From Tribonema minus (lineage: Eukaryota > Sar > Xanthophyceae > Tribonematales > Tribonemataceae): DNA of 64,000 bases. The stretch spans positions 992,001 to 1,056,000 of the forward strand of contig JAFCMP010000257.1 in NCBI GenBank assembly GCA_017506865.1. Direction: 5' to 3'. Of this stretch, positions 1 to 64,000 are shown one piece after another; position 1 is the first letter of the stretch, and each line of letters opens with the position of its first letter. The notes below the pieces were generated by a model that was given only the letters and a program-made list of their open reading frames with translations, was not told the origin of the DNA and did no database searches. The translations under genes and the position numbers were made by a program.

Positions 1-1771
<1,771 letters not shown>

Positions 1772-2486
1772 AAGTCAGCCTGAGGCGCACAGGCGATGAG
1801 CTGGAATGCGTGCGTGTCGCACTTGGAAGCGAAGCATGGCAGTCACGACAACCGCTTGTTACGCTGGTGGCACGTGTTAGAGGCTGTTGCGAATTCACAA
1901 AACAGGCACAGGGTCACACACACCTCTTCGTCCTTGCCCGCCATATTGCTGCAGAGTCGCCACCGGTGATCGCAACAAAACTGTTAAGAACGTCTCAGAT
2001 ATTGCTCTGGCTTCGACTGCTGCACACACTCTCTCCACACAAGCAGCCTTTCGTCTGGAGTCGGTACGTGACTCGTGCCGTCTGACTTGTGCTTTAGACT
2101 TGGAGATTCTACTCTCCGAGAGACTGCCGCACCCATTTTTGACCAAGGTCTCAGCTAAGACCTGAGTCTGTTTCCGAATCAAAAAGGTAGATACTTGATG
2201 CTGTTGAACTTGCCGCACCTCAGGGAGCTTGCTGAGACATGAGTCACACCACACTATACACGCGTACCCTTACAGAGCGCAAGGACAGCAGCTGCAACGC
2301 CTGCACGGGTGCACTGCACACGGTGATGTCAACTGCCTGATCGGGTCATCGAAACCACATGCACGCAAACACAAATGCCCGCATGTACACACCGACACCA
2401 GGTGCAACTCTCTGCCGCGACGAAGTACTCGGCGTCCTAATGTGATGGTATGTGTGTATTGTGATGCAACAAGCAGCAGCGGCGCG
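1772..2486. other. Intergenic spacer between RPB7 and rab11
   Basis: Both flanking genes read leftward, so this holds the RPB7 3' flank and the rab11 promoter or 5' exon(s). A 119-codon minus ORF (2254-1895) is open and charged but has no recognisable domain. No TATA box or other element could be singled out with confidence. Confidence 0.4.
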
Positions 2487-3123
2487 CTATATTGTGGCTG
2501 CCGACACGAGCCCCAAGTAGTCGTCTTTCATGCTGCCGACGGCCTTGAGTTCGGCCTCCACGGTGATGCCGATGATGCGCAACCGCACGCCGCACCCCTT
2601 CTTTATCTCCACCTGCCACGCCGCAAAGCCGGCAAGAGATGGTCAGAGCGATGCGGCAATGGATAACCCCAAGAAAGCGCAAATGCGCGATGTGCGTGTG
2701 GTCGATGCTTGTTGAGAACAGGTGAAGCCCAGCTGATCCAGGCAACGCTCGACACAAGGTGCCTGTGGCTGTTCGCCAAGTGATTCAGTGCTCAAGCGCA
2801 CACACTGAAGAAATGGCTCGCAGCAGCAGCAGTGACATGGCGTGATGTACTTTTACTTCAACACAAGTACCATGTTCCACAAGACTTCGTGGATTTGTGT
2901 GTGTGGCTCGTACTGCTACTTGTGCCACGCGGAACACCGAAGTGCGGTAGCTCATCCAAGAATTGTTCCAGAGCAAAGCGGCACAGTGAACTGAGAAAAC
3001 TACGACACATGCAACGATTCCGGGTGTGGTGCACACGACAGTGCGCCAGCGGGGCCATCAGCAGCCTTGCGCACACGTAAGCGTGGCTGCGCATTGCACG
3101 CTTACGGCTGCGCATTGCAAATT

Positions 3124-3164
<41 letters not shown>

Positions 3165-5150
3165 TCGACTGCGCAAGCGAAGCATGTCATGTATGTCCCT
3201 GATGCCAACTCTGATGCAGTTGGCATACCGATGACAGGGGACCAAGCAGAAAGTTGCCAAGCACATGCTGCAGACTTGGGAGAATAAACTTCAACAATCC
3301 TCGATCTGGACCTCTGCACACACACACACAACACCACAGCAGGCGTGGTAGCCAGCAGCAGAAATTGAGCCTAAAGGTCTCACCTCCTTGTCTTCGCTAA
3401 CCCACATATCACCCACGCTGTCGTAACCCGTGTTGGCTATGTCTTCAGGCATGTTGAAGCGTGATACAAATATTTCCAGAGGGCCCACCTGTAACAGAAG
3501 CAGCAGATTCAGGACGAACAAATTTTGATAACAAGCATCAAGGAAGCGGAACTGCTGCTGCTTTCAGGCGAAGGTTCGTCGTACCATCTTTGAGCAGCAG
3601 TGCCAGAGTACCATATGCTGAGCGCTGCCGCTTGGAGAACTGTGCAGACTTGAAGTTTGCATGCAAGAAACCGGATTCAGAGCGCCGCCGCGGAATACAC
3701 TAAACTCCGCTCAAGCACAAATTGGCACAAAGACAGCGTGTGCCCACTGTGCCTTGCTATGCAGGCCATTGTGTAGCCATGACTCACCTCTGCAAAGAAC
3801 CCCAGATCTGTCACGTTGCTGACGGTAGCATCTAGCACCTCATTCCGAAATGGCCTGCGCACAACAAGGCGATGGTGATGCTCAGCGTGTCAATGTCAGC
3901 GATGCTCAGCGCGCTAATGTCAGCGATGCTCAGCACGCTAGTGTCATTGATGCTCAGCACATAAACGTAAGCGATGCTCAGCACGCTAACAATGTCGGCG
4001 ATGCTCAGCACGTCAGCGTCAGTTATGCTCAGCACGCCAATGTCAGCGATGCTCAGCACGCCAATGTCAGCATCGCTCAGCAAATGGCAATGTCAGCGAC
4101 GCTCATCACGGCAATGTCAGCGATGCTCAGCATGCCTGCGTCAACGGCGGTTCATGGTACAGCGACGGCTACGATATAAGAGCGCTCGATATAAGAGGGG
4201 TCACGGTATAAGAGCGGTCTGACGGCTGAACACGGATCTGGTCGATATAAGAGCGGTTTGGTGCTGCTCGGGGCATACCGCTCTTATATCGTGTCCACCT
4301 ACCACTAGCGGCCTCACGAACAATGCCTGAACAGCGGCTTTTGCGTGCTATTGAACAACGCTCAAGCGCATATCGATCAGTGACAGCGTATAGCGCACGG
4401 TGCAATTGCTTTCCGGCTTAATTCGTAGCCAACTTCAACTGTTGGTACACTAACCCTACTTAAATACGTCAAACCCTAGTTGTAGGGCTGGGGTTAGCCT
4501 AGGGTTAGGACTAACCCTAGTTAAGCCCAAGGACAGTATAAGAGCGGTCACGGTATAAGAGCGGTGGAGTTGCCGGGACGGACCCGCTCTTATATCGTGG
4601 CCCTCGCTGTACGACCATGTGTTTGTGATTGCTGTCAGAGCACTGCGGCCGTCATGTGATCATGACAGAAAGCGCTGTGCTCCAGTTGAGCAGTACATGA
4701 ATCTGCTGCACTACCTGCATTTATGTATATGTTGTAGGTATACAGCTCTTGTTAGTGTAGGTGAACCACCAGTGCAGAATGTTCCTGCCGTGAGTGCGCG
4801 GTGCACGCAGCAACGCTCAGCATCATCCCTGCCTCAGGAGAACCAGCTCATGGAATAGCTGCGTATGCATGCATGCGCATCATGGCGCCTGTCGCCCATG
4901 TTGGTCCTGCTTTTGCTACTGATATGTACCCTAGCACTTGCAGCGGCCGCAGCGACCATGAAGGGTAAGCACAGGCTGGCTGCCTGGCTGCTAACTGCAA
5001 CAACCAGCAGACGCTCTCTTGACCATTCAGAGCATCGCAGAATGGCTCTCCCATGGCAAGGCTCAGTATGACGTGGCAGCGCTCAACTTTGCTGCGACTC
5101 AGGCTCAGCGTGCACAGCCCGCCCTTTTGTTGTGTGTGTGTGTGTGTCTT

Positions 5151-5212
<62 letters not shown>

Positions 5213-6482
5213 GCGGCACACCGCCCCACTGCAGCGTGATGCACAGGCAGCAGTGCTCACCTGAAGCACATCGCCACGTACGTACAAATCATATCTGCCG
5301 CGCCCATGCATCACTTACGACGCACACAGGAGCGACGCAGCGCTCGACCGCGGCGTGAAATTTGAGAAGTTGAAGCCTCGCTCGCCATCGCGTCGCGCTT
5401 AGAAGCTCCAATGCTGTCTGATTATGACTGAGAATGGGTTCTCAGCCTGTGCACAAATACCGGTCGCCCTTTTCACTTTTAACTGGCCTTCCCAATTTGA
5501 CGGGTCACCGCCCCCATTTACTGCCACACCGCATGTGTCGGACAGTGCAGTGCCTTCAATTCGGACAAGACGACAGTGTCCATGTCAACGGCGGTTCATG
5601 GAACAAGGCGCGCGCACGTGGCAGCGCTCACCTGAAGCAAATGGCCTCGTACGTGCATATGATATTTGCCGCGCCCGTGTCGTACTCAATGGTGCCCATC
5701 TCCATGCTCGTGTTGGCCGAGTTCTGCGAGAAGACGCTGATGACAAACCCGTCGTTGCCCAGCGACATGCCCTCGACCTGCTCCAGCAGGAGCCGCCTGC
5801 GGGATGGCGGCGGAGCGTCACCAGTTGCAGCCAGCTGGGGGCGTTTGTAACTGAAGACGCCATCTATTTGGTGAAGCACAGCACGCAGTCTAATAGAAGT
5901 ACAAAAAATGCTGTAATTGCAGGCCTCGCCGTTCAGTGCAGGGCCATACCAATGCAGACTAAGCCGAGGAGCAGAAAGTGTGATCGAGCGGCAGCAGATT
6001 GCGCCTAGCACATGAAAAACATGTGCGCCAAAGTCGTATGCTGCCTGACGCACACACTCGATGGCAAATTCAGCAGCAAATGGACTGAACCCAAAGTGAG
6101 TCGGCTGGCTTTGCGAAATGTTGAGGTTAAGTACATTGAGCTTAGATGGGCGCATGACTGGGCTCGTTTGAGCCAACAGCCAGTCACCACACGCTATGAA
6201 ACCAGCGAACTCGCACGCATACAAACACGGTTGAGAGTTGCTCATCGGCTTTAGTGTGGCATATGCTGACCCCACCCCTAAGCAAAGCGCTTCACACCAA
6301 CAAGATGCATCTCCAGTGGCTGTCAATGAACAGTGTGCACGGTATACTACAGGCCGTGTCCTAAGAATGATGTCAGCGCTCAGGCGAGGCCCATCACAGC
6401 GCTCAGCCACTCACCCAACGACTTCATGCAGGTTGGGCCCGAAGAACTGCGGTTCCAGCAGCAGATCCTTTTTTAGCGTTTT
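2487..6482 (-). CDS. RPB7: RNA polymerase II subunit RPB7
   Basis: RPB7 forms the Rpb4/7 stalk of RNA polymerase II, contacting nascent RNA and the initiation machinery. Minus-strand exons: 6482-6415 (KDLLLEPQFFGPNL), 5796-5632 (EQVEGMSLGNDGFVISVFS to TYEAICF), 3854-3788 (RPFRNEVLDATVS..GFFAE), 3488-3384 (VGPLEIFVSRFNMPEDI..YDSVGDMW), 2612-2487 (VRLRIIGITVEAELKAVG, SMKDDYLG, stop TAG). All four joins keep phase and give 176 residues, against about 171-172 for the family. Only the first few codons (expected to read like MFF-) are not located; they probably sit in a tiny exon upstream of 6482. The N-terminal part corresponds to the RNP-like domain and exons 3-5 to the S1/OB-fold domain. The SMKDDYLG ending separates it from the Pol III and Pol I paralogues. 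Introns 1 to 3 are long and repeat-rich. Confidence 0.93.
3123..3162. repeat. (CAG)n trinucleotide microsatellite
   Basis: About 13 perfect CAG units lie in the last intron of RPB7. Non-coding in the gene model; likely length-polymorphic. Confidence 0.9.
3877..4143. repeat. 24-bp minisatellite in RPB7 intron
   Basis: About eleven imperfect 24-bp units with the core GATGCTCAGCACGCTAATGT. It begins only about 20 bp from the acceptor of the third visible RPB7 exon, on its intron side, so it occupies the branch-point and polypyrimidine region of that intron. Units are contiguous, with no unique spacers, which rules out a CRISPR array. One or two units carry 2-3 bp insertions. Confidence 0.9.
4170..4600. 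repeat. Cluster of direct and inverted TATAAGAGCGG words
   Basis: The word (C)G(A/G)TATAAGAGCGG occurs six times in direct orientation (near 4171, 4187, 4203, 4242, 4534 and 4549) and twice inverted as CCGCTCTTATATCGTG (4278 and 4584). Two of these pairs form hairpins with roughly 15-bp arms and short loops. Between the two groups lies a stretch of AACCCTA-like repeats (about 4443-4525). All of it is inside the long RPB7 intron. Confidence 0.8.
5152..5209. repeat. (CA)n microsatellite, preceded by a short (GT)n run
   Basis: About 28 CA units follow a short TG run at 5133-5147, giving a potential hairpin. It lies in the second long intron of RPB7, just beside a copied exon edge. Confidence 0.92.
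5254..5309 (-). repeat. Copy of an RPB7 exon 3' edge with its donor site
   Basis: This segment repeats the last roughly 48 bp of the exon that ends at 5632, plus the splice donor (CTTCAG/GTGAGC), about 370 bp downstream inside the intron. Differences are scattered single bases; the donor is intact. No acceptor-bounded full exon accompanies it, so it is read as a decoy donor rather than an alternative exon. Confidence 0.75.
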
Positions 6483-9400
6483 CTGCGCGGCGCGAGGTGT
6501 TTCGGAGGCTGATGAGATGATAGAGCCCCACCCGCCATTTTAGACGAACTTCAAGTGATGAGGCTTGCTTTGAAAACCTAACTAACCCTACCCTAAGCAG
6601 CCTTTCAGGGTTGAAACAGGACAATACGCAGGGAAAGAAAGCGGATACCAGGAAGGCAACATGCTTCAAAAGGCACTGTGACTTCCACAAACCAACAGCT
6701 TCCGACACCACAACTTCCGCAAAGTATGCGCACGCAAGGCAGCTTTGATGTGACTATTCCTGCCAAACACCTGTTATGGAGCCATTCACTGGCAGCGCAG
6801 TTGACTCACACTGGCCGCGTGAGTCAACTTCGCCACGGCATGAGGGCGCATGCTCAGGGCCGTGAGCTATGCACCGCCATGTGCGACCATCATATACTTC
6901 GAAGTATGGTGCTTTCGCGTAAAATGCCATGACATCAAGCTATGGAGTGGGAGGCAATGACACCACAGCGTCACCACAGGCAATCTCTACTGCAGCGTAT
7001 GCGGTTTCAAGCACACGAGCTCTGCACATGCGGCACCCTTTACCTCTCACCATGAGGCAGCAACAACCGCAGCTGCAGACATGCCGCTGCCTGTATCATA
7101 TCCAGGTATATTTCTTCACCAGTTACGTTAATGAATCAGCGAATTCCACAGGCACCGGGCCGTACTGAGCTCAATCACGCCTTAGTGCTCGGGAGCGCTG
7201 TGTATGGGCAAGGGACCAGCACCACACCTACTGCACCAAAAGACTAGAGCCTGCTTGTGAACTGCGCCGTCAATGGTGGCAGGCGACTGAAGAGGCGTGT
7301 CTGGCCGTTCTGTGCTGCGGCGGCTGGTGCCAGCGCTACGACACCCCGCTGTGGCATCACCGCTGTGGCGTTGCACAACAGTATGACGTAGCGCGAAACG
7401 AGAGCAGTCGCACGAGGCCGATCACACCGGTGCATACTCTACGGCAGCGCAACAGCAGCGCGATCAAGGCCACATAAAATTGAACGCTCTGCCAGCTGCA
7501 GTGGCGTTTAAGGATGGTGATGCACGGTTTCTTGCACAGCACAAACAGGGAAGTTGATAGACACTGCATGCAGGCCAGCACTACCAAGGCTCGCAGAGGG
7601 CAGCAGCATAGCAGCGAGGTTAGAAGCTGGCCAGATTGATAATCGAGCAGAGTTTTCAGTGCCAGGAAGACACTGTTGACTACAACATAAGTTGGGCGTG
7701 ACGGGTATGCACTCAGGCTTTGGGGTTGAGTGTGTGTGCTGCGTTTGTGCTTGTTGCAGCTGCTCGCCAACAATGCCAACACAGCATCACGGCTCTGAGT
7801 GCATCAGGCAAAATGTTGTAAGTAAATTGTTGCAGGTTTGCAGCCTTGACTCACCAAATAGAACATGCTCTGCCCTCCTTTGCTCCCTCAAGGCAGCCTG
7901 GATCGCTGTTTCCTGCCACTTCCACAATGCAATCAGCAGCGCCCCCCACACACCGGTACGATGTCAACCTTGCAAATACTAGTTGCTGCTGCGCGCTCCA
8001 CTTAGCGCGGGCGTCGCTAAACAGATCTGTATCTGGTGTGCTTTGGCGGCAGATGAGGTTGAGCGCTGTTGCCTGGCCGTACAGTGCAGGGTCCTCGACA
8101 ACAGTAAGGTGTGTTGTTTTGACCAGGCACGCAACAGTGTGCACTGAGGATTTCGAATCTCTGCTGACAAGCACCGAGAGGCGCTGATTCCACTGATGAG
8201 GTGAGTGTTGGCCCCCATGCGCATGCCCACCTCTGGCACGCCGCAGTTTATTCTCGTGCTAATCTGTGTGTCGCACATCGAACCTTGTATACGAGGCAAG
8301 AGAGAGACAAGCAAGATCGGCACTGTATGCGTTCATGGAGCGGCCTGCAGCCACTCAAGCGCAAAAAAAGTCGCAGAGGCGGTGGCTGCTTTTAGATAGA
8401 AGCCAATGCGGGAGAGCTCAGCGGGGCTACGGCGGAGCCATGAGATGTGGTCTCGAACGAGGCTGGCCTACACGCTTCTTAAAATTTGCTCATTGCCTAC
8501 GTTGTTTCACAAAATTTTCTCTTCCAACACGAAACTTACACAGCGACTGCTGCACAGGACCGAGTCACTGCAAGCCGCTTGCTGTGCAATTGCCCCTAAG
8601 CTATGGCTGGGCATGAGAACAGCGCATTTGCCAAAGAGAGGGCGAGCATCTGTAAGCATGTTGTGCTTTTGGCTTTAACAGTCAGGATACATTCAATGTC
8701 TTGCTGACATTGTTTCGAGAATCAAGTCACGATGCGCGGCGCATGCTGTGCTCAGCTCGTCCCGCCAACGCCCAGAGCAACCAATGATTGCAGTGAGTGA
8801 CTCAGTGGATGCCACAGTGTGATGCCATGGGAGCATGCACGAGCGCCAGACGCCATGCTTGCTCCGTCTGCCGCTGCTTCTACACAAGTGCGCCATGCAG
8901 AGGAACCTGCAGCTGTGAATCGCCAGTTGACATTGTTCAAGTAGCAACGCAGCAACCCGCAATGTGTGATGCACTGTGTTTGCGGTAGTTGTGTGCGGGC
9001 TTGTGTGTACATTGCAAAGGCGTGAAAGTAACATTGTGAAGTCACTGCAAAGCCTGCTTAGAAGTCAAGACAGCATGTACGTTTGCTTGCTCTTGGTATA
9101 CAACACATCTACACTGCCTCGGATAGATGCTGCAATTTGACAGTCGCTGCTCAATTATAGTTTGGGTTAGGTTTACGTTTTGGCTCGGGTTGGCGAATTG
9201 TTGTTGATCTTACAGCTCTGTGCTGCCGCCTGCACCTGCATGGCTATGTCCCTTTGCAGGTATGAGGCCGGCTGCTAGAGCTGAGTCAGCCAAAGTTGCG
9301 CCTGCAGGTACGCACTACGGTCAGTACATGTACTTCGGAGTGCATGTTGAGACATGCCACCGCTCGCACACGATAAGCTCAATTGTTGCAGCAACCCTTT

Positions 9401-9866
9401 CACGTGCTGGGAATAGGACGTGCTGATGCACGTGGGTTATTGAGAAAAGAGCTGATGCCCCCCTAGTACATGCAAATAAATTAAAGTGCATGTGAGGTGA
9501 TTGTTGCTGCGAGTCACCAAAGAACGGTTGCACGCAAAGGTGACGAGCCAGCTGCCAGATATGAGCTAGTAGTAGTTTCATCATGGGTGCGCGTACTGAT
9601 GGCACCATTTGGTCTGCATGTGTGGATGCCTAATGCCCACCTTCACGTCCCCGTCAACCACTTGCCACAGCCACATGGCATCGCTGTTTGCATAGAGAAT
9701 ATCGTTCGTGACGCCAGTGCGTTTTTCCTGCATGCTCTGGCAGTAGTTTTTCTTTGTCGTTCATCATCGGATTTCCCAATGGGGGTACTTCAAGTTGTCA
9801 TTAGTGCCTGATGGTGACTCTCCTCACGCACGCCCCGCTCGCCCCCTGTCCGCTTCCCGCTCCCAG
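6483..9866. other. No supported gene (RPB7 upstream region and spacer)
   Basis: Contains the RPB7 promoter, its probable tiny first exon and about 3 kb of unassigned sequence. A hydrophobic 141-codon minus ORF (7782-7357) and a minus stretch at 8170-7985 ending near AQQQ look faintly coding, but neither has splice sites that join cleanly nor a known motif. The stretch 8130-8290 resembles 13380-13540. No RNA gene was seen. Confidence 0.4.
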
Positions 9867-12439
9867 TGGAAGCTGTTGTGCAGGCAGTCGAAGCGCTACT
9901 GAATCCCCTGCTGCAAGCCATCGAAGAGCGTACGAGCACAAGTGTGTCAGCATCCAAGATGCCCGAACATAGGCTGTGTGAATTACGCTCCGCTCTCAAC
10001 GGCGTACTGCTCCCTGTGTACGGGACAGGTGAACTTCTCACCGAGCGCTGGGCCCGCGCCTGCCAGAGACCGACCCATTGTTCTCCTGGTACGCAATCCG
10101 TCAGATGTAGGCATATGAAAACGAGTCAAAAGATCGTAGAGCTGTAAGTGACAAGAAATGGCCGGCCGCAAGTGCCTTCCACCAATGACTGTGGTCGCGG
10201 CTGCTGCAGCAATTGGCCACAAGTCAAACAGTACCACCATAGGTATTCACAGTGGTCAGAATCACAGAGGTCACATCTGCATTCCACTTGGCAGGTCTAT
10301 ATTATTATTTATGTAGCATTGGTATTTAGTGTATCCGGTGCGTATATTAATGCCTTCGCATGCAGTTTAAGTGACTTTGCATTGCCTCATGAAGTTTAGT
10401 ATTCCATGTCAAGGTCTAAGGTTCAGTGCCCCCGTTCTTGACAGGCCGCAAAAAGCAGACACGCTCTGACTGCCATGCCCCCTGCCGCAAAGAGCGGCCT
10501 CTGCCTGTTGGAGTAGAAGTGCGCATGGCCTGCCACTGGATGCTCAGCAGAACCGTCCGTATATTCGCTTTGGCAAGCGTGTGCATACGGCCACAAGCTA
10601 TACACGATATCTGCACGCACCCTACAGCCTCAGCTCAGGCCTGTGTAGCAGCATGCCGTGCAGGTGGTCACCAAACACCTCTTTGAATCACACACATGCC
10701 GAAGCATCAGCAGCTGCTCTGCGCAGCCCTGTCACTGCTTGTGTGGGTCGTAGGCATAATTGTGTAAGCAGTTAAGCATCGCCATGCCATCACCCGCTGA
10801 CAGACTTGGCACTGTCTCACTTGTCATTGCGGTAAAGACAACTGAGGTGTATCAATTTTCTGACATCTCACTCACAATGGCGGTGTGCATGTGATAATGC
10901 AGGGCCGGCAGTGCACAGCCTCCATTGCGAATTGACCTGTCGCAGCGGGTCAGGCAGGGACTTCAACTCAAGCTGGGGCGCGATCTTCCACGAGAACTAG
11001 CGTGGATTGACGCGCGCAACACAACCCTTGAGAAGCGCGTCCATGGCCTAGCCTACTCTGTCAGTGCTAACAACGACGATGTGCTAATTGTGAGGGACTT
11101 CAGCGGCATGCCTGAATACGGAGCGATCTTGGCCGTAGGGCTGAAAGAGAAGCTTACATGGCAGGTGCGCCGCCTCCGCAATGCACAAACATCGGGCATA
11201 GCAGTGACCACTGCCGCTTCTCTCCTGCAACGCATACTCCGCAGTCGTCACAGCAGCTGGAAGTCACTTAGAATTGAAGGCTGAGGGTCGCTGTGTACGC
11301 GATGGCTGCTTATCGCACACCTAGCACATGAACGTAATACTGCGGTGAGCCTCACATGCTGGCGTGTGCGATCGCATGTGCATTCGCATAGTGCTTGTGG
11401 CTGTCACCAGTGCCATGATGGCATTGACAATCATCGACAGTATGGCGTGCATTGTACTCAATTTAAACGCTTACTCTTGTTGCAGAGCAAGGTGGCCCAT
11501 GGCGGTGCATTGTATTCAATTTAAATGCTAACTCTTGTTGCAGAGCAAGGTGGCCCATGGCGGTAGCAGCACATATTTGTTGTAGTTGTGCACTGAGCAA
11601 CAGGTGCATGTCTCGTTGACCTGGCTGATCAGCCTGTCGGACCATGCTGCTGTGCGTTGCCACTGTCTGGATCATCTGGGGCTGCATACCCTCAGGTCTT
11701 CCTGGAAGTATACTGCACCCAATCACAACCAGCCAGAGATTCAAGCAGTTGTTGCACTCGAATGTAGATTGCACTTAGACGGGAACCCAAGCACTTGTTG
11801 CATTCCAACGAGTGTCTACTAGGTGACTTGTCAATTACCGCATGCGGTGATTATCATCTTGTGAGCGGAGTAGTCAACTCTGCATAGCAATCATGCGGCA
11901 GTGTTCAGTGCACCGATGGCGTGAAGTACTTCCACGCTCACTCAGTTGATCTGTCGCTTGCTGCGCAGGGCATGCTCCAGACGGAGGCCCAATTCATCCT
12001 CTGGCAAGCGGTGTCCAACTACCCATTCTGTCAGCTGATGACAGACCCGAGCACTGGTGGAGTGGCGTTCTTCGCATCGCCGGACGCCGGCTCGGGTGCG
12101 CGCATCCGCTACATGGTGCTGCGAACCATGGACCACGTGTGGGACTTCTTGAGCGAGCTCGTTCATGCGCTGGAAATACACGCGCTCACTGCACCGCTGC
12201 GCCCGAATGTTGCAGACTGCAGCACGCCTCAGCAGCTGGAGCTGCCTCGTCGCATAAAGCGCAGATTGGACGGCCCACCAGATCCAGCGAATCGCGGCGG
12301 TCTGACGCGCGAGCACGTGTTCTGGAAGCTGCTGTCGGCTGCGCGCGCGGACGAGACGGATGTCGGCTGCCTGCAGGACCTAGCTGCATTTGAAGAGCCT
12401 GCAACTGAGGACGGCCCAAACCCTAGCCCACTTGAGTGA
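9867..12439 (+). CDS. Unrecognised multi-exon gene
   Basis: No family recognised. Probable plus exons: 9867-10028 (strong pyrimidine tract and CAG acceptor; reads VEAVVQAVEALLNPLLQAIE, ends in an ACAG/GTGAAC donor), a less certain one from about 10445 (GRKKQTRSDCHAPCRKERPL, phase-compatible), about 10919-11164 (RIDLSQRVRQGLQLKLGRDL to EKLTWQ), and 11909-12439 (CTDGVKYFHAHSVDLSLAAQ to the stop). The join 11164/11909 is phase 0 on both sides, which supports the last two exons. The join into 10919 is not settled, and the 5' end is unknown. The last exon has a mixed hydrophobic/acidic composition with EAQFILWQAV and WDFLSELVHALEIH, like a folded helical domain, and an acidic proline-rich tail. 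No signal peptide or membrane segment was seen. Confidence 0.55.
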
Positions 12440-14192
12440 GATAGTGTCATTGGTCATGGTGCAGCGCAGCTGCACGTGGCACGTCTCAGCGCAGCGCGCA
12501 AACATCACACACTAACGCTGGCCGATTTTCCTTTTTTGTGTCTTTGCCTGGAGACAGTTGCGGTCCGCGCTGTGTAGCGCTGGTGGGCCTACAGGGATCT
12601 GCACTTTCCTGCAGCAGGTGACTTGAGATTCAATAAGTTAGTATCAGACCCTTCATCGCGCATGTGCTTTCATTATATTCCACTTGTGGCTGTGGAAATG
12701 CCATGTTGTAGGTGTGTCGCCTTGTTCTCACTCTTGGATGTAGCATGCAAAGCTTGCGCATGTACTCGTGTCAGCAAAAGTCCTGTGTTGGTGGCCGCCG
12801 CCATCAGAGCAGCCCCACTGCTGCCGCCGTCAACAACTTGACGTTGTAGAACGCGTGCCACCGCTGCTGGAGCAAGAGGGCATTGGCTCCGCAGCGCACA
12901 GGTGCACACGCGCACATGCGTTGCTCCCACCATCGTGCGTGCTGCCGCCATGTGAGCGCGCTGCTGCTGCATCATGAGTGGCCCCTGTCAGTGCTCAGCG
13001 TACAACGCAGGTGCCTCCCGTGGTCACGGCTTGCCGCCCGTGTCGCCACATGCGCTGCTGCCGCGTGCGCGCGCTGCTGCGGCCCTTACTGCCACCGCGG
13101 CCCTTACTGCCGCCGTGGCCTTGACTGCCGCCATGCAGAACATGCAACAAAAGTGCTGCCACCATTGTTGCCGGCGCCGCTCATAGTGTCCGCACATGCT
13201 GAATGAACATGCTAATGTCGGCACTGAGCGCGCCGCACATTGATCGCAATTGGCGTCTGCCTCGCTTCATGGCCGCCCTGACAACAATGCCCGCGGCTGC
13301 CTTCGCTGACAGTGCTCAAAAGGCGGCAGACTTACACTCTGTGTCATTAGAGTCAGGCACAGATAAACGGCAATAACAATAGCCTGTGTGATCTGAGGCT
13401 TTCGACTTTCTGCTGACAAGCGACGACAGGCGCAAATGTGAGTGTTGCCACGTCTACTTCAACTTCTACGAGGTTTATTCTCAGCTGAAGTCTTACACAC
13501 ACGGAGTTCTGGCAACCTCGGAGGAGCGAGCGGGGCATCGTTAGCAGTGATTACCAGCACCTGGCGCATCGTCCCACGGCAGGGGGCGCAAGTCACTTCA
13601 CCAAAGGTGTGTGTGTGGCAAGTGCTATGTCAGGCATTTTGAAAACGTTGGAGTCAACACACACTGTGACAGTCCCGGCGGCACCTGTCGTCCTGGCGGT
13701 CTGTCGGCCAGCAAGGTCATTCAGCCCGTGTGTCGACCGCAAGAGCAGAGTCAGCAATCTCCACCTGGCGCAAGTAGCAACCAGCTTGAGTGGCACAGCG
13801 TCCTTTCTTGGCAGCTTTACGCAAGCCTCGGCGTGGTCTCTGGAGCTTGTCTTAGTGTTTTCATGATTGGACGAGCCCCGACGGGCCACAAATGCTCAAA
13901 GAGACTAAACCTGCCCCCAAGCTGGGTGTGCCGCCTCGCTCAGGGTTGCGTAAGACACAGTGCCAATGCGATGTTGTATCCTCTGTCCGCTTTGTGATCT
14001 GATAGTGGAAGGACACCATGGGCAGCCTTGCTTGCATCAGCGAACTTTGAGAGAAAGCTCAGGTACCTTCCACCTTGTCCAGTTGTCTCACTACTGTGAT
14101 TTTCCTGAAGCCGCTGCTGCCGCCCACTCAAGCCCTGCTGTCACTGTGTCCTCACACTGTGGCACACAGGTATCCATATCACCTCCAACGAC
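12440..14192. other. Spacer with a GC-rich low-complexity stretch
   Basis: Positions 12780-13200 are built of GCTGCCGCC-like and CAGTGCTCAGCG-like words. Related words recur in the duplicated segment at 16.6-18.4 kb and at 20.6-21.1 kb. Open frames here reflect base composition. Positions 13380-13540 resemble 8130-8290 in the same orientation. No gene is supported. Confidence 0.45.
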
Positions 14193-15893
14193 ATGCGGGC
14201 CGTCTCTTCTGCGCTGCTGCTAGTGGTGCTGGCAACGACATCGGCATTCGTGCCCCTCAATCCCCCTTGCATGGCCAACGTGGTTGCGTTTGCAGGTGCG
14301 TTTCAAAAATGCATGCGTTCAGGTCGTGCGGTGCGTTTGTATCGAAACTTGAAGCACCTGCTGCTGGCTTCTGTTCATCTTAGCGAGGATCCCTCGATGG
14401 CAACTTTTGCAATGCTTTTGAAGTAAACCTTTGACTGAACGTTGTTGCAGCACCTTTCCAACTGCGCACCTCACCCTGGCCCTCTTAGCGATGTTTGAGT
14501 GAACACGAGCCAACGCCAGAGTCAGTGGGAGCATCACCAGAGTACCTTTGCGGCACTTGACTGCAATATATATGAGCAACAAAGAGTTTCAGTGCAGTGT
14601 GGTGAACCATGTGTCCTGGACAGTATTTGATTATGTTTTGAGAGGCCTGTGCCCCGAAAACGGCGATTCGTGACCCCAAAGCCGTTACTGTCATAGGATA
14701 CGCACGATACTCGGTGCACGCGTTGTGCAGCACACGCGCCGGTATAGCACTGCCTTAGTGCCTTGGCCGCCGCGGCGGTGCCCCCTGCAGCTTGGGGGTA
14801 AAAAAGAAAAAAACCCTGCAGGGTGTCTGTACAGCTGCTACACCAGTTTTTGTGTTTCTGCTTGCATGTTGATGGGCAGCACTCCTCTTCCAATGCGCGT
14901 GGCGTACGTAGTGTCGCGCTTACATGGTAGGCTTATGATGATACTGAATGCCTCTGGCCAGTCACGCATCGTCTCTTTGCACGGCAACGCACCGCAAAAC
15001 ATCTTTCTGCAGGCACTTTTTCCTTCTCGTTTTGTGCGCGTGCCGACGCCACTCATTTCAACTCAATGCAGTGACCCTGGATTTGCTATCAGAGTGGTGC
15101 GCTGGAAAGCTCACTATTATATACCCACGGGCGGGTTAGGCCTGAAGCTGCTGGCGTCCATGTGCTGCATTAGGAGAAACTGGTCCAGAAATTACGTTTT
15201 TTGGTCATAGCTTATGAAGGTGGTCATATTGAGCAAAACTCATCCGCGGGGCTCTGAAGAAGCACCCAAATGACATATTATTTGCTCAAAAGTGCCCTTT
15301 CAGATTCGCCCAGGTGATGAGGTGATAGCTCTGGGCAGAAGTAAATAGGCTTTGGTACACACAAGCCACGCGCGCACATGACCTGCTCGCGCGGCGCGTG
15401 CAAGCCGACGCAGAAGCCGCCTGATTTATGACCTCGGCCTTTGAAGCACCGGCCCTGTGCTGTGCGCAGTGTAGATGCTCTGTTTGCTGTTGGGCAGCAT
15501 TGCTTGTGCACCACCTGGCACTGGCAGCGGGTAAACATCAGGGATACCTACATTAGCATCTCATCCCTTTCTTGCTCTCTGTTCCACGCAGGCGAGAAGG
15601 AAAGCGCCGACCGCTTCTCGGCTGAGGATTTGGACGCCCGCAGCAGGGCAGAGCTGCGGTATGAACCGGTCACGATTGCGGACAAACTAGATGAAGTGGC
15701 CGAGAACGTGGGCAAACTGCGCAAGGACGTCGGCGAGCTGCTGCGCACCGAGCTGCGCAGCGATGTCGGCGAGCTGAAGAGTAAGGCTGACGAGGCAAAG
15801 ACGATGCAGACCGGCAACATTGTCGCAACAGTGGCAACGTTTCTCGTGACGCTGTCAAACATGTACATGATGATGCATCTGCCGGGCAAGTGA
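14193..15893 (+). CDS. Probable plastid-targeted membrane-anchored coiled-coil protein
   Basis: Two exons, 14193-14295 and 15592-15893, join in phase (G + GC) across a 1.3-kb intron with a good pyrimidine tract before CAG, giving 134 residues. The N-terminus is a classic signal peptide (MRAVSSALLLVVLAT) followed at once by TSAFVP, which resembles the ASAFAP-type cleavage site of nucleus-encoded plastid proteins in algae with complex plastids. The middle (about residues 60-105) is a charged helix, DKLDEVAENVGKLRKDVGEL and on, probably a coiled coil. The C-terminus is one membrane helix (NIVATVATFLVTLSNMYMMM) with a short tail. The layout recalls CCDC90/DUF1640 coiled-coil proteins, but I do not claim homology. 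Plastid location is inferred from the N-terminus alone. Confidence 0.7.
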
Positions 15894-16639
15894 GCGCCAG
15901 TGCTGGCCTGCGATGCACTCACGATGTGTATGCTCCGGTTGCCGGCGCAGCTCAAGGTCACCATAGTCTATGGGCTGCATGTAATTAAAACTGCCACATA
16001 TCCAAATGAGGCGGAGGATGGCTGGGTGTCCCTGCAGCTGGTGTTGTTGCTCTGTCGCGCGTTTGCATGCTGCTGATGCTGACCTAACTTCAACTTCTTC
16101 TCAAGCGACTTGAACTTTGGCGGCAGCCCGCGTCGCATCCATGTTTGGAAGTGTTGTAGAAGCGAATTAAGTAGGAGTATAGACTACTGCTGTATGGGAT
16201 GCTATGTTACCTTTGAACTTTGGATGAACGCAGTGCGGGTGGCCTGTGGCGCGTGCTGTAGGTATACGTGCTACATCAGTTGATTTATCCTTGACATCAG
16301 CATACCATAATCACACGCATCGGATGTGCGGGGCCCATCAGCCGTTGTGGGAGCAAATGCCGGCGGACCGCTGCAGCCGCAGTACACGTATGTTGACGCT
16401 CAGGCTGGGTTAACTTCAAGATGATATCCTGCAGGCCCTAAACCCCCCCCAACACTGTCAGCCAGATTACTGGGAGTCTTGCAGACTGCAATCCACGGCG
16501 GTGCAGACATCTGCGTTAGAGTCTGGGCGAGACCGTAAATCACACGACAGGATAACTTCAACTTCAGATGTGCACGAGCCTCTGAGTGAAAGCGCCGCGG
16601 TCGCTGCCGCTGCAAGCGCAGCTGAAGTGTAACGCCGCC
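15894..16639. other. Spacer, no gene seen
   Basis: Downstream flank of the plastid-type gene. It has two AACTTCAACTT words (16087 and 16554) of the kind scattered through the window. No convincing ORF, RNA gene or repeat array. Confidence 0.5.
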
Positions 16640-17387
16640 GGCGCTGCCATGCCATGCGCCCTCGCTGTCATGCGCGCTGCCCCTCTACTGTAACAGCCGC
16701 TGTGCGCGCGCTGCTGCCAGTGCATGCATCACCACGGCGCAGCCAGTGCTCAGCGCACAGCGCACGGCGCAGGTGCCGCCCGCATCCGAGTTGCCTGCCG
16801 CGTGCGCTGCCGCTGCCGCCGCTGCTTGCGCGCGCTTGTGATGCCATTACTTGCTGCCATCAGCGCTCAGCTCGGGGGCCGCGCAGCTCAAGTGCTGCCG
16901 CCGCTGTCGCGAACGCCCCACGGCTCGCTGCCAGCAAGTGTGCGCCGCTGCTGCTTGCGCTGAGCGCGCAGCGCACTGCAGGTGCTGCTACAGTCTCACA
17001 TCGTGGCATGCTGCCGCCGCCACCGCCGCCGCCGCTGCCGCCCGCCATCGCCATTGACAGTCACTGCAATCAAAGCGCTCAGGCTGCTGCGCCTCTGGAC
17101 TAGGTGCCTATGCCGTCAAGCGTGCGCGCCACCGCCGCCGCAGCCTCTAGTAGAGCACGTGCGTGCGCAGACAACGGCGGCGCCGCGGCGGCTGCTGCAG
17201 CCACCATGCGGCTCTCAAGTGCCGCCGCCGTCACGGTCGCCGAGAGCTCTCGTCAACATACGGACTCCGCGCACGACATCGTGCCCACTCGCAGACCACT
17301 TGGTAGTCGGTCCCTGCAGGCAAAGGAGTGGGGTAGCATGCTTGTCACTGACGTCACCATACCGAACTCACACGGATCGGATGTCCC
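16640..17387 (+). repeat. Duplicated GC-rich segment, copy 1
   Basis: Direct repeat of 17750-18400. The best-conserved part, 17200-17385, matches 18208-18400 at well over 90 percent by eye, including the frame reading HTDSAHDIVPTRRPLG and KEWGSMLVTDVTIPNSHGSD. The earlier part has more indels in GCC/GCT runs. The match stops abruptly at GGATGTC (17384), where a tRNA-Trp copy begins, whereas copy 2 continues into a long ORF. Confidence 0.8.
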
Positions 17388-17523
17388 GGCTGGATGGCGC
17401 AATTGGCAGCGCGCACGATTCCAAATCGTGCGGTTGTGGGTTCGAGTCCCTCTCCATGGTCAACCTGCACAGACGCCTGGCAGGCTGCCGGTCAGCTCGA
17501 CGTGCAGTGCGGCAGCGTGCTGA
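17104..17523 (+). pseudogene. Truncated copy of the N-terminal part of the 18.2-kb ORF
   Basis: The frame carries the same N-terminal sequence as the ORF at 18188-19363 (alanine run, AVTVAESSRQHTDSAHD, RRPLG, TNS-like tail) but after GSDV runs into the tRNA-Trp copy and then a stop, so some 300 residues are missing. It is most simply a partial duplicate that has lost its 3' part. The upstream portion may be no more than alanine-rich translation of repeats. Confidence 0.6.
17388..17456 (+). pseudogene. tRNA-Trp(CCA) copy with broken acceptor stem
   Basis: The body is identical to the tRNA-Trp at 23884 from the first acceptor base through the T arm (TCGAGTCCCTCTCC). It then reads ATGGTC instead of GGTC, so the 3' strand of the acceptor stem is displaced by two bases and no longer pairs. 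Anticodon loop TTCCAAA, D arm and T arm are intact. It sits exactly at the end of duplicated copy 1. Likely a tRNA pseudogene. Confidence 0.75.
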
Positions 17524-17749
17524 GCACTGCCACCACAAAATCAGCCGCTGCGGCACCGTGACGCACCCACTGGCAGTCTCATCCACGTCAATGCAACGCC
17601 GCCGCTGCCGGCACCGAAAGCGTGGCTGAACTGCCGCTGCCGCCCAGCGCGTCGCCACCACTGCATTGAATTCCATGCACAAGCGACAGCGCCGCGCGGC
17701 GCCGCTGCTGCCGCTGCAAGCGCGCCTGATTTAGAAGTGCCGCCTCTGC

Positions 17750-18400
17750 CATGCGAGCGGCTCCCCCGCTGTCGTGCGCGCCGCCCCTCTACAGCAGCGC
17801 GACGCATGCATCTGAACACCGCGGCGCCGCCAGTGCTCAGCGCACAGCGCAGGTGCCGCGCGCGCCGCCGCTGCCGCCAGCGCTCTCAGACTGGTGACGC
17901 CGCTGCTGCCATCAGCGCGGACCGCGCAGCTCAAGTGCTGCCGCCGCTGTCGCGAACGCCTGGCTGCCTGCTGCCAGCAAGCGGGCGCTGCCGCTTGCGC
18001 TGAGCGTGCAGCGCAGGTGCTGCTACGATGGTATCATGACGCTGCCGCCGCCGCCGCCCGCCGCCGCCGCCGCTGCAGTGCTGCCGCCGCTAGCAGTCGC
18101 TGCAGTGCGACGATCAAAGCGCCGCTGCGCCTCTGGTAGTGCCTTTGCCGTCAAGCGTGCGTGCCGCTGCGCCGCAAGAGCAGGCGTATGGGCAATGGCG
18201 CGGCGGCTGCTGCAGCCACCATGCGGCTCTCAACTGCCGCCGCCGTCACGGTCGCCGAGAGCTCTCGTCAACACACGGACTCCGCGCATGACATCGTGCC
18301 CACTCGCAGACCACTTGGTGGTTGGCCCCTGCAGGCAAAGGAGTGGGGTAGCATGCTTGTCACTGACGTCACCATACCAAACTCACACGGATCGGATGTC
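17750..18400 (+). repeat. Duplicated GC-rich segment, copy 2
   Basis: Partner of 16640-17387. Shares ordered blocks: GTGCTCAGCGCACAGCGC, a GTCGCGAACGCC block, a CTTGCGCTGAGCG block, and then the highly conserved 190 bp that encodes the N-terminus of the following ORF. Confidence 0.8.
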
Positions 18401-19363
18401 GACTCGGACAATTTAGATGCAGAATCAGATGTTCTCAGCGACACCCATTGCTACGACGACAACGACGACGCTGTCGCGCTGCTGTTAGATGACGAGGAGC
18501 TGCCCGATGATGAGAAGGACGGCGATCGCGGCGAGCCGCAGGGCAGCACTTCCGGCGACAGAAAGCCCCACTGCTACGGCTCACTGGGCCAGCCCAGCTA
18601 TGGTGGTTCTGATGCCGCCACACGACAGCGCCGCCTGGCCGCCGTACAGGCGGCATGCGCTGAGCGCTTGCTGCCGGTCATTTGCACTTTCATGCGGCCA
18701 CTGCGATGGGAGGAGGGCGACGAGCACGAGCTCAGGACCGCCGCCGGTCACATCGCCTCGCAGTGCTGCGGCAAGCAGCATGCCATGCGCGGCGTTCTGC
18801 TGGAGCTGTTGCTCAGCTCAGCATCACAGCGCGTCGCATTCGTGAGCATTGCAGCAGGTGCGCCTTCCCCGCAAGGATGGATGCGCCCTGAGTCCTCCTC
18901 TGCCTGGTACAACGACGCGCAGTTTGCAGCCATGTGCCAGCACCGCGGCCCCCGCCTCTTCACCATGCCCGGCGATGATGAGTCGTGCCGGCGCCGCGGC
19001 GATGCAGACGGGCAGCTGTACGTAAACTGCCAACGCCTGGCGCTTGCCATGTTCCACCGCCGCGCCGGCTTGAATGGCGTGTTCTTTGAGCGGCGCGGGG
19101 GGGCGGTGGTGGAACTGGAGGGTGCCAGCTTTATCATGACCCCAGACCACTGCTGCGGTCGCACAAAGCCCTGGTTCCAGATCAAAATTCCACCCAGCAA
19201 GCACGGCAGGAGGCGGGGGATCGCAGAGTGCGGGGTTGTGATTTTGAGCGCATGGCTGGGGGGAGTCACAGCGCAACGGCCCAAGAACGCACAATGCCCG
19301 GCCATGTGCTTGGTGGCAGGGGACCTGCAAGTGATAGCAGCGTCACCACAGACGGAGGCTTAG
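18188..19363 (+). CDS. Unrecognised protein of about 391 residues
   Basis: Single open frame; first ATG at 18188 (MGNG-, then an alanine run), with a second good ATG at 18221. After an acidic, low-complexity stretch (about residues 75-125: SDNLDAESDVLSD, DDEELPDDEKDGD) comes a more complex, Cys/His-containing region with folded character: RLLPVICTFMRPLRWEEGDE, QCCGKQHAMRGVLLELLL, SAWYNDAQFAAMCQHRGPRL, LNGVFFERRGG, FIMTPDHCCGRTKPWFQIKI. I recognise no family. Codon use and the absence of stops over 1.2 kb in a region that is not uniformly GC-rich favour a real exon. It may have further exons. The N-terminal third is duplicated at 17.1-17.4 kb. Function unknown. Confidence 0.6.
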   Translation: MGNGAAAAAATMRLSTAAAVTVAESSRQHTDSAHDIVPTRRPLGGWPLQAKEWGSMLVTDVTIPNSHGSDVDSDNLDAESDVLSDTHCYDDNDDAVALLLDDEELPDDEKDGDRGEPQGSTSGDRKPHCYGSLGQPSYGGSDAATRQRRLAAVQAACAERLLPVICTFMRPLRWEEGDEHELRTAAGHIASQCCGKQHAMRGVLLELLLSSASQRVAFVSIAAGAPSPQGWMRPESSSAWYNDAQFAAMCQHRGPRLFTMPGDDESCRRRGDADGQLYVNCQRLALAMFHRRAGLNGVFFERRGGAVVELEGASFIMTPDHCCGRTKPWFQIKIPPSKHGRRRGIAECGVVILSAWLGGVTAQRPKNAQCPAMCLVAGDLQVIAASPQTEA

Positions 19364-22300
19364 GATGCAGCGCTGGAGGTGCCCGTCAGCGAACGAAGGG
19401 GCGCGTCACTGGTGGGGCGAAAGCGCACGCGGTCAGCTTAGCTTGTGTGGCGCCTAGACCTGCTCACTTCATAGGCCATTGGTTTCAGCATTGTGGACCT
19501 GTTTGGGACAGTACAGGACCACGTCTGCGGCATTTTCAGCGTGTATCTCTGACGGATTTCAGCGAGTCAGACTTGTCTTGAGAATTTCGAAGTCAGTTGG
19601 GGACCAGTTGGGGACATGATGTCGTATGCATGATAGTTGGCCGCTTTGCCGTCATGGGCACATTGGTCCTGGATTTGGGCGCGGCAATCATTACAGTGCA
19701 AGCAATGCCATGTGTTTTTTTGCCATGATAAGTGCGTCACCACACGCACTGTCGGACAGTGGTATGCCTTTGCTCTTATGGGGCCACACCTTGTCGCCTC
19801 TGAATCAGATGGCATGCTGGTCACTGTGCTTGCTTTGAAATGGTGTCACACTGTGGTCATACCGCATGTTAGTGCAATGCATGTGGCTTTGACATTGTAT
19901 TGACAGACTTGGCGTTGCATGCAATATGGCATAGCGGACTCGGAGTGGTAATTGTGTGCTGCTGAGTATGGAGGCAGTGCAGTGTCGGGATTGGTCAATG
20001 GTGGGGCTGTGAGCATGATTGTCACCTTCTGCAGCATAAAGTATGCAGTGCAAATGTGTTGGGGCTGTTGCTACTGCTGCAGTCATAGGTCATGCATGTG
20101 CTTGACGTCCCTTGGCAGGCAGGATGTGTGATTGTCTTGCTGAACACACCACGCTGAGCACCTGATGCATTCACATTTGGTGGCAGCGGCATGGAAGGCC
20201 ATCACCAGACATCGTGCACGCATACCCACTGAGGTCGAAGCATAGTGACGCATCAGATAGATACTTGAACGTGGAGGAAGCGCAGAATTTCTCATGACAT
20301 GACACGCATGCAGGTACATCTACCATGTATGTGGTGTGGTGCCAGGTCACCATACGGCGCCATTCAGGCAAGGTCAAACAGGCATTGACACAAAAGAATT
20401 GCGGCATGCCAACGCCGCCAGTCTGCACATGCTCACCAGAAGCAGTCTGCAAAGAGAGGAAAAAAAACAACGCAACTGTTACAGCCGCTGCGCTCGAGAA
20501 CCAGATAATATTTAGAGTGTGGGTTGAGGGGGGTCCACTGGCCCACATCACCGTACAACATACAGTACGCATGCCCAGGCTCAACTAAGCAGCAGCACCG
20601 CTCCTGTAGGCCCATCAGCATCGTTAATTCCACCGCTTGCGCGCGCGTTCAAGTTGCTGAGACGGTGGCGGCAGCAGTAGTGGCTGCTGAACGCGCAGAC
20701 GGCTCACATGCTGCATGAGTGTGCGCGCTGCAACGGTCAGATGGCACAGCCACGCCGCCTAGCGCTGACGCGGACGTGCTGCCGCAATCACCTCAGCGGC
20801 ACCCCGACTAGCTGTACCCGTACCTTGGCATCTCGTCGGAGTCCGACCTCCTCCACATGCGTCCATGCTGCCAACGCAGCAGCAGCATAATGAATGATTA
20901 TGCAATTGCACCCGCGCCGCCCGCTGCATGATTGTTTGCGCCGCCGCAACCGTGTCTGCGCGCAGACGCGGTACCATATTGGATTCCCCCCATGGATGCG
21001 TGCCGCCGCCGTCAACTTCGCCGCCTCCGCCACTGTCGCTGCTTCCGCCGCCGCCACCGCCACTGCCGCCACACCAGTGAGGCGCAGGTGGGCGCCAACA
21101 TGTTCTGGGCTTGCGCACACACCGCCAGCTTTCGCGCCAGCCGTGCTGCAGGTCGTCCACACACTCCTCCACTTGAGCAGGTGTGGCACCGCCTGCGCGC
21201 AGTCGAGCCGCCTCCTGTACAGGTGCGCGTGCTGCAGCAGCCAGCTCACTGAGCCGCCTCATCATGGTGCCTCAACGCTTGTGCAAGCGGTCCATGATAT
21301 CGCACGCCCGCCAGCCCCAAGCTGATCGGCGAGGCCTGCCTGCTGTGCAGCCACAGCTAGTGCACCTGCCGTGGCTGCCACCACCGCTGGGGCCTGCGAT
21401 CAGTGAACCATGCAAAGCACACATGAGCACAATATGCATACAAAAGGCGAAGAGCACTTGAGAGCTGATTGGGTAATTCATGCCTATCAACAGTACTGAG
21501 GTTATATCATTTAAGCCTTAGGGTAGAAATGCCCCGAGAGGCAGAGAGGCCTTGAAATACAGACAGCATCCCACCGTGATGGTGTATATAGCAGCTGCAA
21601 CGCCTCAACAGGGTGTTGTATTCAGCTTTCAGAATGAAGAAAGAGCCCTCAGACAGTAGTCAACAACACTGTACAGCCAGAGACACAGCAACAGGCACAG
21701 GTGCTACACAGGAGAGGGCATGCTAAGCACAATCAGGGATTGTTTGTAAGCAACAGGCATCGTGCAGCAGCTTACCATGAAGAGCGCCCTGTTGCTGTAA
21801 GCTGCAAGCAGAGCCAGGCGGACGCCAGTAGAAGAGAGCCAAGGCTGAGCCATTGCTGACCGGAGCATGTACACTGGGAATGCAGCGTTGGCTGCAGACA
21901 TGGCTACGCTGACAGGACGGCTCAGGTGCAAAGAGGCAGCCATACAAAAAATGTCGTGCAGACGCCCGCAGTGCTACTCAAAGGTGGGGCGTGACGATAA
22001 TCGCCTTTGCGGTGCAAACACTGATCTGGACGAGGCGAGTGATGGGAGCAAGACACATACTCGGAGAACTCCGAAGGTGGCGCCACACAGGGCACGAAGC
22101 AGATGAACCACCCGATGTGTTGAACGGGAGGGGCGCCGTGCAGTGGAAGGTCGGGGCGGGTAGGAGCCTGGAGCGAGAAAAAACAAGTAGTGCTTGACAG
22201 CGCTGCCTGTGCTTTAGCTAGTCATCATCGAGATGCGCGCCGCCGCCGCAGTGCTGGTGATGATCATCTCACGTGCTCACTGCTGTCAATCAACCTCAAC

Positions 22301-23883
22301 ACTCGACCGTAGCGTAACAGTGCGAAAACTGCCTGATACGAGACTGACGCGTGTTCAAAACCCCCCATATCTGTTATGGAATTTTTCTAGGATAACTCCT
22401 TGGACTAGGGCAATCCACCATGTGTGGGTTCCCGACGGCGGACGCTGAGACTTGTCCAATGTAAGGGTCGATGATCAAATTCCCTTGATAAGATGACCCC
22501 CCATAACTACCCCCCCCTTCCCCCAATTAAACCCCACAGACAGAATAGAACTCTGAGGCTTACTCTTTTTGTGGTTTCAAACGAGTGTATATAGAGAGAG
22601 GGAGAGAGGGAGAGAGAGATGAGATGAGATATCATAATTACAAATAAATATACATCTCACTACTGTACATGGTATGTAGTCTGAACAAGAATGTGAATGC
22701 CGTATGTGACCATTGCTGGGGTTCAAAGTGTCCCCAAATCACCAGGATAGTTGCCTGACTGTTCAGGAACGTTTCTCTTTTCAATCATGGTATACCATGT
22801 GGCATGAACATGATCAACTAGGTGTATAGTATATACAATACATGACACACTTTCAGACTGTCACACGACATGTAGATTCCGTACAGCAAGCTTCAAGTCA
22901 GATGCCATTCATCTGGGCTTTTTCGCGCCCTGAGCAAGAAGCAATAAATAGTAATGCATGCTTTTCAAGGGGTGTCCTGACACCATGTCTAACAAAACTT
23001 TTGGGAGGCAGTCAGTACTGATAGAATCCGGGGACATCTTGGGGGAAGACAGGCAACCAACCGAGTGGAAGCCGGGGGGGGGGCAACTTTGAAAAGAAAA
23101 TGAACCACACCTGCTCCAACGAGACAACTGCATCAGAATTTTACATACATCATGCAACCCTACTCGGTGGTCAGTGGGGCGGTGACATGATGTACATAGG
23201 AGTGAGATTATGTAGGTTTCTTGGAAAAGTCTGAGAGAGGGCAAGAGACACAACAAAGATATACACCATGAGAATCATACGGAATGACATGCATAGATCA
23301 GCTGTACTTGCTGCTGCTAGCCAGCCTATTTGGACTGCCCAAGGTGTAGGGGGGAGGGTGCTCTCCGAGTCAGTTAGCTTCCCAGCCAGCCGGACAAGTG
23401 GAACAGGCAAGAGCTCCCAGGGTTTGGTTTACCGGTATACCCAGAAGACCACAACTCGAAGTTGTGACATCATCAAGCACCCCCAGTGGTGCTCAGAACT
23501 CCCTGGTGGTATGCACCCTTGCTAACCAATGTGCATACCCAAAACTGTAAACATTCTGGAACGTAGTGCAGGGAACAAGTCCATGAAGACTCAGACTGCA
23601 CAAGGTCCACAGTCTCACAGCTGACTGGGTATCTCAAGCCAACGTCAAAGTAAGTCGCACCAACATGTATTGCAACCAACACACCTGAATTGACATGAAC
23701 AACCTCAACTTCTGAGTCAACCTCCTATATAGGTCAGTATGTAGGTCTTTGTTGTGGTCATGACTCATGATACATACAAGCCAATTGACAGAATTCTGGG
23801 AGAAAGGTGACTTTGGTACAACACTTAATTTAGGTTTAATGAGAGACTATCATTATCAGAATAACTTCAACTTCAGAGTTTTC
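19364..23883. other. Long region without a supported gene
   Basis: 19.4-20.6 kb is unremarkable. 20.63-21.33 kb is GC-rich; its minus frame (21265-20759, RLSELAAAARAPVQEAARLR) is open and could be an exon of something, but has Gly/Ser runs and no motif. 21.5-22.4 kb has no signal. 22.45-23.88 kb is clearly more AT-rich, with C runs (22497-22530), a GA microsatellite (22594-22630) and several short ATAT tracts, ending just before the tRNA-Trp; it may be an inserted block, but no terminal repeats or transposase were found. Confidence 0.4.
22594..22630. repeat. GA-rich microsatellite
   Basis: Imperfect (GA)n/(GAGAGG)n run in the AT-rich block that precedes the tRNA-Trp. Confidence 0.8.
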
Positions 23884-23956
23884 GGCTGGATGGCGCAATT
23901 GGCAGCGCGCACGATTCCAAATCGTGCGGTTGTGGGTTCGAGTCCCTCTCCGGTCA
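23884..23956 (+). tRNA. trnW-CCA: tRNA-Trp (CCA anticodon)
   Basis: Folds as a standard cloverleaf: acceptor GGCTGGA with TCCGGTC (two G-U pairs), D stem GCGC/GCGC around an AATTGGCA loop, anticodon stem CACGA/TCGTG with loop TTCCAAA giving anticodon CCA, five-base variable loop, T stem GTGGG/CCCTC with one T-T mismatch, T loop TTCGAGT, discriminator A. CCA is not encoded, as in eukaryotes. No intron. A T-poor terminator is not obvious, although a TTTTTT-containing stretch (ATTTTTTCG) follows within 10 bp and would serve Pol III. The T-stem mismatch is the only blemish. Confidence 0.9.
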
Positions 23957-25259
23957 CATTTTTTCGTCAGGACTCAAGACGTGCAAACAGGGTGCAGTAA
24001 TCTTTCTTGAAAGAAGTCAAGCCAGTTGTTATTTTTTTTTCGAATTTGTTGGGTTCACAAAGAGCACTGTGCGCGGTCAAAGACGTACTACACAGTTTAA
24101 ACCAGTGCGCCTATAGGCTGAGTCTCTTCGACCTGAGGCTGTCATCAGATGAATCTGACAACCGTCATGACGTTCTCTGTTGCCGCAATGCCGGTTACAC
24201 ACCTCAGCAGCAAGACAATAGGTGAAGGGGCCGTCAGCTGGCCCAGCTCAAACCTCTGCGCTTTCCCCCTGCGCATTCTGTAGAGCTGTGGCTGGAGCAA
24301 CTGGCAGACACAGCAGGTTGCCCTGCGCGCTCGTGTCAGTGCTCACCGTCAATGATGTGAAGGTGCATGACGATGCGTGGCCCATGCACAGCATAGTACA
24401 CCAGCCCTATTCGATTGTTGGAGACGTTGGTCATGTCATATGCGACATTGACAGATTCACAGTTTGGCAATGATTCGAAAAGTGAGCTTATCATACTTAA
24501 CCCAGTACACTTGTCATGTATCGGTGTCTGCGGTTGCTGATGAAAATGTGTAGCAATATTGTATGGCAATTTGATAACGCCATGCCTGCTGTGAGGCCTG
24601 AGCCCCTCTGGACACACGCAGCCTGCCGCAGAGTGGTCAGCAGTGGCAGCCTCACAATTGACGCATGGCCAGTAGTGCCTGAGCATCTACCACGTGCCAT
24701 AAATAGCTCTTGAACAGCTCTTGTCACTCTCATGCATTTCGTCAATAATCTCGCTTCGCTAGGGGCGCGAAAAGCCCCCTCTTTGGATGTGCACTCAATG
24801 CAACATTCCTTCTCCGAAGAGAGACTACTAAGTTTGTACTAAGTAGCATGTGCCCAAGGCAATTCAAACACCTCCCCAGTTTGCAGCAAGGCAGTGCAGT
24901 GTGGTGTGACAAGAAGCGAGCACGGAATGGTGTCAAGTGGCCATATAGGTCGGTGAATGTGTAGCCTTCGTCCTTGTGAAGTGCTGCTTGAAAACAGGTG
25001 GCTCAGGGGGCCAGCTGTTGCCTCGGGGACCCCTCCGTTCCACAAAGCAACTGTATCAACACACACCAGTCTGCAGCTGTTTGGTGCTTCGCTATGGTAT
25101 ATGTGCGCACGCGGTCCATGTAATATTTATGGTGATGCACGCGTCATGCGCAGCACTTGTATGTGTCATTCCTGCGTCAGCGGGTGGCGCTGCGTGCCTG
25201 CGCGCCGTACTTCCTCTGCCCAAATGCCTGTGCGGCATGCTCTCCACCCACACTAGCTA
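23957..25259. other. No supported gene
   Basis: Apart from the dispersed repeat there is only scattered open frame. A minus frame at 25066-24839 is moderately complex but has no motif or matching splice partners. Confidence 0.4.
24133..24211 (+). repeat. Dispersed repeat, copy 1 (partner at 44199)
   Basis: About 80 bp beginning TGAGGCTGTCATCAGATGAA matches 44199-44277 in the same orientation, with a few substitutions and small indels, through CCGCAATGC and GGTTACAC to CTCAGCAG. No ORF or terminal repeats; probably a fragment of an unidentified repeat family. Confidence 0.7.
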
Positions 25260-25265
25260 GTGATG

Positions 25266-25999
25266 CTGCCGGCGAAGCAGCTGCGTCTACGCGTCCAGCT
25301 GCGGCAGCGCGTAGCTGTCGTTCCTCGCCATTGCGTAGTAGCCCGCGAAAAACTCTGAGAGGCCCTCCACGCTGGCGACGGCGCGCTCAAACGCCGCCTG
25401 CGCGCGCGCTCCCCCCCCCCCACTCCTCGCCACGCACCAGCAGATACGCCGCGAGCGCGCGCTCGTTTGCGGTGACGCCGTCGCGGCGCTTCTCCCGCGC
25501 CACGTTGAGCGCCGCCAGCGCCGTCAGCGCCGCCAGGTACCCCCACCGGTTCTGCCCGAGCCAAGCGCCCACGGGCTGCGGCGGCTCGCGCCACACGCGC
25601 AGCATGCGCGGATCCGCCTCCAGCGCCGCGCGCACCACGGCGGCATCCGCGCCTGGCGTCGCGCGCGCCGGCAGCTGCGCGGCGATTTCCGCGCTCTGCT
25701 GAGCGCTGATGGCGGAGTGCGCGCGCCCCGTGGGGAGGCGCGGCGGCAGCGCCGCGTGCAGCGTCCCGAATGTGAGCAGGTGCCGCAGGACGGCGGCGCC
25801 CATGACGGTCCTCCTGAAATACGACCTTCCACACAGGTTGAGCAGCATGTGCAGCATGTGCAGCGCAGCGTCGATGAGCTCGGCGGCGGCGGCGGCGGCG
25901 CGCGCGCGTGCGCGCAGGAACGGCGGCGCGCGGCTCGAGCACGCGCCGCAGCGCCGCGGCCACGTCACCCATGATGTCCAGTTTTTTTTCCCCATACAT
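25266..25999 (-). CDS. Unrecognised protein, frame broken in simple repeats
   Basis: No family recognised. The coding signal runs leftward and is strongest in one frame: ELIDAALHMLHMLLNLCGRS, YFRRTVMGAAVLRHLLTFG, RMLRVWREPPQPVGAWLGQN, RWGYLAALTALAALNVAREK, NERALAAYLLVRGEEW. An N-terminal start (MGDVAAALRRVLEPRAA) is one frame away, the shift falling in a CG/CCG run near 25890-25920, and the C-terminal part (AQAAFERAVASVEGLSEFFA, GYYAMARNDSYALPQLDA, stop about 25272) is one frame away across an 11-base G run (25411-25421). Either small introns, true frameshifts or, most likely, length errors at these simple repeats. Alpha-helical and alanine-rich, with no clear membrane span. Confidence 0.5.
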
Positions 26000-27747
26000 C
26001 CCCCCCCCCTCGATACCTTAAACCCTGGATAATTTAACTCTACCTAACACCCTTGCAAGGAGATGCCCCTGCCTGATCCGAACCTGAAGCGTACCCTTCT
26101 CGTCTCGCGCTCGGCTGCCGCCGCGCTCTCTCTGCACAGTGCAGCTCGGACTACGTACCCTGCCAAAGCAGCCGCCACTGCGACTTGAGCATCTGCTGCC
26201 CAAATCTTGCCAAGGCTCATCAAGGCTGGGGCGGGGCAACACTCTGTCGACACATCTACACCACTTCACAAACCAACAGCTGTCGGCACTGCAAAGTCTC
26301 TTGTGGCTACACTCCTGGCACGCTGCAGCCTTGCATGTATGGGGCGCCCACTGGCAGTGGTATGTCAGCTCATGATGCTCAAGCGGGCATGTGCTGCCAA
26401 GTCAGGTCAGGTCTATTGCAGATACCTGAAATGCCTGTTTCCATCGGAGAGAGAGACAGAGATATTCTGAAAAAGCGTATGGGGCACAACACGCATCACA
26501 GGTGCTGCTCCTGAGGTGCAACCTGCCTACCATGGTCAGAAATAAGTCCTTGAAAACGCTGAAAGGGTTATACGCAATAACATATAAGTATGATCGGCTC
26601 TGACCTGGTGTTCTCTGGCTGGACACCGCGCTCATACCATGCAGTACATGCACTTGTTCAACTTGGCAAGGCCCCCCCCACAGGCCTCCAATTGCCTTTG
26701 ACAGCTGACGCGGGCAGAAGCACACATTCATATGCATTGACGATGTATATACATTGCCGAGTTCAGTAGCGGGCAACATACAACTGGAGTGAAGAACATC
26801 AGCTTCTCGTAGATGTGAGGCATAGGCTACTGACAACAAACACGACAAGCACGTATGCACGGTACACGCGCTTACAGAGGCTAACGCATGCATGATGCAG
26901 TGGGAGTACACCTGAGTACACAGTAAGTCATGCATTACCTGCACTAGGTAGGCTAATACGAGCAGAATGGTTGAAGTTGCAGCTGCTAAGACCACAGTTC
27001 ACACGCACATCAACACACCCCAGGCAGGAGTTAACTGGCACTTTCTGATACCGCCATGACCACGCATTTCAGTTTTGCCACTGCTATGCACATGTGCACA
27101 TGGCAGTGAACCAGTGCAGCATACAACTCCAAAGTTGCGCGCACATCACATGTACCATCCCTCTGTGTACATCTCTGCAAAGGATACAATTCATGTCAGT
27201 GCACGGCAAAGAGCGCATGCAGCAGCAAAATGGCAGCAAGAGGGCCTTTTCAATGCGTACAGTGAGCGTCTACATTGTAAACTGCAGATGGCGCAATTTT
27301 GTACTGCCGTCATGCTCTGGCGCCGTAGCAGCGACACGAGATGCATCAACAGACGAGCTAGTGATGGCATGCCCAGATACAGCGGGCATGAAGGAATTGC
27401 AGCGTCGAACTACTAGGGGGAGCCTGCAGCAGGAGCCTATGCTGGTGCTTCCATAGACTGCATTTCTGGCGCGCTTGGCAACACAAAGTAGTGCTCGAGC
27501 TGCAGCCTGTGCGTCAGGCGGCTGGCCAATCCAACTGCCAGCCATATGTTAGGGCTCTAGTCAGAAAGGACCCTCAACTGCTGGCCCACAGCGCTGCACA
27601 CATATCCAAGGAAAGGAAACTGAGTCAAGCAGGCAGGCGAACCGTGCCTGCATGAAAACTAGATGCGGCCATAAACCTGGAGTGGCGACTCCGTTAACGT
27701 CGGACTTATCCTGCCAATCTCACTGTCCCGTGCAACAACCTGTGCAT
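26000..27747. other. Spacer between two minus-strand genes, no gene seen
   Basis: Mixed-composition sequence. Open frames at 26995-26402 (minus) and 27075-27456 (plus) are long for their context but lack motifs, splice partners and a compositional signal, so they are not called. Confidence 0.4.
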
Positions 27748-30700
27748 TCATGTTGTGTCAACGTCGCGAATCACTTTTGTGTCAACGTTGTGGAAGGTGT
27801 ACTGTGTTACAGTACCGCCAGCAGCAGCGCTGGCAGCAGCGCTGCATGCCGGCTGCTGTAGCGTTCCCGCGTGTCCCTGCTGAGCACTGCTCACAGCTGC
27901 GGAAGGGGCAGTGGCGCTGCCAGTGGGTCTATGATCCGCAACTGAGTGCAGCGGGGCACCCTCATTGGAGACAAAGAGGTGCGGCCCCAGAGGACTACTC
28001 ATCTGGTAGGAGTTGAAGCTGCTGCTGCGGCCAGTGTGGCCGCCCCGGTCGCTACCGCCGCTGTTGTCGAACCAGGCAAACGCCCATGGACCTGTGGGTG
28101 CTTGCTGGGGATTGGCTGAAAATGCCCCCCATGCTTGCGGCGGCTGGTGATAATGCTGCGGCGGCTGTCGGGGCTCGTGGCTCCATTGCTGCTCATGCTG
28201 CTGGTGTTGAGGTTGCTCACTGTGTGGCAGCTGCTCCGCGAGCGAGCTGGAAGCGTACCGTGCTGCAGCTGAATATGACGTCACAAACAGGGGTGCGCAG
28301 CAACCGCAGTTAGACGCCATACACAATGCCAGGCATGTTGATGCACGCAGTGGTGGATGAGCACGGCAGATCTGTGATGTATGTACAGCTCAGGTGTTTC
28401 GAGCAGAGCATCGTTGCATGTCGCTTGTTTACGACGATACGCTGTGGAGCATACATTGGTGATGAAGCTCTTTGTAGCGTGGAGGGCGCCAGTCAGGGCT
28501 GATATTACCATCATGACCACCGCAATTTGAGGCACTCAGCCAAACCTGACCTAGCTGTAGCTTAGATTGAAAGGACATGACTTGCTGATTTTGGCATGAT
28601 ATGGCAATCTGAAGGTGTCGTCACCGCATCGACCACGCCGAATTGTTGTCTTGACAACGAATTGACTATGCCATGCTTGCGTGTGTCTTTTCAGCATACG
28701 CAGCGGACAGCATGATGTGTTACACAGAGGCGCAGTTTGTGCGTGCGTCTGTCCCAACATTGAAGCTATGTGCTGTCACTGCTGTAGTGTGGTCGCATGG
28801 CAGCAGCACCATATTTGGCCAGTAAGCACTCTGATGTCATCAATATACTATCAGGTTGGTGCCGGAGCCTCAATAGCCACAAAAGGATGACGGCAAGAAC
28901 TAAACAGATCCTCAGGTATCAACACTCCACAAAGCAATCCACATTCTCAAGGCCTGTACCTGCTACAACTTGGCTCCAGTGTGTGCATGGAGATGATCAC
29001 TTTCCACACATGCCACGTTCAACGACAGAATGCGGCATTTGATGAATGGCTTGCACTGCATGACATGCGCCTGTTAGTACAACATGTTTCAGGAAAGTTG
29101 GAGCCCTAGACCATAAGTCACCCAACACCACCGTCAGTACTCGTGAGCATATCATGCTCATCTGTCATGGCTCATTACGGCTTACTTTAGAGTCTAGATC
29201 AGAGTGCCAATATACTCTTTTAGAAGCTCACATGCACAGTATGTTCTACAATGAAGCAAAAAATGGGGCGATCTTGCTGCAAATTACTTCTGCGTGCAAG
29301 TGCGGGACATCTGAGGGCATCAAGCAACTGCATCTCTCAAAACATAAGAAAGGCTAAGCTACATATATCCATGACCTTACTCTGCACATCTCGAACATCA
29401 CACTTGTTGCCCTGCAGCACAAAACTCGTTGTTCATGGCCACATCAATGAGCAGACTACAAAGCAAGATGCAGCTATCTTACAAAGTAAAGTGTGCCTTC
29501 ACCGCTTTACACTTGCATCTTGACGTGTAGCACGTTTTGCACACTCTGTGCCTGCGCATCGAACAGATCTCGAACAAACTGCAACGTCAAGTGCACAACT
29601 TCAAGTGCAACCTGACTGCTACAAAACAGTGCTCATTTCAACAGCATCAACTCACATCTTCCAACTTCTAAGCTTGATTGCAGAGAATGATCAGATTTGC
29701 TTGATGATCTGCCGTTGATGTTTTAAGCAAGTATTCGTGTCGCCTGAGACACCCTGCCAGCAACAGTCCTAAATCAGCAATTGCAATGCACATGTGGCCA
29801 TGTTTTGCCTCCGCCCAAGCTGTTTGCCTCAGCCCAAGCAAATAAAGCAGTGTGCACGACATGTTTGACAAGGCCCATTATTGCCTTGACATGTTAAAAC
29901 ATGTCATGTACTTCTAGGAAAAAGTGAAGGCACGAGCAATGCGCCACCACTGACATCAACTCCCCCTCGCACGCACCTAGATCTTCGGACGCTTGACGCT
30001 GGTGGCGCTTCGCGCGCCGCTCCAGCAGGTAGTACCTGTTCTTCACGTCGTTGTACGACCGCCCCGGAAAGCGCCGCCAGACCTCCGCCCAGTGGCAGTT
30101 GGTCTCGCGGCAGTGCGCCACTAGCGCGGCCTCCTCTTCTGGCGTCCAAGGCGCCTTGCGGAGGGATGGGTCGAGGTGGTTGATGTAGCGCTCGCGGCAC
30201 TGCTTGGCGTCGCGGCCGGGGAGGTGTTTGGAGATCTCGGCCCAGCGGGGGGCGCCCGCCGCCTGAGCGGTGTCACGGCGCAGGTGCAAGATGAAGTAGG
30301 AGGTTGAAAGTGATGTGAGCACAGCGCTGCGTGCAGCTGTGCGCCTCAAGTGGGGGCAGCGTGGCGCTCGAGAGGCTGCAAGGTGGGTGTGTTCACTGCT
30401 GATGAGGAAGGGAAGGTAGTGATGACAGGGGTGCCTGCAGTTGTGAGCAGCGTGTGTTGGGCATAGCTGCAGTGTACACGCAGGAGCAGACGCACAACAG
30501 TGTGATGCTGCCATGCTGCATGCTTCGCAGACATGTGTGGGTGTAGCTTTGATATCAATTACCCTTATCAGAGACACATGCAAGCATCTGGCATGCTGCA
30601 AGTGCTGGGCGGCGCCGCAACAGGAATGCGCTTATGTCAAAGCACTGTCTGCTGCATACGCTCAGGCATTGCTGCGCATGTTGCATGAAAGCTCAAGAGT

Positions 30701-31524
30701 TGTGCAGTTTGCTGCAACGCTAGGAACAGAAAGAAAAAAATGCTCCTGTTTGATGTTGGCAGGCAACAGTAGGAAATTGGGAAAACACTCACAGGCGAAT
30801 GTGAATCAGAGTGGAAGAGCTCCTTAATCAATGGGCATGCAAGGCGCGTGTGCAAACCACAGCGGCATGGCTCAAGCATTGATGATGAGGCATGGCTTAT
30901 TGGCTTGATGGAAGTACAGTATCAGTTGATTTGAAGCAGCTGATTTAAAGCAGCTGATGCTATTGCGTGAACGTGCGTTAGCGGCGTCCTCGTGAGGCAT
31001 CACAGCTCAAAATCCCGGGGTGCAGCCAAATGACGTTCTATGCAAGTCTGGTACGCAAATGACTGCATTCAGGCTCTGACAACATGGCAACAACGCGCAT
31101 GTTGCCGCACATATTCTGAACCTCGACACTCTTACCTTTACTGCAACATTGAAGTAGTGTGTTGACATGATCATTAACGCCTTGCCAGCAGTAGGGCTCA
31201 CCTGCACTAGCGCGCGCAGCCACGCATCCTCCTCCACCGACCAGCTCCCAATGCCACGCAGCTTGCCGTCCTTGCTCGGGACCTGCCGCGCAAGCTCGGC
31301 AGTGCTCGACACGAGCTGAGCGTCGACGGCGTAGGCGCGCGCGGCTGACTCGCCCTGCCCCGCGTAGCGCTGCACCAGCGCAGCGAAGCCCTCCGGTTCG
31401 GGGTTGTGGGGTGGCTGACGCGGGTCGAAAGAAGGTTTTGAGGAGTCGGACGCTGCAGGCGCAGCTGATGCGGCAGCCGCTGTCGCAATACAACCTGCAG
31501 AGGCCCTGCTGGTGCCGCTGCCGC

Positions 31525-31557
<33 letters not shown>

Positions 31558-33256
31558 CGCCGCCACTGCTGCCGCCCCCACCGCCGCCGCCACCGCTGCC
31601 GCTGCCACTGCCGCTGCCGCCGCCGCCGCCGCCGCCGCCGCCAACACCGCCGCTGCTGCTGCCGCTGCTGCCGATGAAAGCGCTGCTACTGCCAGGGAAT
31701 GAATACATCGTGGCCGCTGCCGCATTCTGTGGTGCTCCGCGTAATGAAGCAGCGGGGTGTGGCCTTGGGGGCTGGGCGTGCTGCGGACGTACTGCATACC
31801 CGAACATGCTGTGTAGAGGCAGAGCTGCGGCGGTGTCATGCACACTGCTACCGCCGCTGCCGCTGCTGCCACCGGTAGAGGGGAATCCCGTCATATGCGC
31901 TGGCAGCAGCTGCATCGGCAATGCTGGAGGAGGACCGCTGTGATAAAGACCCTGTAGTGGATCAGCGGCAGCAGCAGCGGCAGCGGCAGCACGACTGTCC
32001 GCCAGTTCCGGGTGCATGCGCTCCTGGTGCTCTTGGATGCGCTCTATCTGATGATGATGGAACCGCATGCCAGCGCGTCTACCGCGCGTGTGCCTGTGGT
32101 CGCACCTGGCGTGATAGTGGCGGCGCGCGATTCGCGTCGCAGGGTCGCGATATATGCAGTGCTCAGCGCCGCAGACCTGATTGTGCTCGCATATGTCCCA
32201 GAGCTGTGGCGCCAGCGTTGAGTGTATGCGCTCAGAGGAGTAGGGCTGTCCTAGCATGTCTTGAATGGCATGATCAGCGCTGACGACCCCATGCAGTGGT
32301 AGAGGCGCTGCCTGCTGTAGTGGTGGCTGCTGCTGCTGCTGCTGCTGCTGCCACTGCTGCCGTGATTGCTGATCTGGCCAGCTGGACATCACTGCAGGCG
32401 CCACTGCCCATGCTTGCCTGATACTCATCAGGGATGCTGGCGAAGGTGGTTGCTGCTGCAGGTTGTGCTGCAGGTGATGCTGCTGGCGACCCGGCTGCTG
32501 TTGGAAGCTGGTGGGCCATCTCTGCTCCTCGACGCTGGCTGCCCGTGCGACCTCGCGTTCGGTAAATCTACCAGCAAAGTTGCTGGCTACCATAAAATCA
32601 TACTGTGGCGTGCTGGCTTGCAATTGCTCCGGCTGCGGCGCCGCTGCCAAGCCGGGAAGCGCCGCCATCCCTGACTGATCGACTCGGAACGAGCCGCGCG
32701 CTTGTGTATGATCATCGCAGTCTAATGCGGTCATGCGGGGCACGCTTAGCTTGGATCTATTCGGAGTCGAATGCGGTTGCTGGACCTGGCGCGTGGCTTC
32801 GACTGAAGCGGCGGCGACGGCGGCGTGTCGAGTCGTACCGCCAGCACTACTGCCATCACCAACATGCTGGCGGCCGGCCCGCTGACGAGGATGCGGCTTC
32901 ATCACCTCCACTCTGGCATGTTTCACGCCAGGTATGAGCCAGGCATCAACTGCTTCGTTGATGCCATGCCCAGCAGCAGGCATGATCGCCCGCTGTGCAG
33001 CCGGGGCGTTGCCCGCATTGTCCGACGCGCTCCTTTCCGCTTCTTTTCGCTTCTTGGCCGAGCTGGACGAGCGCTTACGATGCATTACGTCAAGCTGGGG
33101 CTGTTCCTGCTGGAGGCCCCGCTCGTCCAGCACTTGGGCTTCCGCTGCTTCTGTAGAGTGAGTATGGCTCACGGTGGACTGCGTGTCGCGCGCAGCTGCA
33201 GCGCCAGTGTGGGCCATGCAGTCGTGACACAGATACCAGCCGGCCACTTCCCACAC
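27748..33256 (-). CDS. Two-repeat MYB/SANT transcription factor with a Cys/His-rich N-terminal region
   Basis: Three exons, 33256-31202, 30262-29977 and 28268-27748, join at phases 0 and 1 without conflict to give 953 residues. Two MYB repeats span the exon 1/2 junction: R1 about 672-715 (WSVEEDAWLRALVQ / AAGAPRWAEISKHLPGRDAK, QCRERYINHL) and R2 about 724-768 (WTPEEEAALVAHCRE, WAEVWRRFPGRS, NDVKNRYYLLERR); the third tryptophan of each is tyrosine, as in many R2R3-like proteins. Upstream are a basic stretch (HRKRSSSSAKKRKE, about 59-72), a glutamine run near 302-310, a Cys/His cluster at about 356-402 (CEHNQVCGAEHC, HYHARCDHRH) and a Gly/Ser run coded by a GCC/GCT microsatellite. The C-terminal exon is Gln/Pro/Ser-rich, as in activation domains. 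Nuclear DNA-binding regulator; targets unknown. Confidence 0.88.
31500..31675. repeat. GCC/GCT microsatellite inside MYB exon 1
   Basis: About 175 bp of imperfect CCGCTG/CCG units. In the MYB reading frame it codes a Gly/Ser linker; in the other frames it makes long Pro-, Ala- and Arg-rich false ORFs. Confidence 0.85.
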
Positions 33257-33522
33257 CTGGATGCTGCCCAGTATGCGTTATACTCCTTGCTCCATGCTCG
33301 TATATTAAATGCAGAGCGGGCATTGTCGGTCGGGCATTTGCCTCTTCAGCACACCGTTCAATGTTTCAAAAACGCGCAGACGTTTTGCCTAGCCGACGCG
33401 CAGCGATCCACACGCTCGCCACGTCAGTCAGGCACACGTCAAGAACGCAGCCGAACCAGGCAGCACACACAAGCAAGCCTCCCAAGCACGCACGCACGCA
33501 GCCTCGCTCAGAGGCAGCTGTA

Positions 33523-33534
33523 TATATATGGATC
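33523..33534 (-). promoter_or_regulatory. Possible TATA element upstream of the MYB gene
   Basis: TATATATAC-like sequence on the minus strand about 270 bp upstream of the MYB start codon. Position is plausible for a promoter with a 5' UTR of about 240 bp, but no transcription-start evidence exists in the sequence. Confidence 0.25.
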
Positions 33535-33770
33535 GGATCTTTCTAGATTCTACTGATGATTCGAGCCCCAAATATTCTGGAGGTGCGGTGCGGAGCCGCT
33601 ATGGAGCCGACCAAGCTGTGCGTGCCCACAAGCACACCAGAGCACCGCGGCCACCGCTCTAACCTGCCGACAACAGTACGTACACAACGCCACGTCGCGA
33701 GCCTGCTGAGCGACGACGCCCGAGCGACGCCCCCCACCGACCGCACGCACTGTGCCCACACGGCCACCAC

Positions 33771-34421
33771 GGTTGTTTTTCATATATATTGATATAAGGG
33801 GTACGTTTTCCTATCCCATCTGTGGCTTCTGGCATCGTCGCGGCTGGCGCTGAAGACTTCGAAAAGTCAAAAGTCTTTTTCTGCAAAACCTGAAGTAACC
33901 CCAGAGCCTGGGGGATGGAAACGCGCCGCTGGCACCCGCCAGCTGGCGCGCGTGCTGCTGAGCACTGCCCAATGCTACGTCCACTGCCGGTGCTGCCTGT
34001 GCCTGCGCTGCCGCAGCTGACAAAAGTGACACTGTCACGATGCTGCTTTGCTTTGCACGATATAGCGCTACTAGGTTGTTTTTCATATCATCTCAAGAAG
34101 TATGTTATCCCCTCTGTGGCTTCTGGCATCGTCGTGGCCGGCTGAAGACTTTGAACAAACCTGAAGTACCTGGCAGAGGTGCCACCCAGAGGGGAATGAA
34201 AACGCGCCGCTGGCATAGCGCACCGCCTGAGCGCTACTAGCGCGCGCGGTGCTGCTGCTGGGCACTACCAGCGCTGCAGGTGCTGGCGCTGCGGAAGCTG
34301 CCAATGCTGCCACCACGTCCACTGCCGGTGATGCCTGTGCCTGCGCTGCTGGCGCGGCGGGCGCTGCAGCATGCCAAAACTGAGACGGTGCTGCTTTGCT
34401 TTGCACGATATAGCACTACTT
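33771..34421 (+). repeat. Tandem pair of about 300-350 bp repeats
   Basis: Unit A is 33771-34073 and unit B 34074-34421. Both begin GGTTGTTTTTCATAT, share CTGTGGCTTCTGGCATCGTC, an AACGCGCCGCTGGCA block, a GTCCACTGCCGGTG block, and end with GCTTTGCTTTGCACGATATA. B carries an extra GCC/GCT-rich insertion. They lie upstream of the MYB gene. Confidence 0.85.
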
Positions 34422-35780
34422 GACCCGATGCCATCAGTGCAGCTGTGATGCCGCCGAGGAATTCTGTGTGCCATCGCAATCTATGCTGCAGGAGGAATTG
34501 CGGGGCAGCCGCAACCGGCGCCGCCAGGGCTGCTGCAGGGGTGCGGCGCCGCTACTAGTGGCAGCTTCCGCGACTGTCGCACCAAGCCATGCAGTCAGAA
34601 TACTTGTTGCATCTTCAGCGTTAAGTGGCATGGACGAATAAATGCAGCAGATGAGCACATTGCTGCGCTCTTTGTCCGACAGCAAGTAATTGCGTTGCCT
34701 TGAGGCAGGCGCCACGGCATGCGCGCGCACGCTGCTCGAGAACCAGTCTGAGAGTCTCAGGCTAAAGGTATACTACTAATAATTGCGGTTCTGCTTGCTG
34801 AACTTTTGACAGCCAATGCCTAGCTGGCATATTGTGATGTAGATACTCCAGAGCAAGCAACTTCAAGTTGAAGGTGTACTGTCATACGGTTTTGAACTTC
34901 ACAAGACATGACCACGTTCAACAGAGACTGCTGGACGTCAGGCCACCTCCGAGAGTCTGCATCATGAGCACAGGAAAATTTGCCACTGAGAGCGTCGAGT
35001 TGCAAACAATGGGACCTGATTTCAAGCTTGAAGTTTAAACAGGACTCGCAGGTGTGAACCCTCAGAAGGCTTCAAATATTTTGCAAATGCTGACATGTAC
35101 GGGCCCCGGGGTCGCAGGCGATCAGCCACAACAACAGTGCCACAGTGCTTGCTGTGACTGCCCATGTGCAGACTCTGAGAGAGGCACATTCAAATTGCGT
35201 GTGCTTTCAACGGCCCAGGGGCTGCAACACTCCACATACTGCTACTAGTAGTTTGGGGCTGAGAGCTTGCATGTACTACTAGTAGTATTAGTGGGAGGGA
35301 CTATAGTTCCTGGGGCCCCATATACCGTACATATCAATGCAAATGCGGATGCCGCTAACAGCGCTGCTGAGCGCAACTAGCGCTATCGGTGTTCATAACG
35401 CTGCGGAGCGCTGCTAGTGCTGCTATGCCCACGCAGTGGACGGTGCAGCCTGCGGCGCCTGTGCTGCTGGCGTGGCGGGCGCAGTCTGTACTGTTTTGCA
35501 CGGCTGCTAGCGCAGCCGGCGCCACCAGTGCAGCTGGTGCCGCCGCGGCTGAGGAAACACGGGCACCGCCACGGTCTGTGCCACAGTCTATGCATCGTAG
35601 GGCTGCCGTGGTCTATGCCGCCAGGCTTGCTGCAGGGCTGCTGCTGCGACTGGTGGCACCGGGACAGCGGCAGCCGCCGCAGCGGCTTCCGCGACTGTTG
35701 CACTGAGCCGTGCAATCCGAACAACTTCGACATCAATTGGCACTTGGTGATACGGTAGCACAGATGCGTACACTGGCAGG
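34422..35780. repeat. Diverged third copy and flanks of the 34-kb repeat family
   Basis: 35400-35780 shares an ordered series of blocks with 34230-34690: the GTGCTGCTGGCG/GCGGGCGC block, a GGCTGCTGCAGGG-like block, GCAGCTTCCGCGACTGT against GCGGCTTCCGCGACTGT, and a CTTTGTCC(A/G) block. Minus-strand frames over both (for example ATVAEAA) are similar, so a gene fragment may have been duplicated, but neither copy is intact enough to call. Confidence 0.5.
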
Positions 35781-38703
35781 GGCGCGCCCTTTGTCCAAAA
35801 GCAAGCATTCAATTGCAGTGCTCAAGGCACCGCTGTATGCTGCCCACCATGCTTAAGCGTCAGAGTCTGACTCAAGATCTCACTTCTTTGAAGATGTCTC
35901 CCAGGCTGACGCAAACTTTGAAACTAGAGCACCGTGACTGGCCTTACCAATTAAGCGGTATTCAATAGGGCATGTGGGGCGCAACTTGAATGCTGTGGCG
36001 CATATGACAGAGCTGTCAGTGTCCGAGCTGTTGGAGTTGCGCGCTGCCAGGTATTTGTTTGCGTGACGGGAGTCACCAAGGATTTGAGATGATTCTGACA
36101 ATGTGCGCCAAACAGCTGGCCTCTCTTTTAACAGCGCTTACATTAGCAATCAAAATCAGGCTCTGTTAATGGATCATACTTATAATCATATACGATGTAA
36201 TCATATATGATCATCGACACCTGCTGCAGTGATGAAATTCTGTAGGCTAGAAAATGCCCATAGGTACTGTCTTGTCATACTTCTGGAGTATGGTAATCAG
36301 GGTTGGCAGTGCGACAATTGGCAATGCGACAACTATCAATAGTTCTCCGAGTTTGTCAGTACAGCAAATGCCAGTATGTATAGGGCACCATTCTACTGGA
36401 ACAGCATTGCAATGGTAATTTAGGCTGGTGAATGTCATCGGTGGATGCTATAGCCTGCGAGCACACATCCTGCTGTACTGCCAAAAGGAGGACACAAACC
36501 CGAATAGCTCACAGTGCCAACTGGAACGGGAACTGTTATGGTGATGGTTCAAAGATGACGCTGAGCTCAAAGGCTTGTGCACACTTGATGTTCAACTTGG
36601 TAGCTTCCCCTTCTGGTGTAGTCCAGCCAGAAAAGACCACTGGTGCAACAGCCATCCAAGCAAATCTCACTTACAATCAATGACATACACTGAACTCTTG
36701 GTGTCTACAGCTACGCGGCGGTAAGAAATTCTTGTCAAGGACACAATGATTGCTCAGACGTCTACGTACGCTTCACATCATGAAACTGTTAGATGAAGTA
36801 GGTCTTGGACGCTGGGCATCAAAGTTTCATCACAATAAGGTAGAGTATACAAAGTTGAGGTTTATGTAAACTTTGAACATGATGAGGTATACTCAGAGGC
36901 TCACCATAAGCTGACCACGGCCCACATCATCCGGATATCCTCTGCAACAATTTGAACAAAAAACGGAAAACCGAAACCTTGCACAGTGAGATGAGTCGCA
37001 ATTGCCGGACAATTGCAATATCATGATTGAGACCCTCCTTATCCCAGTAGAGCACACCCAGTGCCGATCTCAAGCTGGCGAGTCAAAACAACCATTGCGC
37101 ACAACCATTACAGCTGCTAGCTCTTCAACCAGCTGCATTTTGTCTGCACAGTTCTCAGGAAGTACTTCCGAAGTAGCTCGAGGTCCGCAAGGCTCCTACT
37201 CCTTAGCACAGCCTGTGTGCTGTCATTGTACTGGCATAGCGTGCGTGTGTGGCAGAATATATGCCATGCACCAGCACGACCGTCACAATTTTCATGCGTG
37301 ATCAGACCCAGGTTCAGTCTAATTGCTTTCATTTAATTGGAGGCTGGTCATGTCAACAACTTGAACTTGATACCTCATATATCTACACACTATATCAGTA
37401 TGCCGAATCCACTCGCAATAGGCTCTGTTACAATTTGACATACTTCAGAATCGCGTTGTATGTCAAGTCGTCAATACATACTATAACACTTCGGAGAATT
37501 ACACTCATGAAGACCTCATGGACCACAATAGATAGCTGACTGAACAGGAGAGGATGTCACAGTCACGGTGGTACTAGTAGCACAGGATGTTCGCTGCAGT
37601 AGCATCTAGAATTAATGCAGGGAAAGTTTGCGCGGATACTTGCAGGCGAGTAGTCTGAGACTACCTAGTATCAGTGTGTTGCTGCCCACCCGGCTTTGAG
37701 GCACGCGCATGTGCATGTCGAGCTGCACAACATTGAAACTGATGAGCACACTGTGGCACATCAGGTTAAGCCACATATGATGCACATTTTGAGATTGGTG
37801 AAGCATCGATGGCAGTGATACTCAGTGACTGTGTGACTGATGTCGGCATATGTGCAACAGGGGAGGAAGCGATCATCACACAGCCTCTGCAACGAGACAT
37901 CGGAGACCACAGCCAGAGCATCAAGGTCATTTTGCAGCCATGCTACGATCTCATGAACCGTACAGGATTATTGTGTGTAAGAAGCAAGCAGATATTTACG
38001 TGCTTGCTTGTAGTTTTCAAGTTCTGGATTCCGACAGGTCAAGCATCCGTCGCCAGTGGGCACTCCAGCAATGTCTGTTTGCAATTTTCAGGAAACTATG
38101 TACATCGTTGGACTTCAAGTATGTATGTCGATCATGTCTTCTGCCTATGCACCTGAATGGACGACAAGAGTGCACGAGAGATTTATCTACAGATGCCACC
38201 TGACACCATCTGCTCAAGTCAGATGGCAAGGCACGCGAAGTACCCGTGTCGGCACACACTCCATGGTCAAAGGTCATGCTGCTTCCGGAGCAATGGACAT
38301 CATCAAGTCGCATGGGCGCACCTCAGCCCGGCGAGGGTTTGCAGCGCAACATCGAGTCAGGTGCCAGACGCGTGTGCTGGCGCACATGAGGTGTGATGAT
38401 GGCCTCCGTTCTGCTTCTGGTCCATGTAGGACAGAACCTAACGATTCGGAAGTTTGTTGCCGTGCATAAGGGAGCACACACCGGTAGCACACCATCTGCC
38501 TGAGTCACCATCGACGAGCACGATGTATACGATGCGGCGACGGCTCAGCAGCCGTGCGTGTACGACGCGTGTACGACGCGCCGAGCCGTGCGAAACAAAA
38601 AATCGTTCAAATCCGGGGTCCCCCTTCGCCTCAATTGATTGATAAAATTCACACTCGCCAGCTGCCTATAGCTGAAGGTCCTCTGCTCCTCAGCAAAGAG
38701 GCC
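35781..38703. other. AT-richer spacer, no gene seen
   Basis: Upstream flank of the GH26 gene. Short AT palindromes occur at 36180-36215 (TCATATATGATCAT). Open frames at 37809-38203 and 38056-38469 show no motif. A tandem GTGTACGACGCG occurs at 38557-38582. Confidence 0.4.
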
Positions 38704-41700
38704 ATGGCGCAGGCGGAGGTGGCAGCGGCAGCCTTGTGTACACACAGCGACGGCGTGTCGCTTTCACCGGCGATGACGAAGAAAGCAGCACGACGATGGC
38801 CTGCGGTGCTGGCAGCTGTAGTCGCTGGAGCCCTTATGGTCCTCGCATTGACGAGTAATGTGAGGAGCAGCAGGAGCAGCCTTTCACGCGTTGACACGGT
38901 CATGGACGAGAGCAGGCAACTCCCCAGCGCTCGCAGCCTGGCGGCAAGCAGAAAAGCCAAACCTTCGAAGAAGATTAAGCCAACCATAGGCGTGTCGATG
39001 GGCTCGATGGCCATAGATGACAGAGAGAAGCAGGTGGGGGCACACATTCCCATCGCCATGACCTTCCAGCCATGCATGAACGTGCTCAAGACCTGGGATG
39101 ACGAAATAGTGGTAAGTCCGTTATACATGCCTTGACGCGCGTTTTACAAGGGTTGCACCAGGCTCACGTGCTCCTGACTCAGGTGGCAGCAGCTTGGTGC
39201 AGCCCCGCTTCACGATGCCTTTGCCACTGTCATGTTGACGCGAAAACAACATTTGCGCCTGGTTCAATGTGCCCGCCTTGCGTCGTACACACACAGAAAC
39301 ACACACTTTTTCAGTTTGTTTTTGAATGTAGATGCGATTGGTAAGAATTGATATGCTGTTCTTGGAGCTGTACGATAGCAAAATAACATCGAACGTGCAA
39401 CTGCTGCGAGCAGGAACGGCAGCAAATCCTGTCGTGCATGAGAGACTTGACACGATTCATTCCTCTGACCGAATGAGTGTGCTCTTGACTGCCCCGTACA
39501 TGACTGCACTAACCCAGCAGATCTTGGCGTTGGCTTTCTTCTCATCACCGCTGTGCAGACGACACATCAGCACTGCGCAGCACCAGCAGCACCTGGCCTC
39601 AGCATGACGAGCGCACTCATGTACCTAAAATTGCGTTCTGACTCTATCACCGCAACCTCCGCGCGCCCGCCCCTCCCGCCGCCGCAGCGCCGCCAAAAGC
39701 TCGGCCACGAGATCGTGCTCGTGCTGGAATTCAATGAGACGTCCAAGAAGGTGAAGGCGCTGGACCTCGTCCTCAGCGGCTTTTACGACAAGAAGCTGCG
39801 CAAGATCGGCCGCCGCTTCGGGCGCATGAAGAAGCACCGCGTGTGGGTGCGCATCCTCCACGAGTTCAACTCCGACTGGTACGATGCTGCGTTTCGGGCA
39901 CACTGGCGAAGTGCGCTGCTGGGACTGTCACCTGCATTGCAATGATTGTATCGCAGCAGTCGTGGCTCAGGCGGATGGTGTGCTTGCTACGGGTGTGTGG
40001 TCGGTTGCGCAAGCGACTATGTACTTGCCTTCGCACTCTTCATGACTGCCAGATCCAGAAGGCCCCATCATGTCCGCCCAGCACGCATCTGCACCTGACT
40101 TGCAACACACACGCGCCGGCCTAATGTTTTTGCCGGTTATGTTGATGCTGACCACTCCAGGATCAGCATGAACTCTTGCTGACTCCCATCACAGCCAGCC
40201 AGATGCGACCCAAAGTGCGTGTCGACGATTGGCTTGACGAATACTTCGCGCGGTGCCTTGCCATCGGACGTGATCAGGTACCCGTGGGGCACCTTCAAGG
40301 AGGGCAACAGCATCCCCAAGTTCAAGCAGGCGTACCGCTACATCGTCAAGCGCCTGCGCAAGCACGGCGCGGGCGACAACATCAAGTTCCAGCTGTCGTA
40401 CAACGCGCGCTCGTCCGGCGGCGACAAGATCGACTTCAGCAAGTGGTGGCCCGGAGACGCATACGTCGACATGATCATGATCACCGCCTACAACAGGTGC
40501 GCTGCGCGCTGCGATACAGTACAGGGCCCGGTACAAAGGGCAGTGCTCAAATTGTCACAGCGCTCGACGGTGCCCCAGGTAAACGACGAGCCCGGGGGCT
40601 GTTCTCATGACAACACGGCGCAGCGTGCTCACGACTACATCCACCGATGCCTGACTGTCCAGCAATGCCGCACCCATCAGAACCACTGCTTTAGTCTGAG
40701 GCACCGCGCATCGCTCTTTTGGATTGCGCGCCCATCAACCGCGTTGCTGACGTTTCCCCTGAGGTACTGCAGGATTTGAACCCGTGACCCGTTGATTAAC
40801 AGCCGACCCCTCCACCGCTGCGCCGCAGGGCGGGCACGCTGGAGGGCACTGAAAAGCCCTTCCAGCAGTTTGCCGAGTTCTTCCCGGAGTCGTACAAGCG
40901 CGTGGCGGCGCTCCACCCCACCAAGCCCATTGGCATCTCCGAGGCGGGCAGCACGGACGCCAAGGGCGCCCAGGCCAAGGCGGACTGGTACTACAACATG
41001 TTCAAGACGCTCAAGGAGTCGCACGCGTTCCCGCGCCTCGCGCAGGTCAACTTCTTCCTGGAGGACAAGGTGCGCGCGCCGACGCTGCTGCTGCTGCGGC
41101 AGCGCTCGACAGTCGCCGCCCGCGCGATCGCGCGCTGCGCTTGAGCGTGTTTCGCATCCCGCGTGGGGGGTGGCGCTGGTGCTGCGGACCTTGTCGCACA
41201 ACAACAGCCCCGGCGTAGGAGAACTCAAACTGCTGCAGCATGTCGGTCATGTGGGGGTAGCGGGCTCTGCTGTGCTCAGCGGCGGTGGCAGCGCTCGGCA
41301 GGGGGGGGGGGGGGGGGGGCAGAACAGTTGAACTTCAACTGAGCAAAACAAGCGGCGTGCTTGGGGGCGGGGGCGGAGGTTCAGCTTTGATGCATATGGG
41401 CCAGCGGGAAAGCGGCAAACAGGCGAGGCAAACAGGCGCACCAACCCTTGGATGAATCGGCTACAGTGATACATAGCCTGGGGTGACACTGGCACAGGCG
41501 GACACCACAATGCCCACAGCTGCAGCAGTCTCATTGCTGTAAAAAAAACTTTCCGTGCAAAGCTTCTCTGCTCCAGGTAAAAACCATGTTGGATCGTCAG
41601 GTCCTCGTCTGCTATGGTTCAGCAACTCTACTCTGTCAAGTACAATGCACCTGCAATCATACAAGCGCGCACATTGCAGAAGACTCAGCGCCGCTCACTC

Positions 41701-41871
41701 TGCGCGCACGCTTCTGCTGCTAACTTTCTGCCACTTTTCCGCCCGCCCCCCCCCCTTCCCCGTTGGCAGATCTACGACTGGCGCCTCGACACGCGCGAGG
41801 AGCAGACGCGCTTCGGCGACGGCATGCGCCTGCTAGGCTACAAGGCTATCAAGCGCGACGGAGAGTCGTAG
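38704..41871 (+). CDS. GH26-family glycoside hydrolase (beta-mannanase-like), membrane-anchored
   Basis: Five exons, 38704-39111, 39688-39878, 40278-40496, 40829-41069 and 41770-41871, join in phase to 386 residues. Start chosen at GCCATGG (38704); an in-frame ATG lies 50 codons upstream. A basic-flanked hydrophobic helix (about 32-50, WPAVLAAVVAGALMVLAL) suggests a type II signal anchor or uncleaved signal, placing the enzyme in the Golgi or at the cell surface. The GH26 pattern is clear: HEFNSDWYPWG, with Glu195 as the expected acid/base; the WWPGDAYVDMIMITAYNR strand; and KPIGISEAGST, with Glu311 as the expected nucleophile. GH26 enzymes cleave beta-1,4-mannans and some mixed glucans or xylans; the substrate here is inferred only from family. 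The exon 2/3 junction splits the DWYPWG motif, which confirms the splice choice. Confidence 0.88.
40763..40830 (-). pseudogene. tRNA-Asn-like relic at an exon boundary
   Basis: The minus strand reads like a tRNA: a D-arm-like GCGCAGCGGTGGAG, then GGTCGGCTGTTAATCAACGG, where GTT (Asn) sits in a CTGTTAA loop, then CACGGGTTCAAATCC, a perfect B-box. The acceptor strands do not pair and the anticodon stem has a mismatch, so it is not a working tRNA. It ends exactly at the acceptor of GH26 exon 4, whose CAG comes from the D-arm side of the relic. Confidence 0.45.
41299..41320. repeat. Long poly-G run
   Basis: About 19 uninterrupted G in the last GH26 intron. Similar runs lie at 42740-42760 (G), 44305-44327 (C with one T), 54409-54421, 55987-56001 and 56982-56995. 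Lengths of such runs are often wrong in assemblies. Confidence 0.85.
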
Positions 41872-44800
41872 GCGCGGCGGCGGCAGCAGCGCTCAGCAAA
41901 CGTCCGAAGGAGCAGCAGCGCCAAGTAGGGCTTGGCCCTACGGTCTGATCGCGACGCAGCGCGCCTCCGCGGGGGTCCTCCACAGCTAGGGTTTAAGGTT
42001 TTGCCAAACCCTAGTCTTGATGAGACTCCCCCCCTCCAAACCTAGGGCGCTTGCCACTGTAACTCCCCGGCAGCAGGCGGCGCTCGGCATGTCAGTTTTG
42101 ACTGTTGACTGTTTCCCTCCCTTTTGGACAGCCCCCCCCCCCCCCTTCCTTGTATTTTTGCGCGGGCGCGCATGGGGTCTCGGCCCCCCTGGAGTGTGGA
42201 GCGCTTCACCAGCTGGACCCTGTTGGACCACCGGGTGGAGCGCGCGTGCATGTGAGTGGTCCGCCGCATACATGTTAAGGTATTCAACTGAAGAAGATGA
42301 AGTATAGAAGTATAATACTTTTAGTCGCGTTGGGAGTCCGTATACGTGCCTTCACAACTGTCGATAAGGGTTAGGTCGCATGTGGCTCATGTGACTGCCA
42401 CTGCAATGCCGGTGCTTAGGGTTTGGTTTATATCATACCCCTAACCCAAACTTGAAGTAAGGCACAGGGGGGCCTGCATACCTCGGATTGCAGTTCCAGA
42501 CGCCACCAGAACTGGGTACATGCATACGTGTTTCACCACGACTCAACTTCAGATAGTTGCATCTTCACGAAGTGGTGCGCCTCGCGTGTCTTCATCACCG
42601 CATCTGGCTTGCCCTCATCCTCAACACTGTGCTTGTCCATGACTCTCACCTAACATATTAACCTAACCCTCACCGTAACGCGCATGCAGCTCGTGTGGAC
42701 GTGGTCAGCTTGTGGCGGTGCAGGCGCTGCGCGGCGTGTATGGGGGGGGGGGGGGGGGGGTTGCGGGAGCTGCGGTGTTGCGGAGCGCTGGGGTGGAAGG
42801 TCAGTGCTCAGTAGCCAGATACCGTGTGTATATCATTGACGCGAGAGTGTGGGTGATGGCGGAGCCTCACAGAGTGTCAGGCATGTGATCCAGAGATCCT
42901 TCAGAATGGTGATTTGTGAAATATGCCGTGAGATCATATGTCAATCGCGGCAATACAGCGTTGCCGCAACGCAGCACGCGCGCGTGACGGTACTGGGCGC
43001 AGTCTGCGGCTTGCATAGCGGGCCCAGTGATGTTGAACGGTGCGATAGCGGGGCAGGCCTCCATGTATGTCTGCCCTGAGACCTCAGACACCACCAAACG
43101 ACTGAGATGCGGAATGCTCTGGCAACAGCAGTGTGCACAGGCGCTGTGCTTCAACAGCAAAGTCAAGCTACTGTATTTCTCCCCTTCCTTACAAACATTC
43201 ACAACAATGTGCCAATTGGAGCTGGAGTTGGCGGACCGCATACATACAGTGTGTGCCTTTAGCGATTTGCCTCTAGCGATTTGCCTCAACTCACAACTTC
43301 AACTTCAACACGGCCTGCAGAGTAATCTGGTCCCGGAAGGGACGTGCACTGTGACATTGCAACGCAAGCTAAGTAGAGACTCACCAAGAGCATGTGTGAA
43401 CAAGCATTGCACAGGATAGGTGTACACCATAAAATCTGGTCTCAGTGTCACGATGTGCATGAGCGCATCACAACGTGACGCAGGTGCATGGCGTCATTAC
43501 GCCAGCATTCGCTCGGCAACATGTGAAAACACTGATGTGCATGTGTGTGAATACTATACTGGACATTCTAGTCTGAAGGTCTTCCAGAGCAATCTGAGTA
43601 TGAATGTTGGCGTGGCGTGTTCCCACCTAACTAACAAGGACCAACTTCAAGTGGTCCAACTTCAAGTAGATTTGCTGAAAAGAAAGGGGGATGCACCTCA
43701 GAACACCAGCTTTGAGCAGGGCAATGACCCTAAGTGCAGCATGGCAGCACAAGGACGATGGCATGCAACTTATGCCGCCACCGCCTTTGCCGCAGCGCCT
43801 GGGCACGAGCTCGGCCTTTCTCAAAACGGTGCTATGAGGCAGGGCGATATGCGTAGCACAGTACTCAATCTTGACGTATACGGCAGCTTGCACGGCCATC
43901 CAGACTCTCAAGAAGCAGCGACACGGTATTGCCAACTGACGTCTCATGTCGGCAGAGTTACAGATCGATGGTAATTAATCAGCTCAGGCAAGTAAGCGAG
44001 CTTCATGAATGAAAGTGGCCAAGTATGCGACATTGTAGACTTGAGGTTGTGTTCAAAGAGGCTGTGAAGAACACGAATTCTGTTTCGTTTCATGATGCAA
44101 CAAGCACAAGGCACAAGCCATCTGATCGGTGAGCACCGCTCATTACTACGGTTCAAAAAAATGTGAGCCAAGAGCCATCAATCTCTGCTTTAAAAAGTTG
44201 AGGCTGTCATCAGATGAATCTGAACACCCTCATGACGCTCCCTTGGTTGCCGCAATGCAGGTTACACCTCAGCAGGAGAAATCAGGCACCGCTTTTGTTC
44301 GACCCCCCCCTCCCCCCCCCCCCCCACGTGCCGCTCATGCTTCTCGAGCAGAGCAGTGCCTAGACACTCCCCCTAATCCCCCTTCCCCACTGCCGGTCAG
44401 CACCGACAGTTTCCCGAGCACCCCTTTGCCACTGGGCGTGCGAATGCCACCGAGCATGCAGTATGTGATAACTGTAACTGTACTTACCTGCCCCTGAAGT
44501 TTGGTCGGCCCGAGGGCCCATGGGCATTGCGCGATGGGGGGCGCCACCGGCGGCGGGCGCGGCTTGAACTTGTTCTTGAACTTGTTCGCTTTGCCTGTGT
44601 CCCCTGCTGAGCCGCAGTTTAAGCCGCCAGAGGGATCTGCGATCATGGCGTGCGCGAGAGCTTGCCCCCTCTGCGCGCTGCTGCTGTGTCAGCGCTCGCG
44701 CGGGGTGGGGCACCGCTCAGTCGCTTCCATTATACGAGAAATTCAACTATTTTTACGACACCACCCCGCTTGCGCGCTGCAGCTTTGCACATGTTGCGGC

Positions 44801-46860
44801 GCTGCTTGTCTGGCATGTTAGGTCGCGTCTGCTTGCTCATGACTGCTTCGCCGGCAGGTCAGGTATGTGGAGGAAGTCGACGTGTCATTGTGTCATCATT
44901 GTGTGCAGTGGTCACAGCATGCCAGATGAAACATGTGCTGGTCCTCATTATGCTTGTTGTCAAGGACTAGAAGCACTTTTGTTGTTGTTCCAGTACTCTT
45001 GCTGAGGGCAGACAGCTTGTGAAAGATAAGCCCAGCTCCTCCACAGTACATGTACCGGACTTGAAAGGGTTTTGTGGTCTTAACGTGGTGAACTGTGACG
45101 TGCTCTGTGCTCAACTGAGATGATACTATCCCCCGTTGTAGCTCATTGTCCATGTATGTGGTGGAAGATCGTGCTGATCGTCAGAGCACGTTTCTGATGG
45201 ACTTGACAGAAAGCCATTTGTTTGTTACATACCCATCGTGAGGATCGAGCCCTCTTGGACATCCGCAGAGGGGGACAGACGATATGTGAGATGGCCATCT
45301 CACATGGACAGTATGGCCCGTTTCTGTTGTTTCTAATGGGTCGGGGTTCAATACATTAAAATGCTCGCTTCATGCAGACTCAGTGTGCTGCAAGCGGTGT
45401 GAACTGTAGGTGTTGAGCAGTGCTGCGCACTTCAAATGTCAGCACTGCCCCCTTCAAAAGGTGAGCAGTGTTGGGGGACTTCTTGGGCAAAGGCAATCGT
45501 CACTGATTCTTCAGGACTTGGCTAATAGTGGCAACTAGGTGCTGAGCAGCGGTGCCCTCTTGTTGCGCCCAAAGCAGGCGCCAACACAGAGGAATTGACC
45601 TCCTTTTACAGCTACGCCATCGGGGCAGAAAATCTCACCAAATCCACATCTGGCCTGCCTCTACGAACCATTTTACGTTTTCAGCACTGTATGTGCATGT
45701 ATACGCCCAATGGAGGCCGGGTTACCTATGCAATCGAAAAGTTTGCTTCAACGCAGCCAGCACAACCATTTGCAAAATCACGCAGAACGGGTCAACCCCA
45801 ATTTGAGTCAATGACAAACAAGATGAGCATTTCATGAAGTGGTCATTCCAAATGTCAAATGCTGCATGCCTGCGCACGTTTCATCCGCTTGTCCATACGT
45901 TTGAGATAATCACCGCTCGGCACAGCGGCCACATGCAGGGAACCATGAACTGCTTCTCAAATTTTCAGTTCACATTTGGGCACACATGTGCCACAATGCA
46001 CATGGCAAAACCGCTGTTGCAAAGCAGAGACAGCAGCGGCAACACAAAGCTGAAATTGCTGTCGATATTAGAGCGCATGCTGTTGCCAATGCCGACTCCA
46101 AAGCAGCAGCAGGCTGGATGTTCTCAGACAAAACTGGACCCGCGCGCCGGCTTATGCCCCCTCTTTTGCCGCTTGACCTGCGCATTGTATGGCAAGCAAG
46201 CAACGCGTGCACAGGGGCGGACGTTGTGGACTCAATGACGCGTATGACGAGTTCCGGGGGTGTTAGCTAATGACTGAGGCTGCGTCTGCATCCGGCAACA
46301 AAATGATCCGCATTCCTGAGAGCGTCTTCCGTAGCTCACCACTTTGCCAGATTTGGACAAGCAAGGGGTGATCTTTGAGAAGTGGGGGCGCAAAACCTGC
46401 ATGAACACGCACGTCAGTGCTCAGCAGGACAACTTCAACATGGTTGCACCTCAACTTGAAGCATGTATTGCTACTTCTTCTAGAAGCACACCCCCTGTGC
46501 CTGACTGCAGGGGATGGTGGTATTGTGGGGGATGGACGGGCTCTGTTTGCAGTTTGAAGGCAGCATTGAGTGTGCAATCCATGAGAGCAGGGGCTGTTTC
46601 GCACCCCGAGCAGAAGCATCAAGCAAGATGCATCCAACCCCTGCGTGCATCGAGGCCCCCAGACTCCGAACCCCCCTCCGCAGATCATGTACATGCGTAC
46701 CACGCGTTGATGTTACTTCAAGTATGTGCATCATGGCTCAGTGCTTTGCTCACCTTCTCAGCGACACAACAAAACGGATGTGACTTCTCAGCACTGACAA
46801 GACAGACGTGCAGAGACTGTACATGCGCACCATGCGTAGGTGCTCCTTCGAGCATGTGCA
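41872..46860. other. Spacer with one weak candidate exon
   Basis: Holds AACCCTA-like tracts (41985-42015, 42415-42450), poly-G and poly-C runs and the second dispersed-repeat copy. One candidate stands out on the minus strand, 44646-44491: an ATG in good context, MIADPSGGLNCGSAG, DTGKANKFKNKFKPRPPP, ending at a perfect CAG/GTAAGT donor. No matching downstream exon was found, so it is not called as a gene. Confidence 0.4.
44199..44277 (+). repeat. Dispersed repeat, copy 2 (partner at 24133)
   Basis: See copy 1: about 80 bp shared in the same orientation. Flanks differ, which places the element boundaries near TTGAGGCTG on the left and CTCAGCAG on the right. Confidence 0.7.
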
Positions 46861-49800
46861 TTACAGCTTACGGCCGAGCACACGCACCTCCGCCATCTTG
46901 CTGGCCTGCTTCTTGCGGTAGCGCTTGTTGTGCTCCGTCCTCTCGGCCTTGAGCTTGGCAGCGGCCGCGGGGTCCTTGACGGCCAGTATCGCGCGCGCGG
47001 CCTTCTTCTTGTCGCGCTTCGCCTCCAGCGCCCGGTTGGTGCGCGTAATGGCCTCAAGGAACACTCCAGCACCAACCTTCTCTTCCAGCAGCTCCATAAC
47101 CTGCAGGCGCGGACAATGAGGCGGCAAGCAGCGTTGTGTGTGAGCAAGCAACCTGCATCAGAGAGGCGCAATGTGCACTTCAAAACTTGAAGTATGTATA
47201 TATACGCCATCATGCATGCGTGCGTGATGGCCTTCCAGGCACATTCTCGCGCCGACCTTCTCCTCCAGCAACTCCATGACCTGCACGCGGAAATGAGATG
47301 AAACGCGGTCCGTGGGGCATGTGTACTACTAATTCAAGTAGACATTCACATGCAAGGCGTGCAAATGGCTGTTTTAGTAGTATTGCTGCCCAACGATGCC
47401 CCCTCAGCCCACGACCAAGGTGCGCAACAGGCTAAACCGTCCCTGTGCAACCCCACCACCGCCGTTGCAAGCCGACTGTGCGAGCAGAGGAGTGTTACGT
47501 GCATATCTCTTGCACCACGTGATGGCCATTGCAGCATGCCATGCATACCATGCAACACATCCCTTAAGTGCACAGTTTTAACAAGAACGGTTCGCAATCA
47601 GCAAGACCACTCCCCCGCAGTCTCCACTGCACCATGACTTAAACCAACATCTGCCGGTCCAGCCCATGTACGCAAGCCACCCAGACTCTGCTCCCAACTC
47701 CTTCCATCAGTACCGAATTATGGCACAGACAATCACTGCCATACACAACCCTTCTTCTAACTCCATATCCAACCCCAGCCCTGAGTGCAGCAGCTCACCT
47801 CAGTAGCGAGGTCCGCAACGGGCATCAGCTCTCCCTCCGCGCCGCCGCCGCCGCCGCCGCTGCCGCCATTGACGACCACGTTATCCTCGTCGGCGCCGGT
47901 GCGGTCCTTCGCGTCCGCGTCCAGCATGCAGCGCCGCAGCGGCGTCAGCATGTGCGGCAGGAAGCGCGCGACCGCCGCCGCCGGCAGCGCCGCCGCCATC
48001 GCCGCGAACCACTTGAAGACGGCGCGGCGCCGCGCGTCGCCCTTCGCGCGCCCCATGAATGACATGCGGTGGAACACCCACACCAGCGGGTCGCGCTCGC
48101 CGGCAGCGCCGCCGCCGCCGTCGCTGCCGCTGCCGCCGTCGTCATCACCGGCGGCATCATCGGACGCCTCGCCGTTGCTCTCGGGTGCGGCGGCAGCAGC
48201 GGCGGCGGCAGCGCGCTTGCGCTTTCCGCCGCCGCCATTGGTAGCGGCCCCGTTGGCAGCGGCGGCACCGTCGCCGTCCGCCGCCGCTGCGAAGCACAGC
48301 GCCGGGTGCGCGTGCATCGCGCGCGCCGCCCACACCAGGTTCTTGGTCGCCTGGTCCAGCAGCGCGGGGTCGACGCCCGCCCTGTCGAGCTGCGCGGCGC
48401 TGTGCCTGCACAGCTTGAAGGGGCCGCCGCCGCGCGCCAGAAAGTCACCCGCCGCCGCCGCCGCGCCGCCGCCGCCGCCGAGCGGCGCCAGCGTCGCGGG
48501 GTCGCGCCGCGAGAGGTACGCGCCGAGCGCGCGCGCGCACGCGAGGCGCACCCACGCGTGCGGATAGACGAGGCACGCGCACGCGGCGTCGAGCGCTGCC
48601 GCGGCGGGCGCGGCGGCGGCGTCGAAGGCGGCGGGCAGCGCCGTGATGACGCGCTCGAGGCAGAGCGCGGCGTGGTACGCGCACTCCCAGGGGTGGGTGA
48701 CGGCGGCGGCGGCAGCGGCGGCGGAGGTGTCCGCCACTGCCTCCACCTGTTGCGGTTTCCGGCGCGGGGGCGTGTGGGTGCGGCGTTAGGTGAAGCGGTG
48801 ATCGGGGCTGATTGCAGGCGGTTTTTTGGGATAGGTCGCATGCCATCGTGCACGAAGGAAGGACGCTTCTGAGTGTCGAAAAAAAAAAACGCGCACCATT
48901 GCACCTGCACACATACAGGCTGTTGGATTCTGGACAGTCCCTGCTTTTGTCACAATCATCTGGTACTGCTGCCCTTGTCAGTGTGCAACACCGCATTTCC
49001 ACCAAACGGAATTCACACACGCAGCGCGCGCGCGCACACATGGCACAAACGCTCGCGCGCGGACACTCGCATCCTGCAGCGACGCCGGCAGGCGCGCGCC
49101 AAGCGCGCGCAGCAGCGGCGGCAGCGCGGACAGCAACAACTTGCGTCCTGGACAAGACACTCACGCATGCACACGCACGCGCACACGCATCAAAGAGACA
49201 CGTGCGCATGTATTCACTGCGTAAATGCACACGCACAACCACTCGCGCCGCCACTCACGTCCTTGACCGAGGCAGGCAGGCACGCGGTCAGCGCGCGCAG
49301 CAGCGGCGGCAGCGCGCCGCCGCGGCGCGCCAGGTCCGGGCGCGCGGCGGCGGCGAGCGCCGTGCACGCCGCCGCCGTCTTGGCCAGCGCGCGGCGGCGG
49401 TGGTCCTCGGCGCTGTGGCCTGCGGCCGTCGCGTTGGGCGCTGGGTGGTGGATTTGAAGTTGGGGAGCGAAAACGCGCGCAATGAGGCGTCAGTGAGTGT
49501 GGTGGGTTTGAACGCGTCAAGAGAGGCGTCGGCGTGAAGCGTTGCAGGCAGGGGGTTTGGCGGGTGTGTGCACGCGTTGGGAGCAGATGCGCGCCCTTCA
49601 AGTGCAGCAGCGCTCCGCTCGTGGCAGTGTGTTTGTTGCTGACGCAGGCTGTCACTGGAGCACCAGGACAAGATGAAAACATGCACGAGTGCGTGTTATA
49701 CCTACCCCCGCGGCAGCCGTGCGTGCATGTGACTGCTGAGCATCAGCACCGCTCGGGCAGAAGCAGCACAGCGCATGTTCCACACACGTACCGCAATGTA

Positions 49801-52800
49801 CATACATACGTACGTACCCGCGTCCCCCTCGCGCGCGTCGCTGAACCAGCGCATCGCGCACCCCCACAGGCCACATTCTTGCTTCCCCTTTGAAGTACAC
49901 ATGTCTACAAACGCACTGCAGCATAGCATACATACTTACTCACCCGCGTCCCCCTCGCGCGCGTCGCCGAACCAGCGCATCGCATAGCCCCACAGCTGCG
50001 CGTACACGTCCGCGCTCACGCGCGTCAGCAGCTGCGTCAGCGCTGCGCTGGCAGCGGCGCGCGCGGCGCGCGCATCGTCGCCCACCGCGCGCACCGCCAG
50101 CGCGAGGAAGAAGAGCTGCGCGTGCTCGTCCAGGAGGGGGACGGGGAGGCGGCGAATGAGGTGGCGCGCCATGTCGAGCGCTGCCACGCGCCCCTCCTGC
50201 AGACACCAAGCAATGCAACATCAAGCAATGCAACACGAGTGAGGGTAGGGTTAGGGCTAGGGCTGGGCAGAGACGCATGCGGGGTTGGGGTCAGGGTAAG
50301 GGGTAGGGTTAGGGCAGGGTTAGGTTGGTGGCGCGGCATGTCGAGCGCTGCCACGCGGCCCTCCTGTGAACGTGTGCAATGAAACGACATGGGTGAGGTT
50401 AGGCTTACACGAGTGAGGGTAGGGGTAGGGTCGGGGCGAGGCGAGCAAAAAACGCATGCGGGGTTGGATTGTAGCCATGTCGAGCGCTACCACGCGGCCC
50501 TCCTGCGAACGTGTGCAATGAAATGACATGAGGGAACGTACCAGTAGGATTAGGGTCGGGGTGAGGTGAGGAGAGGCGCATGCGGAGATGAGGTTAGGGT
50601 TCAAGTAGGGTCATATTCATGGTACCCATGTCGAGCGCTGCCACGCAGCCCTCCTGTGATCGAACATGTGCAATGTAACGACATGAGTGAGGGTAGGGTT
50701 AAGGTCACGTGCGGCAGCGTAGTCGTGTGGGAGGGTTAGGGTTAGGGAAGATTTAGGTTGGTGGCGCGTCATGTCGAGCGCTGCCCTTCTGTGCGCATTC
50801 GCAATGGCTTGAGTAAGGTTAGGGTTTCATGAGTGAAGGTAGGGTTAGGGCTGGAATGAAGTTCATCTGCGAACACAACCTACTTACTTCACACCTCAAG
50901 TTGATACCCTAGCTATCACCCAAACATGCCGAGAAATGAAGATCGTAAATTGCATTTGTGCAACTTGAAGCACTTGTTACCTAGAAGCAACCTTGGACAG
51001 CATGCACCTGCTTCCAGAGCAACACGCACCTCATCTTGGTACCCTAGCTATCACCCAAACGTGCTCAATGTGGCAGATTGCGTTGTGCGCTTTCACAGCA
51101 CGCGTGACCTGTGAGTAACTTGGACACACTTTGCACCTGCTTCCAGAGCGACACGCACCTCATGATGCGCTTTCATAGCACGCGTTACCTATAGTGACCT
51201 CGACAGCATGCACCTTTTTGCAGAACAACGCGCACCTCGTGTTGGTACCCTGTCCCCTCCAGGACTGCCCTGAGGTGCTGCTCCAGGCGCTTGGCCCCCA
51301 CGGGGTACGTCACCAAGAAGTCCAAGAACATCTGAGAGAGAAAAAGTCACGGCAGCAAAGGCAGCTGGTCCACATCAAAGAGCTTTGTGTATGGTGGTGC
51401 AGCAACTTATCGCAAGTGTCTACAAAGTTGCTGTGCACTTCCAGCCCTGCTCCAGGCGCATGGTGCCCAGCGAACAACGCACCAGTTACTTGAACATGGA
51501 TGTTGCTGTGACCTCTCCTCTGGTCAATACGTCAATCGCATCACTGTGCCCCTAAATCGTAACCCTCACCCTAATGACAAATGAATCAAAAAAGATCGTA
51601 GAGCTCTAGGTGACAAGGGATGGTTAGCCGCAAGTGCCTGCCACCAATATACTCCACAGCGGCAGAGATGGAGCGGATTGCACTGAGCCGTGCTCCAAAG
51701 CAGTCCTGCCCGCTGTCTGCACAAAAGGCGCGCTAATGATGACCAGCTTGCCAACCTCCACCATTATGTCATACACAAGCGTACCTACTTCGAAGTACTT
51801 CATTGTCCTCGGAGTCTGACTCGATCGCTCAAGTACCTGAGAGCACGTCGCGCGCGCAGCGAGCGCGCGGACTGACAATGGCCAGCTATGCTGACCTCCA
51901 CCTACATCAATATACTCAGAGTCTGACTCAATAACTGAAGTACCTGAGAGCACGTCGCGCACAGCGATGACAACGGTCAGCTATGCCAACCTTCATCTAC
52001 CAACGTCAACATACCCAGAGTCTGCCTCCAACACTCAAGTAGTGAGAGCACATGCGCGCAGACTGACAACAGCCAGCTATGCCGACCTCCACCCACATCA
52101 ACATACCCAGAATCTGACTAAAATACTGGGCGCACGTCGCGCGCAGCGACGCACGGGCTGACGGTGGCCAGCTATGCCGACCTCCGCTATGGTGTCGTAC
52201 GTTGTGTACCTGCGGCAATGTACTCAGAGTCTGAATCAAACACTCGAGTACCTGAGAGCACGTCGCGCGCAGCGACGCACGCAGACTAACGACGGTCAGC
52301 TATGCCTGCATCCACGTCAATATACTCAGAGTCTGACTCAAAAACTCAAGTACCTGAGAGCCCGCCGCGCGGAGTGACAATGACAAACAACGGCCAGCTA
52401 TGCCTACCCTTACCCACGTCAGTATACTCAGAGTCTGACCCAAACACTTGAGTACCTGAGAGCACGTCGCGCGCAGCGACGCGCGCGGGCTGATGACGGC
52501 GAGCTTGCCGACCTCCACCATGATGTCGTAGACGGCGGGCTGCAGCACCTGGTGCGCGACGATGGCGCGCAGCAGCGCAAACGTGGGCGCCTGGTGGTCC
52601 TGTTCCAGCAGACTGAGAGTTGACGCACAAAAACAGGAGAGTGGACGTCAGCGGCACTGTCGCGTTGTGCTGGCATGCATGTCGTCGCTGCATGCATGCA
52701 CAGAGAATATAGCAGCGCAAAGCACGAGAGCGCGCTTTGGCGCTGCCATCTTTGACTGCAAATGCGCAGCAGCGCAAACGTCGGCGCCTGGTGTTCTTGC

Positions 52801-55800
52801 TCCAGCAGGCTGAGAGTTGCGACAGAGTTGACGCGAGCAAAAAGGAGAGAGCACGTCAGCATTTCGATCTGCAAATGGCGGCACGCAATCGAACCAACTG
52901 GCAGCAGCGCAAACGTGGGGGCCTGGTGACCTGCCCCAGCAAACTGAGCGTCGCGGCGGACATGGCGCGAGAGCGCACATCAGCGGCGCTGTCACATTGT
53001 GCTGGCACCCACGCAGTCGGTGCATGCATGCACAGAGCTAGCAGCAGAGGGCGCGCTTCCACGTTGCCATCTGTTGAGTGCAAGTGCGCAGCAGTGAGAA
53101 GGTGGGCGCCTGGTGGTCCTGCTCCAGCAAACTGAGCGCTGCGACAGAAGTGACGCATGCAAAGAGGAGAGTGCACGTCAGTATGTCAATCTTGATATGG
53201 CGGCACGCAATCGACCGCGCAGCAGTGAGAAGGCGGGCGCCTGGTGGTCCTGCTCCAGCAGGCTGCGCATTGCGGCGACGGCATCGGACGGGAGTGGACA
53301 TGTAGGCATGCACAACCCCTTCAAGTAGATGGCACTTGTGCGCCAATGCATCACCTGGCCTTAAGCAGCGTCAGCAGCGCGTCCATCTGCTTCTGCTGGA
53401 GCCCGAAGAAGCGCTGCGTGGGGCCGCGCGCCGCGCCGCCGCTACCATTGGCGCCGTTCGCTGCCGCCGCCGCCGCTGCGTCGCGCTTTGCCGCAAACAG
53501 GTCCACCTGTGAGTCGCACAGCGCCGCCAGCATCTTGAAGCACGCCTGGGAGGTCTCGCTGCGGATGCCGGCGACGCCTGAGCCGGGATGACGTGCGTGC
53601 GGAGGAGCGCGGCGGCAGCAGCAGCAGCGGCAGCGCGGGCAGCAGCAGAGTCAGCGGAGCAGCGGGCGGGGGCGCACCGTGCAGACGGTGACCTAACCCT
53701 AACCCTACCCCTGAGGTCTCTGCTGCGGATGCCGGCTACGAAGTGACCATGTATATGTACATGGTGCCCCGCCAGGTCTGAGCAGCGCACTTTCCAAGAC
53801 ATCCCCACCGCAGCAGGAACAGAGGGAGCCAAAGACCTGCCAGATGGCTACCTGAGCATTGCCGCATTCCTCGAAGCCCGCTGCGATGCCCATAACGGAA
53901 ACTTCGCCAAGCAAGCATCTTGAAACACGTTTACTGCTGCACGCACCAGGGGTGCGTGACACAAAGCCTGTCCTTCCGCTTTTGCCGATGGCATAACACA
54001 CTTTTATAAGAGTACTTGAAGTGTAGGGAGGAGAGTCACAGCTCACCGGAACGCGCCAGCAACTTCAACGCGACGCGCCCTATCTCCGGCGCCTCCTCCT
54101 CCTGCACCGGCAGCTTCCACTTGAGGAGCTGGCCCATGGCCTTGAGTGCTAGCAGCGTGATGTGCGCGTGAGCGCTGTGCACCACGCACCTGAGCGATGG
54201 CGCGGCGAGCAAGGGGTATGTAAGGGTATGTAAGGGTAAGTAGGTATGTGCGTGAGCGCGGTGCACCACGCACGTGAGCGCAGTGCACCACGCACGTGAG
54301 CGATGACGCGGCAAACGGGGGGGCATGTATTGTACGCCATGGGTAAGTATGTAGTCTACATGATGTGCGCGTGCGCGCTGTGCACCACGCACCTGAGCGA
54401 TGATGCGAGGGGGGGGGGGGGTATGTAGGGTGTGTCAGGGGTAAGTGCGTAGTCTACGTATGCGATGTGCGCGTGAGCGCTGTGCACCACGCGCCTGAGC
54501 GATGGCGCGAAAAACGAAACACGCGGCAGTGCTTATTAGCCGCACTTAAAATGCGCAGCATCGGCACGTACACAGGGCGCAGCCAGCTGCAGCACATGCT
54601 CTCCAAAACGAGACGACAGACACGCACGCAACATGGGAGAGTCGCACAGCGCGTGTAGGCACTTAGGCAGTGGTGGCAGCGCTCACAAGGCAAACTCACA
54701 TGCGCAGCATCGGCACGTAGGGCGTGGCCATGGCGCGCGTGCGCGCGTCCTTGGAGTCGAGCAGGTTTCGCCTGAGCGCTGATACGAGCAGGTTCAGGCC
54801 AAATGTAACCGCCGCCAGCGCAGCGGGGTCGCCTGTCTGCAGAGCGCTGCCCTTGTCTGGGGCCTCTGCTCCGGGGGCTGCGCGTCAGCGGGGGAAGGAG
54901 GGGGATGTATGTATGTGAGTGAAGATCGGATGCCGAACAAGCTGAGGATGATGATGGTTTTTCACAGGGTATATTTTGTCGGATAGGTGGTGTTGGGAAC
55001 GGATGCCGTTGAGAATGGGACTGATGCACTGTAGGTACGCATGTCCATGCACCCCAACTCCAACCCCAACCCAAATCCTGACGTTAAGCGCGCGCCTGAC
55101 ACCCGCTGCTGAGCAGCGGTGCACTAAGCATTGGCATCACGCTTGGTATGCAGCGCTGCTCGCCGCGGCCGCTCTGCCTGCCGCGCAGCGCAGTCGTTGC
55201 GCAGCGCACGAGTAGCAAGAGCACCACTGCGTATTTATGGCGCCCTCTCCCTGCAGAGCTCGTGCGCAACCGCTGTGAGCGCTGTGAACCCGACAGTATC
55301 TGCAGCACCGGGCGCCGCGCCTCTTGGGGCGCAGCGTATAGACTAGACTAAATCGCGCCCCATGTGGTGCAAGGGTCAGGGTTAGGGTTAGGGTCAGCAG
55401 CACACCAAATATCCCTTGACACCGCTACCACACACAACTTCATCAATACGTACCTGGTGTGCCCGCGCGCAGCCGCTTGTGCGCGTGCCTGTCGCGCCCC
55501 GTCAGCGCCGGCGCGCTCTTGCCGTCCGTCACGAGCACCGCCGCGGCGGCGCGCTTACGCTTGAGCCCCGCCGCCGTCTCCTCCGCGCCCACATCTGAAC
55601 TCAGCCACCGCCGCGCCAGCTGCTGCTGCCGCTGTTGCCGCGCTGCGCCGTTGCGCTGCCCTTTCTCGCGAGTCTCCAGCTCCGAGTCCGAGTCGCTGTC
55701 GTCGTCGGTTTCGCTGTCGGTTTCGTCGCCAGCGCCGTTCCGGGACTGTTCCGCGCCGCCGGAAGGTTCCGTGCGGTCGCGCGGCAGCAAAAACGGCGAC

Positions 55801-58800
55801 ACGGTAGCGTGCACGTAGAGGAGTAGCTCGTGTGCCGTGACGCTGGGGTTCGCGGTGAGGCCCAGCACGACGCGCTCCAGCGCGATGCCGACTGGGGAGG
55901 GGGGACATGGGGGGGGGACAGCAGCAGTGATCAGCCAAGGTGGTGTTGAGGGGGCTTGAGGTGCGGTATGGTGTTGTGGCGTTGTAGGGGGGGGGGGGGG
56001 GAGGGGCGAAAGGGGGGGTGACAAGCAGCGATCAGCCAGGGGGGTAGTGTTCGGGGACCGTTGAGGTGCGGCATGGTGCTGGAGGGGGGAGGAGGGGGGG
56101 GGGAAGGGGGGGGAGGGGGTAGACAACAGCAGCGATCAGCCAAAGGGGTTTTTGTAATGTTCGAAGGGCTCGAGGTGCGTTATGCTGCTCTCTGGTGCGA
56201 TGCTGACTGTGTGCGCACACGGGGGTGACGGGTGGGGGTGTGGGGGTGTAGTGATCAGCTAGGGTAAGCGCAGGGGCTTTCGGTACGAGTGTGAGGGCCA
56301 GTAGGATGCTGACTACACGTGCGCACTGGGAGGGGGGCAGGTGGTTGGGGGCAGCAGCAGCGATCATCTAGGTTTAACGCTGGGATTGGGGTTGAGGTTA
56401 CACACCCTAGAATAGCCCTACATCAGCTCTTGTGGCGCCTCACTTAAACAGAACTTAGGACGTGGGTTCAGGTGGCTCTACACCTCTTCGCGACACCCTA
56501 TGAAACAATCTGCTTCTTGGTCGCCAACACATGCTCTCATGACTTGCATCAACTTGATCGCTTGGTCATTGCATCCGGCACGGCGGCGAATCGTCAACCA
56601 CATCTTTCACAACAGAACCAACCAACCTCAACTCTACCTTTGTTGGCGCTCTTGCGGCTCTCGCTCGCGTTGACGTGCAGCAGCAGCGGCGCGACGACTG
56701 CGTGCACGCCGCTCACGTCCGAAGGCAGCGCTCCTGCGGGCGCGATGGCCGTGTAGCTGGGCCTGAACAGCAGCAGGCGCGCCGCCGTCTCCAGCGTCTC
56801 GTAGGCCTTGGCGCCCTTTGCCTCCTGCGACACGACCATGTACAAAACCGAGCTGAGTATGTAGGAGGGGGTATGTATATGTGTGTTCAAGGGTATGTAG
56901 CAGGCGCGCCGCGTCTCCAGCGTCTCATAGGCCTTGGCGCCCTTTGCCTCCTGCGACGTGATGTTTTAAAACCGTGAGTTAGGGGGGGGGGGGGGTATGT
57001 ATGTCTGTGCGTCGAAGGGTCGGTAGGTAGCAGGCGCGCTGGCGTCTCCACCGCATCTTTCGCGCCTCAGCGCCCGCGACCGAGTGCGGGTAGTGCGACG
57101 CGTAGAAGAGATGGGTCTGTGCTTTGCAGTGGGTAAGTTTCAGATTACCAAATCAGATCCCTCCGAGGCTAGCAGGTGTTATGCGCGTCACCGTTATGCG
57201 CGTCACCGACTCCAGAGTGGTGGCAGCAATCATGTGGGATTGCTGACACAAACACTGCAGTAGTTGAAAGGGATTTGCACCCGCTTTAAGGCAAGCGCAG
57301 CATCAGACGCCCGCTCCGCGACAACCTTCATCGCTGGACGCACTGTTTGACCTTGACTCTACATAATCCTAACCCTAACCCTAACCCTAAGGCGCGCAGA
57401 CAGTAAACGCAACAAGTGTGTGTGAGCGTGGCGGCCCAGCACGCATACCCACACATACACGCATATGAATGCATGCCCACGTCCGTATACACCCTAACCC
57501 TAACCCTAACCCTAACCCTAACCACAAGTGGTCCCTCCTGTACACGCACAAAAAACACATATGCACATGCACGTAAGCATATACTTCAACATGCACTTCC
57601 ACACGAACACACCTTGGTCTTGGAGACGTGCGCCACCGCCGCGCCGCTCTCGCGCGCCTCCGCCGCCTCCCCAAACAGGTCCTCCATGCACTGTGACACT
57701 ATCTCCGGCAGCGCACGGTCGAACGCGGGCACCACCGGCTCCACCGCCGCCGCCGCGCCGCCGCCGCTGCCCGGCAGCAGCGCGCTGGGCGCCGCCGCCG
57801 GCGGCGCGTACGCCTCGGCGAGCGCGTGCAGCACCGCGCACAGCGTGTACGTGCGCACGTGCAGCTGGTAGCCGGAGTGCAGCGCGGTGCGCAGGTGCGC
57901 GAGGACGGCGCTCAGCTTGTCGGGGCCGAGGTCGCGCGCCATGGACGCGAGCGCGCCGCGCGCGGCGTCGCGCGCGTTGCTGTCGCGCGCGCGCAGCGCC
58001 GCGCACACCGCCAGCAGCAGCGGGTCGAGCTCGCGCTCCGCGAGGCGGCGCGGCAGGCGCAGCAGCAGCTTGAGCAGCGCGAGCGCGACGGGGGCGCGCA
58101 GCACGCGGTCGCCGCGCGCCGCCGCCGCCGGCACGGGCACGTCGCCGCTGCCCTTGCTGCCGCCGCCGCTGCCGCGGTTGCGCGCGCGCGGCGCCGCGGC
58201 CTTGTCCTCGCGCGTCAGCAGCGCGCGCAGCGCCGGCAGGATGCGCCCCGTGAGCGCGCGCCAGATGCCGTCGCCGTTGACCTGGACGTCCGCCGCTGCC
58301 GCCGCGACAGCAGCACTGTCTTCCGCCTCCTCCTCGTCCTCGTCGTCGCCGGCGGCAGCGCTGAGCGCGGCGGCGTCTGCGCCAGCAGCAGTGGCAGCAG
58401 CGCCGTTGGCGGCAGCGCTCACCACCGCGTCAACGGCGGCGGCGGCGGCAGCGTCGTCATCCGCCTCCGCCGCAGGTGGCGTGACCGTAAAGTGGAAGCC
58501 GTCGAGAATGGCGCAGAGGCCCGAGGAGATGGGCTTCTCGCGCTGCGGCGCGGCGCGCAGCTGGCGCATGAGCAGCAGCAGGCAGCGCTGGTAGTGGCTG
58601 AAGGGCAGCAGCGACGCGAGCGCGCCTGCGGTGGCGGCGCCCTCCACGACCATGAGCTGCGGATGCGCGCGCGGCGGCAGCAGCGGCGGGAGTTGCGACG
58701 AGGCGCGCGTGAGAGAGTGCCGCACTGGCGGTGCAAGGCACGGACAGTTCAAGTGAAATGAGGCACGGTGATCGCAGTGACCGCGCGTGTGCAACATACC

Positions 58801-61800
58801 AGGGCATGGTTGCTTGCGATCGTTGCATGTGACCGCTGTTGCGGCGCGCCGTGCGACTCCTGAACTCTGGTGCATCAACACTGATTGGTGCCGCCCAGCG
58901 TCCAATCAAGCCTGCGCCCACAAAGCATGCATACCGTGCAACACGAGTCGACAGACGCGCGCGTGCCGCGCGCGCGCACCTGCTGCGCGTTGGTCTCGCA
59001 CTCGTACAGCGGGTGCAGCGCGAGCGGCATGAGGTAGTGCGCCACCGTCTGCGGCGCGAACGCTGCCTCCGCCGCCGCCGCCGCCTCCACCGCCGCGCGC
59101 ACCGCTCGCAGCGCCTTGATCCTCCTGTGCAGCTGCAGGTGCACGAGGTTGGAGAAGAAATCCGCCTCGGCGTCGTCGGGCCGCGCGAGTCGCGCCAGGT
59201 CGCACGGCAGCGCGCCGCGCCCCGCGTCGGGGCGGAACACCGTCGCCACTGCCTGCAGCACCATGAGGTACGGGCGCCGCGCGAGCTCGCCGCGCTGCGC
59301 GACGCCGCCGCGCAGCGCCGGCAGCAGCGCCGCGTCGGTGAGCTCGCGCCACGCGCCGCCGCTGCCGCCGCTGCTGCCATCGGCGGCGACATCGGCGGCG
59401 GCGGCGGCGCCGGTGACGAACGCGCGCAGCGCCGCCGTCGCCGCGCCGCGCAGGCTGAGCTCGTCGCTGTGCAGCAGGTGCAGGCAGTGGTGCAGCACGG
59501 GCGACGCCGCCAGCGCGGAGAAGTCGCCGGCGCCGCCGTCGGCAGCAGCGGCGGCAGCGGCGGCGTGGTCGATGATCGCCGCCCAGCCGGCGTTGGCGCT
59601 GAGCGCGGAGAGGACGGGCACGACGCGGTCGAAGTCGGGCTCCTCGCCGCCGGCGCGCCCTGCAGCGGCGTCACGACATCGGTGCGATGAACGAGGCGGC
59701 GTTCAGCGGCTGCAAGGTATCGACGCTTCGTGGTGACGGTGCAGCCTTATCTGCGGGCGTATTGATTTTTCAGTAATGAAGATGTGCTAGCGTGTGCGTT
59801 GTGACCGCTCTACGGCGGGCAAGGGGCGCACACACGCATGCGACTTATGCACGTATCCGAGTCAAAGCGCTGCTGAGCACTGCCCCATATAAAAAAATCA
59901 GAATCAATGCAGCAGCTCAAGTGAAGCAGCGCTCCATCGCAAAGAATCAGCATCAGGAAGCATGCAGCAGCTCAGGGGAAGCAGCGCGCATCAGGTGAGC
60001 CCAGCACTGGTTGTTGAGCTCTTCGGGCTGACGTTGACCTCTTGAGGGTTCACCCTAACCCTGATCCTAATTTAAACCCTATGCTGCAATGCCTGTCAAG
60101 CGTTCCTGGGCTACCCATCACAAGCCCTTCGCTGCTGCACAACAGATCACTCTACAGCGGCACGGCCTGATGAACGCGCCAGAGCAGCAGTGCTCAGGTG
60201 CTGTACCCACCCCCCGCAAGCACGCCATCCGAGGCACCAAACCGCACCCCCCGCCACGATCCACTTCAACTTCAACCGCCCACCTGGCTCATACGAGTTC
60301 AGCGCCTCCACGGCGGCGAGCGCAGGCGCCGCCGCCGCGGCCACGCTCTTATGCTGCGCGAGCGCCGCCAGCGCCGCCACCGCTGCGCGCCGCTGCACAG
60401 GGTCCGCCCCCGCGCCCCCTCTCGCGGGGCCCAGCAAGCGCGACAGCGCCGCCCACGCAGGGCGCGGGTCTGCGACGCGCGGCGCCAGCGCGGCGACGGT
60501 GCGCAGCGCGGCGGCGCGCGCCGCGGCGGCGGCGTCCGCGCCCGCGGCCGCGGCGGCGCTGCGCGGCGCGGGGCGCAGCACGAGCAGCAGCAGCGCGACG
60601 AGGCGCGTCGCGGTGGCGGCGTCCACCGCCGCGGAGGACGCGGGCTGCGCGGCCGCGAACTGAGCGACGCGCGCGAGCGTCGCCAGCTCGCGCTCCGTCT
60701 GGCGCGCGGCGGCGGCGCTGGCGGCGCCGGCGGCGCCGCCGCCGCCGGCGAGGCGCTCCGCGAAGGCGTCCGCGGCGGCGCGCACGTGCGGCAGCAGCAG
60801 CCGCCCGCCGTCGTACTCCTGAGCGCGGCAGCGGCGGCAGCAGCAGCAGCAGCAGCAGCAGCAGCGCGGGCAGCCAAGAGAGAGGGTTGGCATCGTCGAC
60901 AGACAGCCTGGCAAGACAATGCGATAATACAGAAGTTCTGGTACACTGTGCTTCCGCCCATAGCTGGCATGCCATATGCTGGAGCTGAATCTAACCCTTG
61001 AAAAGCGCCCAGACCAACACTCAGGCAGGCTCGCTCGCACGACACGTGGAGTTGTCACCCAGAAGCTGTTGGTGCTCACCCTGCATACAAGAAGACGCTG
61101 AATTACCTCCCAGGCTCTTGTCCCCTGTTCTAAAAAAGTGCAGCACGCGCTACACATCGCGAGTCCATTGTCTCTGCAGCGCGCTGAACTAACCGGACTC
61201 AGGGCATCAATACCGCCTGCCCTCCAAACTGAATTCAACTGACGCCACCTGCGGGATCAATTTTGACATATAAAACGAGAACCGACTTTGACGTGCGAAC
61301 GTCAATGATCATCAACTTCAACACATGAATACCAACTTCAAAGCTTGCAGAACGGAGCATCAATGATTGGCCGCGCTGCATCGGCGGCTCAATCCTCCAC
61401 CGTGCACGGACAGAGCACAGACGAAACTCCAAGCCCAGCACTGCAACTTCACAACTCACTCACCAGCAGCGAATCCATGACAGACAGCGAGGCGTCCACG
61501 GCGCCGCGCCCCGCGCGCGCGGCGCCCACGCACCGCACCGCCGCCGCCACCGCCGCCGCGCCGCCGCCGCCCTCCTCCTCCAGCAGCGGCGTCAGCGGCG
61601 GCAGGCGCGCGGCCGTCTCGATGAGCGACAGCAGCGCGGGCGCGGCGGCGGCGCCGCCGGCGCACGCGGCGGGGAGGCGCGCGACGGAGCGGCGCAGCGG
61701 ACGCCACAGCGCGGCGGCGTGCGGCGCAAAGTCGTACGCGCCCGCGTACTGCTCGAGCAGCGCCGCGGCGGCGCGCAGCGCGAGGGGGCGCACAGCGGCG

Positions 61801-64000
61801 GCGTCACGCGCGCGCGCGTCGTGCGGCGGCGGCGGCTCGGTGGCGGCGGGCGCCAGGGCGGCGTCGTTGGTGTCTGGGGATGGATGTTTGGGTGTGTGCG
61901 GGTATGATGTGTGAGCGTGCGGCCGAAAGGAAGACGGTGATGAGCGGGAATGCTGCACACTGCCCAGCCATCGTCATTCGCGACTACAACCCCCCCGCTG
62001 ATCACACAGTTGAAGTTACATAGTTGCAGTTATGATTTCCGCCGACGCATCTGCAACTCAAACACAAGCGCCAACACGGGATCTGCAGGCGAGCATGAAA
62101 ACACATACCAAGTCCAGCCCTATACATGGCAACCCAAACCCACAAGCAAAACACCGACCGCGTACCATCTTCATCATCCTCATCCATGGCGTCATGGGCG
62201 TGCGCCGCCGCTGCCGCAGCCGCATCTGCATCCGCCGCCGCCGCCTCCGCCTCCCCCTCCGCGTGTGCGAGTATCGCGAGGACCAGCGACACCAGCGGCC
62301 GCACGTAGTCCACCGCCCTGTGCCCGAGCTGCTTCGTCACGTCCTGCACCAGGTTCAGGAAGCCCACGCGCCGCCCCAGCGCCACCGCTCCTGCCTCCGC
62401 CGCCGTCACGCGCTCCGCCGCCGCCAGCGCCGCCGCCGCGGCCTGACTGGCCTCCGACGCCGACGCGTCGGGCGGCGCTGCCGATGCTGCCGCCGCCGCC
62501 GCCGCAGCGCGCTTCGCCGTCTTCTTGGCCTTGCGCCCCGGCGCCGCCGCCGCCAGCGGCAGCAGCGCCGTGCCCGCGCGGCAGGAACGCGCGCGCCATG
62601 AGCGCGACGAACTCGCCGAGCTCCGCCGGCCGCAGCGCCGCGAGGAACGCGAGGATGGCGGCGCGGCGCGCGGCGGGCGCGGCGCCGGCGGCGCCGCCGC
62701 GCGCGCCGCCCTTGGCCACGAAGCGCCCGAAGAGCAGCCGTATGAGCACCGGCACGAGGTGCGCGCGGTGCTCCGCCAGGACGCCGTCGCCGTCGCCGCC
62801 GCCGCCGGCGCCGCTGCCGCCGCTGCCGCCGCCGCTGCCGCCGCTGCCGCCGCCGCTGCCGCCGCGGTCCTCGGCGCCGAGGCGGAACGTTGCGAGCTCG
62901 TCGCGAATCTTGGCGTCGTCGAGCACGGCCAGCAGGCGCGCCTTGTACGGCGCGACGCCCGCGGGGCGCGCCGCCAGCAGCGCGCCGAGCGCCGCGCGCG
63001 CGACGGCGGCGTCGGGCCGCAGCAGCAGCGCCGCCGCGAGCGCCGCGAGGTCGCCACCGCGGTGCGCCGCCGCCGCGCCGCCGCCCTCCGCGCCGCCGAG
63101 CACGCGCAGCAGCGTGAGCATGCGCGCGCGCACGCTGCCGCCGCTGGGCCGCGCGCCCGCCGGCCACGGCCGCTCCGCCGCGCCCTCGCCCTCCAGGCCC
63201 GCGGCTGCGGCGGTGGCGGCAGCGGCGCCAACGTCTGGGTCGTCGGGGTGCACATGCATGTACTGGCGCGCGAAGAAGGCGAGGACCATGGGCACGAGCG
63301 CGCGCGCGCGCGCCGCCGCAGCCCCGGCGCGCTGCCGACAAGGTCCCAGACGAGCGCGTGCAGCGCGTCGGCATCCGTGGCGCCGAGCAGCGGCGCCGTG
63401 CCGGGCGGCGGCGCGAGCCCCTCGCGCACCGCGGCGTCGTCCGCGACGCCCTGCAGCGCGAGTGGGTGTAGCTCGGCGGCGGCGGCGGCGCCGCGGCTCT
63501 CCAGCGCGGCGGCGTCCGCCAGCAGCGCCGCTGCCAGCGTCGCCGCCGCGGCGGCGGCGTCATGCGCAGCGCCGGGCTCCTGCGCTGCCGCCGCCGCCGC
63601 TGCTGCTACGGAGTCATCGCCCTCGCCCTCGCCCTCATCGTCTTCTTCACTGTCTTCGTAGCCGGACTCCTCCGCCGCCGCTTCCGCATCCCCTCCCTCC
63701 TCTTTGGGCTCATCCTCCCCCTGCTCCGCCCCCCCGCCAGCATCCGCGTCAGCGGCAGCAGCCGCAGCGCCGCTGCCGCCGTGACGACCGCCGCGGCGCC
63801 GCCGCCGCTGCTGCGCGCCGCCGGCCCCCGCTGGCTGCACCGGCGGCGCGTTGACCTCGTGAAGCTTGCTGAGCAATGCTGCCCAGGCGGACTCCTCGTC
63901 CGCCGCCAGCGCTGCGCGGAAGGCGGAGGCGGCGGCGGGCCAGATGCCGGCGTACTTGACGCTGAGCAGGCCGAGGCAGTGGCTGGCGAGGAGGGGGAGG
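46861..64000 (-). CDS. UTP20: UTP20, U3 snoRNP / small-subunit processome HEAT-repeat protein (5' end outside window)
   Basis: UTP20 is a giant helical-repeat protein of the nucleolar 90S pre-ribosome, needed for 18S rRNA processing. Minus exons: 64000-62166, 61873-61464, 60818-60284, 59659-58980, 58656-57613, 56824-56638, 55891-55454, 54877-54700, 54189-54047, 53577-53355, 52612-52456, 51331-51236, 50196-49944, 49419-49259, 48746-47799, 47100-46861. Every junction keeps phase; about 2,500 residues lie in the window, against about 2,800 for human UTP20. Diagnostic stretches: VLAEHRAHLVPVLIRLLFGR, ADFFSNLVHLQLHRRIKALR, SHYQRCLLLLMRQLR, GYQLHVRTYTL with EDLFGEAAE, APTFALLRAIVAHQVLQPAV with YDIMVEVGKL, WVRLACARALGAYLS, and a basic tail (EAKRDKKKAARAI..KRYRKKQASK). 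Long Ala/Gly/Asp runs, coded by GCC repeats, expand loops. The first exon needs a change of frame twice (see findings). Confidence 0.93.
47248..47288 (-). repeat. Copy of the last UTP20 exon's acceptor edge
   Basis: Repeats CAG/GT(T/C)ATGGAGCTGCTGG and some 35 bp of the final exon (true acceptor at 47100), about 150 bp upstream in the intron, with AG kept. The copied reading frame (VMELLEEKVGA) then runs into intron. Confidence 0.8.
49080..49130 (-). repeat. Copy of a UTP20 exon donor edge (exon ending 49259)
   Basis: About 50 bp reading ALPPLLRAL and LPAS repeats the 3' edge of the exon that ends at 49259. At the position of the donor it has GCGAG instead of GTGAG, so it is not a normal GT donor. 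Confidence 0.65.
49818..49868 (-). repeat. Copy of a UTP20 exon donor edge (exon ending 49944)
   Basis: The last 45-50 bp of the exon (AMRWFGDAREGDA region) and the donor are repeated about 125 bp downstream in the intron, with one change in the exon part and a good GTACGT donor. Confidence 0.8.
50205..50860 (-). repeat. Tandem array of UTP20 acceptor edges with TTAGGG-like tracts
   Basis: Four copies (near 50330-50365, 50470-50507, 50628-50663, 50768-50797) of the 5' edge of the exon that starts at 50196 (AG/GAGGGCCGCGTGGCAGCG, then CTCGACATGG), spaced about 140-150 bp, each still preceded by CAG. Between them lie degenerate AGGGTTAGGG and GTGAGGGTAGGG tracts. Confidence 0.88.
50990..51235 (-). 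repeat. Copies of a UTP20 donor edge (exon ending 51236)
   Basis: Two diverged copies, near 51020-51045 and 51147-51165, of the edge GGTACCAACACGAG/GTGCGCG. The first keeps TACC and the GAG/GTGCG donor. CACCTGCTTCCAGAG and a CGCTTTCA(C/T)AGCACGCGT block are repeated with them, so the unit is about 75-125 bp. Confidence 0.65.
51700..52455 (-). repeat. Tandem array of UTP20 donor edges (exon ending 52456)
   Basis: About six extra copies of the donor edge (GCGCGACGTGCTCTCAG/GTACTTGA) lie at roughly 100-bp spacing (near 51831, 51939, 52038, 52128, 52247 and 52347; the third and fourth are degraded). The unit also contains CAATATACTCAGAGTCTGAC and GGCCAGCTATGCC. The outermost region (51712-51780) carries a longer piece of the same exon, reading YDIMVEVGKL. 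Confidence 0.88.
52760..53275 (-). repeat. Tandem array of UTP20 acceptor edges (exon starting 52612)
   Basis: Four copies of the exon's 5' edge (CTCAG/TCTGCTGGAACAGG-like, reading LLEQDHQAPTF) at about 52764-52815, 52904-52950, 53088-53140 and 53219-53270, all keeping AG. Units also share TGGCGGCACGCAATCGA and a GCATGCATGCACAGAG block. Confidence 0.88.
54249..54508 (-). repeat. Tandem acceptor edges (exon starting 54189)
   Basis: The edge CATCGCTCAG/GTGCGTGGTG, followed by CACAGCGCTCACGCGCACAT, recurs three to four times (near 54250-54310, where it is doubled and partly degraded, 54363-54405 and 54465-54505), with CAG kept in the last two. GGGTATGTAAGGGTA-like spacers separate the units. 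Confidence 0.85.
54549..54578 (-). repeat. Copy of a UTP20 donor edge (exon ending 54700)
   Basis: CGTGCCGATGCTGCGCAT is repeated about 150 bp downstream of the true exon end. The following bases are TTTAAG, not GTGAGT, so the copied donor is dead. Confidence 0.65.
55900..56390. repeat. G-rich minisatellite carrying copies of an acceptor edge
   Basis: Four to five units of about 110-130 bp share CAGCAGCGATCAGCCA, a TTCGAGG/TTGAGGTGCG block and poly-G. Two units also carry a shortened copy of the exon edge (AG/TCGGCATCGC; near 56200 and 56308) that truly starts at 55891. Confidence 0.75.
56885..57080 (-). repeat. Two copies of a UTP20 acceptor edge (exon starting 56824)
   Basis: 56895-56962 repeats some 65 bp of the exon start (CAG/GAGGCAAAGGGCGCCAAG, YETLETRRA-like in this copy) with AG kept; 57025-57078 is a more diverged second copy. 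GGGTATGTA-type spacers lie between. Confidence 0.82.
57363..57392. repeat. Interstitial telomere-type repeat
   Basis: Four CCCTAA units in a UTP20 intron; a second run of about five and a half units lies at 57490-57523. On the minus strand both read TTAGGG. Confidence 0.9.
57490..57523. repeat. Interstitial telomere-type repeat
   Basis: Near-perfect (CCCTAA)n, about 34 bp, in the same UTP20 intron as the run at 57363. Confidence 0.92.

Follow-up and report, generated by a model that had tools for sequence, protein, structure and literature searches.

The window, a stretch of 64,000 nucleotides of Tribonema minus contig JAFCMP010000257.1 (C257), carries on its reverse strand part of a UTP20 gene, which is predicted to run on for 3,389 bases past the window, within locus L011. 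The name given to this gene by an earlier sequence-only reading is borne out by a profile search (Pfam UTP20, E = 6.7e-29; UTP20_N, E = 4.8e-28) and by PDB matches that are UTP20 chains, human and fungal. Exons were modeled with a self-trained gene finder that was blind to the coordinates of that reading, which had listed eleven UTP20 junctions where an exon edge and its splice site recur in the adjacent intron. Ten were recovered exactly (exon starts 47100, 50196, 52612, 54189 and 55891; exon ends 49259, 49944, 51236, 52456 and 54700), whereas the exon said to start at 56824 was placed at 56852. A likely copy-exon, 57066–57116, was left in the gene model.

Copies at these junctions were taken as alignments of the junction to its adjacent intron with a score of at least 36 and at least 12 exon nucleotides. 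Acceptors 47100, 50196, 52612, 54189, 55891 and 56824 yielded 1, 4, 4, 4, 0 and 1 copies, and donors 49259, 49944, 51236, 52456 and 54700 yielded 1, 1, 1, 7 and 1, where alignments belonging to one junction overlap in part. Recurrence of the exon edge is therefore upheld at ten of the eleven junctions and fails at 55891. The copy claimed at donor 51236 is present, but with only 16 exon nucleotides, and that claimed at donor 54700 is reduced to an exon match that ends at the junction and lacks the GT. The gene finder itself mis-called the copy of the 47100 edge as an exon (47257–47280).

The UTP20 gene and the copied junction edges in the window (positions of the window).
Feature	Positions	Strand	Basis and detail
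UTP20 gene, part inside the window	46861..64000	-	gene finder; Pfam PF20416 and PF07539; PDB UTP20 chains
Copy, acceptor edge of exon starting 47100	47222..47297	-	alignment; -20 to +58, 81%
Copy, donor edge of exon ending 49259	49034..49128	-	79%
Copy, donor edge of exon ending 49944	49774..49869	-	83.5%, 126 bp away
Four copies, acceptor edge of exon starting 50196	50327..50785	-	94-96%; outermost without AG
Copy, donor edge of exon ending 51236	50969..51045	-	16 exon nt and 59 intron nt, 80.5%
Seven alignments, donor edge of exon ending 52456	51728..52378	-	six cross the junction; some overlap
Four copies, acceptor edge of exon starting 52612	52764..53265	-	75-91%
Four alignments, acceptor edge of exon starting 54189	54247..54509	-	72-98%; neighbors overlap
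Exon-only 20-nt match, donor edge of exon ending 54700	54551..54570	-	GT outside the match
G-rich array, period 103, adjoining exon starting 55891	55894..56149	-	without detected exon-edge copy
Copy, acceptor edge of exon starting 56824 or 56852	56899..57026	-	78%

Copied exon edges in adjacent introns are real and extend beyond the window. The sample comprised 205 kb of sequence with 141 predicted introns, and small loci were surveyed in addition. Of 232 exon edges in the sample, 40 matched their own adjacent intron. None of 1150 pairings of the edges with random introns of the same sample did so, and 3 of 216 edges matched the intron that flanks their exon at its opposite end. A comparison with shuffled controls, which the sequence-only reading had called for on a genome-wide scale, bears it out within this sample, with no match among 1160 edges resampled by a first-order Markov model. 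Its statement that exon bodies are not copied holds apart from a few short exons copied whole and a few interior segments (6/160, 1/110 and 1/79 in three sets). Copies were found at 45 of 282 junctions, roughly one in six of those examined; these counts are approximate, owing to the limits of the gene models. The 77 copies (51 donor, 26 acceptor), all on C257, number one to six per junction and are mostly spaced about 100–200 bp apart (median 151 bp). For 35 of the 45 junctions the nearest copy lies within 200 bp of the junction it resembles, the median intron being 795 bp long. Before counting, 14 predicted exons matching a neighboring exon's edge were removed, one of them matching at only 73%. 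Gene model 0 probably represents several fused genes, and its frame breaks once the copy-exons are removed.

The pattern is not peculiar to UTP20, as it is seen in other C257 genes and on other contigs. At the sequence level it was found on four contigs beyond C257, and profile matches suggest its presence on five further contigs. Two CCT chaperonin genes have five acceptor sites in a row, the true site included, and a third has six donor sites in a row. A scripted recount of 413 profile rows, leaving out an LHC table of 92 rows, gave ten nested pairs at exon ends and one row in which a copy is paired with another copy; the three overlaps that were staggered (C279, C190 and C168) were excluded as ambiguous. 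Several results speak against generality. A counted junction pair occurred in 1 of 99 myosin rows and in none of 80 HSP70 rows. No junction copies were found in two stretches on other contigs (L022 and L023, 9 of the 141 introns) or in gene models 3, 4 and 5 (16 introns), and no internal repeat was found in LHC loci L024 and L025. The antenna proteins of this red-plastid alga are closest to fucoxanthin–chlorophyll proteins. Two LHC paralogues with 90% exon identity differ, one having two acceptor-edge copies and the other none. These copies were probably gained or lost recently, which we count in favor of the explanation preferred below.

The copied unit consists of an exon edge, its splice site and the intron flank, lies nearby and has the same orientation, although the flank is not found in every copy. 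When true site and copy were paired, flank similarity lay above the 95th percentile of the random values for 36 of 51 donors and for 14 of 26 acceptors. Of the 45 alignments with at least 85% identity, 22 run across a donor and only one begins no more than 40 nt from a donor but does not cross it; the exon parts copied on the donor side span 26–107 nt. Mismatches at codon positions 1, 2 and 3 amount to 0.079, 0.062 and 0.133 between exon and copy, and to 0.103, 0.093 and 0.178 between copies. The third-position excess between copies would be expected if they were made at separate times while the exon changed synonymously.

That most copies keep their AG or GT agrees with the whole sample, in which GT is intact in 37 of 51 donor copies and AG in 22 of 26 acceptor copies; the dinucleotide has been lost from the rest. 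By weight matrix, the donor copies average 4.9 bits against 7.3 for the true sites and the acceptor copies 4.4 against 7.1, with 36 of 51 and 18 of 26, respectively, above 4 bits. Identity at the donor GT is 0.82 per base, next to 0.89–0.94 on the exon side and 0.80–0.84 on the intron side, and selection on the decoy sites is not clearly evident among the 51 donor copies. At acceptors, identity is 0.90 over the final three letters of the intron and 0.72 over the intron stretch preceding them; either weak retention or the alignment rule itself could account for this. Because many copies equal or surpass the true site in score (23/51 donor and 7/26 acceptor copies), and only 7 of 77 would preserve an open frame if used, the spliceosome presumably has to discriminate the true site among near-identical decoys. 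Exons have a GC content of 71% and introns of 55%, and splicing would ignore the copies, perhaps because a true site adjoins a coding exon that is longer and rich in GC. That the true site always lies closest to the exon body is a consequence of the gene models and is nearly definitional.

We think it probable that these arrays arose by recurrent tandem duplication across exon–intron boundaries, after which the copies decay near-neutrally. Local duplications would recur over a boundary with one end usually 25–110 nt inside the exon and the other in the intron. Each would leave the exon intact, place an exon edge, splice site and flank in the intron at the observed spacing, and lengthen the intron by the same step. 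The intronic copy, being non-coding, would then decay in a roughly neutral fashion together with its splice dinucleotide, and the real exon edge, under purifying selection, would shift mainly at synonymous sites. Each copy would thereby freeze the state of the junction at the time of copying, and old copies may still be recognizable because their template has stayed nearly constant. Repeated boundary duplication, longer introns and decoy sites, as envisaged by the sequence-only reading, are supported; machinery aimed at junctions is not. Neutral decay sits less easily with the better-kept acceptor letters.

How strongly the copies center on junctions bears on whether duplication is actively targeted there, for example by co-transcriptional R-loops, the GC step, nucleosome edges (~150 bp) or template switching at splice sites. 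Detected arrays show a 24-fold excess at junctions over interior duplications, and the near absence of close alignments that stop short of a donor points the same way. When arrays are matched for age by intron-half similarity, the excess falls to about fourfold, a figure based on 5 junctions against 6 introns (p = 0.02). A good part of the centering claimed by the sequence-only reading is thus a survival effect, because selection anchors the exon half and keeps such copies detectable for longer. The fourfold remainder, on these small numbers, still differs from simple intronic minisatellites placed independently of junctions, and neutral survival alone may not suffice to produce it. Repeats cover a fraction of 0.27 of donor exon edges, compared with 0.085 of intron sequence beyond the first 400 nt and 0.021 of the 32.5 kb of intergenic DNA, a contrast that favors targeting. 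With so few intergenic repeats (2%) duplication is not uniform, which counts against the preferred explanation. At acceptor exon edges, before copy-exon removal, coverage is 0.17, no higher than the 0.17 found 100–150 nt inside exons, a weak peak that suits neither targeting nor simple boundary duplication. A breakpoint signature was sought without success, and we regard active targeting as unlikely, though worth keeping in view.

Somewhat less doubtful is gene conversion of old tandem copies by the conserved exon, a step that would renew their exon halves and is compatible with recurrent duplication. Five donor copies have 45–83 exon nucleotides at 90–98% identity, diverged intron halves and a match that ends sharply 5–10 nt into the intron, unlike the outcome of a plain event of a single age; conversion by the exon, or copying that is not in tandem, may contribute to them. 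In donor copy pairs the exon halves are also more alike than the intron halves (0.82 versus 0.67), which counts against neutral decay alone, but this comparison is biased by the detection of copies through their exon halves, and in 11 copies with an intron-side identity of at least 0.8 both halves are about equally similar. It is improbable that the copies serve as alternative or regulatory exons, or are decoys maintained as splicing aids. The third-position excess and the many sites above 4 bits would fit such a role, but the former is also expected from stamping at different times, donor dinucleotides decay about like neighboring letters, frame is kept and stops avoided in only 7 of 77, and a 90%-identical LHC paralogue does without copies. 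Least probable is intron gain, either by tandem duplication of exonic AGGT (the Rogers model) or by introner-like mobile insertion. New introns by tandem duplication are known, as far as the available part of the source goes (PMC4974935), and copies reach the far intron end in two short predicted introns of gene model 0 (96 and 235 nt), which are possible gain cases or mispredictions. The Rogers model, however, expects donor-side exon sequence at the intron 3′ end, and most nearest copies instead lie close to their own junction. Dispersed element families are present in the genome, but the exon parts copied at donors exceed the direct repeats of 3–5 nt and 10–15 bp that the accessible text gives for introners and MITEs (PMC7789003). 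A 10-kb stretch holding arrays of copied junctions contained three families of dispersed elements, of about 740, 850 and 460 bp, and gave no match over the copies, with 39 of 175 candidates scored and frequent words skipped. One UTP20 exon, when searched, matched only beside itself. The intron word TTGAAGT, considered as an element boundary, is over-represented, but no family could be established.

Several known arrangements also set candidate sites side by side. NAGNAG tandem splice sites lie a few nucleotides apart, and tandem exon duplication copies whole exons, which are then used; here exon interiors matched rarely compared with edges. In the potato RdRp gene, according to the part of the report available, a single tandem duplication over an intron–exon boundary doubled the splice site and exon edge (Ma, Lan and Niu, 2016; PMC4974935). 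That was one event yielding a new intron, whereas here dozens of junctions are involved, often as arrays, with copies within an existing intron. AGGT duplication, in the same excerpt, likewise provides extra splice sites but makes a new intron out of exon sequence, which is not the usual layout here. Internal tandem repeats on exon–intron boundaries have altered introns in human segmental-duplication genes (27 modifications; PMC2812944, in the portion consulted), with 30-bp mean minisatellite units in recent paralogues, in contrast to the ~150 bp spacing at 45 of 282 junctions of ordinary conserved genes. Introners of Amoebophrya resemble our case as repeated sequence in protist introns, but are described in the accessible text as dispersed families with short direct repeats (PMC7789003), whereas these copies are private to their junction. 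Single boundary-spanning duplications are already known, as are repeats of this kind in some human genes; the present density is new.

The finding makes one route of intron growth visible. It is also an annotation hazard, given that 14 predicted exons in our sample resembled a neighboring exon's edge; aligners are known to mis-splice between repeats, as stated in the available part of the EASTR paper (PMC10632439). True and decoy sites adjoining in conserved genes form a natural series of experiments in splice-site choice, and if the copies were dated, the rate at which boundaries are duplicated could be measured. A further reading, which we hold only tentatively and consider doubtful, is that duplication in this lineage is coupled to junctions (by way of transcription, of splicing intermediates or of nucleosomes at the GC step) and keeps stamping junction copies, such that the introns of this alga would be a dated fossil record of its exon edges and its spliceosome would have to read exon context over local signals.

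Exon edges that recur with their splice sites in adjacent introns had been described by the sequence-only reading at 11 exon ends of UTP20, a gene on the minus strand of the window (Pfam UTP20 and UTP20_N; PDB UTP20 chains). A hidden-Markov gene finder that had 205 kb of this genome as training data, with those coordinates withheld, recovered 10 of the 11 junctions exactly. Local alignment of each junction with its adjacent intron found one or more copies at 10 of the 11 junctions; none was found at the 55891 acceptor, and the copy at the 54700 donor is a 20-nt exon match from which the splice site is absent.

We then compared 45-nt exon edges with their adjacent introns across the 205-kb sample (141 introns once 14 predicted exons matching a neighbouring exon were taken out). 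At a score of ≥44, 40/232 edges matched the adjacent intron, compared with 0/1150 random-intron pairs and 0/1160 shuffled edges. The intron on the exon's other side was matched in 3/216 cases, and segments taken 45, 90 and 135 nt into the exon gave matches in 6/160, 1/110 and 1/79. At ≥36, the counts were 46/232 for adjacent introns, 2/1150 for random introns, 0/1160 for shuffled edges, 5/216 for the other-side intron, and 8/160, 1/110 and 1/79 for the exon segments. The matches are not due to chance, and junction copies are not confined to UTP20.

Junction-spanning alignments placed 77 copies at 29 donor and 16 acceptor junctions, 45 of the 282 in total. All 45 lie on C257, the contig that holds the window and supplies most of our counts, and divide as 26, 9, 4, 4 and 2 among five of the ten gene models; nine sample introns from two other contigs held no junction copies. 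The models are ab initio except for conserved genes, and gene model 0 probably joins several genes. GC instead of GT starts 28 of the 141 predicted introns, a high share that may be a mark of the lineage or of the gene finder. Before removal of the 14 exons, repeat coverage at donors was 0.27 over the last 25 exon nt and 0.085–0.087 in the intron from 400 nt inward, with 0.021 in intergenic DNA. The acceptor peak was weak (0.17–0.19 at the junction itself, against 0.17 at exon positions 100–150 and 0.07–0.12 in deeper intron).

Median distances are 159 bp between a true junction and its nearest copy (45 junctions) and 151 bp between successive copies, with one copy at 27/45 junctions and two to six at the remainder. 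Alignments of ≥85% identity comprise 26–107 nt of exon and 5–171 nt of intron across donors (n = 22), and 5–99 nt of exon across acceptors (n = 9). Because intron flanks exceeded the random 95th percentile in 36/51 donor and 14/26 acceptor pairs, both halves are usually, though not always, copied. This usual layout fits neither the Rogers model of intron gain, by tandem duplication of an exonic AGGT segment, nor introner-like mobile elements; two introns of only 96 and 235 nt could be exceptions.

Consistent centring on splice junctions, as first described, stands in part. Assuming equal breakpoint density (interior positions outnumber crossing positions 5.3 times in the sample), arrays at 45 junctions, set beside 10 introns that have independent interior repeats, amount to a 24-fold excess. 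Among young events (intron-half identity ≥0.85) the excess falls to 4.4-fold (5 junctions against 6 introns, p = 0.02), so much of the centring is persistence: selection on the exon keeps the exon half of an array recognisable. What excess remains is smaller and may come from targeting or from conversion.

Over the well-matching stretch adjoining the junction, exon–copy mismatch at codon positions 1, 2 and 3 was 0.079, 0.062 and 0.133, and mismatch between intronic copies was 0.103, 0.093 and 0.178, a bias that non-coding copies should not show. An exon changing synonymously would stamp copies at different times and so yield a third-position excess among them; conversion by the exon, or selection on the copies, could also produce it.

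Most copies do retain AG or GT, as had been claimed, with both letters intact in 37/51 donor and 22/26 acceptor copies. Per-base identity of the donor GT (0.82) falls between the exon side (0.89–0.94) and the intron side (0.80–0.84); in acceptor copies the final three intron letters, which the alignment rule favours, reach 0.90 against 0.72 for the preceding intron. Weight-matrix scores equalled or exceeded the true site in 23/51 donor and 7/26 acceptor copies, with true and copy means of 7.3 and 4.9 bits (donors) and 7.1 and 4.4 bits (acceptors). In the predicted gene models, splicing to the copy would preserve the reading frame and introduce no stop in 7/77 cases.

In introns of the 205-kb sample two words exceed the number expected by base composition: TTGAAGT, with 143 occurrences against 11.9, and the telomere-like GGTTAGGG, with 44 against 4.6; for the latter, intergenic DNA has 1 against 1.4. 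Among the dispersed families tabulated, the 460-bp family shows, just beyond its far end, short inverted matches to its own start, the arrangement expected of terminal inverted repeats.

Features located in the window and elsewhere in the genome (C-numbers, contigs; L-numbers, loci)
Feature	Location	Evidence	Remark
CCT chaperonin gene	C51	DNA read	5 acceptor sites in a row, true one counted
CCT chaperonin gene	C5	DNA read	6 donor sites in a row, true one counted
CCT chaperonin gene	C135	DNA read	5 acceptor sites in a row, true one counted
PAS-domain gene	C257, window coordinates 68146-75145 (L011, L012)	PAS_9, E 3.8e-18	truncated by contig end
LHC paralogue	C1:1235708-1238998 (L026)		paralogue of L025
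LHC paralogue	C79:1259091-1262381 (L025)		paralogue of L026
LHC locus pair	C70:84559-85430 and C489:5435-6306	identical profile scores	
LHC locus pair	C296:14307-14717 and C490:834530-834940	identical profile scores	
Dispersed element family, ~740 bp	L017 1986-2724		several to many genome copies
Dispersed element family, ~850 bp	L017 5373-6231		several to many genome copies
Dispersed element family, ~460 bp	L017 7808-8265		several to many genome copies
tRNA gene	window 17391-17456	Rfam	
tRNA gene	window 23884-23956	Rfam	

Beyond C257, the pattern appears on nine contigs: C1, C51, C5 and C135, where the DNA was read, and C246, C511, C479, C538 and C522, where profile matches alone suggest copies. 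A survey of five conserved families (56, 80, 134, 44 and 99 rows, 413 by script) counted profile ranges nested at an exon end and ≤1 kb away. It gave at least 10 nested copies (at least 4, 0, at least 3, at least 2 and at least 1, in that order), lower bounds given that the genome profile search scores best candidates only. Each of the ten sits to the intron side of its matched exon end; three staggered overlaps were left out. Three CCT chaperonin genes were flagged by profile matches repeating the same exon edge. On C257 itself, one intron of the PAS-domain gene, which we take to be LOV-like, contains copies of both donor and acceptor edges.

Boundary-spanning tandem duplication is shared with potato, where it is reported as a single intron-creating event (PMC4974935), and placement at exon–intron boundaries with tandem repeats reported in human segmental duplications (PMC2812944). 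No open-licence paper among the matches listed describes, in its title or the opening of its abstract, a genome with such copies at a sixth of its junctions.

In the C1 LHC gene, an acceptor edge has two copies upstream; its C79 paralogue, with an exon 90% identical, has no acceptor-edge copies. Intron turnover seems fast, since the introns of L026 and L025 lack detectable similarity despite 90% identical exons. The equal-scoring LHC locus pairs are perhaps haplotypes or recent duplicates, and are usable for dating the births of copies.
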